Of a stretch of DNA of 64,000 bases, positions 1 to 64,000 are shown piece by piece. The notes beneath the pieces are model-generated. The model did not search any database. It was not told the origin of the DNA and saw nothing but the letters and a program-made list of their open reading frames with translations. This DNA is from Micromonospora okii (GTDB taxonomy: Bacteria > Actinomycetota > Actinomycetes > Mycobacteriales > Micromonosporaceae), in NCBI RefSeq assembly GCF_020884795.1, contig NZ_BBZF01000015.1, forward strand, positions 289,328 to 353,327. Reading direction: 5' to 3'. The position numbers and the translations under genes are program-made. How positions within the stretch are numbered: position 1 is the stretch's first letter; the number at the start of each line of letters is the position of its first letter.

Positions 1-40
1 CAAGGGTGCAGACGATCTTCGCGCGGCGTGTCACGCCCAT
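1..40 (-). CDS. pyk: Pyruvate kinase, N-terminal fragment (window edge)
   Basis: Reading the minus strand from 40 gives MGVTRRAKIVCTL before the window ends. The RRAKIVCTL stretch is the characteristic first beta strand of pyruvate kinase (phosphoenolpyruvate to pyruvate, last step of glycolysis, cytoplasm). A good ribosome binding site (GGAGGAG, complement of 51-58) stands about ten bases ahead of the ATG. Only 13 codons are visible, so the call rests on this one motif and the rest of the gene lies outside the window. Confidence 0.7.
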   Translation of the reverse strand, partial: MGVTRRAKIVCTL

Positions 41-435
41 CAGGCTAGTCTCTCCTCCGGGTCGCGCTGCTGGCCGACCCCTTACGAACTGCGGAACTGT
101 TGTCCGACGACGCGCCGCGCCCGCGCCGGCGGCGGGTGCGACCGCACCGGAATCGTCGTCCGGAGTCGTCGTTGTGGGCGGGCATCGGCGACCGCGCGCC
201 CGGAATCGTACCGCCCGGCGTCACCCCCCGTGGGCGCGCTCCCCGCCCCCCACGGACGACGGTAGCAGCGGCCGGCCGGCGACCGCCGTCACGATGACGA
301 CACCCCCTGCGGTCCCGCCCGGCGCGCGACCACGCGCCGTGAGCCGGCGGACGCGAAGGGCCACCCGCCCCTTCCCCCTGGGTGACCGGACCACTACCTT
401 CTGAGGGATTCTCACACCCGTCGATCGGGGGTTGC
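41..435. other. Divergent intergenic region (pyk / GMC oxidoreductase)
   Basis: This is 395 bases between two divergent genes. Several open frames cross it, but they are proline- and arginine-rich GC artefacts without ribosome binding sites. It contains the pyk ribosome binding site at about 51-58 and a possible plus-strand -10 box, TACCTT at 395-400, ahead of the GMC gene. I see no RNA gene or strong hairpin. Confidence 0.5.
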
Positions 436-2061
436 GTGGAGGAGTTCGACTACGTCGTCGTGGGCGCGGGCGCGGCCGGCTGCGTGCTGGCCAACCGGCT
501 CAGCGAGGACCCGGGCACCCGGGTGCTGCTGATCGAGGCGGGCGGCTGGGACAACAGCCCGTTCGTCCGCATCCCCAAGGGGTTCAGCAGGCTGATGGAC
601 GACCGGCGCACCGCCTGGCACTACCCGGCGGAGGCGGGGCCGACCCGGCGGGAGGTGTGGCAGCGCGGCCGGATGGTCGGTGGGTCCAGCTCGATCAACG
701 GCATGGTCTACGGCCGGGGCGACCGGGTCGACTACGACGAGCTGGAGCGACTCGGCAACCCCGGCTGGGGGTGGGACACCATGCTGCCGATCTTCAAGCG
801 GCTGGAGGACCACCCGCTGGGCGCCTCCGAGGTGCGCGGCGCGGGCGGGCCGCTGCTGCTGTCGTCGGCGACCGGCACCGACGAGCTCTGCGAGGACGTG
901 ATCGCCGCCGGGGAGGCGCTGGGCTGGCGGCGGGCCGACGACCTGAACGCCGACGACGACGAGCGCATCGGCTACCTCACGGCGACCATCCGGGACGGCC
1001 GCCGGGTCAGCGCCGCCGACGCGTTCCTGCACCCGGTGCGGAGCCGACCCAACCTGACCGTCGCCGTGGACACGGTGGTGCGGCGGGTCCTCGTCCGGGC
1101 GGGCCGGGCGATCGGGGTGCGGGCCCGCAGCCGGGGGCGCACGGTCGACTACGCCGCCGCGGCCGAGGTCGTCCTCGCCGCCGGGGCCATCGCCACCCCG
1201 CACCTGTTGCAGCTCTCCGGCATCGGGCCCGCCGACACGCTGCGCCGGGCCGGCGTCGACGTGCTGCTCGACCGCCCCCGCGTCGGACGCGGGCTGCGCG
1301 AGCACCGGTCGATGCGGGCGCAGTTCCGGCTGCGGCGGCCCGGCGGCTACAACCACATGCTGGGCAGCCTGGTCGGGCAGGGGCTGGCGGCGCTGCGGTA
1401 CGCGCTGACCCGGTGCGGCCCGCTGAGCCTGCCGGTGCACGACGTCGGCGCGCACATCCGCTCCACCCCCGACGCCGAGCGCCCCGACGCCCAGTTGCTG
1501 GTCGCGCCCTTCTCGGCGGCGCCGCCGAGGCCCGGCCGGGCACTGGAGCTGGAGACGGAGCCGGGAATGATGGGGCTGTGCACGGTGACCCGGCCGGACA
1601 GCGAGGGCAGCCTGGCGATCACCTCCGCCGACCCGCTCGCCCCGCCCCGGATCGTCGCCAACTACCTCGACACCGCCCACGACCGGCGGGTCGCCGTGGA
1701 CGCCTTCCGCCGGCTGCGGGAGCTCTTCGCCACCGCGCCGATCGCCGGGCGGATCGCCGCCGAGACCGTGCCCGGCCCGGACGTGCGCGGCGAGCGGGAG
1801 CTCGTGGAGGCGGCGCTGGAGCTGGGCTACTGCGGCTACCACGCGGTCGGCACCGCCGCGATGGGCTCCGGCGACGACCACGTGGTCGACCCCGCGCTGC
1901 GGGTGCGCGGGGTGCACGGGCTGCGGGTGGCGGACGCCTCCGTGCTGCCGGTGCTGGTCTCCGGCTACCTCAACGCCCCGGTGATGGCGCTGGCCTGGCG
2001 GGCGGCCGACCTGATCCTGGGCCGGGCGGCGCAGCCGCGCGGTGTCGGACGGGCGGCGTAG
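436..2061 (+). CDS. GMC family oxidoreductase (choline dehydrogenase-like)
   Basis: FAD-dependent oxidoreductase of the glucose-methanol-choline family, oxidising an alcohol of unknown identity; no signal peptide, so cytoplasmic. The N-terminus holds the FAD-binding GAGAAG (residues 10-15). The GMC signature with GRMVGGSSSINGMVYGRG lies near residues 77-94. The C-terminal catalytic pair is the His of GYHAVGTAAMG and the Asn of GYLNAPVMALA. About 541 aa is normal for the family. I chose the GTG at 436 because the fold starts at once (EEFDYVVVGAG) and a G-rich stretch precedes it; a GTG at 382 in the same frame would only add a non-conserved leader. No electron-transfer partner gene is adjacent. 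Confidence 0.88.
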   Translation: MEEFDYVVVGAGAAGCVLANRLSEDPGTRVLLIEAGGWDNSPFVRIPKGFSRLMDDRRTAWHYPAEAGPTRREVWQRGRMVGGSSSINGMVYGRGDRVDYDELERLGNPGWGWDTMLPIFKRLEDHPLGASEVRGAGGPLLLSSATGTDELCEDVIAAGEALGWRRADDLNADDDERIGYLTATIRDGRRVSAADAFLHPVRSRPNLTVAVDTVVRRVLVRAGRAIGVRARSRGRTVDYAAAAEVVLAAGAIATPHLLQLSGIGPADTLRRAGVDVLLDRPRVGRGLREHRSMRAQFRLRRPGGYNHMLGSLVGQGLAALRYALTRCGPLSLPVHDVGAHIRSTPDAERPDAQLLVAPFSAAPPRPGRALELETEPGMMGLCTVTRPDSEGSLAITSADPLAPPRIVANYLDTAHDRRVAVDAFRRLRELFATAPIAGRIAAETVPGPDVRGERELVEAALELGYCGYHAVGTAAMGSGDDHVVDPALRVRGVHGLRVADASVLPVLVSGYLNAPVMALAWRAADLILGRAAQPRGVGRAA

Positions 2062-2071
2062 CGTCCCCGGG

Positions 2072-2692
2072 ATGGGAACGAGCTACCAGAGCATCCTGGC
2101 CCTCGGCGAGCTGGCCACCGTGCGCGCGGCGGTGGCGGACGCCGGCCGGGAGGCGTACGTGACGGCGGTCGGGCCGGAGCGGTGGGCGGTCGTGCCGCGC
2201 GAGGAGGACGAGATCGGCTACGCCGAGGTCGACAGCCTCGCCGAGCTGATCAGCGTGGCGACGGGCGAGCCGGCGGCGACCTTCGAGGTGTTCGACTCCG
2301 ACGTCATGTCGGCCACCGTCTACGTCGCGGGCGAGCCGGCGCACCAGTACGTCTCCGACCGCTCCTGGGTCACGCAGTACTGGGACGACGACGACAACGA
2401 GTTCTGGGCCGGCTTCGACGGCACGCTGCACCCGGTGGACGGCCCGCTGCCGCCGCCCGGCCCGTCCGGGGCCGACCCGGCGGCGTTCGCGGCGCTGGGC
2501 GTGGGCGAGGTCGACCCGCACCGCCTCGGGGCGGCGCTGCGTGGCGAGGTGCCGCTCGACGACGCGCCCCGGCTGTTCGCCGAGTGCCAGCACGCCGAGA
2601 TCCTCGCCGCGCTGGGCGTGGACCCGTGCCCGCTGACCCGGCCGTTCCGGGCCGCCCACCTCGACCACGCGCCCCTGCACGTGCGGCCCTGA
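2072..2692 (+). CDS. Hypothetical protein, acidic, 206 aa
   Basis: The start is the ATG at 2072, eleven bases after the GMC stop, so the two may be co-transcribed. The protein opens MGTSYQSILALGELATV and is acidic, with an aspartate-rich turn (YWDDDDNEFWAGFDG) around residues 102-116. The first half resembles small immunity or SMI1-like folds in composition, but no family can be named. The second half has a pattern typical of globular proteins (LFAECQHAEILAALGVDP). No signal peptide or membrane segment is visible. Function unknown. Confidence 0.7.
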   Translation: MGTSYQSILALGELATVRAAVADAGREAYVTAVGPERWAVVPREEDEIGYAEVDSLAELISVATGEPAATFEVFDSDVMSATVYVAGEPAHQYVSDRSWVTQYWDDDDNEFWAGFDGTLHPVDGPLPPPGPSGADPAAFAALGVGEVDPHRLGAALRGEVPLDDAPRLFAECQHAEILAALGVDPCPLTRPFRAAHLDHAPLHVRP

Positions 2693-2809
2693 CCCGGTGT
2701 CCCCGGCCACAGCCGGGGCCGGCGGACGTTGCGGGTGGCGATCCGGGGGAAAGGCACGGTGGGGCGGCGGCTCCGCCGCCCGCGACGCGCAGGGATGGGA
2801 GTTCGGCTG

Positions 2810-3682
2810 ATGGGCAACGACGCTGGCGGGCGGCCCGCGAAGGCGTCCGGGACGTACCGGATCGGCGGTGACCTCCAGGTGGACCGGCTCGGCTACGGGG
2901 CGATGCAGCTCACCGGGCCGGGCGTGTGGGGCGACCCGAAGGACCCGGCCGAGGCGGTGCGGGTGCTGCGTCGGGCGTACGAGCTGGGGGTGACGTTCAT
3001 CGACACCGCCGACTCGTACGGGCCGTTCGTGTCGGAGCTGCTGATCAGGGAGGCGCTGCACCCGTACGCCGACGACCTGGTCATCGCGACCAAGGTCGGG
3101 CTGACCCGCTCGGGCCCGGGCGACTGGCGGCCGGTCGGCCGGCCGGAGTACCTGCGCCAGCAGTGCGAGCTGAGCCTGCGCCACCTCGGCCTGGACGCCA
3201 TTGCGCTGTACCAGTTGCACCGCATCGACCCCCAGGTGCCGCTGGCCGACCAGCTCGGCGAGCTGGCGCTGCTGCGGCAGGAGGGCAAGATCCGGCACAT
3301 CGGGCTCTCCGAGGTGACCGTGGAGCAGATCGAGGCGGCCCGCGAGATCGTGCCGATCGCGTCGGTGCAGAACCTCTACAACCTCGCCGACCGCAGCGCC
3401 GAGGCCGTGCTGGAGCACTGCGAGCGCAACGACCTGGCGTTCATCCCGTGGTTCCCGATCGCCACGGGCAACCTGGCGAAGCCGGGCGGCCCGCTGGACG
3501 CGATCTCCACCGAGCACGGCGCGACGCCCGCGCAGCTCGCGCTCGCCTGGCTGCTGCGGCGCTCGCCGGTCGTGCTCCCCATCCCGGGTACGTCGTCGGT
3601 GGCGCACCTGGAGGAGAACGTCGCCGCCGCCGAGGTGCGGCTCACCGACGACGAGTACGAGGCGCTCGCGAGGGCCGCCTGA
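2810..3682 (+). CDS. Aldo/keto reductase
   Basis: NADPH-dependent reductase of the aldo-keto reductase superfamily, a cytoplasmic TIM barrel acting on carbonyl substrates. The catalytic tetrad is visible: Asp65 and Tyr70 in FIDTADSYG, Lys95 in VIATKVGL and His137 in YQLHRID. The C-terminal cofactor region has [19 protein letters not shown], which matches the AKR phosphate-binding strand. The length of 290 aa is usual. I preferred the ATG at 2810 because GGGAG sits seven bases ahead; an in-frame ATG at 2795 and the longer open frame from 2729 are less likely. The substrate cannot be inferred. Confidence 0.9.
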
Positions 3683-3762
3683 GCGCGGTCCGGGCGGGCG
3701 GGCCGGGGCGACCCGCCCCCTCGCGGCGGCTCGACGGGGCCCACGGGCGGGGGCGGGGTCGC

Positions 3763-3768
3763 TAGCCT
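3763..3768 (+). promoter_or_regulatory. Candidate -10 box (TAGCCT)
   Basis: TAGCCT matches the actinobacterial TANNNT -10 pattern and lies about 50 bases ahead of the Ddn-like gene, just after the aldo/keto reductase. It suggests that the downstream gene has its own promoter. Based on pattern only. Confidence 0.35.
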
Positions 3769-3818
3769 GCCGTGGGTGGGGCGCAGGGGGCGCCCCGCGA
3801 GGGCGAGGAGGCGACGGG

Positions 3819-4262
3819 ATGGCCGCACCGGGTGCAGACGAGTCGATCGAGGAGAGCCCGGTCGGCTGGGTGGCCGAGCACGTCCGGCGCTACCTGGCGA
3901 CCGACGGGGCGGAGGGGGCCGAGTTCAACGGCTACGACGCGCTCCTGGTCACCACGCGGGGCCGCCGCTCCGGCAAGCTGCGGCGGACCGCGCTGATCTA
4001 CGGCCGGGACGGCGACCGGGTGCTGCTGGTCGCGTCCAACGGGGGCGCGGCGGCGCACCCGAACTGGTACCTGAACCTCAGCGCCGACCCGGAGGTGGAG
4101 ATCCAGATCGGCGCCGAGCGGTTCCGGGGCCGGGCCCGGACGGCCTCCGGGCAGGAGCGGGCCCGGCTCTGGGAGCTGATGACGAAGGTCTTTCCCCCGT
4201 ACGCCGAGTACCAGCGGAAGACCGCCCGGGAGATCCCCGTCGTGGTGGTCGAGCGCGCGTGA
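3819..4262 (+). CDS. Nitroreductase/quinone reductase family, F420-dependent (Ddn-like)
   Basis: A 147-aa protein of the deazaflavin (F420)-dependent nitroreductase family, the group of Ddn of Mycobacterium. These reduce quinones or nitro compounds with F420H2. Family features seen are LLVTTRGRRSGKLRRTALIYGRDGDRVLLVAS, given here only as position about residues 45-76, then HPNWYLNLSADPEVEIQIG near residues 85-103 and a C-terminal FPPYAEYQRKT. The ribosome binding site GAGGAG stands ahead of the ATG. The gene is convergent with the EACC1-like gene downstream. Substrate unknown. Confidence 0.85.
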   Translation: MAAPGADESIEESPVGWVAEHVRRYLATDGAEGAEFNGYDALLVTTRGRRSGKLRRTALIYGRDGDRVLLVASNGGAAAHPNWYLNLSADPEVEIQIGAERFRGRARTASGQERARLWELMTKVFPPYAEYQRKTAREIPVVVVERA

Positions 4263-4348
4263 TCGCCTCCAGGCCGGTGGCACGGGGGTGATCCCGCGAC
4301 GGGGATGTCCCCATGCCACCGACATGTGAGCGCGCTGGGGCCGGCCCC

Positions 4349-4849
4349 TCAGGCCGCAGGGCCGGCGTCGCCCTCGGCGGCCGGCGGGAGCGCCCGGTCG
4401 GGGTCCTCCCCCGGCGGCAGCGCCCCGTCGCCGTCCTCCCCGGGCGGCAGCGGGCGGCCGGTGCGGGTGGCGTCCTCCGCCGCCCGCCGGAACGCCCGGT
4501 TGGCCTGGTCGATCAGCGCGGTGGCGTCCGTGCGGCCGTTGACCTGCAACTCCACCTCGACGTCGCCCGCCTGCACGCGGACGCTGACCTCGGTGCGCTG
4601 CTGGTCGACCCAGCTCTGGAGCAGGTTGAACAGCCCCGGCAGCAGCGCCTGGGCCACCACCGCGATGATCACCGCGTCGCTGAACCCGGGCCGGCCGCCG
4701 CTGCGACCGCCGCCCGCCTCCCGCACCGACGCGCGCAGCTCCGGGCGCTGGTGGAGCCAGGCCAGCAGCGGCACCCGGACAGGCGCGGCGGCGCGCGGTG
4801 TCAGCACCAGCCGCACCGGCTGCCGCGCCCCGGTCGAGGTCTCGGTCAC
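4349..4849 (-). CDS. EACC1-like protein (effector-associated constant component)
   Basis: A 166-aa protein that follows the M48 peptidase by 14 bases and starts at a GTG preceded by AAGGAG, so the two are one operon. Residues about 10-110 follow the layout of the EACC1 family. There is a beta-rich start (PVRLVLTP), a WLHQRPELR helix, then a hydrophobic helix (FSDAVIIAVVAQALLPGLF) followed by LLQSWVDQQRTEVSVRVQ and a strand pair ending in a helix. EACC1 proteins are known as constant parts of bacterial conflict systems beside protease effectors. The last 30 residues are tandem PPGED-like repeats and look disordered. Family assignment is from memory of the pattern and is moderate. Confidence 0.55.
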   Translation of the reverse strand: MTETSTGARQPVRLVLTPRAAAPVRVPLLAWLHQRPELRASVREAGGGRSGGRPGFSDAVIIAVVAQALLPGLFNLLQSWVDQQRTEVSVRVQAGDVEVELQVNGRTDATALIDQANRAFRRAAEDATRTGRPLPPGEDGDGALPPGEDPDRALPPAAEGDAGPAA

Positions 4850-4863
4850 GTGGTTGCTCTCCT

Positions 4864-7107
4864 TCACTCGTCGCCGGGCTGGAACGTGATCCGGCCGTCG
4901 GCCACCGTCAGGACGCCGCCGACCGTGAAGGTGTCGTTGACCGTGAACGGGGTGGTGCCGCCGAAGTAGCCGGTCGTGGTGCCGGTCGCCTGAAGCGCCC
5001 CCTGCTTCTCGTACGACGTCGACACCCGGGCCGTGGCGGGCCCGGTCAGCTCCAGCTCGATGTCCGGGTACGTGGTGATCTTCCAGGCGATCTTCTTCAC
5101 CGTGTCGCCGTTGTAGTAGCGGAAGGGGCACCCGGCCGGGGCGGCCACCTTCTGCGCCGCGCACGCGTCGAGGTACCGGCGCACCTCCGCCTCGGCCGCC
5201 GCCCGCGCGGCGGACGTCAGGGTCGGCTCCAGCCGCACGTCGCCCACGCTGTCCTGCCCGGGGAGGACGGCGACGGTCTGCGCCGGGGTCTCGGCGAGCG
5301 CGTTGCTCTGCCCGCCCACCGTGTAGAGGCCGGGCAGCAGCGGCACGCTCTCCCCCGTTCCCTCCGGGGCCGCCGCCACGGCCACCCCGTTGATCGTCAG
5401 CCCCTCCTGCCCGGCGAGGATTCCCAGCGCGGCCGGGCCGGCGGTGATCCGCCAGCGGTGGAAGAGGCCGAGGGTCGCCGACTCCTCCCGCCGCAGCGGC
5501 AGGTCGGCCTTCACCTCCTGGCCGGCGAGGGTGAAGGTGACCCTGGCGACCGCCTCGTCGCCGTCGCGCTCGATCGAGGTCACGTCCACGTCGCCGGGCG
5601 GCTGGTAGCCCTTCCCACGGACCAGCGCGGCGAGCCGGTCCACGTCCCCGGCGGCGGGGCGCGCCGCCGGGCTCAGCAGCTCCACGGCCTCGCGGGCGTC
5701 GCGGTCGGCCAGCGCCGCGAAGTACCCGTCGACCGCCTCCGCCGGCCGGAACAGCGCCCACTGCGTCACCCCGAGCAGGGTGCCGCCGAGGCCGCAGGCC
5801 AGCGCGAGCACGCCGGCCACCAGCACGGCGCGCGGGGAGGCGACCGTTCCCGGCCCCCGGAAGAGACCCTCGGCGGTCACCGGGGCGCGCCCCGGCGCAC
5901 CCTCGCCGACCGGCGCGGTCAGCAGCTCCAGCCGTTCCAGCCGCAGCTCCGAGGCGGGGTGGGTGGCGCAGACCGCCGCGTCCCAGCCGCTGCGGCCGAC
6001 CTCGAAGGACCTGTCCCGCTCCAGCATGTCCCGCATCCCCCGGGCGTGCCCGGCGAGCACGGCGCCGGCGTCGGCGCGGTACTCGGCGGCCCGCACGTCG
6101 CGGGAGTGCAGCGGCAGCACCGCGTACTTCATGGTGAGCAGCACGGGCCAGAAGAAGAGGAACACCACGAAGTTGGTGGCCGGGTGCGGGAAGGCCCGCA
6201 TCAGCCACGTCGGCACCGCGTGCACCAGCACCAGCGGCAGCGCCACCCCGCGCACGAACGCGCTGGTCACCTCGTCGCCGGTGCGCCAGTGCACCAGCTC
6301 GTGGCTGAGCAGCGCCGCGACGTCCTCGTCGGACTCGGCGAGCAGGCTGGTGTTCACCACCACGTGCCGGGCGTACGCGCGGGCGTTGGTGGGCATCGGG
6401 CCGTCCTCGATGAGCAGCCGGGGCACGTTGGGCAGGTCGAGGGCGCGCGCGCAGTCGTACAGGATGGGTCGGAGCCGTTCGGCCTCGCGGCGGCTGAGCC
6501 GGCGGGCCCCCGAGACGGTCAGCAGCCACGGCTCCCACAGGAGCCGGTAGAGGGTGTAGAGCACGCCGATCAGCGCGGCGGCCACCACCATCCCGGCGAG
6601 GCCGGTGAACAGGTTCGCCGGCTCGTCGAACGCGGCTCGCCACGGGTAGACCAGCACCACCAGGAAGCCGAGCAGGAAGCCGATCGCGAAGCCGGCGAAG
6701 CCGCCGAGCACCCCGCCGGAGCGGTCGATGAAGGCGTCGAGCAGCGTGCCCACCAGCGGCGCGTCCCGCAGCGCCTCCGGCACCGCGTCGCCGGCCTGGC
6801 TGCCGCCGGCGACCAGGCCGTAGGCGGCGAGACTGATGCCGCCCCAGACCGCCATGAGCAGGGCGACGGGTACGTAGAACCAGGTGGCCAGGAACGCGCC
6901 GAGCACCCCGCGCCAGTCGCGCAGGACGCCGGCGCGCAGCCAGACGAGGGCGCTCGGATAGCCGAGCGGACGGTTGGCGAAGCTCTGCCCGAGGCGGGAC
7001 CGGTCGCCGGGCGGGGCGGCCGGCTCGGGGCCGGCGGGTGTGTCGGTGGTGGCGGGTATGTCGGTGGCGGCGGGTCCGATCTGGGGGTCGTGGTCCGGGT
7101 CGCGCAC
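4864..7107 (-). CDS. Membrane M48 family metalloprotease with C-terminal extension
   Basis: A 747-aa integral membrane zinc protease. The N-terminal 35 residues are low complexity, followed by hydrophobic pairs at about 60-180. The active site HELVH (near 268-272) is followed by a second membrane pair, and the third zinc ligand is probably the Glu of AAEYRADAG near residue 340. This is the HtpX/Ste24 pattern. After a further membrane helix near 425-450 come about 300 residues that resemble the NTF2-like and beta-domain arrangement of TcaA/YvbJ-type proteins, perhaps extracellular. The GTG at 7107 is preceded by GAGGAG. It is co-transcribed with the EACC1-like gene. Most M48 enzymes are 280-400 aa, so this is a long fusion form. 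Confidence 0.85.
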   Translation of the reverse strand: MRDPDHDPQIGPAATDIPATTDTPAGPEPAAPPGDRSRLGQSFANRPLGYPSALVWLRAGVLRDWRGVLGAFLATWFYVPVALLMAVWGGISLAAYGLVAGGSQAGDAVPEALRDAPLVGTLLDAFIDRSGGVLGGFAGFAIGFLLGFLVVLVYPWRAAFDEPANLFTGLAGMVVAAALIGVLYTLYRLLWEPWLLTVSGARRLSRREAERLRPILYDCARALDLPNVPRLLIEDGPMPTNARAYARHVVVNTSLLAESDEDVAALLSHELVHWRTGDEVTSAFVRGVALPLVLVHAVPTWLMRAFPHPATNFVVFLFFWPVLLTMKYAVLPLHSRDVRAAEYRADAGAVLAGHARGMRDMLERDRSFEVGRSGWDAAVCATHPASELRLERLELLTAPVGEGAPGRAPVTAEGLFRGPGTVASPRAVLVAGVLALACGLGGTLLGVTQWALFRPAEAVDGYFAALADRDAREAVELLSPAARPAAGDVDRLAALVRGKGYQPPGDVDVTSIERDGDEAVARVTFTLAGQEVKADLPLRREESATLGLFHRWRITAGPAALGILAGQEGLTINGVAVAAAPEGTGESVPLLPGLYTVGGQSNALAETPAQTVAVLPGQDSVGDVRLEPTLTSAARAAAEAEVRRYLDACAAQKVAAPAGCPFRYYNGDTVKKIAWKITTYPDIELELTGPATARVSTSYEKQGALQATGTTTGYFGGTTPFTVNDTFTVGGVLTVADGRITFQPGDE

Positions 7108-7388
7108 GGCGGCTCCTCGAATCAGCCGCCACCGGGGAGGGTGGCGAATCGTACGGCTCTGGGCACGGCGGATCGGACGGGCGGCGGGGCCGACCGTCTT
7201 GAGGAAATGGCGTAGGCGTGATGAATGGCGTCGGTCCCGTTCCCGGGATTCGATGCGGGAGGACATTACCCGCCCTGAATGGATCTCGCCAACAGCCTTT
7301 CGGGCCGCACGTCGCGACTGACGTGAAGAGGACAAACGCGAATCGTGGAAGTTCCATGGGCACCATCAGACCCGGTTCTTTGCGTCTC

Positions 7389-7682
7389 CTACGGATTCGG
7401 GGTGGGCTTACCGGCCGGTCGTCTCGGCCGTCCGGACGGCCGGCGGGGCAGGGTCAGCGCGGAGGGGGCCAGCACCCGCAGCCCGTCCGGTCGCACGAAG
7501 ATCGACCGGCGGGCCACCGCCTCGCCCCGGGCGTCGACCTCGTACCCGTCGAGCCAGACCCAGCCGTGGTACGTGTGCCAGTCGGTGTGCACGCGGATCA
7601 GCCGGAAGAAGATCGGCCGGAGAAACTGGACGCTCGCCGCCCGGGTCACGTGCAACAGCGTCCCCGCCCGCAGGTCGGTCAC
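7389..7682 (-). CDS. Hypothetical protein, 97 aa
   Basis: Third gene of a tight three-gene minus-strand operon; its ATG overlaps the stop of the gene before it (ATGA at 7679-7682). It reads MTDLRAGTLLHVTRAASVQF and continues with an aromatic core (HTDWHTYHGWVWLDGYEVD, residues about 32-50). The C-terminus is basic and proline-rich (RPSGRPRRPAGKPTPNP). The aromatic, regularly spaced core and the overlaps show it is a real gene. I recognise no characterised family. Confidence 0.7.
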   Translation of the reverse strand: MTDLRAGTLLHVTRAASVQFLRPIFFRLIRVHTDWHTYHGWVWLDGYEVDARGEAVARRSIFVRPDGLRVLAPSALTLPRRPSGRPRRPAGKPTPNP

Positions 7683-7897
7683 GGCAGCCAGCCGAGGAAG
7701 CGACGGCGCAGGGTCGCGGCCGGGGCCCAGCTCATGTCCCGACTGGCGGCGGCGAGGTACGACCGCATGAGGCCCGCCAGGGCGATCGGCGCGGAGGCGT
7801 ACTCGGCGCGCAGCTCCGCTCGGCGGGCGGAGCAGGGCCAGGGGGCGGAGCAGCCGGCGCAGATCCAGATGGGCAGGACGGGGCCGTGCTCCGTCAC
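7679..7897 (-). CDS. Small cysteine-containing hypothetical protein, 72 aa
   Basis: Middle gene of the operon. The GTG start overlaps the stop of the upstream gene (GTGA at 7894-7897) and is preceded by a GGGGGAGGAGGGG-type ribosome binding site. Near the N-terminus it has WICAGCSAPWPCSARR, with cysteines at a CxxC-x4-C spacing, so it may bind a metal. The rest is helical (RAELRAEYASAPIALAGLM). Similar short proteins in actinomycetes have been labelled flavin reductase without support; I do not adopt that name. Confidence 0.68.
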   Translation of the reverse strand: MTEHGPVLPIWICAGCSAPWPCSARRAELRAEYASAPIALAGLMRSYLAAASRDMSWAPAATLRRRFLGWLP

Positions 7898-8079
7898 CCC
7901 TCCTCCCCCGGCCAGTGGCCCCGACTGATCGGGATTCTGTGCCGGTGCCGGCAGGGCAGCTCGCTCCCGCACCTGCAGACGTACCGCCACTTGCCCCACG
8001 ACCACACCGGCCGGTGCCGCCCGGCCAGCGTCATCGCGGTGACGAGCAGGTATTCCTTGAAGGACACTCTTCGCCGCAT
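7894..8079 (-). CDS. Small basic hypothetical protein, 61 aa
   Basis: First gene of the three-gene operon, starting at the ATG at 8079 (MRRRVSFKEYLLVTAMTLAG). It is rich in Arg, His and Trp and has VCRCGSELPCRHRHR, a compact Cys/His group that could hold a zinc ion. An in-frame extension up to 8160 exists but would overlap the divergent gene's start, so the short form is preferred. Function unknown. The shared cysteine clusters in this and the next gene suggest that they work together. Confidence 0.62.
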   Translation of the reverse strand: MRRRVSFKEYLLVTAMTLAGRHRPVWSWGKWRYVCRCGSELPCRHRHRIPISRGHWPGEEG

Positions 8080-8158
8080 GGGGCCACGATGCGCGCTCCC
8101 AAAGTGGTCAGTTGGCAATAGCCGATCGAACAGTAGGCATTCAACTACGTTGGGGTTC
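8080..8158. promoter_or_regulatory. Divergent promoter region with imperfect inverted repeat
   Basis: This is the gap between the three-gene operon and the HTH gene. AGTTG at 8110-8114 and CAACT at 8142-8146 form an inverted pair around a central CGATCG (8123-8128). The stretch is visibly more AT-rich than its surroundings. It is the natural place for the HTH protein to bind, which is an inference. Confidence 0.35.
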
Positions 8159-8374
8159 ATGGAGCGTGGCCAGGGGCTGCTGATGGGGCCCTACGAGATC
8201 GCAGAGCGCCTGGGTGTCTCGCGGCAGCGGTTCCAGCAGCTCACCCGGCATCCCACCTTCCCGAAGCCCTACCAGGAGCTACGCGGCATGAAGGTGTGGC
8301 TGGCCGAGGACATCGAGGCGTGGATCAAGGAGCACCGCCCACCCCGCCCGACCGAGGACGACTCCCCCGAGTAG
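8159..8374 (+). CDS. Small HTH DNA-binding protein (AlpA/MerR-like)
   Basis: A 71-aa protein with a winged-helix or excisionase-type HTH: GPYEIAERLGVSRQRFQQLT at residues about 10-29, then the wing (FPKPYQELRGMKVWLAEDIEAWI). Such proteins act as excisionases or as small regulators such as AlpA. It diverges from the operon at 7389-8079, whose promoter it may control. A second in-frame ATG at residue 9 is an alternative start. No integrase or phage gene is next to it, so a role as excisionase is not supported here. Confidence 0.75.
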   Translation: MERGQGLLMGPYEIAERLGVSRQRFQQLTRHPTFPKPYQELRGMKVWLAEDIEAWIKEHRPPRPTEDDSPE

Positions 8375-8581
8375 GTCTACGGCTCCCCCGACAACCGTGC
8401 TTCGACAGCGGCTGTCGCGCTCCGGGCGATCGGCCCGGTCGGCATCATCCGCATCGCCCAGGTCGGGACATGGCCTTCGCGGTCGAGCCCGTCGTACTCA
8501 TCGCCCTTCGCCCGGCAGGTGCACCGCGCCGGGCCCGCAATCCCGTCGACGCGCGCATGCGGCGACTCAGATCCGCAAGTG

Positions 8582-8902
8582 CTACGCGATAGCGGCGATG
8601 TCGCCGTCGTCAAAATAGATCGCTTGGTGGAGGCGCCCACCGAGCGCGGCAGCGTAGCGGGCGAGGACATCCCGTCCGGAGACCTTGCCCTGCTCGATTT
8701 GAGAGACGCGACCCTTGGTAACGCCCATCCGGTCGGCGACCTGCTGCTGAGTCAGGCCGCGGGCGCGGCGCAACTCGGCGAGACGGTGCCCGACCACGCT
8801 GGCGAGCAGTTCCTGCTTGCCAGCCTCGACAGCCTGTTCGCCGCCGGCTCGTTCGACATGCTCGGCGCGGATGTCCTTCCAACGCATGTGACTGCTGCTC
8901 AT
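8582..8902 (-). CDS. XRE family HTH protein, HigA-like antitoxin type
   Basis: A 106-aa protein with a canonical XRE helix-turn-helix at residues about 41-73 (LAELRRARGLTQQQVADRMG, then a recognition helix ending in SQIEQG). The ends MRWKDIRAEHVERAGGEQAV and LHQAIYFDDGDIAAIA match the HigA antitoxins that normally follow a Gp49/HigB-like toxin. No such toxin gene is next to it; the gene upstream is the 412-aa unknown of the restriction operon, 74 bases away. AAAGGAG precedes the ATG. It may regulate the operon or be an orphan antitoxin. Confidence 0.82.
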   Translation of the reverse strand: MSSSHMRWKDIRAEHVERAGGEQAVEAGKQELLASVVGHRLAELRRARGLTQQQVADRMGVTKGRVSQIEQGKVSGRDVLARYAAALGGRLHQAIYFDDGDIAAIA

Positions 8903-8976
8903 GACTGGCGGCTCCTTTCCTTTAGCGGTGTTTCGCCACCCAGCATGAGCCCACGAGGCCGACGGTCGGCATCCGC

Positions 8977-10215
8977 TCATTTTTCGTTGTCCCCGCGCAG
9001 ACGGAGCGCTTGCTCGGCGATCAGGCTGGAGAGCTTGCCCGTCGCCGTTTTGGCCAGGTCGAGGGTCACGTTGCCGAAGCGCATGGCGGCTTCGACGCCC
9101 TCTGCTCCTGTCTCGATCGCCTTGTCCCTCACTTCCATCGCCGCCTCCGTCCATCGCCTCGCCTCCGGCGACTGTTGAGCGCGCTCGATTCCGACCCGCC
9201 CGTGGAAGTCGACGATGGCGGCCGAGATCAGGTTGCTCGACTGCACGACGGCCGGGGCATCGAACGGATGCATCAGCACCTCGGCGTTGGCCTTGCCGGC
9301 AGCCGCATCCATACGGGCCATCAGGCGTTCGGTGCACCGCGAGATAAGTTCCAGCCGGTTCTTCCGGGCCGTCTTCAGCCCGAGGCGGTGCCCGTCCAAC
9401 TCGTCCGGAGACATGTCCAGCACCCGGTCGAGTTCAAGCACGGCGACCGCGTCTTGCAACTGGAAGCAGCGGGCCAGAACAGCGAGCCACTCGCGTGCCG
9501 TGGACTCTGCCTCCTTGGCCGCCTTGGCGAGATCACCGATCCCGGTCTTGCGCTCCAACTTCTCCGCGAGTGCGTCGAGCTGACGCAACGCGTACGCCTG
9601 GGTGTCTGCGATCGTCGTCGGGGCGCCCTGCACCTTCGACCATGTGACCTCGTCGACCCGCCCCTTCTTCGCCTCGCGGACGGTCATGACCTCCTCGATG
9701 ACGAGGCCCACTCCGCCCATGCGGGCCAGCACAGCGTCCTTCTGGGCGCGGAGCACATCGTCGACCTTCTCCTCGATTCTGGCGAGATAGTCGGTGATCT
9801 CCTCCATGGCCTGTTGCATCGCAACCTGCGCCATGATCCCCGCAGCACCAGCCAGAATCGCCGGGTTACCCGCGATCGGTCCGGGCACCTTCGCGATTTG
9901 GAGCCATGACTTGATCGAGCCCGGCTGCCCCACCATCGCATGACTGACACCGGGGGTCTTGCTCGGCATCAGCCCAAATTTTTGAACCCGCTCCGCGGAC
10001 TCCTTGGTCAGCTTTACCCAGCGGCCCGAGTTGGCGGCAACCTCGGAAGCTGCTTGTGCGACCGCAGCTCCCGCGCCGAGAGCAGGCCGGAGCCTTTGCA
10101 GTCCGAGGTCCTTCGCCGGCAGCCCCTCAGAGACGAGGAAGAGTTCGACAGCCATCGGATCGCCGATGACCGCCAGCCCATCGCCGTCGCTGATGAGCTG
10201 AACCTCGTTATTCAC
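8977..10215 (-). CDS. Unrecognised 412-aa protein coupled to the Type I RM operon
   Basis: The GTG start (10215) lies inside the end of hsdM (stop 10208) and has AGGAG six bases ahead, so it is translationally coupled to the methylase. Residues 1-60 form a small alpha/beta-looking region. A hydrophobic stretch lies at about 109-135 (PGPIAGNPAILAGAAGIMAQ), followed directly by a probable coiled coil at about 136-165 (EEITDYLARIEEKVDDVLRA). The remaining 245 residues are predicted mostly helical, ending in basic residues. No nuclease, ATPase or protease motif is visible. Its position argues for a role with restriction, anti-phage defence or its control. Confidence 0.75.
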   Translation of the reverse strand: MNNEVQLISDGDGLAVIGDPMAVELFLVSEGLPAKDLGLQRLRPALGAGAAVAQAASEVAANSGRWVKLTKESAERVQKFGLMPSKTPGVSHAMVGQPGSIKSWLQIAKVPGPIAGNPAILAGAAGIMAQVAMQQAMEEITDYLARIEEKVDDVLRAQKDAVLARMGGVGLVIEEVMTVREAKKGRVDEVTWSKVQGAPTTIADTQAYALRQLDALAEKLERKTGIGDLAKAAKEAESTAREWLAVLARCFQLQDAVAVLELDRVLDMSPDELDGHRLGLKTARKNRLELISRCTERLMARMDAAAGKANAEVLMHPFDAPAVVQSSNLISAAIVDFHGRVGIERAQQSPEARRWTEAAMEVRDKAIETGAEGVEAAMRFGNVTLDLAKTATGKLSSLIAEQALRLRGDNEK

Positions 10216-11707
10216 TATCGGCTCCTGGCACAGGGGCTCCGAGGGCTTCGGCGATGGCGGCAAACTCACGCAGCGCCGCCTGAAGGTCCTCGACGATCTC
10301 CTGCGCGATGACCTCCGGTGGGAGCAGCGCGTCGGCGTCCTCCAGGGAGGCGTCCTTGAGCCAGGTGATGTCGAGGTTCACCTTGTCGCGGACAATTAGC
10401 TCGTCGTACGTGAACGCCTTGAACCGCTCAGTCTCCTCCCGCTTCGACCGGTCCTCGCCCGGCAGGTAGCAGTCCACGAAGTCCTGGAGGTGCTCGCGGC
10501 GCAGCGGGTTCTGCTTGAGTGTGAAGTGCTGGTTCGTGCGGAAGTCGTACACCCAGAGCTTTTGGGTCCACGGCTCCTCGCGGGCGCGCTTGCGCTCGAA
10601 GAACAGCACGTTGGCCTTCACGCCGCCCGCGTAGAAGATGCCGGTGGGCAGGCGCAGCATGGTGTGCAGGTCATACTGCTTGAGCAGCCGGCGGCGGATC
10701 GCCTCGCCCGCGCCGCCCTCGAAGAGCACGTTGTCCGGCAGGACGACCGCCGCCCGCCCGTCGATCTCCAGCAACGAGGCGATGTGCTGGACGAAGTTGA
10801 GCTGCTTGTTGGCGGTGGTCGCCCAGAAGTCCGGGCGCTCGATCTCGCGCTCCTCCCGCGTGGCCTTGCCGTCCTTCCCCACCATCCTGATCGAGGAGCT
10901 GCGCCCGAACGGCGGGTTGGCGAGGACTAGGCTGACCCGCTGACTCGGCTCCCGGCCGAGCGCGTCTCCCACGGTGATGAGCGATGGGCCGTTCGGGGTG
11001 CCGATGCCGTGCAGCAGCATGTTCATGGCTGCCAGGCGCGCCGTGCCGTCGACCAGCTCCGTGCCGGTGATCGCTCCGTTGGCGAGCCGCCTCCGCTGGT
11101 CCGGCGTGAGCGCGTCGCCGTGCTCACGCTGTATGTGCTCGAAGGCCGCCAGAAGGAAGCCGCCCGTGCCGCAGGCCGGGTCGGTGATCGTGTCGTCGGG
11201 GGTGGGCAGCATGCAGTCGACCATCGCGGCGGTCAGGGCGCGCGGGGTGAAGTATTGCCCCGCGCCGGACTTCGCGTCCTCGGCACCCTTGGCCAGCAGT
11301 TCCTCATAGGCGTCGCCCTTGACGTCGACTCCGGCGCTCGACCACTTCTCCTTGTCGATCAGGTCCACGATCAGCCGCTTGAGCTTCGCCGGGTCCTGGA
11401 TTTTGTTCTGCGCCTTGCGGAAGATGGTGCCGAGGGTGCCACCCTCGCGGGCCAGCCCGGTGAGGATGTGCCGGTACTGCACCTCCAGTGCGTCACCCTC
11501 GGCGTCGAGCAGGGTTTGCCAGCTCAGCTCGTCCGGCACGATCTGCTCCGGCCGAAGCCTCCGGTTGGCCCGCTCGTCGGCCATCTTGAGGAACAGCAGA
11601 TAGGTCAACTGCTCCACGTAGTCGATGGTCGAGACGCCGTCGTCGCGGAGCACATCGCAGTAGTTCCAGAGCTTCTGCACCAGCCGGCGCGAATCCACAG
11701 TGCTCAC
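10208..11707 (-). CDS. hsdM: Type I restriction-modification methylase subunit
   Basis: N6-adenine methyltransferase subunit; together with HsdS it methylates the recognition site using S-adenosylmethionine. The N-terminal HsdM helical domain (LVQKLWNYCDVLRDDGVSTI) is followed by the SAM-binding DPACGTGGFLLAAFEHI near residues 171-187 and the catalytic NPPF near 262-265. The 499-aa length is typical. Its GTG start overlaps the hsdS stop (GTGA at 11704-11707), and its end overlaps the next gene by eight bases, so four genes are tightly coupled. Confidence 0.95.
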   Translation of the reverse strand: MSTVDSRRLVQKLWNYCDVLRDDGVSTIDYVEQLTYLLFLKMADERANRRLRPEQIVPDELSWQTLLDAEGDALEVQYRHILTGLAREGGTLGTIFRKAQNKIQDPAKLKRLIVDLIDKEKWSSAGVDVKGDAYEELLAKGAEDAKSGAGQYFTPRALTAAMVDCMLPTPDDTITDPACGTGGFLLAAFEHIQREHGDALTPDQRRRLANGAITGTELVDGTARLAAMNMLLHGIGTPNGPSLITVGDALGREPSQRVSLVLANPPFGRSSSIRMVGKDGKATREEREIERPDFWATTANKQLNFVQHIASLLEIDGRAAVVLPDNVLFEGGAGEAIRRRLLKQYDLHTMLRLPTGIFYAGGVKANVLFFERKRAREEPWTQKLWVYDFRTNQHFTLKQNPLRREHLQDFVDCYLPGEDRSKREETERFKAFTYDELIVRDKVNLDITWLKDASLEDADALLPPEVIAQEIVEDLQAALREFAAIAEALGAPVPGADSE

Positions 11708-13122
11708 AGCCGCAAAGCCTCCTGCTGGTAGTCGTCGCCGGTCACGCTGGTCGGCGGAGCCGACAGTTCCTTCGCGGTACGCCGAGAGCGCCCCCGCTGC
11801 TGCGGGACGCTGGCCGCCCGTTGGGCCTTGATCCGGGCCAGCAACTCCGACGCCGGCTCGTCGTCTGGGTCCTGCGGCACGAGCCTCCCCGCAAACGCCT
11901 CAATGAGAAGGCTCCGTTGCAGGCGGACTCCACGCTCGATTAGGAGTCCAAGCATCTCGCCCGAGTAGGTCAATCCAGAAGCAACGGCAGTCCACCGCGC
12001 AAGGACCGCATCCTGCTCAATCAAATTAGGCACAGGGAGCACCACCCCTTCCAACATTCGCTGATTAATCTTATATATCCCAGCAGTCGTCCGGGCCATA
12101 TTTTCAATTTGCCGCCTCACGAAGGATGAGCTCCAGGCAAGCGACAAATAATCAGGCCGAATCTTAAGAACATCCGGGCGAACGCGAATCAAAGTGTCAG
12201 GAAATGCGACTGGACTTAACACATCACCAACCAAACCACCACGGCCGACCAAGCGCAGGGAGCCATTTCCACGACTTACCAAGAAATCCCCTTGCCGGAC
12301 AAGGAACGGCGCAGCCTGAACATCATCCCAATCACCTGATTTTTGTTTTGTCAGATCAATGCCGCCGTCATGCAAGGCGGTCAGCCGGAGGACGGGAAAA
12401 CCTCCGACACGCGTCGGTACAGAACGGCCATTAATGAGCCGCTCAGCCAATAACGACTTCAGAGGCAACCTCGGAACCCACGAAGCCTCAAGGAGTTGAT
12501 CCCGCAGGCGATGTGCCAAAGAACCGCCCCTCATGCGAGCAGCACGGAGTCCCTGAACAGCAGCGCTGGCTCGCGAAAGGTGGTCATCGAGCTCAGCGAC
12601 GATGCGGCACTGCTCAGAGAGCGGCGGAAGCGGCAGAGGAATATCTTCAACCGTACGCGACGACAGATGCTTGACCGTCACTGAAGAAGTTTTATCTCGA
12701 ATTGCATCTAAATAACCTTGCAACACGAGAACCAGGAAACGTGCGCTATAGAGCTCGGGATTGCGGACAGACAATCTGCAGACACGCTGATTTAATAAGC
12801 CTCGGGGACCCTTCCATATCGCCACGCGGAAATCGCCGTCCATCCCGATGAGAATGTGGCCCGGATAGACCAGATAGCACGACTCGTAACCGCCAGCATA
12901 GTAGGTACCCGATTCAGCCTTGCCCACATCACGAATTCTAATCAGCGGCAGACCTTCTCCATCTTGGTTGAAGTGCCTCGACGAAAAAGCAGCACCGTTT
13001 TGGACGTTGGCGATATCACCCAGGCGAACGCGCTCCCAGGACTCGTGTTTCGATAGCAGCCCGGGATTGAGGCGGGACTCAGCCTCGTCCACGATTTCCT
13101 GCACACTTAGAGTAAGCGTCAC
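11704..13122 (-). CDS. hsdS: Type I restriction-modification specificity subunit
   Basis: This subunit chooses the DNA target for HsdM and HsdR. It has the expected two-repeat layout. The first target recognition domain starts ESWERVRLGDIANVQNG. The first conserved spacer is around LPLPPLSEQCRIVAELDDHL. The second recognition domain starts near VPRLPLKSLLAERLINGRS, and a second spacer has LPVPNLIEQDAVLARWTAV and an EAFAGRLVPQDP end. The length is 472 aa. Base composition drops clearly in the recognition domains (AT-rich runs around 12040-12130 and 12680-12800), as expected when these domains are exchanged by recombination. ATGA overlap with hsdR. Confidence 0.93.
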   Translation of the reverse strand: MTLTLSVQEIVDEAESRLNPGLLSKHESWERVRLGDIANVQNGAAFSSRHFNQDGEGLPLIRIRDVGKAESGTYYAGGYESCYLVYPGHILIGMDGDFRVAIWKGPRGLLNQRVCRLSVRNPELYSARFLVLVLQGYLDAIRDKTSSVTVKHLSSRTVEDIPLPLPPLSEQCRIVAELDDHLSRASAAVQGLRAARMRGGSLAHRLRDQLLEASWVPRLPLKSLLAERLINGRSVPTRVGGFPVLRLTALHDGGIDLTKQKSGDWDDVQAAPFLVRQGDFLVSRGNGSLRLVGRGGLVGDVLSPVAFPDTLIRVRPDVLKIRPDYLSLAWSSSFVRRQIENMARTTAGIYKINQRMLEGVVLPVPNLIEQDAVLARWTAVASGLTYSGEMLGLLIERGVRLQRSLLIEAFAGRLVPQDPDDEPASELLARIKAQRAASVPQQRGRSRRTAKELSAPPTSVTGDDYQQEALRL

Positions 13123-16100
13123 GCCGGCAGCTCCCGGTTCAGCTCGTCCAGTAGTGGCTCGCCGCGGTCGCCGAACGTGTTCGCGTACCCGTCGATGCCG
13201 CCACGTTCCGTGAACGGCGCGCCCTCCAGGTCGTCGGGGGTGATCTCCACGCTGACCGCTATCACGTTCTTAATCCTCTCCAGCCACCACACCTGGTCGG
13301 CAGTGAAGGTAGCCCCCGCCTGCTCCTGCCGCAGCAGCCACCCACGGAAGCGCTCCTCAACGGACGTCCGGTATGGATGAAGCTCCTGGTCAAGCCCCAG
13401 TTCGTACCGGATGAGGGAAACCAGGTCGGTCACCCCGCGCGGGCCTGGCTGCGCCGAGGTCCGTCCGAGCAGGACGTATGCCTTCCACAGCGACTCCGGC
13501 GTCCACGCCTGCGGGGGCCGGCCGATACGGGCGGCCAACTCCCTGAGCTGGTCGTAGCTGATCCGGCCGCGGCTCTCGTAGAAGACCTGCAACACGGCGA
13601 TCTCGTCGCGGTGCTGCTCCAGGTAATCGCGCCAGCTCCGCACGATCACCCGCGCGCGTTCCTCGGGCGGCACGCCGGCCGCCGAGACGAGCTGGTCGAC
13701 GTTGACCTCGTCGATCGTGATGTCGTGCGAGCGCCGGATCTCCAGGATGCGGTCGCGCAGCGGCAGGTTCGCGGCGAGCGGGCGCAGCGCGCCCGCCAGC
13801 AGATCCCGTACGGCCTCCGGTCCGGACTGGTTGGCCGGGTGGAGGCGCTCGGGGGCGACCGCGTCGACCATGCCGCGCACGATCGCCCGCAGCGACTGGC
13901 CGCCCAGCTCGGCCAGCTCGGCGCGCTCGGGGTCGGTGAGCTGGCGGTCGAGCCGGGCCAGCCGGGACGCGAGGGTGGCCACCTCGTCCGCGTCGGCGGT
14001 GAGCGTGCCGGCCTTGCGGAGCAGGTCGCGCAGCGAGACCTGCTTCTCGGAGTGGTGTTGCAGCGGCGACGCCGCGTCCAGGTCGGCCTCGGTGACACCG
14101 ACCGCGTCCACGATCACGAAGCGGTCCTTGACCTGCGCGTCGGGGGTGACGGCCTGGAAGTCGGCCGGGTCGATGGTGCGAGCCCCGCGCCCCTTCATCT
14201 GCTCGAAGTAGGTGCCGCTGCGCACCGGACGGAGGAAGAAGACGCACTCCAGGGGCTTGACGTCCGTGCCGGTGGCGATCATGTCGACGGTCACCGCGAT
14301 CCGCAGCTCGGGGCTGTTGCGAAACGCCTGGATGAGGGCGTCGGGGTTGTCGCCGTCCCGGCGCGACGAGTAGGTGATCTTCTTGGCGAAGTCGTTGCCG
14401 CGCCCGAAGACGTCGCGGACCATCGCCACGATCTCCTCGGCGTGGTTGTCGTCGCAGGCGAAGATCAGCGTCTTCGGCACGGTGGAGCGGCCCGGGAAGA
14501 TCTCGGTGAAGAGGCGCTTGCGGAAGGTATCCAGCACGAGCTTGAGCTGCCCCTTGGAGATTACCGACCGGCCGACCTGGCTGCCGCCGTACGTAAAGTC
14601 GTCCTCCAGCTCCTCGTAGCGCTCGGCGCGGGTGCGGCGGTCCCGGCGCGGCACGACGGTGCCGGGCTCGATGGTTCCGCCGGACTCGGTGATCTCGGTC
14701 TTGATCCGGTACACGTCGAAGTCGACGTTGACGCCGTCGGCGACCGCCTGCTCATAGGTGTACTCCGAGACGAGGTTCTGGCCGAAGAAGCCGAGGGTCT
14801 GCGCGACGGGCGTGGCGGTCAGCCCGACCACGAACGCGTCGAAGTACTCGATCACCGCCCGCCACTTGCCGTAGATCGAGCGGTGGCACTCGTCCACTAC
14901 GATCAGGTCGAACGTCTCCGGCGGGAGCTGCGGGTTGTAGCCGACCTCGGCCGGGGCGTCCAGGTCGTAGCTGTCGTACCTCTGGTCGTCGGCGTCGGGG
15001 TCGGGCAGCTCCGCGCCGCGCAGCGCCCCGTACAGCCGCTGGATCGTGGAGATCACCACGTTGGACGAGTCGAGCATCCCGGCCCCGGTGAGCCGGTCGA
15101 CGGCGTACAGCTCGGTGAACTTCCGGCCGTCGTCCGGCGTCTGGTAGCCGGCGTACTCGCGGAGGGTCTGCTTGCCCAGGTTGTTCCGGTCGACCAGGAA
15201 GAGGACGCGGCGGGCGCGGGCGTGCTTGAGCAGCCGGTAGCTGGCCGTCACCGCCGTGAACGTCTTTCCCGCGCCCGTGGCCATCTGCACGAGAGCGCGC
15301 GGCCGGTCCTCGGCGAGCGATTGCTCCAGGCCCTCGATGGCATCGGCCTGCGCGTCGCGCAGGCCGGCCCGCTTCAGCTCCGGCATCCGGCGCAGCCGGG
15401 CGCGCAGGGTGGGCGCGGCCGGGTCGTCGTCCGCCTCCCGCATCCACCGCGCGAGCGTCTCCGGCCGGTGGAAGGCGAAGACCTCCCGGGTACGCGGGAA
15501 CGGGTCGAGCCCGTTGACGAAGGCGGTCTCGGTGCCGGTGGCGACGTACCCGAACGGAAGGAGCGCGTCGTCGCGCCGCCAGGCGCTCAGCTTCTGCGCG
15601 CGGGTCAGCCCGGCGCGGTACCGGTCGAGCTGCGCCTCCACGCCGCGCGGGGCGGTGCCCTCCCGCTTGGCCTCGATCACGCCGACGAGCTTCTGGTCGA
15701 CGTAGAGCAGGTAGTCGGCGCGGCCCGTCGCCAGGGTCACCTCGCGCACGGCGACGCCCCGCCCGGCGAACAGATCGATTCGGTTGAGGTCCTGCACCAG
15801 CCAGCCGGCGGCGGTGAGCTGGCGGTCGATCTCGACGCGGGTCTGCGCCTCGTTCAGCGGCTCCCGGGAGGCTCGGCGCGCGCGGGCGATGAACGCCTCC
15901 CGCCCGGCGGCGGAAACCTTCGCCGGTTTCGCGCTGTCGAATGCCCGCTGCGCCGCCTCGGCCGCCGGCTCCAGGCGGGCCACCAGCGCGGCGGCCTCCG
16001 TCCGACCGGCGTCGGCGGCCCGTACCGCCGCCTCGGCGGCTTGGGCGGCCTCGGCCTGGGCCTGGGCCAGGGAGGGCTTCCCCGCCAGCAGCAGCTTGGC

Positions 16101-16613
16101 CTCGGCGAGTTCCCGCTTGTACCGGTCGATCTCGGCCTGAAGGCCGGCCGCGATGGCGGCGGGGACCTGGGCGGGCGGCGGGGTGGGCGGCACGAAGCCG
16201 ATCGGTGAGCGGTCGTCGGTCGTGGCGCGGTGGAACCACAGGCCCAGCTCGAAGCAGGTACGCAGCAGCTCCAGCGCCGCGCGCAGCTCGCTGAGGTGCC
16301 CGTGCACCGCCTCGTTACCGACGTTGCGCAGCCGCTCGAAGGCGGCGAACACGTGCGGCACGAGGGTGCCATCGGCGTCGAGCGCCTGCACCTGGTGCAC
16401 GAAGTTGGTGCTCTGTGCCTTCGCCCCGGTGCGCCGGACCAGGTCCCGGGCCAGCACCTCGCCGAAGCTGCGGGTCTTGACCATGGCGGCCTGGGCGTCG
16501 ACGTAGACGAGCGACTCGGCGCCCGCGCCGTACCAGAGCAGCAGCGGGTGCCGCGCCAGAAAGCCGAAGTTGGCGGACTGCTTCGCCAGGCGGCGCAACT
16601 CTTCAGGATCCAC
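13119..16613 (-). CDS. hsdR: Type I restriction enzyme, endonuclease/translocase subunit
   Basis: A 1164-aa motor and nuclease subunit that cuts unmethylated DNA after ATP-driven translocation. It starts with a DUF4145-like helical domain and a long coiled-coil region (about 160-230), then the HSDR N-terminal nuclease region (VREVTLATGRADYLLYVDQK with VIEAKREG, about 285-315). The helicase core follows: MATGAGKTF near 443, DECHRS near 572 and GRGARTID near 803. An EcoEI-type C-terminal domain ends it. The start is a GTG preceded by GGAG. It is the first gene of the operon, so its promoter should lie at 16614-16790. Confidence 0.94.
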   Translation of the reverse strand: MDPEELRRLAKQSANFGFLARHPLLLWYGAGAESLVYVDAQAAMVKTRSFGEVLARDLVRRTGAKAQSTNFVHQVQALDADGTLVPHVFAAFERLRNVGNEAVHGHLSELRAALELLRTCFELGLWFHRATTDDRSPIGFVPPTPPPAQVPAAIAAGLQAEIDRYKRELAEAKLLLAGKPSLAQAQAEAAQAAEAAVRAADAGRTEAAALVARLEPAAEAAQRAFDSAKPAKVSAAGREAFIARARRASREPLNEAQTRVEIDRQLTAAGWLVQDLNRIDLFAGRGVAVREVTLATGRADYLLYVDQKLVGVIEAKREGTAPRGVEAQLDRYRAGLTRAQKLSAWRRDDALLPFGYVATGTETAFVNGLDPFPRTREVFAFHRPETLARWMREADDDPAAPTLRARLRRMPELKRAGLRDAQADAIEGLEQSLAEDRPRALVQMATGAGKTFTAVTASYRLLKHARARRVLFLVDRNNLGKQTLREYAGYQTPDDGRKFTELYAVDRLTGAGMLDSSNVVISTIQRLYGALRGAELPDPDADDQRYDSYDLDAPAEVGYNPQLPPETFDLIVVDECHRSIYGKWRAVIEYFDAFVVGLTATPVAQTLGFFGQNLVSEYTYEQAVADGVNVDFDVYRIKTEITESGGTIEPGTVVPRRDRRTRAERYEELEDDFTYGGSQVGRSVISKGQLKLVLDTFRKRLFTEIFPGRSTVPKTLIFACDDNHAEEIVAMVRDVFGRGNDFAKKITYSSRRDGDNPDALIQAFRNSPELRIAVTVDMIATGTDVKPLECVFFLRPVRSGTYFEQMKGRGARTIDPADFQAVTPDAQVKDRFVIVDAVGVTEADLDAASPLQHHSEKQVSLRDLLRKAGTLTADADEVATLASRLARLDRQLTDPERAELAELGGQSLRAIVRGMVDAVAPERLHPANQSGPEAVRDLLAGALRPLAANLPLRDRILEIRRSHDITIDEVNVDQLVSAAGVPPEERARVIVRSWRDYLEQHRDEIAVLQVFYESRGRISYDQLRELAARIGRPPQAWTPESLWKAYVLLGRTSAQPGPRGVTDLVSLIRYELGLDQELHPYRTSVEERFRGWLLRQEQAGATFTADQVWWLERIKNVIAVSVEITPDDLEGAPFTERGGIDGYANTFGDRGEPLLDELNRELPA

Positions 16614-16792
16614 GACGCTCCACGTCCAATGTCGACAGTGAACACGACAGGATATGGATCACCACACATGTTGTCGAGCGCACGTGTATCGGCTATCCGA
16701 CAGATCTTCACGACAGGCATCGGTGGTCGTCGCCGACCGATCGGCCAAGATTCTTTTGATCATCGTGGGACCGACAGGAGACGGGGAGAGCC
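16614..16792. promoter_or_regulatory. Divergent promoter region of hsdR and the acidic gene
   Basis: This is the gap of 179 bases between hsdR and the gene at 16793, relatively AT-rich (for example around 16640-16700 and 16745-16760). It must hold the promoter of the restriction operon. The plus-strand gene has GGGGAGAG ahead of its ATG. No clear operator palindrome is visible. Confidence 0.45.
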
Positions 16793-17458
16793 ATGCCGGA
16801 CAGCGTTCCCAGCACCGAGGACGAGGTGTTGGAGCGGCTCGAAGATGAGATCGCGTTCCTGGCCGAGAACCTGGCCGTAGCATGCGGAGAGATCGACGAG
16901 TTGGCCTACGAGCTCGACGACCATCTCGCCGAGAACGACCTCGAGCGGGTGGAGAGCGCCGTCAATCAGCTCGAGGGCCTCCTGGACGAGGAGGTGGCCG
17001 GTGACCTGGTCAGCTTGGCAAGACTTTGCGCCGTCCGCGACGGGCACCCCGCCGACGAGGACAGGAACGACCCGCCGGTCCCCACGCTGACCGCTGACGA
17101 GCTTCCTCCTTTCGTCCCCGACCAGGACCAAGAGGACGAGGACGAGGCCCGGATCGACAACCTGCGGGAGCGGATGGGCACCGTCGCCGATCACCTCCGC
17201 TCACTGTTCAGCTTCACCAGCGACCGGTTCGGGTCGGCCAGAACGGCGGCCGAGCATGGGTACGTCGGGCGGTCACTGAGCGAGCTGCGGCTGGCGCGGA
17301 AGGCAGCGGCGGAAGTGCCCCCCGGCTACAAGCTCTGGATGCGGTGCCTGAACGACCTGTATCTCGTCAGCCCGAGCAGCCTGGGTGCATACGGGCACAT
17401 GCTGATGGATTTTGAGGCATTCCTCCAGGCCGAGCGCCCAGGGCGCGCCAGCGGGTGA
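16793..17458 (+). CDS. Acidic hypothetical protein, 221 aa
   Basis: Divergent from hsdR, with a GGGGAGAG ribosome binding site. Residues 1-80 are strongly acidic and heptad-like (EDEVLERLEDEIAFLAENLA), so probably a coiled coil. A disordered acidic linker follows at about 105-120 (PDQDQEDEDEARIDNLRE), then a helical C-terminal part with KLWMRCLNDLYLVSPSSLGA. No enzyme motif is visible. Its place beside a restriction operon and its acidic, DNA-mimic-like charge are suggestive only. It could equally be an unrelated resident gene. Confidence 0.65.
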   Translation: MPDSVPSTEDEVLERLEDEIAFLAENLAVACGEIDELAYELDDHLAENDLERVESAVNQLEGLLDEEVAGDLVSLARLCAVRDGHPADEDRNDPPVPTLTADELPPFVPDQDQEDEDEARIDNLRERMGTVADHLRSLFSFTSDRFGSARTAAEHGYVGRSLSELRLARKAAAEVPPGYKLWMRCLNDLYLVSPSSLGAYGHMLMDFEAFLQAERPGRASG

Positions 17459-17705
17459 TCGACTCCGCAGCACGGCCCCGGGGGCCGCCCTTGATCGACT
17501 CGGTGTCGGCGACATTGCGCCTTCACCCGCCAACGGAACACCCCATGTCGGCGACATGGTGTCGGTCAAGGGCTCGCTCGCTCACACGCAGGCGGCCCAC
17601 GGACTCGGTCGCTGACGACCGCCCGGCTGCGGCGAGCCGGGCAGCGGGCCACGGGACCGGGGCTTGGCGGCGGGAGCCGTCATGGATATCACCACGGCGC
17701 GGGCG
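17459..17705. other. Intergenic gap between convergent genes
   Basis: This is 247 bases between the acidic gene and the end of the LysR gene. Short frames cross it but have no ribosome binding sites and poor codon pattern. The repeated 'cggcgacat' segments at about 17506-17560 are the only structure I noticed. This is the likely right edge of the accessory block. Confidence 0.4.
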
Positions 17706-18608
17706 TCAGTCGAGAAGGGCGATCAGGTGGTGGACTACCGGGTTCGTCGTGTCGCGCCGCCACGCCAGCCGGACGTCCACCGTGGGCACCGGGTCGGTGA
17801 AGCGGCGTAGGCGTACCCCCTTGACCCGCAGCGCGCGGGCGCGGCCCGCCGGGACGGCCGCGACCACGTCTCCCCCGGCCACCGCCCGCAGCAGTTGCTC
17901 GTCGTCGGGCTCGTGGCGGACGAGGCGGAAGCCGCCGTCGGGCCACACCTGGGCGATGGTGCGATCGAACATGCCGGGGCCGTTCTCGCGCGGCCACATC
18001 ACCGCCGGGAGGTCGACCACCTCGGGGCGGCTGATCCGGCGGCGCCCGGCGGCGAGGGGGTGCCCCGCCGGGACGGCCAGCAGCAGTTCCTCGGAGTCGA
18101 CGAACCGGCAGGTCAGGCCCGGTTCGTCGACCGGTGTGCGGACGAACGCGGCGTCGAGGCGGCCGGCGAGCAGGCCGGCGACGTTCCGCGCGGTCCAGGC
18201 GGTCTCGGAGGCCACCTCCACGTCGGGGTGGGCGGAGCGGAAGCGGGCCACCAGGGCGTCCGTCCGGCCGCCCCGGGCCGATCGGGTGTACGCCAGCCGC
18301 AGCCGCCCGCCGCGCCCCCGGACCAGGTCGCGGATGCGCTCGGTGCCCGCCCCGACCTCGGCGAGCAGCCGGGTGGCCTCGGCGGCGACCCGCTGGCCGA
18401 CCTCGGTCAGCGTGCAGCCCCGCCGGCCGCGGTGCACGAGCGGCACGCCGAGTTGGCGTTCCAGGGCCCGGATCTGCTGGCTGAGCGCCGGCTGGGCGAT
18501 GTGCAGGCGGTCGGCGGCCCGGGTGAAGTGCAGCTCCTCGGCGAAGACCGCGAAGTAGCGCAGCCGCCGCAGGTCCCACCACCCGTCCCGGCCAGCGGAG
18601 TCCAACAT
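17706..18608 (-). CDS. LysR family transcriptional regulator
   Basis: A 300-aa regulator. The N-terminal HTH is textbook LysR (LRRLRYFAVFAEELHFTRAA, then LHIAQPALSQQIRALERQLG), followed by a type 2 periplasmic-binding-like effector domain to the end. It diverges from the oxidase gene at 18719, the classic arrangement in which the regulator controls its neighbour and itself. ATG codons at 18608, 18617 and 18620 are all possible. I chose 18608 because the 18620 start would lie within the palindromic operator. The effector is not known; an amino acid would fit the neighbour. Confidence 0.9.
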   Translation of the reverse strand: MLDSAGRDGWWDLRRLRYFAVFAEELHFTRAADRLHIAQPALSQQIRALERQLGVPLVHRGRRGCTLTEVGQRVAAEATRLLAEVGAGTERIRDLVRGRGGRLRLAYTRSARGGRTDALVARFRSAHPDVEVASETAWTARNVAGLLAGRLDAAFVRTPVDEPGLTCRFVDSEELLLAVPAGHPLAAGRRRISRPEVVDLPAVMWPRENGPGMFDRTIAQVWPDGGFRLVRHEPDDEQLLRAVAGGDVVAAVPAGRARALRVKGVRLRRFTDPVPTVDVRLAWRRDTTNPVVHHLIALLD

Positions 18609-18617
18609 GGCCGCCAT

Positions 18618-18634
18618 CATAAGCGCCGCTTATG
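18618..18634. promoter_or_regulatory. Perfect palindrome with T-N11-A, candidate LysR operator
   Basis: CATAAGCG-C-CGCTTATG is a perfect inverted repeat with eight-base arms and one central base. T at 18620 and A at 18632 are separated by exactly eleven bases, which is the LysR box. It lies between the divergent LysR and oxidase genes, overlapping the upstream-most possible start codons of the regulator. Confidence 0.7.
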
Positions 18635-18718
18635 GTCGACCGCCGTTTCCGTCTTGGACGCCGCGCCGCGCATCCCGGCAAGATCCAGGGCCAACGGACG
18701 CGACGAGGGGAGGACGCG

Positions 18719-19672
18719 ATGACGGACGCGACGGACGTGGTGGTGGTCGGCGGCGGGGTGGTCGGGCTGACCGCCGCCGTCCGACTCCAGGAGCGGGGCG
18801 CGCGGGTGACGGTGTGGGCCGCGGACGAGCCGGCGGACACCGTCTCGACGTTGGCGGCGGCCGTGTGGTACCCGACCCGCACCGACGCCGACCCCCGGGT
18901 GCTGCGCTGGGCCGGGGAGACCTACGCGGAGCTGGGCCGCCAGGCGGAGCGGGGCGTGCCGGGGGCGGTGCGCAGGCCCACCCGGATGCTGCTGCGCCGC
19001 CCGGTCGACGGCCCGCCGTGGTGGGCGGGGGCGACCGGGGACCTGGTGGTCGAGCCGGCCGAGGCGCCGTACACGGCGCTGCTGCGGTTCACCGCGCCGA
19101 CGGTGGAGATGACGCCGTACCTGGAGTGGCTTCGGGAGCGGGTCGGGGCCGGGGGCGGGCGGGTGCTGCGCCGCCGGGTGGACCGGCTCGACGAGGCGTT
19201 CGAGGCCGCGCCGGTCGTGGTCAACGCGACCGGGCTGGCCGCCGGCCGGCTCGCCGACGACCCGGCCGTGCACCCGGCGCGCGGGCGTGTGGTGCTGGTG
19301 GCGAACCCGGGGCTGACCACCTCGTACCGGGACGAGGAGAACCCGGAGGGGATGACCTACGTCCACCCGCGCCGGCGCGACGTGGTGCTCGGCGGCACGT
19401 ACGAGGAGGGGTTGTGGAGCACCGCCCCCGACCCGGAGGCGGCGGCGGCGATCCTGCGGCGGTGCGTGGCGCTGGTGCCGGAGCTGGCCGGCGCGCCGGT
19501 GCTCGGCGAGCGGGTCGGGCTGCGGCCGGCCCGGCGCGGCGGGCCGCGGGTCGAGGCCGGGCCGGGGCCGGGCGGGGGGCGGCTGGTGCACGCCTACGGG
19601 CACGGCGGCGCGGGCGTCACCCTCTCCTGGGGCTGCGCCGACGAGGTGGCCCGCCTCGCCCTGGACGGCTGA
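18719..19672 (+). CDS. FAD-dependent D-amino-acid oxidase-like protein
   Basis: A 317-aa flavoprotein that would oxidise D-amino acids to 2-oxo acids, with ammonia and peroxide as by-products. The N-terminal dinucleotide fold has DVVVVGGGVVGLTAAVRLQE (GGGVVG at 11-16). The C-terminal HAYGHGGAGVTLSWGCADE is the DAO signature, and VVNATGLAAGRLADDP matches the FAD-contacting middle part. A GAGGGGAGGA ribosome binding site fixes the ATG at 18719. It is divergent from the LysR gene, which probably regulates it. Substrate choice cannot be read from sequence. Confidence 0.88.
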   Translation: MTDATDVVVVGGGVVGLTAAVRLQERGARVTVWAADEPADTVSTLAAAVWYPTRTDADPRVLRWAGETYAELGRQAERGVPGAVRRPTRMLLRRPVDGPPWWAGATGDLVVEPAEAPYTALLRFTAPTVEMTPYLEWLRERVGAGGGRVLRRRVDRLDEAFEAAPVVVNATGLAAGRLADDPAVHPARGRVVLVANPGLTTSYRDEENPEGMTYVHPRRRDVVLGGTYEEGLWSTAPDPEAAAAILRRCVALVPELAGAPVLGERVGLRPARRGGPRVEAGPGPGGGRLVHAYGHGGAGVTLSWGCADEVARLALDG

Positions 19673-19684
19673 CCGGGTGGAGCG

Positions 19685-20545
19685 TCAGGGCATCAGGCGG
19701 GACAGCGCGAGGTAACCGCACTGGGCCAGCGGCAGGAGGAGCCCGCAGGTCACGAAGCCGAGCGGGACGAACCGGGGCGGCGGCGCGTCCGCGCCCAGCG
19801 CGGGCCGCCCCCACCGGCCCAGGGCCAGGTACCCGGCGACGAAGGAGAGCACCGGAAGCCCGGCACAGGTGGCGGCGTAGAGCGCCGCGGGGTTGACCGC
19901 GATGCCACCGACGCTCAGCATGACCAGCGCCAGCAGCACGCCGGCCACCGCGCAGCCGGCGTACACGGCCAGCGCCCGGGCCAACGGCGACCAGGTGGGC
20001 AGCAGCGGCGGGTGCCGGGCGACGGCCTCGGTGACCTGCACCAGGCGGTCGGTCTCGTCGGTGAGCCGCTGGGCCTCGGCCAGCTCACCCGCCGGGTCGA
20101 CATCCCCGGCGCGGGGCGCGGGCACGCCGGCCGCCGCCGGCAGCGCCACCACCGCCCCGCCCGGGGCCCCCGAGGGGTACGGCCCGACGCCCGGCCGCCC
20201 CGGGGCGGCGGCTGCCGGGGCCGCCACGTTCGGCCCGGCGACGGTCGACCCGGGGATGGGTGGCCCGGGGGCGGTCGGCCCGGGAGCCGTCGGGGCGGCG
20301 GCGGTCGACGCGGAGGCTGCGGGGGTCGGGGCAGCGGGGGTCGTCAGCGCGGGGACGGGCAGGTTGATGGCCCGGCCGAGCTGGGCGAGGCGGTGGGACT
20401 GGGCGGTGAGTCGCCCGGTGAGCTGGTCGAGCGCGGTGTGCAGGGCGCGCTTGCGGGCGGCCTCGGCGGCGGCGTCCTGGTCGGTCTCGCGGCGCTGCTC
20501 GGCGAGCTGCCGGGCCAGCGCGGCGTACTCGGCGAAGGTGGACAC
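19685..20545 (-). CDS. Membrane protein paired with FtsK-like ATPase
   Basis: A 286-aa protein that begins three bases after the FtsK-like gene ends, so they are one operon. Residues 1-60 look like a coiled coil (YAALARQLAEQRRETDQDAA). Residues about 62-140 are an Ala/Pro/Gly linker that is surely disordered. A second helical piece (AEAQRLTDETDRLVQVTEAV) precedes four hydrophobic segments from about 185 to the end. No family is recognised. The pairing suggests a membrane anchor or channel for the ATPase. Confidence 0.75.
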   Translation of the reverse strand: MSTFAEYAALARQLAEQRRETDQDAAAEAARKRALHTALDQLTGRLTAQSHRLAQLGRAINLPVPALTTPAAPTPAASASTAAAPTAPGPTAPGPPIPGSTVAGPNVAAPAAAAPGRPGVGPYPSGAPGGAVVALPAAAGVPAPRAGDVDPAGELAEAQRLTDETDRLVQVTEAVARHPPLLPTWSPLARALAVYAGCAVAGVLLALVMLSVGGIAVNPAALYAATCAGLPVLSFVAGYLALGRWGRPALGADAPPPRFVPLGFVTCGLLLPLAQCGYLALSRLMP

Positions 20546-20548
20546 GGC

Positions 20549-23104
20549 TCAGCGCTCCTCGTCCCGTTCGGACCCCGGCCCGGCGAACGGCACGATCAGC
20601 GCGGTGCGCCGGTCGTGCCGGTCCACCAGCAGCGCCCGGTCGGGGCGCGGGGTGTGGGCGAGGTCGTGCTCGCCCAGGTGCAGCCCCAGCTCCGCGCCGG
20701 GGACGTTCAGCGCGACGAGGCAGGCGACGTCGTCGCGGTGGTGCGCGCCGCCGAGGTCGTCGGCGAGCCGGCGCAGCCCGCGCCACCAGCCGAGCACGTG
20801 CACCCCGCGCCCGGGGCCCTCGCGCAGCAGGGCGCGCAGGTCGTCGTGGCCGGAGCGGAACGTGGTCGGGTCGGTGGCGGCGAGGGCGGCCGAGGCCGCG
20901 TCCGCGCCGAAGACCACGAGATAGGTGCGGCCGACGGGCGGGCGACCGGCGGCGGGTTCGTCGGCGAAGGAGCCGGCGAGGGCGCCGATCCGGTCGCGCA
21001 GGCCGGCCGCGTCGAGTCGCTCGACCGGGTGGCCGGCGGCGGTGAGCGCGGCGGCGGTGGCGTGGGCCACCGGGTCGACGGCGGCGACCAGCCCGGCGAG
21101 CAGGAACCGGGCCGTGCCGGGGGCGTGCTGCCGGGCGAGGCCCAGCGCGGCGGCCCACAGCACGTCCGCGCCGGCGGCCGAGGTGGCGACCACGGCCAGG
21201 TGCCGGCCCGGGGTGGCGTCCAGGGTGAACGAGGCCGTGCTGCCGGCCACGTCGACCGTCCGGCCCACGAGGGCGACCGGGGGCCCGGCACCGGGGTGCA
21301 GCCCGGCGAGGGTGGGATCGTCGGCCAGCCGCGCGGCGGCGTACCCCCGGAAGACGGCGGGCGGTGCGTTGTCGGCCGGCCGGTCCCGCCACAGCTCGTG
21401 GCGCAGCCGAGCCAGCTCGTCTCGGGCGGCGTACGCGTCGGGGAAGCGGATCACCGTGTCCGCGCCGGCCGCCCCGGCGGCCGTGTTGAGCACGGCGGCA
21501 CCGACCGGCAGCGCGTCGGCGGCGGTGTTGAGCGGGTCGAGCACTCCCCCGCCGCCGGGCAGCGCCACCCGCAGCGGGAACTGCCCGAAGATCGCCTCGG
21601 CCCGGCCGTACAGCGACTCGATGCCGGTGGTGGACTGGCTGGCCAGGACCAGGTGGACCCCGTACGAGCGGCCCTTGCGGGCCAGCTCCTCCAGCAGGTC
21701 GACGGCCTCCCGGGCGAGGGCGTCGGTGCCGGCGAGCAGCACCTGGAACTCGTCGACGACCGCCACGATCCGGGGCACCGCCGCGTCGGCGGGCAGGTCG
21801 GCCAGCTTGGTGACGCCGTACCGCTTGAGGACGGTCGCTCGCCGGTTCAGCTCCCCGCGCAGCTCGCGCAGGACGGCCAGGCCGTACTCCCGGTCGGACT
21901 CGATGCCGACCACGCGGGCGTGCGGCAGCCAGGACGGGTCCCGCTCGGTGGGGACGAACTCGGTGAAGCTGACGCCCTCCTTGAAGTCGAGCAGCCAGAG
22001 CTGGAGCTGCGCCGGGGAGTAGCGGGCGGCCAGCCCGTACAGGGCGTCGAGCAGGAAGACCGTCTTGCCGGCGCCGGTGCGCCCGGCGACCAGCCAGTGC
22101 GGGGTGGCGTCGTCGAAGGCGACGGTGACCGGCTGCCGCCCGGCCCGGCCGACCACGGTGGACAGCCCGGCGGCGGCCGAGCCCGCCCAGCGGCGGCCCG
22201 GCAGCAGGTCGGCGAAGGCGGGTGGGAGGTCGCGGCGGGCCGCCGGGGCGAGGTGCGCGGCGAGGGCGGTCACGGTGGCCGGCGGCAGGTCGCCGTCGGG
22301 CACGACGGGGGCGGCCAGCCCGGAGCCGTCGGGGCTGAACGGGTGGCCGGGCGGGTCGCCGACGTGGGCGTACCGCTGCATCAGGCGCAGCGCGGTGGCC
22401 GCGCCCAGCGGCGGCGGCGCGTCGGCCCCGGCGGCGGCCCGGTGGCCCGCGAGCAGGACGCAGACCGCCGCCGACGGGCCGGCGTGGGTGAGCGCGGCGA
22501 GCCGGGCCAGTTCCCGGGCCGGGGGCGCGGCGGCGGCGACCAGCACCAGCAGCTCCCGGTCGGTGGCGGTGGCGTGCTGCGCGGCGCGGGCGTGCCGCTC
22601 GGCGGAGTCGAGCAGCGCGGCGACCTCGGCGTCGGTGGTGGCGGTCGGGGCGAGCACCCCGGCGTCGACGAGGGGGCGCAGCGGCAGGAAGGCGGCCCCG
22701 AAGGCGACCGTGTCGATCCCGGCGACCCGCACGGTGCCGGCGGGGGCGGTGGCGAGCAGCCGCAGCACCACGGCGCGCAGCAGCTCGCCGACGCGCGGGT
22801 CGCGGGCGTCGGCGTCCACGGTGAGGTGGCAGCCGCCGCCGAGCGGCACGACGACGGGGAAGCCACCGTCGAGGGTGGTCGCCTCGCCGATGCGCACGGC
22901 GGCGGGGACGTCGGTGAGGGCGGTGACGCCCGGGGTGGGCGCGGCGAGCCGCCCGCCGACGCGGGCCAGCCCGGCGACGAGGTCGGCGGCGGTCGGGGCG
23001 GCGGGCCCTGGTGCGCCGAGGGCCCCCCGTGCCCGTTCCAACCGGTCCCGGGCCTGCCGGTGCGCGGTGACCGCCTGGCCGTACGCCGCCGCGAGCCTGC
23101 CCAC
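20549..23104 (-). CDS. FtsK/SpoIIIE domain ATPase, 851 aa
   Basis: A P-loop translocase of the FtsK/SpoIIIE superfamily without the membrane domain of true FtsK. The first 330 residues are an alpha/beta region of unknown type. The ATPase core has VAGRTGAGKTVFLLDALYG (Walker A near 340) with a LLDFKEG motif, and IVAVVDEFQVLLAG (Walker B near 449), then SQSTTGIESLYG. The last 300 residues form another alpha/beta module. True chromosome FtsK would carry four N-terminal membrane helices and a gamma domain, both absent. Partner is the membrane protein downstream. It may pump DNA or protein. The start is a GTG. Confidence 0.85.
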   Translation of the reverse strand: MGRLAAAYGQAVTAHRQARDRLERARGALGAPGPAAPTAADLVAGLARVGGRLAAPTPGVTALTDVPAAVRIGEATTLDGGFPVVVPLGGGCHLTVDADARDPRVGELLRAVVLRLLATAPAGTVRVAGIDTVAFGAAFLPLRPLVDAGVLAPTATTDAEVAALLDSAERHARAAQHATATDRELLVLVAAAAPPARELARLAALTHAGPSAAVCVLLAGHRAAAGADAPPPLGAATALRLMQRYAHVGDPPGHPFSPDGSGLAAPVVPDGDLPPATVTALAAHLAPAARRDLPPAFADLLPGRRWAGSAAAGLSTVVGRAGRQPVTVAFDDATPHWLVAGRTGAGKTVFLLDALYGLAARYSPAQLQLWLLDFKEGVSFTEFVPTERDPSWLPHARVVGIESDREYGLAVLRELRGELNRRATVLKRYGVTKLADLPADAAVPRIVAVVDEFQVLLAGTDALAREAVDLLEELARKGRSYGVHLVLASQSTTGIESLYGRAEAIFGQFPLRVALPGGGGVLDPLNTAADALPVGAAVLNTAAGAAGADTVIRFPDAYAARDELARLRHELWRDRPADNAPPAVFRGYAAARLADDPTLAGLHPGAGPPVALVGRTVDVAGSTASFTLDATPGRHLAVVATSAAGADVLWAAALGLARQHAPGTARFLLAGLVAAVDPVAHATAAALTAAGHPVERLDAAGLRDRIGALAGSFADEPAAGRPPVGRTYLVVFGADAASAALAATDPTTFRSGHDDLRALLREGPGRGVHVLGWWRGLRRLADDLGGAHHRDDVACLVALNVPGAELGLHLGEHDLAHTPRPDRALLVDRHDRRTALIVPFAGPGSERDEER

Positions 23105-23207
23105 CCTTGCCCCCCACGGAATGGACGCCTGGTTCAGCGAACCCTAGCGGACTCGCGGCGGCGACGGACAGCCCGCCGCCGGTGTCTGCGGGGGCGGGCG
23201 GGGCGGG

Positions 23208-24026
23208 TCAGCCGGTGACGGCGGTCAGCGCGCGCAGGTAGCCGTGGCGGTAGCCGTCGGCGTTCGGGTGGTACGCCTCGATGACCCCGCTGACGTCGCG
23301 GATCCAGGGCGCGGCGGCGCAGACCCCGTGCCCGGCGAAGTACGGGCGGGTGTCGGCGAACGTGGCCCCGGCGGCGGCGGCCCGGCCGGCGGTCACCGAG
23401 GCGAGCACGTCGGCGGCCTCGTTGAGCAGCGTCCGCTTGTAACTGCTCATGGCCAGCAGGCCGCAGGAGGTGGTCTCGAACAGCCGCGGGTAGCCCAGGA
23501 CGATCAGCCGCGCGTTCGGGGCCCGGTTGCGGATCGCGGCGTAGGTGCGGTCGAGCCGGCCGGGCAGCTCCGTGGTGGCGAAGGTCTTCGCCCCGGCGAC
23601 CGCGCTCTCGCAGGAGCTGGTGCTGCCGAACCGGCAGCTCGTCATCACGTCGGCGAAGCCGGCGTCGTTGCCGCCGATGGTGATGGTGACCAGGGTGGTG
23701 CCGGCGCTGAGCGCGTTCACCTGCCCGCCGATGACGTCGGCGGTGACCGCGCCGCCGCAGGCGGGGAACGCGAAGCTGGTGACCGCGTGGGCGGCGGCCC
23801 ACAGCGGGGCGTAGGACTTGTCGCTGCGCAGGCAGGTGGAGAGGTCGTACGGGCCGGCGCCGACGCCGGAGGAGTACGAGTCGCCGAGGGCCACGTAGTT
23901 GACGGCGGCGGCCTGGACCCGGGGGCGCTCGGCGTGGGCGGCGGCGGGGACGGCCGCCGCGCCGAGGGTGGCGGCGGCGAGGGCGGCCAGCGCGGTCAGG
24001 GCGCGGGCCAGCGGGCGGTGACGCAT
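23208..24026 (-). CDS. Secreted SGNH/GDSL hydrolase
   Basis: A 272-aa esterase or lipase with a signal peptide at residues 1-32 (LARALTALAALAAATLGAAA, cut near AAAHA). The catalytic blocks are present: GDSYSSG at 48-54 (Ser nucleophile), GGND (oxyanion residues), and the Asp-His pair in AYHPNADGYRHGY near the C-terminus. Pairs of cysteines suggest disulphides, as in Streptomyces lipases. I used the ATG at 24026 because the signal peptide starts there. A palindrome lies next to its probable -10 box. Confidence 0.9.
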   Translation of the reverse strand: MRHRPLARALTALAALAAATLGAAAVPAAAHAERPRVQAAAVNYVALGDSYSSGVGAGPYDLSTCLRSDKSYAPLWAAAHAVTSFAFPACGGAVTADVIGGQVNALSAGTTLVTITIGGNDAGFADVMTSCRFGSTSSCESAVAGAKTFATTELPGRLDRTYAAIRNRAPNARLIVLGYPRLFETTSCGLLAMSSYKRTLLNEAADVLASVTAGRAAAAGATFADTRPYFAGHGVCAAAPWIRDVSGVIEAYHPNADGYRHGYLRALTAVTG

Positions 24027-24093
24027 GGAGAACCTCCACGGGACGGGGGTGGTGGATCCTCGACGACCGCGCGCGTGGCCAAGGGAAACGGTG

Positions 24094-24112
24094 TTACCGC
24101 CCGGTAATGCTA
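24094..24112 (-). promoter_or_regulatory. Palindrome next to -10 box of the SGNH hydrolase gene
   Basis: TTACCG-CC-CGGTAA at 24094-24107 is a perfect inverted repeat. On the minus strand TAGCAT (24112 to 24107) is a good -10 box that abuts it, so a bound protein would block transcription start. The repressor is not in the immediate neighbourhood. Confidence 0.5.
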
Positions 24113-24214
24113 TCGAAACATCTCCATAGAAGGAATAGTTCGCGGAGCGCACAGCCGTTCACAAGTTTCGATTAGCTTGATCGATGCTTAACCCCGACGG
24201 AGGGAGTCCATCTC

Positions 24215-25759
24215 GTGCGACGCGTGTTCGCGGCGGCCCTCGCCGCCCTGACCGTCACCACCGCCGGCACGGCCGTGGCCGGCGCTCCCGGCCAGGCCGC
24301 CGCCTCCTCGGGCTGGGGCCGCCCACCCGTCGCCCAGGCCGCGCCCACCCCCGGCAGCCCCGGCCTGGGCGACAGCTACTTCCCCGACTACGGCAACGGC
24401 GGGTACGACGTCAGCCACTACGACATCCGGCTGCGCTACGAGCCGGTTACCGACCAGCTCAGCGGCACCACCACGATCCTCGCCCGGGCCACCCAGGATC
24501 TGTCCCGGTTCAACCTGGACTTCGTGCTCGGCGTCGAGTCCGTGAAGGTCAACGGCTGGACGGCGAGCTTCGCCCGCGAGGGCGCCCACGAGCTGGCGAT
24601 CACCGCGCCCCGCCCGATCGTCAAGGGACAGTCGCTGACCGTCGTCGTGCGCTACGCCGGCGTGCCCTCGCAGACCCGGGTCGACGGCTACAGCGGCTGG
24701 ACCCGGACGGCCGACGGCGGGCTCGCCGTCAACGAGCCCGAGTCGGCCTGGTGGTGGCACCCGAGAAACGACCACCCCCTCGACAAGGCCACCTGGGATG
24801 TCTCGGTCTCCGTGCCGACCGGCGTCGAGGTGATCAGCAACGGCGTGCAGCCGCGCCCGCCGCTGGCCGAGGCGGGCAACCGGACCCGGTGGAGCTGGCG
24901 CAGCACCAGCCCCGGCACGGGGTACGAGTCGTTCCTGGCCATCGGGCAGTACGACATCGTCACCGACACCGCCCCGAACGGGCAGCCCGTGATCAACGCG
25001 TACAGCACCACGCTGGGCACGCTCGGGCCGGCGGCACGGGCCAGCATCGAGCGGACCGCCGAGGTCAACGAGTGGGCGAGCGGGCTGTTCGGGCCGTACC
25101 CGTTCGAGGCGCAGGGCGGCGTGGCCGGGCCGGTCGACGGCATCGGCTTCGCCCTGGAGACGCAGACCCGCCCGGTGTACGGGCCGGGCTTCTGGCGGCG
25201 CGGGTCGAACCTCTACATCGTCGTCCACGAGAACGCCCACCAGTGGTTCGGCGCCTCGGTGTCGGTGGCGGACTGGCGGCACATCTGGCTCCACGAGGGC
25301 TTCGCCTCGTACGCCGAGTGGCTCTGGTCGGAGGAACAGGGCGAGGGCACCGCGCAGGAGTTGTTCGACTTCACCTACGCCAGCTACCCGGCCGACGACG
25401 AGTTCTGGCAGGTCCTGCCCGGCGACCCCGGGGCCGCCAACATCTTCGACGCCGCGGTCTACGACCGAGGTGCCCTGGCCCTGCACCAGCTCCGGCTCGC
25501 CGTGGGTGACGAGGCGTTCTTCCGCGTCCTGCGCCAGTGGACGGCCGACCGCCGGCACGGCAACGGCACCACGGAGCAGTTCCAGGCCCTCGCCGAGCGG
25601 ATCTCCGGCCGGGACCTCGACGCGCTCTTCACCACCTGGCTGTTCACCCCGGGCCGCCCGGAGCTGACGGACTCGGCCGCCGCCCGCGCCGCCACCGCGC
25701 CGGCCGAGCCGAGGTCGTGGTCCAAGATCCGCGACACCCACCGGCTCCACGCCCGCTGA
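24215..25759 (+). CDS. Secreted M1 family metallopeptidase (aminopeptidase N-like)
   Basis: A 514-aa zinc aminopeptidase with a signal peptide (RRVFAAALAALTVTTAGTAV, cut near residue 28). Zinc-binding HENAH at about 338-342 (HENAHQWFGASV) and the third ligand in WLHEGFASYAEW are intact; GAMEN is replaced here by VAGPVDGIGFALET, so the exopeptidase motif is atypical. A proper ribosome binding site, GGAGGGAG, stands eight bases ahead of the GTG start. It is shorter than PepN (about 850 aa) because it lacks the long C-terminal helical domain, as do many secreted actinobacterial members. Confidence 0.9.
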   Translation: MRRVFAAALAALTVTTAGTAVAGAPGQAAASSGWGRPPVAQAAPTPGSPGLGDSYFPDYGNGGYDVSHYDIRLRYEPVTDQLSGTTTILARATQDLSRFNLDFVLGVESVKVNGWTASFAREGAHELAITAPRPIVKGQSLTVVVRYAGVPSQTRVDGYSGWTRTADGGLAVNEPESAWWWHPRNDHPLDKATWDVSVSVPTGVEVISNGVQPRPPLAEAGNRTRWSWRSTSPGTGYESFLAIGQYDIVTDTAPNGQPVINAYSTTLGTLGPAARASIERTAEVNEWASGLFGPYPFEAQGGVAGPVDGIGFALETQTRPVYGPGFWRRGSNLYIVVHENAHQWFGASVSVADWRHIWLHEGFASYAEWLWSEEQGEGTAQELFDFTYASYPADDEFWQVLPGDPGAANIFDAAVYDRGALALHQLRLAVGDEAFFRVLRQWTADRRHGNGTTEQFQALAERISGRDLDALFTTWLFTPGRPELTDSAAARAATAPAEPRSWSKIRDTHRLHAR

Positions 25760-25839
25760 CCCCTCGCCCACGGGCCCTCGGGCCTGCGAACGGTCCAGCA
25801 GCGGGCCGGCGAGCCGTCCGCTGCTGGTCCGATCGCGCG

Positions 25840-26127
25840 CCTTTGGAGCTGATGTCCTGAACGACTCACCGGGCCGACCCGCATGGTCGGCCCGGCGACG
25901 GGCAACCAGGCGACTCTGAGACTCGGCAACCAGGCGACCCGGCGACCAGGCGGTCTGGCGGTCTGGCGGTCTGGCGACCCCGAAACCCGATGGCCAGGCG
26001 ACCTTCGGCCATACGACCCGGAGACCCCGGCGGCCCAGGTCGAGCTGGGAGACGTCGCCGCCGGTCGGGGCGGCGATGGCGGCAAGCCCGCCCACTGCCG
26101 AGCCGCTGGCGACATCAGCTCCAAAGG
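25840..26127. repeat. Candidate MITE-like element with 17-bp terminal inverted repeats
   Basis: CCTTTGGAGCTGATGTC at 25840-25856 is present, perfectly inverted, at 26111-26127. The 288-bp unit contains no gene, has internal short repeats and sits in a gap between convergent genes. These are the traits of a small non-autonomous mobile element. I see no target-site duplication (flanks gcgcg and ggcca do not match), so transposition is inferred only from the ends. Confidence 0.5.
26037..26082. repeat. 46-bp stretch nearly identical to lgt coding DNA
   Basis: This stretch matches 34994-35039 inside lgt at 44 of 46 bases in the same orientation. In both places the minus strand can be read as AAPTGGDVSQLDL. 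Here it is non-coding; in lgt it encodes part of the C-terminal tail. Confidence 0.6.
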
Positions 26128-26362
26128 GGCCACAGACACCACCGGCAGCCGACCGGAGGCAGGTGCCGGGCGCGGGTTCGTCGCCGGGTAACCGGACCGA
26201 GGCGCTCCGGGTGATCGCGTCGGCGGCCCACAGGGCGGCACTGGCTACCCGGGAACTGGAACGCGAGAGCGCCCGTCGACGCGGCGCCGCACGTGTCGGA
26301 CCGCCGCCGGGCGGGGCGGGGCACGGGGCCCCGCTCCGCCCGGCGGCGCGGGTCCGGGTGGG

Positions 26363-32570
<6,208 letters not shown>

Positions 32571-32702
32571 CGGGCCTCCTGTCGTCACTCAGGTTGGATC
32601 ATGTCGGGACGACGTCGGCCCTTATGGGTCTATTGAGTCTACGTTAGGGGTTGCGGCGCAAGGCCACTTCAGATTGATCACACTTCCAGATGTTGGGAAG
32701 AG

Positions 32703-32708
32703 TAGTCT
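32703..32708 (+). promoter_or_regulatory. -10 box for a leaderless GNAT transcript
   Basis: TAGTCT lies exactly six bases ahead of the GTG start at 32715, and no ribosome binding site is present. This spacing puts the transcription start at or next to the start codon. Confidence 0.55.
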
Positions 32709-32714
32709 CGCGGC

Positions 32715-33566
32715 GTGGATCACGTGGGTAGTGGCACGACCGTCACCTTCGACCGGTTGGAGCAGTTCTACGACGCGGTGCCCCGCGATATGGCGCGCGT
32801 GGAGGAGCACGGTCCCCTCGTACTGTTCGTCCGGGAAGGGGCCGGTTGGCCGTTCTACGCGCGTCCCCGCCTCGACGCCACCACGACGCCGTCCGCGGCG
32901 GACCTGACCGCCGTCCGGGCGCGGCAGCGGGAGCTGGGCCAGCCGGAGGCGTTCGAGTGGGTGCACGAGCGCGTCCCCGACCTGCTGCCGGTGGCCCGCG
33001 CGGCCGGGCTGACCGTGCTGGAGGCGCCGCTCATGGTGCTCGACCCGGCCGCGCTGGCCGCCCCCGGGGACTTCACCGACGTACCGGTGCGGCTGCTGGA
33101 CGCGGGCGCGCCCGGCTTCGCCCGGGACGTGGCCGTGCGGCGGGCGGTCGCCGCCGTGGGCTTCTCCGCCGCCGGCACCGCCCGGGGCGACGCCGGCCCG
33201 GCGCAGCGCGACGCGGCCGTCACCGGGCTGGACGCGGCGGCGCTGGAGGAGGAGCGGGCCCGCCTCGCCGACGGCAGCCGCCTGTCGGTGCTCGCCGGGA
33301 CGCCGGAGGAGGGCGCGCTGGCCAGCGGGATCGCGATGCGGGTCGGGGACACCGCGGAGGTCGCCGGGGTGGCCACCCTGCCGGCCGCCCGCCGCCGGGG
33401 GCTCGGCGCGGCCGTCACCGCCGCCCTCGCCCGCGCGCTGCGCGACGCCGGCACCGACCTGGTCTTCCTCTCCGCCGGCAGCGAGGAGATCGCCCGCGTC
33501 TACGTCCGGGTCGGCTTCCGCCGCCTGGGCACCGCCTGCATAGCCGAACCCCCCGCCGTCCTCTGA
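32715..33566 (+). CDS. GNAT family N-acetyltransferase
   Basis: A 283-aa acetyltransferase that would transfer acetyl from acetyl-CoA to an unknown amine. The C-terminal half holds the GNAT acetyl-CoA signature (LPAARRRGLGAAVTAALARA), followed by a VYVRVGFRRLGTACIAE ending. The N-terminal 130 residues form a separate helical domain, so this is a two-domain form. The start is a GTG on a probably leaderless message. It is divergent from gltB. Confidence 0.82.
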   Translation: MDHVGSGTTVTFDRLEQFYDAVPRDMARVEEHGPLVLFVREGAGWPFYARPRLDATTTPSAADLTAVRARQRELGQPEAFEWVHERVPDLLPVARAAGLTVLEAPLMVLDPAALAAPGDFTDVPVRLLDAGAPGFARDVAVRRAVAAVGFSAAGTARGDAGPAQRDAAVTGLDAAALEEERARLADGSRLSVLAGTPEEGALASGIAMRVGDTAEVAGVATLPAARRRGLGAAVTAALARALRDAGTDLVFLSAGSEEIARVYVRVGFRRLGTACIAEPPAVL

Positions 33567-33586
33567 CCCGTCCGCCCGGCCGGGGG

Positions 33587-34774
33587 CTAGGCGGGGGGGC
33601 GCCAGGCGGCGGCGGTGGCGGCGGCGGCGGAGAGCAGGCGCGGGGTGAGCGTGCCCAGGGCGGCGTCGCGGGCCCGCAGGGCGAGCCGGCCCCGGGTCTG
33701 GAGGACCGCCGACATCCGGCGGGTCTGCCGGACCACCGTGGCGGCCCGGGGGCGGCGCAGCCGGTCGTACGCGGCCACGGCGTCCGGCAGGCGGGACTCG
33801 CGCAGCAGCGAGGCCAGGGTGGCCGCGTCCTCGAAGGCGAGGCAGGCGCCCTGGCCGAGGTGCGGGGGCATGGCGTGGGCGGCGTCGCCGAGCAGCACCA
33901 CCCCGCCCGGCCCGGCCGGGAAGCCGTACGCGCGGGGCAGGGGGCGCAGCTCGCGGATCTCCCGCTGCACCAGGTCGGCCGGGTCGGTGGCCTCCAGCAG
34001 CTCGCCGATCGGCGCGGGCCAGCCGGCGTACCAGCGGCGCAGCAGCGCGAGCTGCGTCTCCGGCGACTCCGGCCGGGGTGCGCCGGCCGCGGTGGCCACC
34101 CAGTAGATGCCGCCCCGGCTCGACGCGCCGGAGGAGCCGCGCTCGCCCAGCGAGGCGGCCACGAACCGGTACCCGGCGCCGAGGGTCTCTCCGCCGACCG
34201 GCTGGTCGGCCGGCAGCCGGGGCGCCCGGTACCAGGGGATCACCGCCCGCCAGGCGGCGCTGCCGGAGCTGACCACCCGGGCCTCGGGGGCGAGCCGCCG
34301 GCGGATCTCGCTGTCGGTGCCGTCCGCGGCGACCACCAGGTCGGCCTCGTAGCTCTGCCGGCCGTCGCCGACGGACGGGCGCTGCCCCGCCTCGGCCCGC
34401 ACCGTGCGCACCGCCACGCCGGTGCGCAGCTCCACCCGCTCGCCGAGCCCGGCGATCAGGGTGTCGTGCAGGTCCTCCCGGTGCACCACCACCGGCATCC
34501 GGTCGGCCGGGGTGGGGCGGGGCTGCACGAGCCACTGCCCGTCGGGCCGGCGCACCCCGCCGTCGGGCAGCGGGGTGGCGATCGCGTCCAGCCCCGCGCC
34601 GAGGCCGAGGGCGCGCAGCGCGCGTACCCCGTTGGGCCAGAGCACGACGGCCGCCGGCTCCGGGCGGACCCGGTCGGCGCGCTCCAGGAGCGTGACCTGC
34701 CAGCCGGAGCGGGCCAGCGCGCCGGCGACCGCCAGGCCACCGACACCGGCCCCGACCACCACCGCGGTACGCAT
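33587..34774 (-). CDS. FAD-dependent monooxygenase (PHBH-like)
   Basis: A 395-aa flavoprotein hydroxylase of the p-hydroxybenzoate hydroxylase group. N-terminal AVVVGAGVGGLAVAGALARS binds FAD, the middle DLVVAADGTDSEIRRRLAP is the DG motif, and VVLLGDAAHAMPPHLGQGAC is the GD motif. These three define the group. It ends in an Ala/Arg-rich tail. A GGGGGAGGG ribosome binding site sets the ATG at 34774, fourteen bases after lgt, so it may be read from the lgt transcript. Substrate unknown. Confidence 0.87.
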   Translation of the reverse strand: MRTAVVVGAGVGGLAVAGALARSGWQVTLLERADRVRPEPAAVVLWPNGVRALRALGLGAGLDAIATPLPDGGVRRPDGQWLVQPRPTPADRMPVVVHREDLHDTLIAGLGERVELRTGVAVRTVRAEAGQRPSVGDGRQSYEADLVVAADGTDSEIRRRLAPEARVVSSGSAAWRAVIPWYRAPRLPADQPVGGETLGAGYRFVAASLGERGSSGASSRGGIYWVATAAGAPRPESPETQLALLRRWYAGWPAPIGELLEATDPADLVQREIRELRPLPRAYGFPAGPGGVVLLGDAAHAMPPHLGQGACLAFEDAATLASLLRESRLPDAVAAYDRLRRPRAATVVRQTRRMSAVLQTRGRLALRARDAALGTLTPRLLSAAAATAAAWRPPA

Positions 34775-34788
34775 GCGCCCTCCCCCGT

Positions 34789-35901
34789 TCAGCTCTCGCG
34801 GTCGGCCGCGCCGCGACCCGGCGCCCCGGCGGACTCGTCGCCGCCCGCCCCGGGGCCGGCGGTCCCGTCGTCGGTCGCGTCGGGGCCGTCGTCGGGGGCG
34901 ACCCCGGTCTCCCGGTACGCCCGGAACTGTTCCTCGTCGACCACCCGGTACCCCTGCGGCGCGGCGGCGGCCGGCCGGGCCTCCCGCTGCGACAGGTCGA
35001 GCTGGGACACGTCGCCGCCGGTCGGGGCGGCGACGGCGGTGGGCATGCCCACCGGGACCAGGTACTCCCGGGGGCCGCGCGCCCGCAGGAAGTAGACCAA
35101 CGCGCCGACGAAGACCAGGGCGGCCGTGAAGACGTTGAGCCGGACGCCGAGGATCCGGGTGGCCTCGTCGGTGCGCATCATCTCGATCCAGAACCGGCCG
35201 GCGGTGTAGCCCATCACGTAGAGGGCGAACGCGCGCCCCCGGCCCAGCCGGAGCCTCCGGTCGAGGACGAGGACCAGGGCGGCGACGCCGACGTTCCACA
35301 GCGCCTCGTAGAGGAAGGTCGGGTGGTACAGCCCGGGCAGCAGCACCGGCTCGCCGTCGACGACCTTCGCCCGGCCGCCCGAGCCCATGGCGTGGACCTC
35401 AAGGCCCCAGGGCAGGGTCGTCGGGCCGCCGTACAGCTCGTTGTTGAACCAGTTGCCGAGCCGACCGACCGCCTGGGCCAGCGGCAGCCCCGGGGCGAGC
35501 GCGTCGGCCACCACCGTGAGGGGGATGCCGAGCTGGCGGGCGGCGAGCCAGGCGCCGACCGCCCCGCCGGCCACCGCGCCCCAGATGCCGAGCCCACCCT
35601 CCCAGATCGCGAACGCCTTGAGCGGCTCGCCGCCGGCCCCGAAGTACTTCTCCGGTGAGGTGATCACGTGGTAGATCCGCGCGCCGACGATGCCGAACGG
35701 CACCGCCCAGACGGCGATGTCCAGCACCGCCCCGGGGGCGACGCCCCGGGCGCGTAGCCGGCGCTCGGTGACCACGCAGGCCACCACGATGCCGGCGATG
35801 ATGCAGAGCGCGTACGCCCGCAGCGGCAGCGGGCCGAGCTGCCACACCGCCGTGCTGGGGCTGGGCAGGGCCGCCTGGGGGATCGTCGAGGCGAGGGTCA
35901 C
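34789..35901 (-). CDS. lgt: Prolipoprotein diacylglyceryl transferase
   Basis: An integral membrane enzyme that puts diacylglycerol on the lipobox cysteine of prolipoproteins. It contains IYHVITSPEKYF, the WEGGLGIWGAVAGGAVGAW helix, the signature GRLGNWFNNELYGG, and HPTFLYEALWNVGV. Seven membrane segments are expected. The last 100 residues are a soluble low-complexity tail beyond the usual length. The GTG at 35901 is preceded by TAGCGT eight bases away and has no ribosome binding site, so a leaderless start is likely; the longer frame from 35940 is less so. Confidence 0.94.
   Translation of the reverse strand: MTLASTIPQAALPSPSTAVWQLGPLPLRAYALCIIAGIVVACVVTERRLRARGVAPGAVLDIAVWAVPFGIVGARIYHVITSPEKYFGAGGEPLKAFAIWEGGLGIWGAVAGGAVGAWLAARQLGIPLTVVADALAPGLPLAQAVGRLGNWFNNELYGGPTTLPWGLEVHAMGSGGRAKVVDGEPVLLPGLYHPTFLYEALWNVGVAALVLVLDRRLRLGRGRAFALYVMGYTAGRFWIEMMRTDEATRILGVRLNVFTAALVFVGALVYFLRARGPREYLVPVGMPTAVAAPTGGDVSQLDLSQREARPAAAAPQGYRVVDEEQFRAYRETGVAPDDGPDATDDGTAGPGAGGDESAGAPGRGAADRES
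34994..35039. repeat. 46-bp copy in lgt of the repeat at 26037
   Basis: This stretch has 44 of 46 bases identical to 26037-26082. It codes for the AAPTGGDVSQLDL segment in the lgt tail, after the last membrane helix. Confidence 0.6.
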
Positions 35902-35909
35902 GGATGCAC

Positions 35910-35915
35910 ACGCTA
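35910..35915 (-). promoter_or_regulatory. -10 box for lgt (leaderless)
   Basis: TAGCGT reads on the minus strand from 35915 to 35910, eight bases before the GTG start. It would separate lgt from the trp genes upstream, although readthrough from trpA is also possible. Confidence 0.45.
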
Positions 35916-35982
35916 CCGTCGCCGCCCCCACCACCGGCAACCCCGCTCGGGAGCGGGCGGTGCGGGGCGGGTGGGCGGCGGG

Positions 35983-36786
35983 TCAGGGGCGCGGGGTGCG
36001 GACGCCCTCGGCCAGCTCGGCGCTGAGCGCACGCAGGGCGGTGAGGCCGCCGGCCTCGTCGGGCGCGTCGAGCAGGCAGCGGATCAGCGCGCTGCCGACG
36101 ATCACCCCGTCGGCGTACCCGGCGACCGTGCCGGCCTGCGCGCCGGTGCCGACGCCGAGCCCCACGCCGACCGGCAGGTCGGTGGCCTCCCGCACCCGGG
36201 CGACCAGCACCGGCGCGGCGTCGGAGGTCCGCGACCGGGCCCCGGTGACACCCATGATCGCGGTGGCGTAGACGAAGCCCCGGCAGTGCTCCACCGTCAT
36301 CCTCAGCCGCGCGTCCGTCGAGGACGGGGCGACCAGGAAGGTGCGGTCCAGCCCGTGCGCGTCCGAGGCGGCCAGCCACTCGTCGGCCTCCTCGGGGATG
36401 AGGTCCGGGGTGATCAGGCCGGTGCCGCCGGCCGAGGCCAGGTCCCGGGCGAACGCGTCGACGCCGTACTGCTCGATGGGGTTCCAGTAGGTCATCGTGA
36501 CCACCGGCGCGCCCGTGGCCGCGACCGCCTCGACGATGCGCAGCGCGTCGGCGGTGCGGACGCCGCCGGCCAGCGCGATGTCGCTGGCCCGCTGGATCAC
36601 CGGGCCGTCCATCACCGGGTCGGAGTACGGGATCTCCAACTCGATGACGTCCACGCCCGCCTCGACCATCGCCTTCATCGCGGCGATGCTGCCCTCGACG
36701 GTCGGGAACCCGGCCGGCATGCAGCCGACCAGCACGGCCCGCCCGTCGGCACGGGCCTTGTCGAACGCCACCCCGATCCGGCTCAC
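35983..36786 (-). CDS. trpA: Tryptophan synthase alpha subunit
   Basis: This subunit splits indole-3-glycerol phosphate to indole and glyceraldehyde 3-phosphate for TrpB. Catalytic Glu and Asp are visible in DVIELEIPYSDPVMDGPVIQ, with GCMPAGFPTVEGS at the start and the phosphate-binding GVGLGVGTGAQAGTVAGYAD near residue 190. The 267-aa length is normal. The ATG is four bases after the trpB stop, so the two are co-translated. Confidence 0.96.
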   Translation of the reverse strand: MSRIGVAFDKARADGRAVLVGCMPAGFPTVEGSIAAMKAMVEAGVDVIELEIPYSDPVMDGPVIQRASDIALAGGVRTADALRIVEAVAATGAPVVTMTYWNPIEQYGVDAFARDLASAGGTGLITPDLIPEEADEWLAASDAHGLDRTFLVAPSSTDARLRMTVEHCRGFVYATAIMGVTGARSRTSDAAPVLVARVREATDLPVGVGLGVGTGAQAGTVAGYADGVIVGSALIRCLLDAPDEAGGLTALRALSAELAEGVRTPRP

Positions 36787-36790
36787 GATG

Positions 36791-38026
36791 TCACTGCTCC
36801 CTGTCGAGGATGCCGAAGTACTCGCCGGCGGTGTGCACGTCCTTGTCGCCCCGCCCGGAGAGGTTGACCACGATGACCGGCTCCCGGCCCAGCTCGGCCG
36901 CCAGCGCCGGGGCGATCTTCAGCGCCCCGGCGAGCGCGTGGGAGCTCTCGATCGCCGGGATGATCCCCTCGGTGCGGCAGAGCAGCTCGAACGCGGCCAT
37001 CGCCTCGGCGTCGGTCACCGGCAGGTAGGTCGCCCGGCCGCTGTCGTGCAGCCACGCGTGCTCCGGCCCGACGCCCGGGTAGTCCAGGCCGGCGGAGATC
37101 GAGTGCGACTCGATCGTCTGCCCGTCGGCGTTCTGGAGCACGTAGGTGCGGGTGCCGTGCAGCACCCCGGAGGTGCCGCCGGTGATGCTGGCCGCGTGCC
37201 GGCCGGTCTCCACGCCCTCGCCGCCGGCCTCGAAGCCGTACAGCCGGACCCCGGCGTCGGGCACGAAGGCATGGAAGATGCCCAGCGCGTTGGAGCCGCC
37301 CCCGACGCAGGCCGCGACCGCGTCCGGCAGCGCGCCGGTCAGGTCGAGGCACTGCGCGCGGGCCTCGTCGCCGATGCCCCGGACGAAGTCGCGCACCATC
37401 TCGGGGAACGGGTGCGGCCCGGCGGCGGTGCCGATCAGGTAGTGGGTGTCGTCGACGTTGGCGACCCAGTCCCGCATCGCCTCGTTCATCGCGTCCTTGA
37501 GGGTGCGCGAGCCGGTGGTAACCGGGACGACGGTGGCGCCGAGCATCCGCATCCGGGCCACGTTGAGCGCCTGCCGCTGCGTGTCGACCTCGCCCATGTA
37601 GACGACGCACTCCAGGTCGAACAGGGCGGCGGCGGTCGCGGTGGCCACGCCGTGCTGCCCGGCGCCGGTCTCGGCGATCACCCGCCGCTTGCCCATCCGC
37701 CGGGTCAGCAGCGCCTGGCCGAGCACGTTGCGCACCTTGTGCGCCCCGGTGTGGTTGAGGTCCTCCCGCTTGAGCAGCACCCGGGCGCCGATCTTCGCGG
37801 AGAACCGCTCGGCCCGGTAGAGCAGCGAGGGGGTGCCGGCGTAGTCGCGCAGCAGCGCGTCGAACTCCGCGAGGAAGGACTCGTCCGACATCGCCTTGCG
37901 GTACGCGGCGTCCAGCTCGTCGAGGGCCGCGACGAGCGCCTCCGGGACGAACCGGCCGCCGAACCGGCCGAAGTGACCGGCGGCGTCGGGAACCTGGCCG
38001 GCCGGGGTCGGGTCGGTGGCGCTCAT
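36791..38026 (-). CDS. trpB: Tryptophan synthase beta subunit
   Basis: A PLP enzyme that joins indole to serine. The Schiff-base lysine is in [17 protein letters not shown], and [20 protein letters not shown] and [15 protein letters not shown] are the phosphate-binding and PLP-ring contacts. It has 411 aa, with the start at MSATDPTP supported by GAGAGGAG ahead. It is the second gene of a trpC-trpB-trpA-lgt row. Confidence 0.97.
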
Positions 38027-38066
38027 CGCGTCTCCTCTCGCTGCTGACTGGGCGCCCCGGCGCGGC

Positions 38067-38930
38067 TCAGCGCGCCGGGCGGGGCGTTGCCGGGTGGTTC
38101 CCGGCGTTGACCAGCGCGGCCACCGCCTCGCGGGGGCTGGCCTGGGTGACCAGGCCCTCCCCGACCAGGACGGCGTCGGCACCGGCCGAGGCGTACCGGA
38201 TCAGGTCGTGCGGGCCACGCACGCCGGACTCGGCGATCTTGACGACGCTGCTGGGGAGGCCGGGGGCGATGCGCTCGAACACCGACCGGTCGACCTCCAG
38301 CGTGCGCAGGTCGCGGGCGTTGACCCCGATCACCTGCGCGCCGGCCTCCAGCGCCCGGTCGGCCTCCTCCTCGGTGTGCACCTCGACCAGCGCGCACATG
38401 CCGAGGGACTCGATGCGCTCCAGCAGCCCGACGAGGGCGTTCTGCTCCAGCGCGGCCACGATTAGCAGGACCAGGTCGGCGCCGTGGGCGCGGGCCTCGT
38501 GCACCTGGTAGCTGGAGACCACGAAGTCCTTGCGCAGCACCGGCACCTGCACGGCGGCCCGCACGGCGGCGAGGTCGTCCAGGGAGCCGCCGAACCAACG
38601 CCCCTCGGTGAGCACGCTGATCGCCCGCGCGCCGCCGGCGGCGTACTCGCCCGCCAGCTCGGCCGGGTCGGCGATGTCGGCGAGCTGCCCCCGCGACGGC
38701 GACGAGCGCTTCACCTCGGCGATCACCGCCACGCCGGGCCGGCGCAGGGCCGCGTACGCGTCGAGCGGCGGCGGCGCGGCGGCGGCGAGTTCGCGGACGC
38801 GCTCCAGTGGCACCTGCTCCTGCCGTCGCGCGACGTCCTCGCGCACGCCGGCCAGGATCTCGTCCAGGACGTTTCCGGACGCCGCCTCGGCGGCCCCGTC
38901 CCCTTCCGCGTGCGCATGCTCAGCAGTCAC
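38067..38930 (-). CDS. trpC: Indole-3-glycerol phosphate synthase
   Basis: A TIM-barrel enzyme that closes the indole ring from carboxyphenylaminodeoxyribulose phosphate. Motifs are [45 protein letters not shown] and VKIAESGVR. Two starts are plausible. One is the GTG at 38930, with GGGGAG about nine bases ahead. The other is an ATG at 38957 that would sit six bases after a TAGCAT -10 box and be leaderless; it adds nine residues before the conserved fold. It is the single-domain form, not fused to TrpF. Confidence 0.95.
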
Positions 38931-38963
38931 CAACGGACTCCCCTCTCCGGGTGTCATGGGCCG

Positions 38964-38969
38964 ATGCTA
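38964..38969 (-). promoter_or_regulatory. -10 box for trpC (possible leaderless start at 38957)
   Basis: TAGCAT on the minus strand (38969 to 38964), six bases before an in-frame ATG at 38957. It should start the trpCBA transcript. I see no leader peptide rich in Trp and no attenuator hairpin. Confidence 0.5.
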
Positions 38970-39383
38970 GGGGGCGCCACCTGGCAGCATGTGCCGGGGG
39001 TATGGCGCTCCTCACGAGATGGGCTGCGGCATAATGGCCGACTTCCGGTGAACGGCAGGTCACCCAGCGCCACCGGGCCGACCGGTCACGGTGACCCCGG
39101 CGACGACGCCCGCGCCACCCGACCCATCGACGACCGCCCATCCCCATCGGATCATTCTCCGCCCGAACCCACCCCGCGCGCACGTCGATCGATGCGCGGA
39201 GGCGCGCTCGTCGGCGCGCTGTGACGAAGATCAAGGCGGAACGGCCCTGTCCGGGCGGCCCGGGCCGGCGCACAGTTGACCTCGCGGTGACCGTCACGAA
39301 ACGTGAGCGGGGCACCGTGGTGTTCGGGCAGACTCGACGATGCGCCTGCCCGAACCGTCGGAACGAGAGCGTGCGGGGTGAGC
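38970..39383. other. Intergenic region upstream of trpC
   Basis: About 410 bases between trpC and the small plus-strand gene at 39384. Open frames across it have no good start signals. Short inverted repeats TCACG-AAA-CGTGA at 39294-39306 and GTGAC-C-GTCAC at 39287-39297 overlap and could be an operator for the plus-strand gene. I see no tRNA, no T-box features and no attenuator. Confidence 0.4.
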
Positions 39384-39644
39384 ATGAGCACGAGCACCGG
39401 GCCCGAGCCGAGCATCGGACTGACCACCATCTCCCGGACCGTGGCGTCACTGGCCGTCGCGGTGGTGCACACGCTGGAGCGCGCCGCGACCGGCGACGGC
39501 CGGGTCCGCACCGCGCGGGACAACGCCTGGGAGGCGGTCTGCGCCGACCGGGCCCGCGCCGAGCGCCGCGCCGAGCTGGACCGCCTGGTGGCCGAGCTGG
39601 CCGCCGCCCGAGCCGCCGCGCGGGACCGCCAGCCGGTCGGCTGA
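39384..39644 (+). CDS. Small helical hypothetical protein, 86 aa
   Basis: The start is the ATG at 39384, preceded by GGGGTGAG. The protein has a short hydrophobic patch (VASLAVAVVHTLERAATG) and then a long charged helix (ADRARAERRAELDRLVAELA), probably a coiled coil. It lies on the opposite strand between trpC and the TIGR02234-like gene, where other actinomycetes carry small trp-linked genes on the trp strand. Function unknown. Confidence 0.6.
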   Translation: MSTSTGPEPSIGLTTISRTVASLAVAVVHTLERAATGDGRVRTARDNAWEAVCADRARAERRAELDRLVAELAAARAAARDRQPVG

Positions 39645-39661
39645 CACCCGGTCCGGCCGGG

Positions 39662-40279
39662 TCAGTGCTCCGTCGGGTCCTCGCCCCGGTCCAGCGCGTC
39701 CCACGCCTGGGTGGTGCGCCGCCCGGTCACCGGGCCGGTCGCCGCCTCCCCCTCCTGCGGGTCGGCGGCGCGGCGGACCGGCCGCTCGTACCGTGCGCCC
39801 ATCGCCGGCCAGGTCGCGCCCCGCAGCGCGGTGAGCGCCCCGCCACCGGCGGCGAGCGCGCCGCCGGCCAGGCAGAGCGCGGGCCACTGCCGGCTCACCT
39901 CGCCGTCGAACGCGGCCACCAGCCCGTAGCCGCCGCCGGCCGCCACGGCCGCGCCGAGCGCCAGCAGCAGGACGCCGAGCAGCCGGCGGACCGCCCCCCG
40001 GGTGGCCAGCACCGCGCCGCCGCCGGCCAGCGCCACCACGGCGAGGGCGGGCAGCCAGGGCAGCAGCCCGGCCCCGGTGCGGGCCTGCCGCACCGGGGGC
40101 AGCGGGACGGGCCGCGCGGTCAGCTCGACCGACCAGGTCCGGGTGGACGCCCACAGCGCCAGGCCCGCGCCGGCCAGGCAGAGCAGCACCGCGTACGTCA
40201 GCTCGCGCCGCCGCCGCGCGTCCGGCGTCACCGCGCCGGCGGCGGGGTCGGTCGCCGGTTCCGTCGCCGGGCCGGTCAT
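39662..40279 (-). CDS. Trp-cluster membrane protein (TIGR02234-like)
   Basis: A 205-aa membrane protein whose ATG overlaps the trpE stop (ATGA). It has four hydrophobic segments: about 27-46, 72-92, 98-120 and 130-150. [20 protein letters not shown] followed by [15 protein letters not shown] is the pattern of the TIGR02234 family, which sits with trpE in many actinobacteria and has no proven role. The C-terminus is soluble and charged. Confidence 0.8.
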
Positions 40280-41829
40280 CGGGCCGGCCGCAGGGTCTCG
40301 GCGGCGGCGATGGCCGCCAGCACGGCGGCGGCCTTGGCGCGGGTCTCCCGGTCCTCGGCGGCCGGGTCGGAGTCGGCCACCACCCCCGCGCCGGCCTGCA
40401 CGTACGCCCGGCCGTCGCGGATCAGCGCGGTGCGGATGGCGATGGCCATGTCCAGGTCGCCGCCGAAGCCGAAGTAGCCGACGGTGCCGCCGTAGAGGCC
40501 CCGCCGGACCGGCTCCAGCTCCTCGATGATCTCCATGGCCCGGACCTTGGGCGCGCCGGAGAGGGTGCCGGCCGGGAAGGTGGCCGCGAGCGCGTCGAAG
40601 GCGGTGCGGTCCGGGCGCAGCTCCCCGGTGACCGTCGAGACGATGTGCATCACGTGGCTGTACCGCTCGATGGTGGCGAACTCCGGCACCTCGACCGTGC
40701 CCGGCCGGCAGACCCGGCCCAGGTCGTTGCGGCCCAGGTCGACCAGCATCACGTGCTCGGCGCGTTCCTTCGGGTCGGCCAGCAGCTCGGCGGCGAGCCG
40801 GGCGTCGGCCTCCGGGGTGCCGCCGCGCGGGCGGGTGCCGGCGATCGGGTGCAGCAGGGCCCGGCGCCGCCCGTCCGCGCCGACGCTCACCTTCAGGTGC
40901 GCCTCCGGCGAGGAACCGACGACGTCGAAGCCGTCGAAGCGCAGCAGGTACATGTACGGGCTGGGGTTGGTGGTGCGCAGCACCCGGTAGACGTCCAGCG
41001 GGTCGGCGTGGGTGCGCCGCTCGAAGCGCTGGGAGAGCACGATCTGGAAGCACTCGCCCGCCCGGATCGCCTCCTTGGCCGCCTCGACCGCCTTCGGGTA
41101 CCCGCCGTCGTCGGTGCGGCTGACCACCTCGCCGACGGCCGGGCGCTCCACCGTGGAGATCATCGGCGGGATGGGCCGGGACAGGGCGGTGGTCATCGCG
41201 TCCAGCCGCCCGACCGCGTGGTGGTAGGCGGCGGCGACCAGGGCGGCGCGGTCCGGCTGCTCCGGCGGCGGGAGCACCGCGTTGGCGACCAGGATCGCCG
41301 AGCCGTCGTAGTGGTCGAGGACCACCAGGTCGGTGGCGAGCATCATGCCCAGCTCGGGCACACCGAGGTCGTCCTCGGCCAGCTCGGGCAGCCGCTCGAA
41401 GCGGCGGACCAGGTCGTACCCGAGGAAGCCGACCATGCCGCCGCTGAGCGGCGGCATCCCGCTGGCCGGGTCCCAGGCCGGGCCGGCGAGGGCCGCGACC
41501 GTCTCGCGCAGCACCCGCACCGGGTCGTCGCCGGTGGGCAGCCCGGCCGGCGGGTTCCCGGTCCAGTGCGCGACGCCGCCCCGCTCCGTGAGGGTGGCGC
41601 TGCTGCGCACCCCGATGAAGGAGTACCGCGACCAGGCCGAGCCCGCCGGGCCGGCCCCCTGCTCGGCGGACTCCAGCAGGAACGTGCCGGGGCCGCCGGC
41701 CAGCTTCCGGTAGACCCCGACCGGGGTCTCCGCGTCGGCGAGCAACCGCCGGGTGACCGGGACGACCCGCCAGCGGGCCGCCAGGTCGGTGAACGCGCCC
41801 AGGTCGGGGCTGACCACGCCGTCGGTCAC
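40276..41829 (-). CDS. trpE: Anthranilate synthase component I
   Basis: Converts chorismate to anthranilate using ammonia from TrpG, which is not in this window. The 517-aa protein has the chorismate domain motifs [36 protein letters not shown] and [13 protein letters not shown], ending with [15 protein letters not shown]. The N-terminal [10 protein letters not shown] region is the tryptophan feedback site. The GTG start overlaps the hisI stop (GTGA at 41826-41829). Confidence 0.96.
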
Positions 41830-43256
41830 CCCGGCTCCCCGGCGGTGACCGGAAGCTCCGTGAAGAAGCATGTGCGCTCGCCGGTGTGGCAGGCCGCCCC
41901 GACCTGGTCGACGCCGACCAGCAGCGCGTCGCCGTCGCAGTCCAGGGCCACGGAGCGGACGTACTGGTGGTTGCCGGAGGTCGCGCCCTTGACCCAGTAC
42001 TCCTGCCGGCTGCGCGACCAGTAGGTGGCCCGGCCCGTGGTGAGGGTGCGGTGCAGCGCCTCGTCGTCCATCCAGGCGACCATCAGCACCTCGCCGGTGT
42101 CGTGCTGGCGGACCACGGCGGCCACCAGGCCGTCGGGGGTGCGGCGCAGCCGGGCGGCGACGGCCGGGTCGAGCCGCGACGGGCGGGCGGGCCCGCCGGT
42201 CGTCGGCGGGTTCGCGGTGGTGGCGCCGGTCGCCGGCGCGTCAGGTACGGGCACAGTGAGCCATTCTCCCGCACGCGGCGCGGGCACGGGCGACGGCTCC
42301 CGCCGGGGGCGCGACGTGGCCTCGGCGCGTCCCGGCTCGGGACGGGGCACGGCCCCCGCGCGCTCCCGCTCGGGGCGCGGCGCGACCCCCGCGCATCCCG
42401 GCTCGGGGCGCGGCGCGGTCTCGGCGTCGGCGGTGAGCTGGGCGAGGTAGCGGTCCAGCCGCCCGTCCGACAGGGCCTCGGCCAGGTCCGCCCCGGCCAC
42501 TGCGGCGATCTCGTCGGCGTACGGGCGCACCAGCGGGACGGTGCCGGTGACCAGCCGCCCGGCGGCGGCCCAGAGCTGCCCCGTGGCTCCGGGGCGCGCG
42601 CCGAGGCATAGCAGCATGTCGTCGCGGTAGCCGGGCGGGGCGACCGGGAGGTCCAGCGCCGCGGCGAACGCCGCCCGCCGGGAGACCACCCGCACGCCCG
42701 GGTTGGCCAGCCGCAGCACGCACGGGCAGAGCCGGGCCAGGTCGGCGGCGGCCAGCCGGACGCCGAGGTGGTCGCCCCGGGCCCGCGCCCCGGCGACCTT
42801 ACCGAGCGTGGCGATCAGCTCCTCCAGCCTCGGCTCGTCGGCGGGTTGGCAGAGCACCGGCAGGTCGATGCGGGCGCGCCAGCGCTCGTCGGCCCAGAGC
42901 AGCCGGACCGGCGCGGTGACCGGCAGCCCGAACGCCCAGTCGGCGGGCTGCGCGAGCCGGGTCAGCCAGGAGCGGATGTCCCGCACCGCCACCGAGACGT
43001 GGGTCAGCCGCCCCCCGGACTCGGCGAGGTAGGCCCGGCGGACCGCGTACGGCGCGTTGACCGGCGCGCCGGTCGACGGGGCCGGCGGCTCGGCGCTGAC
43101 CAGCACGTCGAGGTCCACGTCGCTGTGCGCGGTGGCGGCCCGGCGGGCGTGGCTGCCGCGCAGCAGGATGCCGACGACGGGCCGCTCGGCGGCCCGCCGC
43201 AGCCGGGCTACCCAGTCGTCGAGGAACCCACCATCGCGTGACGCTGCGTGACCCAC
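41826..43256 (-). CDS. hisI: Nucleotidyltransferase domain fused to phosphoribosyl-AMP cyclohydrolase
   Basis: A single open frame of 476 codons. Residues 1-260 are a minimal-type nucleotidyltransferase: [20 protein letters not shown] with GS at 34-35 and Asp residues at 46-50. A linker (about 265-335) has repeats of APRPEPGRA. Residues from about 350 are HisI, the third step of histidine synthesis: [18 protein letters not shown], the DCDGD metal motif and [10 protein letters not shown] cysteines. HisI alone could start at the GTG at 42254 with GGGAGAA ahead, so two proteins from one frame are possible. It is coupled to trpE by overlap. Confidence 0.8.
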
Positions 43257-43474
43257 CGCGCCATCGTGCCGTACGCCCGATCGGGGCGCAATGCCCGTTG
43301 CCGGACCTGCTGTCCGGTCCGAAGGCTACCGCCCGTTCCGAAGGCTGGTGCCCGACCGTTCTCATTCCTGCCTCCGGGCACCTTTCGCCACACGCCGTGC
43401 CCCGGCGTCGCCGCGCGGTCGGCCGGCCGCGCGGATCCCTTGCGGGCGGAAGCTCAATTCATCTAGCGTTGATT

Positions 43475-43488
43475 TCATCGGGTGATGA
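43475..43488. promoter_or_regulatory. Candidate TetR operator upstream of the ABC genes
   Basis: TCATC-GGGT-GATGA is an inverted repeat 19 bases before the ABC ATPase start, just ahead of its TTGGAGG ribosome binding site. It is probably a target of the TetR-family regulator two genes downstream. Confidence 0.4.
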
Positions 43489-43506
43489 GTTTTTTGGAGG
43501 TGGGCG

Positions 43507-44250
43507 ATGGAGCATGCGATAGCGGTCCGCGACCTGGTCGTGGAGCGCGGCCGGCGGCGGGTGCTGCACGGGCTGACCTGCTCGGTGCCGCGCGGCGCGG
43601 TCACCGGCCTGCTCGGGCCGAGCGGCAGCGGCAAGACGACCCTGATGCGCGCCGTCGTCGGGGTGCAGACGGTCCGCTCCGGCTCGGTGACCGTGCTCGG
43701 CCGGCCCGCCGGCTCGTCCACGCTGCGCAGCCGGGTGGGCTATCTGACCCAGGCCCCCAGCGTCTACGCCGACCTCTCCGTCCGGCAGAACGCCCGCTAC
43801 TTCGCGGCGCTGCACGGCCGGGGCCGGGCCGAGGCGGACCGGGCCGTCGCCGACGTGGGGCTGGCGGAGGCGGCCACCCAGCTCGTCGGCACGCTCTCCG
43901 GCGGGCAGCGCAGCCGGGCGTCGCTGGCCTGCGCCCTGGTCGGGGAGCCGGAGCTGGTCGTCCTCGACGAGCCGACCGTCGGGCAGGACCCGGTGCTGCG
44001 GGCCGACCTGTGGGCCCGGTTCCACGCCCTGGCCGCCGCCGGGACGACCCTGCTCGTGTCCAGCCACGTGATGGACGAGGCGGCCCGGTGCGACCGGCTG
44101 CTGCTGATCCGCCGGGGCCGGCTGATCGCCGACGACACCCCGGACGCGGTCCGCGCCGCCGCCGGCGTCGACGACCTCGACGAGGCGTTCCTGCGCCTGA
44201 TCCGGGCCGGCGGGGCGAACCCGGCCGGAGCCGACGGGGACCCGTCGTGA
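43507..44250 (+). CDS. ABC transporter ATP-binding protein
   Basis: A 247-aa ATPase. Walker A is GPSGSGKTT (near residues 38-46), the signature is LSGGQRSRASLACAL, Walker B is ELVVLDEPTVGQDPV and the H-loop is LLVSSHVMDEA. It resembles ATPases of ABC-2 drug or polysaccharide exporters. A TTGGAGG ribosome binding site precedes it. Its end overlaps the permease start (GTGA), so the pair is one unit, and the TetR gene follows closely. Confidence 0.93.
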   Translation: MEHAIAVRDLVVERGRRRVLHGLTCSVPRGAVTGLLGPSGSGKTTLMRAVVGVQTVRSGSVTVLGRPAGSSTLRSRVGYLTQAPSVYADLSVRQNARYFAALHGRGRAEADRAVADVGLAEAATQLVGTLSGGQRSRASLACALVGEPELVVLDEPTVGQDPVLRADLWARFHALAAAGTTLLVSSHVMDEAARCDRLLLIRRGRLIADDTPDAVRAAAGVDDLDEAFLRLIRAGGANPAGADGDPS

Positions 44251-45002
44251 ACCCGCGCATCCTGGCCGCCACCACCGGCCGCATCCTGCGCCAACTCCGG
44301 CACGACCGGCGCACCGTCGCCCTGCTCGTGGTGGTCCCGGGCCTGCTGCTCACCATCGTCTACCACATGTACGTCGACCAGCCCGTCCCGCCCGGCCGGC
44401 CGAGCCCGTTCGACCGGGTGGCGCTGATCATGCTCGGTGTCTTCCCGTTCCTCATCATGTTCCTCGTGACCAGCATCGCCATGCTGCGCGAGCGCACCTC
44501 CGGCACCCTGGAGCGGCTGCTCACCACCCCGCTCAACCGGCTCGACCTGCTCTTCGCCTACGGCCTCGCGTTCGGCCTCGCCGCCGCCGGGCAGGCCGCG
44601 ATCGCCTCGGCCGTGGCGTACTGGGTGTTCGGGCTGACCACCGCCGGCAACAGCGCCCTGGTGATCGCCATCGCGGTGGTCGACGCGGTGCTCGGGGTCG
44701 CCCTCGGCCTGCTGTGCAGCGCCTTCGCCCGCACCGAGTTCCAGGCCGTACAATTCATGCCGGTCGTCGTGGTCCCCCAGTTGCTGCTGTGCGGCCTCTT
44801 CGTCGCCCGGGGCCAGATGGCCGGCTGGTTGCAGGCGGTCAGCGACGTCCTCCCGTTGTCGTACGCGGTCGAGGCGTTGCAGGAGGTCGGCGCGCACGCC
44901 GAGCCGACGGCCACGTTGTGGCGCGACCTCGCGGTGGTGGCCGGGGCCGTGGTGCTGGCGCTGGTGCTCGCCGCCGCGACCCTGCGTCGGCGCAGCGGCT
45001 GA
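44247..45002 (+). CDS. ABC-2 type transporter permease
   Basis: A 251-aa membrane protein. Six hydrophobic segments follow the ABC-2 pattern, with the CSAFARTEFQAVQFMPVVVV and LPLSYAVEALQEVG motifs that mark drug-exporter permeases of the DrrB/YhgE group. The GTG start overlaps the ATPase stop. With the ATPase it would export a drug or lipid-like compound; the substrate cannot be told. Confidence 0.9.
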   Translation: MNPRILAATTGRILRQLRHDRRTVALLVVVPGLLLTIVYHMYVDQPVPPGRPSPFDRVALIMLGVFPFLIMFLVTSIAMLRERTSGTLERLLTTPLNRLDLLFAYGLAFGLAAAGQAAIASAVAYWVFGLTTAGNSALVIAIAVVDAVLGVALGLLCSAFARTEFQAVQFMPVVVVPQLLLCGLFVARGQMAGWLQAVSDVLPLSYAVEALQEVGAHAEPTATLWRDLAVVAGAVVLALVLAAATLRRRSG

Positions 45003-45026
45003 GGCGCGACGGGACGAAGGGCGGAG

Positions 45027-45638
45027 ATGGCGGGGCGGACGGGCCGGAGACCCGGCAGACCGGGCACCCGGGAGGCGATCCTCGACGCGGCGCGGGCCGC
45101 CTTCGCGGAGCGGGGCTTCGACGCGGCCTCCGTCCGGTCCATCGCCGGCGCGGCCGGGGTCGACCCGGCGCTGGTGCACCACTACTTCGGCAGCAAGGAC
45201 CAGCTCTTCCTGGCCACGTTGGACGCCCCGATGGACCCGGGCGACCTGCTGCCCCAGGTGCTGGCCGGGGACGACGACGGCATCGGCGAGCGGCTGGTCC
45301 GCGGGTTCCTCGGGCTCTGGGACTCCCCGGCCGGCGCGGGCGCGGTGGCCCTGCTGCGCTCCGGGATGAGCAACGAGTGGACCGCCCGGCTGCTGCGGGA
45401 GTTCCTGGTCACCCAGGTCCTGCGCCGCGTCCTGCACCACCTCGGCGGCGACCCGGCGGAGCTGCCGCTGCGCGGGTCGCTGGTGGCCAGCCAGCTGATC
45501 GGCCTGGCGGTGATGCGGCACGTGGTCCGGCTGGAGCCGGTCGCCTCCGCCCCGGCGGAGACCCTGGTCGCGGCGGTCGCCCCGACGATCCAGCGCTACC
45601 TGCGCGGCGACCTGGCGGAAGGAAGTACGCCTTCCTGA
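45027..45638 (+). CDS. TetR family transcriptional regulator
   Basis: A 203-aa regulator. The HTH is typical (TREAILDAARAAFAERGFDA, then VRSIAGAAGVDPALVHHYFG) and the ligand domain has the PF17920-like end with HVVRLEPVASAPAETLVAAV. It lies 25 bases after the ABC permease on the same strand, so it probably represses that operon and is induced by the exported compound. Confidence 0.9.
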   Translation: MAGRTGRRPGRPGTREAILDAARAAFAERGFDAASVRSIAGAAGVDPALVHHYFGSKDQLFLATLDAPMDPGDLLPQVLAGDDDGIGERLVRGFLGLWDSPAGAGAVALLRSGMSNEWTARLLREFLVTQVLRRVLHHLGGDPAELPLRGSLVASQLIGLAVMRHVVRLEPVASAPAETLVAAVAPTIQRYLRGDLAEGSTPS

Positions 45639-45711
45639 CGCCTGCGGCAGAGAAGCCTCTCCCCCGGGCGACGGCGACGGCGCGGCAGGGGAGGGAGCGG
45701 GGCGGGCGGGG

Positions 45712-46488
45712 TCAGGCCGGGTCGGTGAGGCGGGTCGAGTCGGAGTGCCGGCACAGCATCGGATGCAGCAGCCGGGCCAGTTCCCGCTGGTCGGCCACCG
45801 GGCGCGGGAAGGCCAGCCGGGCCCGCCGCCGCGCGCCGGGGCGGCCGAAGGAGACGACCATTCCGTACCGGTCGAGCCGGACCACGCGGGGCGAGCCGTC
45901 CCGGGTGGACTCGGCCAGGCCGAGCTGCCGCCGGAGGTACGCGGCCAGCTCGTGGCCGTGCTGCACGGCCAGCTCGGTCAGCAGCTCAGTCTCCACCGGG
46001 TGCAGCGGGTCCGGCTCGGCCTCGGCGTACGCGCCGGGGTCGACCCGGCACAGGCCGTCGGGGCGCTCCAGGCGGGCCTCCGCCACCTCGAAGCGGTGCA
46101 GCCGGAACCGGGTGCCCACGTCGAGCAGGTCGCCCACGGGGTCGACCTCGGCGAAGTCCAGCACGGCGCGGCGGGCGTCGCCGCCGTGCAGCGCGACGGC
46201 CCAGCCCGACACCCAGGCCCGGCCCAGCGAGGGGGCGCCGGCCGCGGGCGGCAGGTCGAGGACGTCGAGCGCGACGGCCACGTCCTCGCCCGCCTCGCCG
46301 GGCAGCGCGGCGGCGAGGTCGCTGTGCGACGGCACGAGCAGCAGCACCCGCCCGTCGGCGTCGGTGACGTGCCGGACGTGGAACGGGCCGGGCCGCTGGG
46401 CGAGGTGGACCAGGGCCGGGAGCCGGCCGGCGACCAGCGTCCGGACGGTCTCGGCGGGGCTCGGGCGAAGGACGGGGCTCGGGCGCAT
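45712..46488 (-). CDS. DUF2470 domain protein, iron-regulated
   Basis: A 258-aa soluble protein. The N-terminal half resembles the split-barrel flavin domain of heme-utilisation proteins (PGPFHVRHVTDADGRVLLLV), and the C-terminal 90 residues are a DUF2470 domain (ELLTELAVQHGHELAAYLRR, then VVRLDRYGMVVSFGR, and FPRPVADQRELARLLHPML). Proteins of this layout include HugZ-like heme-handling enzymes. The GGAGGTGGG ribosome binding site fixes the ATG at 46488. An iron box just upstream supports a role in iron or heme use. Confidence 0.8.
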   Translation of the reverse strand: MRPSPVLRPSPAETVRTLVAGRLPALVHLAQRPGPFHVRHVTDADGRVLLLVPSHSDLAAALPGEAGEDVAVALDVLDLPPAAGAPSLGRAWVSGWAVALHGGDARRAVLDFAEVDPVGDLLDVGTRFRLHRFEVAEARLERPDGLCRVDPGAYAEAEPDPLHPVETELLTELAVQHGHELAAYLRRQLGLAESTRDGSPRVVRLDRYGMVVSFGRPGARRRARLAFPRPVADQRELARLLHPMLCRHSDSTRLTDPA

Positions 46489-46500
46489 GACCCACCTCCG

Positions 46501-46519
46501 AAGGTTAGGCTTACCTAAC
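46501..46519 (-). promoter_or_regulatory. Iron box (IdeR/DtxR-type operator)
   Basis: On the minus strand GTTAGGTAAGCCTAACCTT is a near-palindrome that matches the DtxR/IdeR consensus (TTAGGTTAGSCTAACCTAA) at most positions. It stands 12 bases ahead of the start codon of the DUF2470 gene, where iron-loaded repressor would block transcription. Confidence 0.8.
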
Positions 46520-46615
46520 AGCACGGTAGACCAACCGGCCCCACCGGGTCCACCGACCCCCGGTTTTCCCCGTCCGCCCGGTCAAGCAGCCGCCCTCGTC
46601 AAGCGGCCACCCTGG

Positions 46616-48400
46616 TCAACGCGTCTGCTCCAGCCAGGACGCGTAGAGCAGCCCGTAGACCGACTCCGGGTCGCGGACCAGCTCGTCGTGCGGCCCGCGC
46701 TGCACGATCCGACCCCGGTCCACCACGATCACCTCGTCGGCGGACTCGGCGGTGGAGAGCCGGTGGGCGATCACGAGGGTGGTCCGGCCCCGGGTCACCG
46801 CGTCCAGGGTGCGTTGCAGGCGCACCTCCGTGGCCGGGTCGACCGCGCTGGTCGCCTCGTCCAGCACCAGCAGGTCGGGGTCCGCCACGTACGCCCGGGC
46901 CAGCGCCACGAGCTGCCGCTCGCCCACGCTCAGCGCCTCGCCGCGCTCCCCGACCGGCGTGTCCAGCCCGGCCGGCAGCCCCTCCAGCCAGTCGGCCAGC
47001 CCCAGCTCGGTGAAGGCGGCCGTGAGCTGCTCGTCGGCCAGCTCCGGCCGGGCGAAGCGGACGTTCTCGCCGACCGTGGCGTCGAACAGGAAGCCGTCCT
47101 GCGGCACCATCACCACGCGGGAGCGCAGCGAGGCGAACCGCACCTCGGTCAGCGGCACGCCGGAGAGCAGCACCCGCCCGGTCGTCGGGTCCATCAGCCG
47201 GGTCAGCAGCTTGGCGAAGGTGGTCTTGCCGCTGCCGGTCTCGCCCACCACGGCGACCCGGCTCTTCGCCGGGATCTCCAGGTCGACGTCGTGCAGCACC
47301 GGCGGCCCGCCCGGGTAGGCGAAGCCGACCCCGGCGAAGTGGATGTCCAGCGGGCCGGACGGCAGGTCCCGACCCTGCTCGCCCGGGTCGGCCACGTCGG
47401 GGGCGACGTCGAGCACGTCGAGCACCCGCCGCCAGCCGGCGATGGCGTTCTGCGCCTCGTTGAGCACCTCGGTGGCGATCTGCACCGGCTGGATGAACAG
47501 GGTCACCAGGAACAGGAACGCGGTGAGCTGCCCCACCGACAGCGCGCCCTCCACCCCGAGGTTGACCCCGAGGACCACCACGCCGGCCAGCGCCAGGCCG
47601 GCCGCCAGCTCCCCCACGGAGCTGCCCAGGATGCTGATCCGGATCGCCCGCTGCTGCGCCAGCCGCTGCCCCTCGATCGCCGCGTCGAGCCGGCGGGCGG
47701 TCCGCCCCGAGATCCCGTACGCCCGGATCACCGGCGCGCCGACCACGCTCTCCGCGATCGTGCCGAGCAGGGCGCCCGTCCGCTGCCGGACCGTCCGGTA
47801 CGCCGCACCGAGGCGGCGCTGGAGCAGCCGGATCACCAGCACGGCGGGCGCGAACGCCGCGAACACCACGAGCGTCAACTTCCACGAGTACGCGAGCATG
47901 ACGGCCGTCGTCACCAGGAGCTGACCGAGGTTGACGATCAGGATCACGCCGCCCCACTGGAGGAACTGGGTGATCTGGTCGACGTCGCTGGTGACCCGGG
48001 AGACCAGGGAGCCGCGCCGCTCGGACTGCTGGTGCAGCATCGACAGGTCGTGCACGTGCCGGAAGGCCCGGGTGCGCACGTTGGCCAGGGCCGTCTCGCT
48101 GACCGTGAACAGCCGGCGCATCATCAGGTAGCCGCAGACGGTGGTGGCCACCAGCACGGCGGCGGTCACGGCGACCACCCGCCACACCACGTCGAGGTCC
48201 AGCCCGCCGACGATGCCCTCGTCGATGCCCCGCTGCACGGCGACCGGGACGGCCACCCGGCCCACCATGTAGATCAGGGCCAGGGCGACGGTGCCGAGCA
48301 GCCCGGTGCGCAGCTCCGGGGAGAGGGCCAGGCCCCGCCGCAGCGTCCGCCAGGTGCTCTCCGCCGCCTCGTCCCGCCCGCCCTGCGCGTCCGCCGTCAC
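46616..48400 (-). CDS. ABC exporter half-transporter, catalytic-site subunit
   Basis: A 594-aa protein with an N-terminal six-helix membrane domain and a C-terminal ATPase domain. Walker A VVGETGSGKTTFAKLL, Walker B LLVLDEATSAVDP with the catalytic Glu, and H-loop LVIAHRLST are all canonical, but the signature is LSVGERQLVALA, not LSGGQ. The start GTG overlaps the end of the partner gene (GTGA at 48397-48400). The pair forms a heterodimer of the kind in which only one ATP site is active. Confidence 0.92.
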   Translation of the reverse strand: MTADAQGGRDEAAESTWRTLRRGLALSPELRTGLLGTVALALIYMVGRVAVPVAVQRGIDEGIVGGLDLDVVWRVVAVTAAVLVATTVCGYLMMRRLFTVSETALANVRTRAFRHVHDLSMLHQQSERRGSLVSRVTSDVDQITQFLQWGGVILIVNLGQLLVTTAVMLAYSWKLTLVVFAAFAPAVLVIRLLQRRLGAAYRTVRQRTGALLGTIAESVVGAPVIRAYGISGRTARRLDAAIEGQRLAQQRAIRISILGSSVGELAAGLALAGVVVLGVNLGVEGALSVGQLTAFLFLVTLFIQPVQIATEVLNEAQNAIAGWRRVLDVLDVAPDVADPGEQGRDLPSGPLDIHFAGVGFAYPGGPPVLHDVDLEIPAKSRVAVVGETGSGKTTFAKLLTRLMDPTTGRVLLSGVPLTEVRFASLRSRVVMVPQDGFLFDATVGENVRFARPELADEQLTAAFTELGLADWLEGLPAGLDTPVGERGEALSVGERQLVALARAYVADPDLLVLDEATSAVDPATEVRLQRTLDAVTRGRTTLVIAHRLSTAESADEVIVVDRGRIVQRGPHDELVRDPESVYGLLYASWLEQTR

Positions 48401-50277
48401 TGCTCCAGCCCTTCGTTCGCGACGGCCGCCGAGGGCAGCGGCCCGACCTCGTCGTACGTCCCCTGTTGCGCGCGGTCGGTCTCCGCCTGCTCGTAGGCGG
48501 TGACCAGGTCGGCGTAGCCGCCGACGGTGGCGAGCAGCTCGGTGTGGGTGCCCCGGGCGACCACCCGGCCGTGCTCCAGGTAGATCACCTCGTCGGCGAG
48601 CGCGATGGTGGCCCGCCGGTACGCCACCACCAGGATCGAGGCGGCCGGGCCGCCCGTGTCCGGGGCGCGCAGCCCGGCCAGGATGGCCGCCTCCACCCTC
48701 GGGTCCACCGCGCTGGTCGCGTCGTCGAGGACGAGCAGCCGGGGCCGCCCCGCGAGCGCCCGGGCCAGGGTGAGCCGCTGCCGCTGCCCGCCGGAGAGCG
48801 AGGTGCCCCGCTCGCCGACCATGGTGTCCAGCCCCTCGGGCAGCGCGGCGACGAAGCCGTCCGCCTCGGCCAGCCGCAGCGCGGCCCACACGTCGTCGTC
48901 GGTGACGCCGGGGCGGTCCAGCGCGATGTTGGCCCGGACCGTGTCGTCGAAGACGAACGGCACCTGGGCCACCAGCGCGACGGAGCCGGCCAGCGAGGCG
49001 GCGGTGAGGGCGCGCACGTCGACGCCGTCGATGCCGACCGTGCCGGCGCGCGGGTCGACCAGCCGCACCGCCAGCGCGGCGACGGTGGACTTCCCCGCGC
49101 CCGTGGGCCCGACCAGGGCCACGGTCTTCCCGGCGGGGACGGTGAAGGTGACCTCGCCGAGCACCTCGGTGCCGGGCAGGTGCGCCTCGGCGGGCTCGTA
49201 GGCGAAGCTCACGTCGGTGAAGGCGAGCGTGGCGGGGGTCGGGTCGGCCGGGTCGAGGGTGCGCTCGCCGTACGGCATCTCGCCGGTGGCGTCGAGCACC
49301 CGGCTCACCCGGTCCCAGCCGGCGACGCTGCGCGGCAGCTCGGCCAGGACCCAGCCGATGGCCCGCACCGGGAAGGCCAGCACGGTGAAGAGGAAGGCCA
49401 CGCTGACCAGGTCGGTGACCGTGATCGCGCCCTGGCTCAGCCGGATCGCGCCGACGACCAGCACGGCGAGGGTGCCGAGGCTGGGCAGGGTCTCCAGCGT
49501 CGGGTCGAAGACGCCGCGCAGCCGGCCGACGGAGATCAGCGCGTCGCGCAGCTCGCCGGCCCGGGCGGCGAACCGGGCGGTCTCCTGCGCCTCGCGGCCC
49601 ATCGTCTTGACCACCAGGGCGCCGTCGAAGCTCTCGTGCGCGATGCCGCTGACCTCGGCGCGCAGCCGCTGGGCGCGGGCCTGGCGGGGGGCCATCCGGC
49701 GGGAGTAGACGACGTTGAGCGCGAACAGCGCGGGGAAGACGGCGAGCCCGACCAGGGCGAGCGCCCAGTCGGTGACGAAGAGCGAGACGATCGCGCCGAC
49801 GAGCATCACCAGCGTGCCGACGGCGAACGGCAACGGGGCGATCGGGTACCAGGCCGCCTCCACGTCCGAGTTGGCGTTGGAGAGCAGGGTGCCGGTGGCG
49901 TTGCGCTGGTGCCACGACAGCGGCAGGTCCAGGTAGCGGCGGGTGACCCGGCGGCGGTACGCGGCCTGGAGCCGGTACTGCATGTAGCCGGCGCCGAGCC
50001 GGCGGCCGAGGATGCCGACCACCCGCAGCACGCTCATGCCGAACAGGACGCCGGCGGCGAGGGCGAGCGCCGCCACGCCGACCGACCCGCGCTCGATCGC
50101 CGGCACCACCACGTCGCCGACGACGGCGCCCACCACGTACGCGCTGGCGATCACCAGCAGGCCGAACAGCACGCTGCCGGCCACCGCGACCGCGAAGATC
50201 CGGGGTTGTTCCCGGACGGCCCGGCCGAGCACGGACATCCCCCTGCGGAGCACGTCCCGACTTGTCCTGCTGGTCAC
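48397..50277 (-). CDS. ABC exporter half-transporter, degenerate-site subunit
   Basis: A 626-aa partner. Its membrane domain spans about residues 15-300 and its ATPase follows. The signature is a perfect LSGGQRQRLTLA, but Walker B reads LLVLDDATSAVD, with Asp for the catalytic Glu, and the H-loop reads LVVAYRRAT, with Tyr for His. It therefore cannot build its own active site but supplies the signature to its partner. The GTG at 50277 has GGGGGAGAG just ahead; an in-frame TTG at 50301 is the longer alternative. Confidence 0.9.
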   Translation of the reverse strand: MTSRTSRDVLRRGMSVLGRAVREQPRIFAVAVAGSVLFGLLVIASAYVVGAVVGDVVVPAIERGSVGVAALALAAGVLFGMSVLRVVGILGRRLGAGYMQYRLQAAYRRRVTRRYLDLPLSWHQRNATGTLLSNANSDVEAAWYPIAPLPFAVGTLVMLVGAIVSLFVTDWALALVGLAVFPALFALNVVYSRRMAPRQARAQRLRAEVSGIAHESFDGALVVKTMGREAQETARFAARAGELRDALISVGRLRGVFDPTLETLPSLGTLAVLVVGAIRLSQGAITVTDLVSVAFLFTVLAFPVRAIGWVLAELPRSVAGWDRVSRVLDATGEMPYGERTLDPADPTPATLAFTDVSFAYEPAEAHLPGTEVLGEVTFTVPAGKTVALVGPTGAGKSTVAALAVRLVDPRAGTVGIDGVDVRALTAASLAGSVALVAQVPFVFDDTVRANIALDRPGVTDDDVWAALRLAEADGFVAALPEGLDTMVGERGTSLSGGQRQRLTLARALAGRPRLLVLDDATSAVDPRVEAAILAGLRAPDTGGPAASILVVAYRRATIALADEVIYLEHGRVVARGTHTELLATVGGYADLVTAYEQAETDRAQQGTYDEVGPLPSAAVANEGLEQ

Positions 50278-50357
50278 GCTCTCCCCCGCCGTAAGCCGCA
50301 ATCATCTACCCCCATCCTTACCGGACGGGCCCCACCGCGCCGCCCCGGAACGGATAT

Positions 50358-50389
50358 GTCGGCGATCACGCCGACGGCCGCGTCGGCGT
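50358..50389. promoter_or_regulatory. Two overlapping inverted repeats between divergent genes
   Basis: GTCGGCG-ATCA-CGCCGAC at 50358-50375 and ACGCCGAC-GGCCGC-GTCGGCGT at 50368-50389 share the middle arm, so only one hairpin can form at a time. They are in the divergent region between the exporter and the TIGR03085-like gene. A protein-binding site is more likely than RNA control, since the plus-strand transcript probably starts further downstream. Confidence 0.4.
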
Positions 50390-50416
50390 CACCGGGCCGA
50401 ACGCGCCGGCCCGGCA

Positions 50417-50422
50417 TACGAT
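50417..50422 (+). promoter_or_regulatory. -10 box for a leaderless transcript
   Basis: TACGAT stands six bases before the ATG at 50429 and no ribosome binding site is present. It has the same spacing as at 32703 and 38964. Confidence 0.5.
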
Positions 50423-50428
50423 CGGGCC

Positions 50429-51058
50429 ATGCCGCGGTACGCCCGGTCGGAGCGCGAGGCGCTCGCCGACCTGATGCTCAGCCTGGGACCGGACGCGCCG
50501 ACGCTCAACGAGGGCTGGACGGTCCGGGATCTCGCCGCCCACCTGCTCGTGCGGGAGCGGCGGCCGGACGCCGCCGGGGGGATCATGCTACCGCCGCTGC
50601 GCGGGTACGCCGAGCGGGTCCGCGCCCGGGTCGCGGCGCGGCCGTTCGCGGAGCTGGTGGCGGGGGTGCGCCGCCCGCCGGTGTGGAGCCCGGTGAGCAA
50701 CCCGCTCACCGACGAGCTGGCCAACACGATGGAGTTCTACATCCACCACGAGGACGTCCGCCGGGCCCGGCCCGGGTGGCAGCCGCGCGACCTTCCGGCC
50801 GGGCTGCACGCCGTGCTGTGGCGGCGGGCCGCGCTGCTGGGCCGGTTGGCGCTGCGCCGCTTCCCGGCCGACCTGCTGGTGCAGGCGCCCGGGTACGGCG
50901 AGCTGTCGGCGGGCCGGGGCGGGCCACGGGTCCGGCTGGTCGCCGCGCCGGGCGAGCTGGTCCTCTTCCTCACCGGCCGGCAGCGGGCGGCCCGGGTCCA
51001 GGTGGACGGGCCCGCCGCGCTGGCCGAGCGGCTCCGCGCCGCCGACCTGGGCCTCTGA
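50429..51058 (+). CDS. TIGR03085-like metal-binding (DinB/maleylpyruvate isomerase fold) protein
   Basis: A 209-aa protein of the four-helix DinB-like fold. WTVRDLAAHLLVRERRPDAA near residue 31 and EFYIHHEDVRRARPGW near 103 place the two or three histidines that bind a metal in this group. The family is common in actinobacteria and uncharacterised; some relatives are mycothiol-dependent isomerases. Leaderless start. It diverges from the ABC exporter. Confidence 0.8.
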   Translation: MPRYARSEREALADLMLSLGPDAPTLNEGWTVRDLAAHLLVRERRPDAAGGIMLPPLRGYAERVRARVAARPFAELVAGVRRPPVWSPVSNPLTDELANTMEFYIHHEDVRRARPGWQPRDLPAGLHAVLWRRAALLGRLALRRFPADLLVQAPGYGELSAGRGGPRVRLVAAPGELVLFLTGRQRAARVQVDGPAALAERLRAADLGL

Positions 51059-51183
51059 CGGGGCGCGTCGGGGCGGTCCCGCGCGGGCGTCGGAAACGGC
51101 GGCAACCGAACTATGAATGTCGATCGCGCTGGCGTACCCTCGTGCGGTCGCCCGCCCGGGGTGACCACACCCGAGAGGGCGGC

Positions 51184-52122
51184 ATGCGAAGCTTCGCGGT
51201 CTCGGCGCTGGACGAACCGCCGTTCTCCCCGTCCCGGCACGCCGGCACCGGCGCAGCCGGCGAGGAGAGCCTGCGCTGGGCGCAGTCGTTCGGGTTGATC
51301 ACCAACGGACGCCGGCTGCACCGGCTGCGGCAGGCCGCCACGGCCGAACTGGCCGGGCGCGCCTGCCCGGACGCCGACGACGACCGCCTGCGCCTCCTCA
51401 CCGACCTGGTCACCTGGCTCTTCGTCGTCGACGACGCGTGCGACGAGGACGGCCTCGGCGACGCGCCGACCCGGCTGGCCCCGGTCGTCGCCGACCTGCT
51501 CGACGTGCTCGACGGGCACGGGGCGGGCGACCGGGGCGACGGGCCGCTCGGCGCCGCCCTGGCCGACCTGTGCCGGCGGACCCGGGCGCTGGGCCGCCCG
51601 GCCCTGCTGCTGCGCTTCGTCGGCCAGGTGCGCGACTACCTGCTGGCCCTGCTCTGGGAGGCGGCCAACCGGGAGCACCGGCGGGTGCCCGGGGTGGCCG
51701 AGTACGTCCGGCTGCGCCGGCACACCGGCGCGGTGCACCCGGCGCTCACCCTGACCGACCTGGCGTACGACGCCCCGCCGGAGGCCGCGCACCGGGTCGA
51801 GCCGGCGCTGGTCGACGTCGAGACGCTGGCCGTGGACCTGGTCTGCTGGTGCAACGACCTCTTCTCGTACGGCAAGGAGAACCGCTCGGGGCCGGACGCG
51901 CACAACCTGGTCAGCGCGATCGCGGCCGAGACCGGCGGTGACGAGCCGGCGGCGCTGCGGGCCGCCGCCGAGCGGTTCAACCGGGCGCTGGCGGCGTACG
52001 CCGAGCGGGAGGCCGCCCTGCTCGCCGCCGACGACCCGGCGGTGCTCCCGTTCCTGGCGGCGCGGCGGAACTGGGTCCGGGCCACCTACGACTGGTCGAT
52101 GCGCGCCGGCCGGTACGCCTGA
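51184..52122 (+). CDS. Class I terpene synthase
   Basis: A 312-aa terpene cyclase that would ionise a prenyl diphosphate and cyclise it, most probably farnesyl diphosphate. The acidic motif is DDACDE at 83-88 and the NSE triad is NDLFSYGKE at 224-232, both intact. A terminal RY pair (residues 310-311) is the diphosphate-sensing motif. EYVRLRRHTGAVHP (about 173-186) is the effector helix. No P450, methyltransferase or prenyl synthase is adjacent, so the product may be a simple terpene. A short AGAGGG ribosome binding site precedes the ATG. Confidence 0.88.
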   Translation: MRSFAVSALDEPPFSPSRHAGTGAAGEESLRWAQSFGLITNGRRLHRLRQAATAELAGRACPDADDDRLRLLTDLVTWLFVVDDACDEDGLGDAPTRLAPVVADLLDVLDGHGAGDRGDGPLGAALADLCRRTRALGRPALLLRFVGQVRDYLLALLWEAANREHRRVPGVAEYVRLRRHTGAVHPALTLTDLAYDAPPEAAHRVEPALVDVETLAVDLVCWCNDLFSYGKENRSGPDAHNLVSAIAAETGGDEPAALRAAAERFNRALAAYAEREAALLAADDPAVLPFLAARRNWVRATYDWSMRAGRYA

Positions 52123-52192
52123 GCGCCGGGCGTGGCGCGGAGGGCTAGCCGACGCCCCGCGCAGGCAATACCCTTCGGTAACCGCAAACGAC

Positions 52193-52206
52193 GTGACCTC
52201 AGTCAC
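52193..52206. promoter_or_regulatory. Inverted repeat upstream of fadD-type gene
   Basis: GTGAC-CTCA-GTCAC is a perfect five-base-arm palindrome 29 bases before the start codon. It is a candidate operator; no regulator is assigned. Confidence 0.3.
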
Positions 52207-52235
52207 GCCTCCACCCCCTGAAGGCGGCTACCGCG

Positions 52236-54062
52236 ATGGCTCTCGATGTCCCATACCGCTCCATCCCCGACATGTTCCTCAGGCGGGTGGCCGCCTCCGC
52301 CGACCGGCACGCCTTCGGCCACCCCGCGCCCGACGGCTCCGGGCCGCTCTGGCTGACCTGGGCCCAGGTCGGGCACCGGGCGAAGGCGGTCGCGGCCGGG
52401 CTGCACGGGCTCGGCGTGGGCCCGGAGGACCCGGTGGCGATCCTGTCCAACACCCGGCTGGAGTGGGTGCTCGCCGACTTCGGCGTCATGTGCGCGGGCG
52501 GCGCGACCACCACCGTCTACCCGACCACCGAGCCCGAGGACGCGACGTACATCGTCGCCGACTCCGGCTCCCGGGTGCTGTTCGCGGAGAACCCCGCCCA
52601 GGCCGCGAAGGTGGCCGGGGCGGCCCTGCCGGCGCTGACCCACGTGGTGCTCTTCGACGGCGCGCCCGACCCCGCCGCGGCCGTCCCGCAGCTCACCCTG
52701 GCCGAGCTGGAGGAGCGGGGCGCCCGCGCGCTCGACGCCGATCCGGGGCTGGTGGAGCGGCTGGTCGAGGGCATCGGGCCGGACCACCTGGCCACCCTCA
52801 TCTACACCTCGGGCACCACCGGGCGACCCAAGGGCGTCGAGCTGCTGCACGGCGGCTGGTGCTGGGAGGGGGTGGCGCAGGCCGAGCTGGGGCTGCTGCG
52901 CGAGGACGACCTCCACTACCTCTGGCTGCCGCTGTCCCACTCGTTCGGCAAGACCCTGCTCTGCGGCGCCACCCACGTCGGCCTGCCGACCTACGTCGAC
53001 GGCCGGGTGGAGAAGCTGGTCGACCTACTCTCCGTCGTCCGGCCGACGCTGATGTGCGGCGCGCCGCGGGTCTTCGAGAAGGTCTACAACAAGGCGGTCA
53101 CCACCGCCCGGGACGGCGGCGGAGCGAAGGCGAAGATCTTCGCCTGGGGCGTGCGGGTCGGCCTGGAGAAGGTCGCCCTGGAGCAGGAGGGCCGGCCGGT
53201 CCCGGCCGGGCTGCGGCTGAGGTACGCGCTGGCCGAGAAGCTGGTCTTCAGCAAGCTCCAGGCCCGCCTGGGCGGGCGCATCCGCGTGCTGGTCTCCGGC
53301 TCCGCGCCGCTGAGCAAGGAGATCGCCGCCTTCTTCGCCGCCGCCAACCTGCCCATCTCCGAGGGGTACGGCCTGACCGAGAGCAGCGCCGGCAACTTCG
53401 TCAACCCGCCCGGCGGGCTGCGCATCGGCACCGTCGGCCGGGCGATGGGCGACCTGGAGTGCCGGATCGACACCGACGGGGAGATCCTGCTCCGCGGCCG
53501 GCCGGTGATGCGCGGGTACCACAACCTCCCCGAGGAGACGGCGGCGGCGTTCACCGAGGACGGCTTCTTCCGCACCGGCGACATCGGCAGCCTCGACGCC
53601 GACGGCTACCTGCGCATCACCGACCGGAAGAAGGACCTGGTCAAGACCTCCGGCGGCAAGTACGTCGCCCCCTCGCACATCGAGGGCATGTTCAAGGCGC
53701 TCTGCCCGTACACCTCGCAGGCGGTGGTCATCGGCCACGCCCGCAACTACTGCACCATGCTGGTCACCCTCGACCCGGACGCGATCCGGGGCTGGGCGGC
53801 CGGCGGCCCGCTGGAGGGCCGCGGCTACGCCGAGATCGCCGCCTCTGACGAGGCCCGCGCCATGGTCGAGGAGTACGTCGCCCAGCTCAACGCGAAGCTC
53901 AACCGCTGGGAGACGATCAAGAAGGTGACGGTCCTCCCCCGCGACCTGACCATCGAGGACGGCGAGATGACCCCCTCGCTGAAGATCAGGCGGCGGAGCG
54001 TGGAGAGCAACTTCGCCTCCGAGATCGACAAGATGTACGAGGGCAGCCTCGCCGAGCTCTGA
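52236..54062 (+). CDS. Long-chain fatty-acid-CoA ligase (FadD15-like)
   Basis: A 608-aa AMP-forming ligase activating fatty acids with ATP and CoA. The P-loop is LIYTSGTTGRPKGVELLHGG near residue 190. A8-type YLRITDRKKDLVKTSGGKYV and adenine-binding SEGYGLTESSAGNF are intact, and the C-terminal domain ends LKIRRRSVESNFASEIDKMY. This layout is that of actinobacterial FadD15 and plant-type LACS. The ATG at 52236 has GGCGGCTACCGCG ahead, which is weak; no better start exists. No operon partner. Confidence 0.93.
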   Translation: MALDVPYRSIPDMFLRRVAASADRHAFGHPAPDGSGPLWLTWAQVGHRAKAVAAGLHGLGVGPEDPVAILSNTRLEWVLADFGVMCAGGATTTVYPTTEPEDATYIVADSGSRVLFAENPAQAAKVAGAALPALTHVVLFDGAPDPAAAVPQLTLAELEERGARALDADPGLVERLVEGIGPDHLATLIYTSGTTGRPKGVELLHGGWCWEGVAQAELGLLREDDLHYLWLPLSHSFGKTLLCGATHVGLPTYVDGRVEKLVDLLSVVRPTLMCGAPRVFEKVYNKAVTTARDGGGAKAKIFAWGVRVGLEKVALEQEGRPVPAGLRLRYALAEKLVFSKLQARLGGRIRVLVSGSAPLSKEIAAFFAAANLPISEGYGLTESSAGNFVNPPGGLRIGTVGRAMGDLECRIDTDGEILLRGRPVMRGYHNLPEETAAAFTEDGFFRTGDIGSLDADGYLRITDRKKDLVKTSGGKYVAPSHIEGMFKALCPYTSQAVVIGHARNYCTMLVTLDPDAIRGWAAGGPLEGRGYAEIAASDEARAMVEEYVAQLNAKLNRWETIKKVTVLPRDLTIEDGEMTPSLKIRRRSVESNFASEIDKMYEGSLAEL

Positions 54063-54306
54063 CCCGCCCGGCCGGGCTCACCCGCACCCGACCCGCCGGC
54101 GGCCGTGCCCCTCCCTCCCGGGGCACGCCCGCCGGCCCGCGTACCGGCGCTCCCGCCGTCCGGGCCACGTACCGCCGCCAACCCGCCTACCCCGCGCCTC
54201 TCGCCGCCGGTCCGCGTGCCGGTGCTCCCGCCGCCGCCGGTCCGCACGTCGGCGCCGCCGCCGGCCCGCGCGGCGTGATCCGGCGCGGTGCGCGTGGCCC
54301 TCGGGC
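54063..54306. other. Gap between convergent genes
   Basis: This is 244 bases rich in ccgccggtccg-type repeats (54188-54290). I see no gene and no definite terminator hairpin, although the GC-rich repeats can fold in several ways. Confidence 0.35.
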
Positions 54307-55764
54307 TCAGGCGATGACGGCGGGTTCGCGCCAGCGCGGGCGGCCCGCGCGGTCCAGGTCGTAGCGGACCGCGGCGAGCCGGGCGACGGCCTCGACCAGG
54401 TCCCCGGCGGGCAGGGTGAACGGCAACCGCAGGAAGCGCTCCAGGGTCCCGTCCAGGCCGAAGCGGGGGCCGGGGGCCAGCCGCACGCCGACCTCCTCGG
54501 CGGCCCGCGCGAGGGCGCTGGAGACCGGGCCGTCCAGCTCGACCCAGAGGGTCACCCCGCCGCGCGGCGCGGTGAACCGCCAGTCGGGCAGGCGCTGGGC
54601 GAGCGCGGAGGTCAGGGCGTCGCGCTGGACGGCGAGCTGCGTCCGGCGGGCGGCCACGATGGCAGGCGCGTCGGCGAGCAGGTGGACGGCGACGAGCTGG
54701 TCCAGCACCGGGCTGGCCATGTCCACCCCGACCCGGGCGGCGGCCAGCCGCTGCACCTGCGGGGCGGAGGCGCGCACCCAGCCGATCCGCAGCCCGCCCC
54801 AGTACGGCTTGCTCATCCCGCCGATGGAGATCACCCGGGAGTGCCGGTCGAAGGTGGCGACCGGCGGCGGCAGCGCCGTGCCGTCCAGCGGCAGGTCCAC
54901 GAACGACTCGTCGATGACCAGGTCGGTGCCGGCGGCGTGGGCCGCGCCGACGGTCCGCTCGCGTAGCTCGGCCGGCATCAGGTGGCCGGTGGGGTTCTGG
55001 AACTCGGGGATCAGGTACGCCAGCTTCGGCCGGCCCTGCCGCAGGCTGCCCAGCAGCAGGTCGGCGTCCCAGCCGCCCCCGTCGAGGGCGAGGCCGTGGG
55101 TGGTGATCCGGGCCCGCCGGGCGGCCAGCGCGGCGAGGGCGTTCGGGTACGTCGGCGACTCGACCAGGACGCTGCCGCCGGGGGCCAGGGCGAGGCGCAG
55201 CACCAGGTCCAGCGCGTGCTGGGTGCCGCTGGTGACCATGATCTGGTCGGGCGAGGTGGGCAGGCCCCGGGCGGTGTAGCCGGCAGCGACCGCCTCGCGC
55301 AGCTCGATGATGCCCGTCGGGTGGTAGCCGGCGCCGCCGAGGTAGCGGGGCAGGTCCTCGGCGGCGGCGCGGGCGGCGGGCACGAGGTGCGGCGGCGCGG
55401 CCAGCGCGGCCATCCCGAGGTCGATCATGTCGCGGTCGTCCTGCGGGGTCCAGAGCCCGGTGCTGGCGACCCGGTGGGTGCCCGGGAGCATGGTCCAGCT
55501 CCCCGCCCCGCGCCGGCTGGCCAGGTGGCCGCTCTCCCGGAGCTGCCGGTACGCGGCGGTCACCGTGGTCCGGCTGATCCGCAGCGCCTCGGCCAACTCC
55601 CGCTCGGCCGGCAGGCGCACCCCCAGCGGCAGGCGGCCGTCGGCGAGCAGCCCCCGGACGGCGTCGGCGAGCGCGGCGTAGTCGGGGCTGCGGCGGCGGC
55701 CCGGCAACGCGTGCCACTGGCCGAGGAGCCGGGCCAATTGTGCGCCACGTACCTGACTGCTCAT
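54307..55764 (-). CDS. MocR family regulator (GntR HTH plus aminotransferase domain)
   Basis: A 485-aa regulator. The N-terminal GntR winged helix has LPLGVRLPAERELAEALRIS with the RTTVTAAYRQLRESGHLASR recognition helix. A long linker leads to a fold type I aminotransferase domain with ESPTYPNALAALAARRA and the PLP lysine in IGGMSKPYWGGLRIGW near residue 318. Known MocR proteins include GabR and PdxR. It diverges from a YczE-like gene with three ATTGGC repeats in between, as in the described YczR-YczE pairs. A GGGAGGGTGG ribosome binding site sets the start. Confidence 0.92.
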   Translation of the reverse strand: MSSQVRGAQLARLLGQWHALPGRRRSPDYAALADAVRGLLADGRLPLGVRLPAERELAEALRISRTTVTAAYRQLRESGHLASRRGAGSWTMLPGTHRVASTGLWTPQDDRDMIDLGMAALAAPPHLVPAARAAAEDLPRYLGGAGYHPTGIIELREAVAAGYTARGLPTSPDQIMVTSGTQHALDLVLRLALAPGGSVLVESPTYPNALAALAARRARITTHGLALDGGGWDADLLLGSLRQGRPKLAYLIPEFQNPTGHLMPAELRERTVGAAHAAGTDLVIDESFVDLPLDGTALPPPVATFDRHSRVISIGGMSKPYWGGLRIGWVRASAPQVQRLAAARVGVDMASPVLDQLVAVHLLADAPAIVAARRTQLAVQRDALTSALAQRLPDWRFTAPRGGVTLWVELDGPVSSALARAAEEVGVRLAPGPRFGLDGTLERFLRLPFTLPAGDLVEAVARLAAVRYDLDRAGRPRWREPAVIA

Positions 55765-55779
55765 GGCCACCCTCCCGAT

Positions 55780-55837
55780 ATTGGCTCTCGTACCCGCTGA
55801 ATTGGCACCTAGAGTGGCATGGGTGACGGCGATTGGC
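55780..55837. promoter_or_regulatory. Three ATTGGC direct repeats (candidate MocR operators)
   Basis: ATTGGC is present at 55780, 55801 and 55832, giving spacings of 21 and 31 bases, two and three turns of the helix. The middle copy precedes the YczE -10 box and the third lies inside the start of the coding region. MocR regulators bind direct repeats on one DNA face, which this fits. Confidence 0.6.
55810..55815 (+). promoter_or_regulatory. -10 box for leaderless yczE-like gene
   Basis: TAGAGT lies seven bases before the GTG at 55823. There is no ribosome binding site, so transcription probably begins at or near the start codon. Confidence 0.5.
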
Positions 55838-56587
55838 AATCTCCGGTCCCGGCCGGTACGGCGGCTCACCCAGCTCTATGCGGGGCTGGTCCTCTACGGG
55901 GTCAGCATGGCGCTGCTGGTCCGCTCCGAGCTGGGCCTGGACCCGTGGGACGTGTTCCACCAGGGCGTGGCCCGATGGACCGGGCTGTCCTTCGGCACCG
56001 TCACGATGGCGGTCGGGGCGGTGGTGCTGCTGCTCTGGCTCCCGCTGCGGCAGCGCCCCGGCCTGGGGACGGTCAGCAACGTGCTGGTGGTCGGGCCGGT
56101 GGCCGACGGCGCGCTCGCCCTGCTGCCCGGCGGTCTTCCGGTCCCGGTGCGGGTGGCGCTGCTGCTCGCCGGCATCGTCGCCAACGGCGCGGCCACCGGG
56201 CTCTACCTCGGCGCGCGGCTCGGCCCCGGCCCCCGCGACGGCCTCATGACCGGGTACGTGGCCCGCCGCCCCGGTCGGTCCGTGCGGCTGGTCCGCACCG
56301 TCATCGAGGTCACCGTGCTGGCCCTCGGCTGGCTGCTCGGCGGCACGGTCGGCGTGGGCACGGTGGCGTACGCCCTCGCCATCGGGCCGCTGGTGCAGCT
56401 CTTCCTGCCCGCCTGCACGGTCGACCTGGCACCCCGGGGCGGGCCGCCGGAGCCGGTGGCCGCTCCGGCCGGCGCGGTGGTGCCGGGACCGGCCGCGCCA
56501 GGCGTGCGCCCGGCGGCGGGGGCGGCCTCGGCGACGGGATCGGCGGCGGGGGAATCGGCGGCGACGGATCGCGGGCGACCCTGCTGA
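55823..56587 (+). CDS. YczE/YyaS/YitT-like integral membrane protein
   Basis: A 254-aa protein with five or so membrane helices. LYAGLVLYGVSMALLVRSEL followed by GLDPWDVFHQGVARWTG is the family's first helix and loop, and GARLGPGPRDGLMTGYVARR is its second conserved loop. The C-terminal 60 residues are an Ala/Gly/Pro-rich soluble tail. In Gram-positive bacteria it is paired with a MocR regulator, as here. Cargo unknown; a link to vitamin B6 or amino-acid metabolism has been proposed for the regulator type. A longer start at 55763 is unlikely because it would lie inside the divergent gene. Confidence 0.85.
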   Translation: MTAIGNLRSRPVRRLTQLYAGLVLYGVSMALLVRSELGLDPWDVFHQGVARWTGLSFGTVTMAVGAVVLLLWLPLRQRPGLGTVSNVLVVGPVADGALALLPGGLPVPVRVALLLAGIVANGAATGLYLGARLGPGPRDGLMTGYVARRPGRSVRLVRTVIEVTVLALGWLLGGTVGVGTVAYALAIGPLVQLFLPACTVDLAPRGGPPEPVAAPAGAVVPGPAAPGVRPAAGAASATGSAAGESAATDRGRPC

Positions 56588-56654
56588 GCTGGGGCGACGC
56601 GCCCGCGCAAAAGTGGGTGTTTCCTCCGGGGGCGAGGCGCGGCATCATTCCTGC

Positions 56655-57116
56655 ATGGGGGAGAACGGATGGCGCTGGACCGACGCCTGGATCTTCGTTT
56701 CACTGGTTATCGCCAACGGCGCGGGGCGGCACCGCCGGTCGGCGTCCACCCGGCGGCCCGAGGGCGTCCGGCTCGCTGACGTGCTCTCCACAGCCGACCA
56801 TCTCAACCAGGCCATCCCCGAGCGACACGAGGTGGAGACCGCGGTCCGGCGGCTCGTCGGCGCCGGTCTGGTGAGCGTCAGCGACGGCTGGTTCCGGCTC
56901 ACCCCGGACGGGGAGCGGCTCTGGCGCACCCGGCCGAGCGCCGGCCTGGCCACCGCCGTGGACACGCTACAGGGCGTGCTGAGCCGGCGGCACGCGCCGG
57001 GCAGCGCCGACTGGACGCTGGAGGAGGAGGAGCACGCCGCCGCCGTGCAGGAGTACGCGGTCCGCTCGATCCCCGCCCCCCGGCGCTCCCCCGAGGGCCA
57101 CCTGGGGCGCGGCTGA
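56655..57116 (+). CDS. Hypothetical winged-helix-like protein, 153 aa
   Basis: The start is the ATG at 56655 (MGENGWRWTDAWIFVSLVIANG). The middle of the protein (DVLSTADHLNQAIPERHEVE, then AVRRLVGAGLVSVSDGWFRL and TPDGERLW) has the helix-helix-wing pattern of a MarR-like or other winged helix, so it may bind DNA. The C-terminus is acidic (LEEEEHAAAVQEYA). The pattern suggests a small regulator; no target is assigned. A CATCAT box six bases before the ATG hints at leaderless transcription. Confidence 0.65.
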   Translation: MGENGWRWTDAWIFVSLVIANGAGRHRRSASTRRPEGVRLADVLSTADHLNQAIPERHEVETAVRRLVGAGLVSVSDGWFRLTPDGERLWRTRPSAGLATAVDTLQGVLSRRHAPGSADWTLEEEEHAAAVQEYAVRSIPAPRRSPEGHLGRG

Positions 57117-57211
57117 CCGTACGGCCGGGGCAGCGGCACCTGCGGGCGGCCTCGCCGGGATGGGACCGCCGTCGACCCCCGGCCGACGGCGTGGCCGGGG
57201 CGCGGCGGGTG

Positions 57212-57979
57212 TCAGCGGACGGGGTGACCCGCGCCGCGCAGGGCGTCCTTGACCTCGCCGACGCTCAGCTCGCCGAAATGGAAGACGCTGGCGGCCAGGA
57301 CCGCGTCCGCGCCGGCCGCGACCGCAGGCGGGAAGTGGGCGACCGCGCCCGCCCCGCCGCTGGCCACCACCGGCACGTCGACGGCGCGGCGGACCGCGCC
57401 GATCAGGCCCAGGTCGAAGCCGGCCTTCGTGCCGTCGGCGTCCATCGAGTTGAGCAGGATCTCCCCCGCGCCCAGCTCCGCGCCGCGCCGCGCCCACTCC
57501 ACCGCGTCGATCCCGGTGCCACGGCGACCGCCGTGGGTGGTCACCTCGAAGCCGCTGTCGGTGGTGCCCGCCGGGGCCCGCCGCACGTCCAGGGAGAGCA
57601 CCAGCACCTGCCGGCCGAACCGGTCGGCGATCTCGGCGATCAGCTCGGGGCGGGCGACGGCGGCCGTGTTCACCCCGACCTTGTCGGCGCCGGCCCGCAG
57701 CAGGGTGTCGACGTCGGCGACCCGGCGGACGCCGCCGCCCACCGTGAGCGGGATGAAGACCGACTCGGCGGTGCGGCGCACCACGTCGAGCGTCGTGCCC
57801 CGGTCGCTGGAGGAGGCGGTGACGTCCAGGAACGTCAGCTCGTCGGCCCCCGCCCGGTCGTACGCCGCCGCCAGCTCCACCGGGTCGCCGGCGTCGCGCA
57901 GGTCGACGAAGTTGACCCCCTTGACCACCCGCCCGGCGTCCACGTCCAGACACGGGATCACCCGTACCGCCACCGTCAT
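57212..57979 (-). CDS. hisF: Imidazole glycerol phosphate synthase, cyclase subunit
   Basis: A 255-aa TIM barrel that joins ammonia from HisH to PRFAR to make imidazole glycerol phosphate and [25 protein letters not shown] gives the catalytic Asp near residue 11, and SLDVRRA the second near residue 127. [20 protein letters not shown] is the phosphate loop. It is separated from hisH by about 2.7 kb and the oxidoreductase gene, so it has its own start; TAGGCT (57992 to 57987) is seven bases before the ATG. Confidence 0.96.
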
Positions 57980-57986
57980 GCCGCGA

Positions 57987-57992
57987 AGCCTA
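57987..57992 (-). promoter_or_regulatory. -10 box for hisF (leaderless)
   Basis: TAGGCT on the minus strand, seven bases before the ATG at 57979, without a ribosome binding site. Confidence 0.5.
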
Positions 57993-58034
57993 TCCCTCTC
58001 GCCCGCGCCGCCGCCCCGCCCGTGCCGCCCCTCC

Positions 58035-59033
58035 TCACAAGCGGACGAGCATCTTGCCGAGGTTCTCGCCACGCAGGAGGCCGAGGAACGCGTCCGGCGC
58101 GTTGGCGACGCCGTCGACGATCGTCTCGTCGTAGGAGATCCTCCCCTCGCGCAGCCAGCCGGCCACCTCCCGCTCGAACCCGTCGCGCAGGTGCTGGTGG
58201 TCGCGGACGAGGAAGCCGCGCAGGGTGATCCGCTTGCCGATGATCAGCCCCAGGTTGCGCGGGGCGGCCGGCGGCTCGGTCGCGTTGTACTGGGAGATCA
58301 TGCCGCAGATCGCGGCCCGCCCGTGCGCTCTCATCGCGCCGATGGCGGCCTCCAGGTGCTCCCCGCCGACGTTGTCGAAGTACACGTCGATCCCGTCCGG
58401 GGCGGCGGCCCTCAGGGAGTTGCCTACCGGGCCGTCGTGGTAGTCGAAGACCGCGTCGAAGCCGAGGGCCCGCAGCCGCTCGACCTTGGCCGGCGAGCCC
58501 GCGCTGCCGACGACGCGGGCGGCGCCCCGGAGCTTGGCGATCTGGCCGACCACGCTGCCGACCGCGCCCGCCGCCCCGGAGACGAAGACGGTCTCGCCCG
58601 GTTGCATGGCGGCCACGTCGAGCAGCCCCGCGTACGCGGTCAGCCCGGTCATGCCGAGCACGCCCAGGTACGCGGTCACCGGCGCCAGGTCCGGGTCGAC
58701 CTTCCGCGCGCCCTGGGCGTCGACCAGGGCGTACTCCCGCCAGCCGAGGCCGTGCAGCACGGTGTCGCCGGGGGCGATCCCGTCGGCCTCGCCGGCGACC
58801 ACCTCGCCGATCGCGCCGCCGTCGAGCGGCGCGTCGAGCGCGAACGGGGGCACGTACGACTTGACGTCGTTCATCCGCCCCCGCATGTACGGGTCGACGG
58901 ACATGAACTGGTTGCGGACCAGGAGCTGGCCGGGGCCCGGGGTGGGCACCTCGGCCTCCACGAGCCGGAAGTTCTCGGCGGTCGGCCAGCCGTGCGGGCG
59001 GGAGGCCAGGTGGATCTCGCGGTTGACGGTCAC
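58035..59033 (-). CDS. NADP-dependent medium-chain oxidoreductase (PTGR/CurA-like)
   Basis: A 332-aa zinc-free medium-chain reductase that probably reduces alpha,beta-unsaturated carbonyls. [20 protein letters not shown] is the family's substrate-loop signature, and [20 protein letters not shown] the Rossmann glycine motif. [20 protein letters not shown] is not quoted exactly; [15 protein letters not shown] is what I see near residue 235. The GTG at 59033 has GAGAGGA ahead. It lies between hisF and ridA but has no role in histidine synthesis, so it is an insertion in the his neighbourhood. Confidence 0.9.
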
Positions 59034-59119
59034 GCTGTCGTCCTCTCGGTCGGGATGGGGCGGGGCGGCCCGCCGTTGGTCGGGCCGCACCCGCGCGGCG
59101 AGGCGCCCGCCCGAGGCGT

Positions 59120-59164
59120 GAGAAGGGCACCCTTCTCCACCGTAGGCGTTAACAGGGTGCCCTT
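59120..59164. terminator. Nested inverted repeats downstream of ridA
   Basis: An 18-base perfect palindrome, GAGAAGGG-CA-CCCTTCTC (59120-59137), is nested in a larger dyad, AAGGGCACCCT (59123-59133) and AGGGTGCCCTT (59154-59164) with a 20-base loop. It starts 11 bases past the ridA stop, so a terminator for the his operon is likely. It may also be a copy of a genome-wide palindromic repeat. Confidence 0.55.
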
Positions 59165-59174
59165 CCTTACAAGC

Positions 59175-59564
59175 TCAGCGGTCGCCGAGGTATGCCTCCA
59201 GCTCCACCTCGACCAGGTGCTCGGGGTCGAGCAGGGCGGCGACCACGACCAGGGTGGCGACCGGGCGGACGGCGCCGAGGACCGCGTTGTGCGCCCGGCC
59301 CACCTCGTCGGCGTACGCCCGGTCGGTCACGTACATCCGGGTGCGCACCACGTCCCCCGGCTCGGCGCCGACCTCGGCCAGGGCGGCCAGGCCGATCCGC
59401 ACCGCCTGGGCGGTCTGCGCCGCCGCGTCGCCGACGTGCACGACCTTCCCGTCGACCGTGGCCGTGCACCCCGCTGTCCAGGCCAGGTTCCCCGCCCGCA
59501 CCACCCGCGAGTAGCCGTAGAGCTGCTCCCAGGGGCCGCCCGAGCCCAGCCGGGTGACGGTCAC
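59175..59564 (-). CDS. RidA/YjgF family protein (enamine/imine deaminase-like)
   Basis: A 129-aa protein of the RidA family, which hydrolyses reactive enamines or imines made by PLP enzymes. [18 protein letters not shown] and [20 protein letters not shown] (with the active-site Arg) and [15 protein letters not shown] are the family motifs. The GTG start overlaps the priA stop, so it is part of the his operon. It is longer in the first strand than many RidA proteins. Confidence 0.87.
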
Positions 59565-60286
59565 GCGGCGGCCAGCGCGTCGAGGGCCTCCCGCACGGTG
59601 AACGCGCCCGCGTAGAGCGCCTTGCCGGCGATCACGCCCTCCACGCCGACCGGCTCCAGGGCGGCCAGGGCGCGCAGGTCGTCCAGCGTCGAGACGCCGC
59701 CCGAGGCGATCACCGGGGCCTTCGTGCGGGAGCAGACCTCGCGCAGCAGGTCCAGGTTCGGTCCGCGCATCGTGCCGTCCTTGGTGATGTCGGTCACCAC
59801 GTACCGGGACGCGCCCGCCGCGTCGAGCCGCTCCAGCACCTCGTACAGGTCGCCGCCGTCGCGGGTCCAGCCCCGGGCCGAGAGGGTACGGCCCCGCACG
59901 TCCAGGCCGATGGCGACCCGGTCGCCGTACTCGCCGCAGATCCGGTCGCACCACTGCGGGTCCTCCAGCGCGGCGGTGCCGATGTTGACCCGGGCCGCGC
60001 CGGTGCCCAGGGCGGCGCGCAGCGACGCGTCGTCGCGGATGCCGCCGGAGAGCTCCACCTTCACGTCGAGCCGGCCGACCACCTCGGCCAGCAGGGCGGC
60101 GTTGGAACCCCGTCCGAAGGCCGCGTCCAGGTCCACCAGGTGGATCCACTCCGCGCCGTCGCGCTGCCAGGCCAGCGCCGCCTCCCACGGGTCGCCGTAG
60201 GCGGTCTCGCTACCGGCGGCGCCCTGCACGAGCCGGACGGCCTGGCCGTCGGCGACGTCCACGGCGGGCAACAGGGTGAGACTCAA
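59561..60286 (-). CDS. priA: Bifunctional HisA/TrpF isomerase (PriA)
   Basis: A 241-aa TIM barrel that opens the sugar ring of ProFAR in histidine synthesis and, in actinobacteria, also does the TrpF step in tryptophan synthesis. [20 protein letters not shown] has the catalytic Asp near 9, and [18 protein letters not shown] the second Asp. [17 protein letters not shown] is the phosphate loop. No trpF is present in the window beside trpC, B and A, which supports the double role. TGA overlaps the ridA start. Confidence 0.93.
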
Positions 60287-60351
60287 CGATCTTCTCCTTG
60301 CTCGGGGAAAACGCTTCGGGAAACGACGTGGGCCACCGCGACGACGACGCG

Positions 60352-60672
60352 TCAGTAACGGCGGCCCAGCACGATCACCACGGCTGCCGGCAGGACCAGC
60401 AGCAACAACACGACCAGCGCAAGCCGCAGCGCGAGCGGGTCGACGAAGGTCCAGATGGCGGCCAGGGCCACGCCGGTCAGCCCGACGATCGCGGCCCGCT
60501 CGCCCCTGGTGTGCCGGGCCAGCCGGCCGGTGCGCCGGCGCGCTCGGGGCGTCAGCCGGCGTACCAGGGCGCGGCGGCGCTCCCGGCGGGCCACCCGGCG
60601 GCGGCGCACGGCCCGTTCCCGCTCCAGCTCGGCCTCGCGGGCGGCCCTGCGGCGGGCCCGCTCCCGGCTCAC
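60352..60672 (-). CDS. Small basic membrane protein, 106 aa
   Basis: Residues 1-60 are extremely arginine-rich ([20 protein letters not shown]) and cytoplasmic. They are followed by two hydrophobic segments at about 62-78 and 82-102. It sits inside the his operon between priA and hisH. The arginine-rich part could bind RNA or phospholipid. Not recognised; the codon pattern and hydrophobic end support a real gene. Confidence 0.65.
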
Positions 60673-60722
60673 GCCGCGCCCCGGCCGCCGGGGCGCGGGG
60701 CGCCCCGCTCAGCCACCGGCGG

Positions 60723-61346
60723 TCACAGCGTCGCCAGCCAGTTGCGCAGCAGCGCCGCGCCAGTGTCGGCCGACTTCTCCGGGTGGAACTGGGCGGCCGA
60801 CAACGCGCCCCGCTCGACCGCGGCCACGAAGTCCGCCCCGTGGCGCGCGGTGGTCACCGCCGCCCCCGACGAGGCCAGCGGCGCCGGGTCCACCACGCCG
60901 TAGGAGTGCACGAAGTAGAACCGGCTCTCCGCCGGCAGGCCCGCGAAGAGCGTCGACGACGCCGGGGGGCGCACGGTGTTCCAGCCCATGTGCGGCAGCC
61001 GGTCGGCGGGCAGTCGGGTCACCGCGCCCGGCAGCAGCCCGAGCCCCTTGGTCACCACCCCGTGCTCGTCGCCGTGCTCGAAGAGCACCTGCATACCGAC
61101 GCAGATGCCCAGCACCGGGCGGCCCTCGGCCACCCGGTCGGCGATCACCGGGCCGGCGCCGAGCGCCTCGATCCCGGCCATGCAGGCGGCGAACGCGCCC
61201 ACTCCCGGGACCACCAGGCCGTCGGCGGAGGCGGCGGCGGCCAGGTCGTCGGTCACGGTGACGTCCGCGCCGGCCCGCGCCACGGCCCGCTCGGCCGAGC
61301 GCAGGTTCCCCGAGCCGTAGTCCAACACCACCACGTTCTTCGCCAT
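60723..61346 (-). CDS. hisH: Imidazole glycerol phosphate synthase, amidotransferase subunit
   Basis: A 207-aa glutaminase that feeds ammonia to HisF. The catalytic triad is Cys in [20 protein letters not shown] (near residue 81), and His and Glu in [18 protein letters not shown]. The oxyanion PGVGAF loop is present. The ATG shares a base with the stop of the 56-aa membrane gene (TGATG), and GGGGGAGAG precedes it. Confidence 0.96.
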
Positions 61347-61516
61347 CAGCTCTCCCCCGGCAGCATCCAGAGGATCCCGCCGACGGTGGCCAGCACCGCC
61401 AGCAGCGCGGTGATCACCACCGCGCTGCGCGGGGCGCCCTGGCGGTGCAGGGACCACGTCCCGCCGACCAGCACCCCGGCGAGGATCAGCAGCAACGTCG
61501 GCAGCACGCTTCCCAT
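61346..61516 (-). CDS. Small membrane protein in the his operon, 56 aa
   Basis: Found by reading the minus strand from 61516: the protein starts MGSVLPTLLLILAGVLVGGT, has a short charged loop (WSLHRQGAPRS) and a second hydrophobic segment (AVVITALLAVLATVGGILWM). GAAGGAGGGGG stands ahead of the ATG, a strong ribosome binding site. The stop overlaps the hisH start. Two-helix hairpin membrane protein; function unknown. The overlap and ribosome binding site argue that it is translated. Confidence 0.75.
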   Translation of the reverse strand: MGSVLPTLLLILAGVLVGGTWSLHRQGAPRSAVVITALLAVLATVGGILWMLPGES

Positions 61517-61544
61517 CAGGCCCCCTCCTTCCGCGCGCCCGGTC

Positions 61545-62156
61545 TCACAGCGCGCCCTTCGTGCTCGGGATCGCGCCCGCCGCGCGCGGGTCGATCGCCG
61601 TGGCCTCGCGCAGGGCGCGGGAGACGGCCTTGAACTGGGCCTCCACGACGTGGTGGGCGTCCGGGTGGCCGCCGGGGCGGGCCGCGCGCAGCACGTCCAC
61701 GTGCAGGGTGATCCGGGCCGCCTGGCCGAAGGACTCCCAGATGTGCCGGGTCATGCTCGTCGGGTAGACCGGCCCGATGTACGGGGCGAGCGCCGGCTCG
61801 TCGTGCACCACGTACGGGCGGCCGGAGAGGTCGACGGCGGCCCGCACCAGGACCTCGTCCATCGGGACGGTCGCCGAGCCGTACCGCCGGATGCCGGCCT
61901 TGTCCCCCAGCGCCTGGTCGAACGCGGCGCCCAGGGCCAGCGCCGTGTCCTCCATCGTGTGGTGTGCGTCGATCTCCAGGTCGCCGACGGTCTGCACGGT
62001 CAGGTCGAAGCCGCCGTGCCGGGCGATCTGGTGGAGCATGTGGTCGTAGAAGCCGACCCCCGTGGAGATGTCGGCCGCTCCGCCGCCGTCGAGGTCGATC
62101 TCGACGAGGACCTTGGTCTCCTTGGTGATCCGCTCAACCCGGGCGGTGCGACTCAT
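61545..62156 (-). CDS. hisB: Imidazoleglycerol-phosphate dehydratase
   Basis: A 203-aa manganese enzyme that dehydrates imidazole glycerol phosphate. It has both metal-binding repeats: LEIDAHHTMEDTALALG (near 61-77) and HPDAHHVVEAQFKAVSRAL. GVGFYDHMLHQIARHG gives further ligands. It is the monofunctional form, not fused to a phosphatase as in E. coli. It lies 55 bases downstream of hisC. Confidence 0.97.
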   Translation of the reverse strand: MSRTARVERITKETKVLVEIDLDGGGAADISTGVGFYDHMLHQIARHGGFDLTVQTVGDLEIDAHHTMEDTALALGAAFDQALGDKAGIRRYGSATVPMDEVLVRAAVDLSGRPYVVHDEPALAPYIGPVYPTSMTRHIWESFGQAARITLHVDVLRAARPGGHPDAHHVVEAQFKAVSRALREATAIDPRAAGAIPSTKGAL

Positions 62157-62211
62157 TGCTTACCTCTCGGTCGTGACTGCGGGGCTCGCAAGCTCGCTCC
62201 TCGCACTCCCA

Positions 62212-64000
<1,789 letters not shown>

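What the first reader, a model, noticed from the sequence alone, without database searches (positions are those of the whole stretch)
8582..16613. Type I restriction operon extended by an unrecognised coupled gene
hsdR, hsdS and hsdM overlap by four bases at each junction, and hsdM overlaps by eight bases with a 412-aa gene that carries a hydrophobic stretch and a coiled coil but no known defence motif. Overlap of this kind normally marks proteins made in fixed ratio. A fourth, perhaps membrane-linked, partner of a Type I enzyme could be a regulator, an abortive-infection backup or a sensor. The order R-S-M with an added gene and an XRE gene differs from the textbook unit.
Basis: partly seen in the sequence, partly recalled or inferred. 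Interest (0 to 1): 0.72.

Follow-up and report, generated by a model that had tools for sequence, protein, structure and literature searches.

The report
Portable gene inserted behind restriction operon
The unknown gene overlapping the end of this bacterial DNA-cutting defence operon is not a fixed fourth part of that enzyme but a travelling gene that in many actinobacteria sits behind several different antivirus systems, so it may be an unstudied defence gene of its own.

Summary
In detail: hsdR, hsdS and hsdM overlap by 4 nt each, and a 412-aa gene (P412) overlaps hsdM by 8 nt, with an XRE gene 74 nt further on. The reading as a fixed fourth partner of the Type I enzyme fails. Five related genomes carry the same hsdRSM operon (HsdM 90-92% identical) without P412 behind it. 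In one of them hsdM is followed 20 nt later by the same XRE gene, so P412 was inserted between the two. The insertion junction supplies the last codons of hsdM and so creates the overlap.

P412 is an unnamed family, found in 31 of 394 sampled genomes of the class (27 long matches). It recurs as the next gene behind unrelated defence operons: ARMADA-type, another Type I architecture, PglX-type and Gabija-like. The tree requires several independent partner changes, and presence/absence pairs exist at three systems. Outside Streptomyces and Micromonospora the link is weak.

Most likely it is a portable accessory antiphage gene: a helical bundle with an 11-residue-repeat tail. Its defence role is inferred and its mechanism open. 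A membrane-spanning segment is not supported. Embedded defence cassettes are known; this family appears uncharacterised.

The parts
13119..16613 (-). hsdR, 1164 aa, Type I restriction subunit (DUF4145 - ResIII - EcoEI_R_C)
11704..13122 (-). hsdS, 472 aa, specificity subunit; 4-nt overlap with hsdR
10208..11707 (-). hsdM, 499 aa, N6-adenine methyltransferase subunit; 4-nt overlap with hsdS; its last codons (10235-10208) lie outside the homology with the P412-less relative
8890..10235 (-). inserted segment (1346 bp) relative to the P412-less operon of G012 (L104): hsdM homology stops at 10236, XRE homology resumes at 8889
8957..10227 (-). part of the insert shared with P412 loci elsewhere (82-84% nt): ribosome-binding leader CCAGGAGCCGATA, gene, and up to about 20 nt after its stop
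8977..10215 (-). P412: 412-aa uncharacterised protein; N-terminal region of unclear fold, helical bundle (about 112-341), 11-residue-repeat tail; dN/dS 0.20-0.41 against six homologues
8582..8902 (-). xre: 106-aa XRE-type DNA-binding protein, in L104 directly behind hsdM (90% identical)

Best explanation
P412 is an autonomous, horizontally moving accessory gene of actinobacterial defence loci. In this genome it was inserted between hsdM and xre of a pre-existing hsdR-hsdS-hsdM-xre operon; it keeps its own ribosome-binding site and is probably transcribed with the hsd genes. Shown: the insertion, its junctions, the shared leader, the repeated docking behind unrelated defence operons, purifying selection. 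Inferred: that it is itself antiphage, most likely a second-line factor acting when restriction fails. It probably works as an oligomerising helical-bundle protein that binds a membrane or phage surface through its 11-residue-repeat tail. It needs no specific contact with HsdM.
For: Insertion: L104 (G012) has hsdM stop - 20 nt - xre; the window has 1346 bp between the same homologous blocks. The hsdM/P412 junction lies within 9 nt, and the leader CAGGAGCCGAT(A) is shared with P412 loci elsewhere. Docking: of 79 called loci (from the best 80 of 247 relatives; L078 not called), the next same-strand gene upstream is an ARMADA-type methyltransferase in 15 plus a 55-aa piece in 1, a Type I HsdR in 7 plus its last fifth in 1 (2 more one gene away), a PglX-type gene in 4 (one of them only its last quarter), Gabija-like helicase/OLD-type nuclease in 2, an MkoA-like helicase in 1. 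Sample not chosen by context: in 246 Streptomyces genomes P412 occurs in 26; in 8 of the 10 genomes that hold both, it lies 66-142 nt behind the ARMADA-type methyltransferase. Clean swaps: L195 vs L184 (P412 or an EcsC-like gene between 91% and 95.5% identical flanks) and L187 vs L172 (1467 bp against 19 bp). Tree: at least 6, 5 and 2 label changes forced for ARMADA-like, Type I and PglX links. Published precedents of embedded cassettes that are independent defences: TgvAB, DarTG2.
Against: No phage test exists; no fold or motif shows an activity. 46 of the 79 loci show none of the partners just listed; in two of these (L044, L080) another defence gene stands one place further up, and only part of the neighbours was scanned. 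21 unselected loci outside Streptomyces have mixed neighbours, many of them ordinary. Only 8 of 40 Streptomyces genomes with the ARMADA-type gene and 2 of 53 with a c7-type HsdR match have P412 behind it. The membrane step rests on a repeat pattern of low hydrophobicity. 5 of 16 ARMADA-linked copies carry a different leader.
Confidence: 0.6

Rival explanations
1. P412 is a plug-in modulator shared by methyltransferase-based defence systems: it binds the DNA methyltransferase or its complex (HsdM, PglX, ARMADA PglX-like) and tunes methylation versus attack.
For: The gene directly upstream is a DNA methyltransferase in the ARMADA-type loci (15 full-length), the PglX-type loci (4) and the window (hsdM).
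Against: In the other Type I architecture it follows hsdR; it also follows Gabija-like and helicase genes that are not methyltransferases. Most partner systems lack it, it is intact beside truncated partners (L017, L047), and many copies stand alone.
Confidence: 0.15
2. Neutral or non-defence passenger that accumulates in the same recombination hot spots as defence operons.
For: The 3' ends of ARMADA-type and Type I operons hold many different genes; unselected loci outside Streptomyces show many ordinary neighbours.
Against: 8 of 10 Streptomyces genomes with both genes have P412 immediately behind the ARMADA-type methyltransferase on the same strand; repeated independent links to several kinds of defence; purifying selection.
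Confidence: 0.18
3. Dedicated fourth subunit of this Type I enzyme made in fixed ratio with HsdM through the overlap.
For: 8-nt overlap and same strand.
Against: Not behind hsdM in 5 of 5 closest hsdRSM operons, one of them seen for only 0.24 kb; the overlap is an insertion junction; no window-type hsdM beside any of 84 homologues.
Confidence: 0.04

Closest known systems
TgvAB embedded in the Vibrio Type I operon (PMC11411939, passages read)
   Same: Genes of unknown function inside a Type I operon that turned out to be an independent defence, not an enzyme subunit
   Different: Two-gene GmrSD-like system between hsd genes; P412 is one gene at the 3' end with no nuclease family match
DarTG2 in the RptR-RMS-DarTG-M48 island (PMC12255303, start of abstract and passages read)
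   Same: Foreign defence genes lodged at a fixed slot of a Type I operon, with other genes at the same slot in other genomes; a small DNA-binding regulator belongs to the locus
   Different: Slot is between hsdS and hsdR; toxin-antitoxin pair; RptR is encoded at the start, the XRE gene here at the end
ARMADA Type I (PMC12458937, abstract, section 5 and passages read)
   Same: The c5-c6-c4 operon beside which P412 is most often found has the described order: YprA/DruE-like helicase, BrxHII-like helicase, PglX-like methyltransferase
   Different: The parts read describe no P412-like gene for ARMADA Type I; P412 is optional there
JukB (PDB 9jht; role from a review, PMC13282480, passages read)
   Same: Top VIA-align row for the full-length model, Z 11.5 over 157 residues, 3.2 A
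   Different: 9% identity; Z 10.3 with the better core model, below MukF (12.1) and inside the range usual for helical bundles; no JukA gene was sought

Membership tests
Type I restriction-modification (hsdRSM) | HsdR, HsdS and HsdM with their family domains | tested here: met
Type I restriction-modification (hsdRSM) | P412 conserved as a component in close relatives of the operon | tested here: not met
   0 of 5 operons with HsdM 90-92% identical have it behind hsdM; one (G001) has only about 0.24 kb of contig there
Embedded accessory defence cassette | Present or absent at the same site in otherwise matching defence operons | tested here: met
   window vs L104, L195 vs L184, L187 vs L172
Embedded accessory defence cassette | Occurs with several unrelated defence systems | tested here: met
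Embedded accessory defence cassette | Antiphage activity of its own | not testable with these tools
   needs plating assays
ARMADA Type I (partner operon c5-c6-c4) | Gene order YprA-like helicase, BrxHII-like helicase, PglX-like methyltransferase | tested here: met
   on L027; c5, c6 and c4 all present in the same 15 loci
ARMADA Type I (partner operon c5-c6-c4) | Helicase falls in the ARMADA clade of the YprA tree | not tested
   no tree of the helicases was made
BREX (partner in four Micromonospora loci) | PglX methyltransferase | tested here: met
   PADLOC PglX profile over 1-1196 in L038; full-length also in L014, in two pieces in L024, only the last quarter in L017
BREX (partner in four Micromonospora loci) | Other BREX genes (PglZ, BrxC and so on) in the operon | not tested
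   apart from one downstream gene of L014 (no match) the other neighbours of these four loci were not scanned
JukB-like pore-forming effector | JukB fold | tested here: inconclusive
   Z 11.5 / 10.3, helical bundles score alike
Transmembrane protein | A hydrophobic segment long and strong enough to span a membrane | tested here: not met
   19-residue maximum 1.43; >=1.6 in 9 of 79 members

The most novel reading that the evidence does not exclude
P412 is a universal plug-in effector: a single helical protein that actinobacteria bolt onto the 3' end of mechanistically unrelated immune systems (Type I restriction, PglX/BREX, ARMADA, Gabija-like) and that converts failure of any of them into a common last-resort response at the membrane.
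Probability: 0.17. Interest if true: 0.82.

Novelty: new member of a known kind. Interest (0 to 1): 0.52.

Why it matters
It shows that an overlapping, apparently coupled gene can be a recent insertion, so overlap alone is weak evidence for a complex. It also gives an unnamed gene family, found in about 8% of sampled genomes of the class, that repeatedly docks behind at least four kinds of defence operon. Natural with/without pairs at three systems make its contribution directly testable.

Tried and rejected
Searches that found nothing usable: Pfam, PADLOC, NCBIfam and PDB sequence for P0001 and a family profile against PDB; phage records; viral contigs, 489 stretches, none confirmed. Fold searches: Foldseek against PDB and viral models, no match at E <= 0.001; VIA-align rows are typical helical-bundle values (MukF, syntaxin, JukB, designed bundles), so no function is drawn from them.

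Considered and dropped: transmembrane anchor; restriction-specific partner; phage-borne gene. The c16 'genes' (83-1919 aa, opposite strand) are miscalls: tblastn finds c5 and c6 intact on the other strand in the same loci (L023, L053, L057, L062). Short upstream pieces that labels c0 (L028, L031, L092) looked like second P412 copies but are not related to P412; I dropped that idea. Some c7 genes (L058, L068, L071) are only about 24% identical to the main c7 group; PDB searches show that L071 and L058 are HsdR too.

Paper searches and passages of a BREX survey (PMC12839542; 12 of 27 places shown) gave no account of this family; these are word searches over an open-access library and cannot prove absence.

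Rows dropped before counts: gene calls failed for L011, L012, L013 and L078, so 80 of 84 loci were called, 79 of them. L072 and L078 were left out of A2 and of the tree (80 rows, labels set by hand; L081's 55-aa c4 piece and the one-gene-away L056 and L058 counted as linked; tblastn finds no longer c4 match in L081). A3 used 63 of the 79 rows of A2. The leader comparison used 11 of 16 ARMADA-linked and 6 of 10 Type-I-linked loci; the five ARMADA-linked ones left out (L059, L081, L085, L088, L091) visibly have other leaders, so 79% against 59% shuffled holds for the chosen set only. Class sample: of 31 genomes with a match, 25 loci were fetched; the rest are the window, G012 (fetched) and four fragmentary matches. 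Streptomyces loci were fetched for 25 of 26 hits (G579 not). The neighbour scan of unselected loci used 106 genes of 170 aa or more from 21 of 25 loci: L149 and L154 were left out because already linked (Type I, ARMADA-type), L158 and L171 had no such gene within four places. PADLOC tallies there list families, not genes, so no defence fraction is given. The insertion count counts L006 and L116, one locus, twice.
Full report
WHAT IS THERE. The window lies in a genome of 6.44 Mb, contig C15; the nearest named P412 relatives are Micromonospora. On the minus strand hsdR (16613-13119), hsdS (13122-11704) and hsdM (11707-10208) overlap by 4 nt each. A 412-aa gene, called P412 here, runs 10215-8977 and overlaps hsdM by 8 nt. 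An XRE-type gene (8902-8582) follows after 74 nt. Pfam, PADLOC and NCBIfam confirm the three hsd subunits and the XRE protein. P412 matches no family above cut-off and no PDB sequence credibly.

THE OVERLAP IS AN INSERTION JUNCTION. Ten of 61 searched genomes carry a relative of the window HsdM; five besides the window's own are 90-92% identical. In those five (L104-L108) the order hsdR-hsdS-hsdM is the same and no P412 follows. L106 ends about 0.24 kb after hsdM, so only four give a long view. In L104 the hsdM stop is followed 20 nt later by an XRE gene 90% identical to the window's; it was not found in the other four. L104 and L105 also share flanking genes with the window. Aligned to L104, window homology stops at 10236, inside the last codons of hsdM, and resumes at 8889, at the start of xre: a 1346-bp insert. 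Aligned to P412 genes at other loci (L014, L015, L020, L024; 82-84% nt), homology starts at 10227, 12 nt before the P412 start codon. These 12 nt are the family's ribosome-binding leader CAGGAGCCGAYR. So the last codons of hsdM are read from the inserted gene's leader. The stop that ends hsdM falls at nucleotides 6-8 of P412, where 32 of 80 homologues also have a stop, so the 8-nt overlap is a by-product. Two of the genomes with a P412-less hsd operon, G012 and G025, have a P412 gene elsewhere.

THE FAMILY. In a sample of 394 genomes of the class, 31 have a match, four of them only fragments. A scan of one genome per species gave 247 relatives, of which the best 80 were fetched; all 80 titles name actinobacteria. 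Plasmid records: 4. Phage records and viral contigs: none. dN/dS between the window gene and six homologues is 0.20-0.41, so it is under purifying selection.

WHERE IT SITS. Of 79 called loci among these 80, the next upstream gene on the same strand is: an ARMADA-type methyltransferase (c4) in 15, plus a 55-aa piece in L081; a Type I HsdR (c7, behind two methyltransferase genes and usually a called hsdS) in 7, plus its last fifth in L047 and two cases one gene away (L056, L058); a PglX-type gene (c20) in 4, complete in L014 and L038, split in L024 and only the last quarter in L017; Gabija-like genes in 2 (L048, L074); an MkoA-like helicase in 1 (L019). A further plasmid locus, L010, is c7-linked. 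L044 (NERD helicase) and L080 (Wadjet JetC, with an 857-nt gap) have such a gene one place further up. The other 44 have no recognised defence gene there, but only part of their neighbours was scanned. c5, c6 and c4 occur together in the same 15 loci, in the order that a preprint gives for ARMADA Type I: YprA-like, BrxHII-like, PglX-like (PMC12458937, abstract, section 5 and passages read). Whether the PglX loci hold a whole BREX operon was not checked.

SAMPLE NOT CHOSEN BY CONTEXT. In 246 Streptomyces genomes P412 is in 26, a c4 match in 40 and a c7 match in 53. Ten genomes hold both P412 and c4; in 8 of the 10 P412 lies 66-142 nt behind c4 on the same strand, in one (G522) about 2 kb away on the other strand, in one (G513) far off. 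Two lie 127-131 nt behind c7 (G248, G658) and a third, G513, 156 nt behind a more distant c7. So 11 of 26 are directly behind one of these two systems. A chance neighbour among several thousand genes per genome would give far less than one such case (my estimate, not a tool result). Conversely most such systems lack P412. In the class sample, 2 of 25 fetched loci are linked in this way, both in Streptomyces (L149, L154). In 21 of the other 23, none in Streptomyces, neighbours are mixed: a few SNF2-type and other conflict-related hits and many ordinary genes. The link is therefore strong in Streptomyces, present in Micromonospora, and weak elsewhere.

SLOT AND SWAPS. The place behind c4 or c7 holds different genes in different genomes: P412, coiled-coil-like proteins, an EcsC-like protein, a PASTA protein and others. 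Two of the alternatives end in a hydrophobic stretch (read by eye). L195 and L184 share 91% identical DNA up to 42 nt past hsdR and 95.5% identical DNA afterwards, with P412 (1.5 kb) in one and another gene (0.8 kb, same cluster as the EcsC-like gene of L183) in the other. L187 differs from L172 by 1467 bp against 19 bp at the same place. The family tree (80 rows, quick method) needs 19 label changes, at least 6 for ARMADA-type, 5 for Type I with c7 and 2 for PglX on strongly supported branches; labels are still clustered (31.7 in shuffles). The window's nearest row is a PglX-linked gene (L014, support 93). The 45-nt leader is 79% identical between ARMADA-linked and Type-I-linked copies against 59% in shuffles, 65% against 60% in the next 45 nt, and no better than shuffles further up; this used 11 of 16 and 6 of 10 loci, and five ARMADA-linked copies have another leader.

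PROTEIN. AlphaFold2 on 79 sequences gave mean pLDDT 66 for the whole protein, with a poorly resolved N-terminal third. Residues 112-351 alone gave 90.5: a 65-residue helix followed by four more long helices. No Foldseek match passes E 0.001. VIA-align lists MukF (Z 12.1), syntaxin (11.1) and JukB (10.3; 11.5 with the full model) among many bundles; the tool warns that such values are common for bundles, so I draw no homology. JukB is described as a pore-former recruited to early infection vesicles (review passages); this is only a lead. No transmembrane helix is likely. The tail shows units of about 11 residues (RDKALETGADG / VDAARRLGNET / LDRAKSVTGKL), and some members carry extra units: of the 14 insertions of 5 residues or more counted there, 3 are of 11 and 3 of 22 residues (one locus counted twice), the others of 7, 10, 29 or 35. 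By recall, 11-residue repeats occur in surface-binding amphipathic proteins; hydrophobicity here is low.

HOW IT MOST LIKELY WORKS. Shown: insertion, leader, repeated docking, selection. Inferred: an accessory antiphage gene that benefits from the transcription of resident defence operons. The published precedents are TgvAB inside a Vibrio Type I operon, which protects without HsdR restriction, and DarTG2 inside an E. coli one, with other genes at the same slot elsewhere. The mechanism step, an oligomerising bundle acting at a membrane or phage surface, is my best guess, at roughly one in four.

VERDICT. Observation confirmed; the fixed-partner reading fails; the defence link survives in a broader form. 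The kind of arrangement is known; the gene family is not described in what I could search.

Noticed in passing
window 4349-7107 (-): EACC1 (Effector Associated Constant Component 1) domain protein next to an M48 peptidase, a possible second conflict system about 1.5 kb beyond the xre gene; the peptidase was not found in the fetched hsd loci of relatives.
   Followed up: partly
L088:12193-15042, L194:4427-7285, L174:3125-5452: Cluster c14, a roughly 480-970-aa protein as called; no Pfam match for the L088 and L194 copies, no PADLOC match for the L088 copy. It recurs beside P412 and behind ARMADA-type operons in Streptomyces.
   Followed up: partly
L173:2332-3759, L175:6569-7744, L183:2328-2996: Alternative occupants of the slot behind ARMADA-type and Type I operons: two proteins ending in a hydrophobic stretch and an EcsC-like protein, of unknown function.
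   Followed up: partly
L104-L108: HsdS is only 34-52% identical to the window's over the aligned parts while HsdM is 90-92%: the specificity subunit appears to have been exchanged.
   Followed up: no
upstream of P412 in Streptomyces loci, e.g. L027, L054: The P412 leader often carries a GGCGATCGCC palindrome about 60 nt before the start codon; role unknown.
   Followed up: no
L017, L047: Intact P412 directly behind truncated partners (last quarter of PglX, last fifth of HsdR): the tail gene outlives the system in front of it.
   Followed up: partly
L197: G632: Type I hsdR followed by an AIPR gene, a c8 gene (kinase-like by its cluster), a UvrD helicase and then P412, all on one strand; the helicase belongs to the same cluster as the one beside P412 in L074.
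   Followed up: partly
window 20549-23104 (-): FtsK/SpoIIIE-family ATPase of 851 aa.
   Followed up: no
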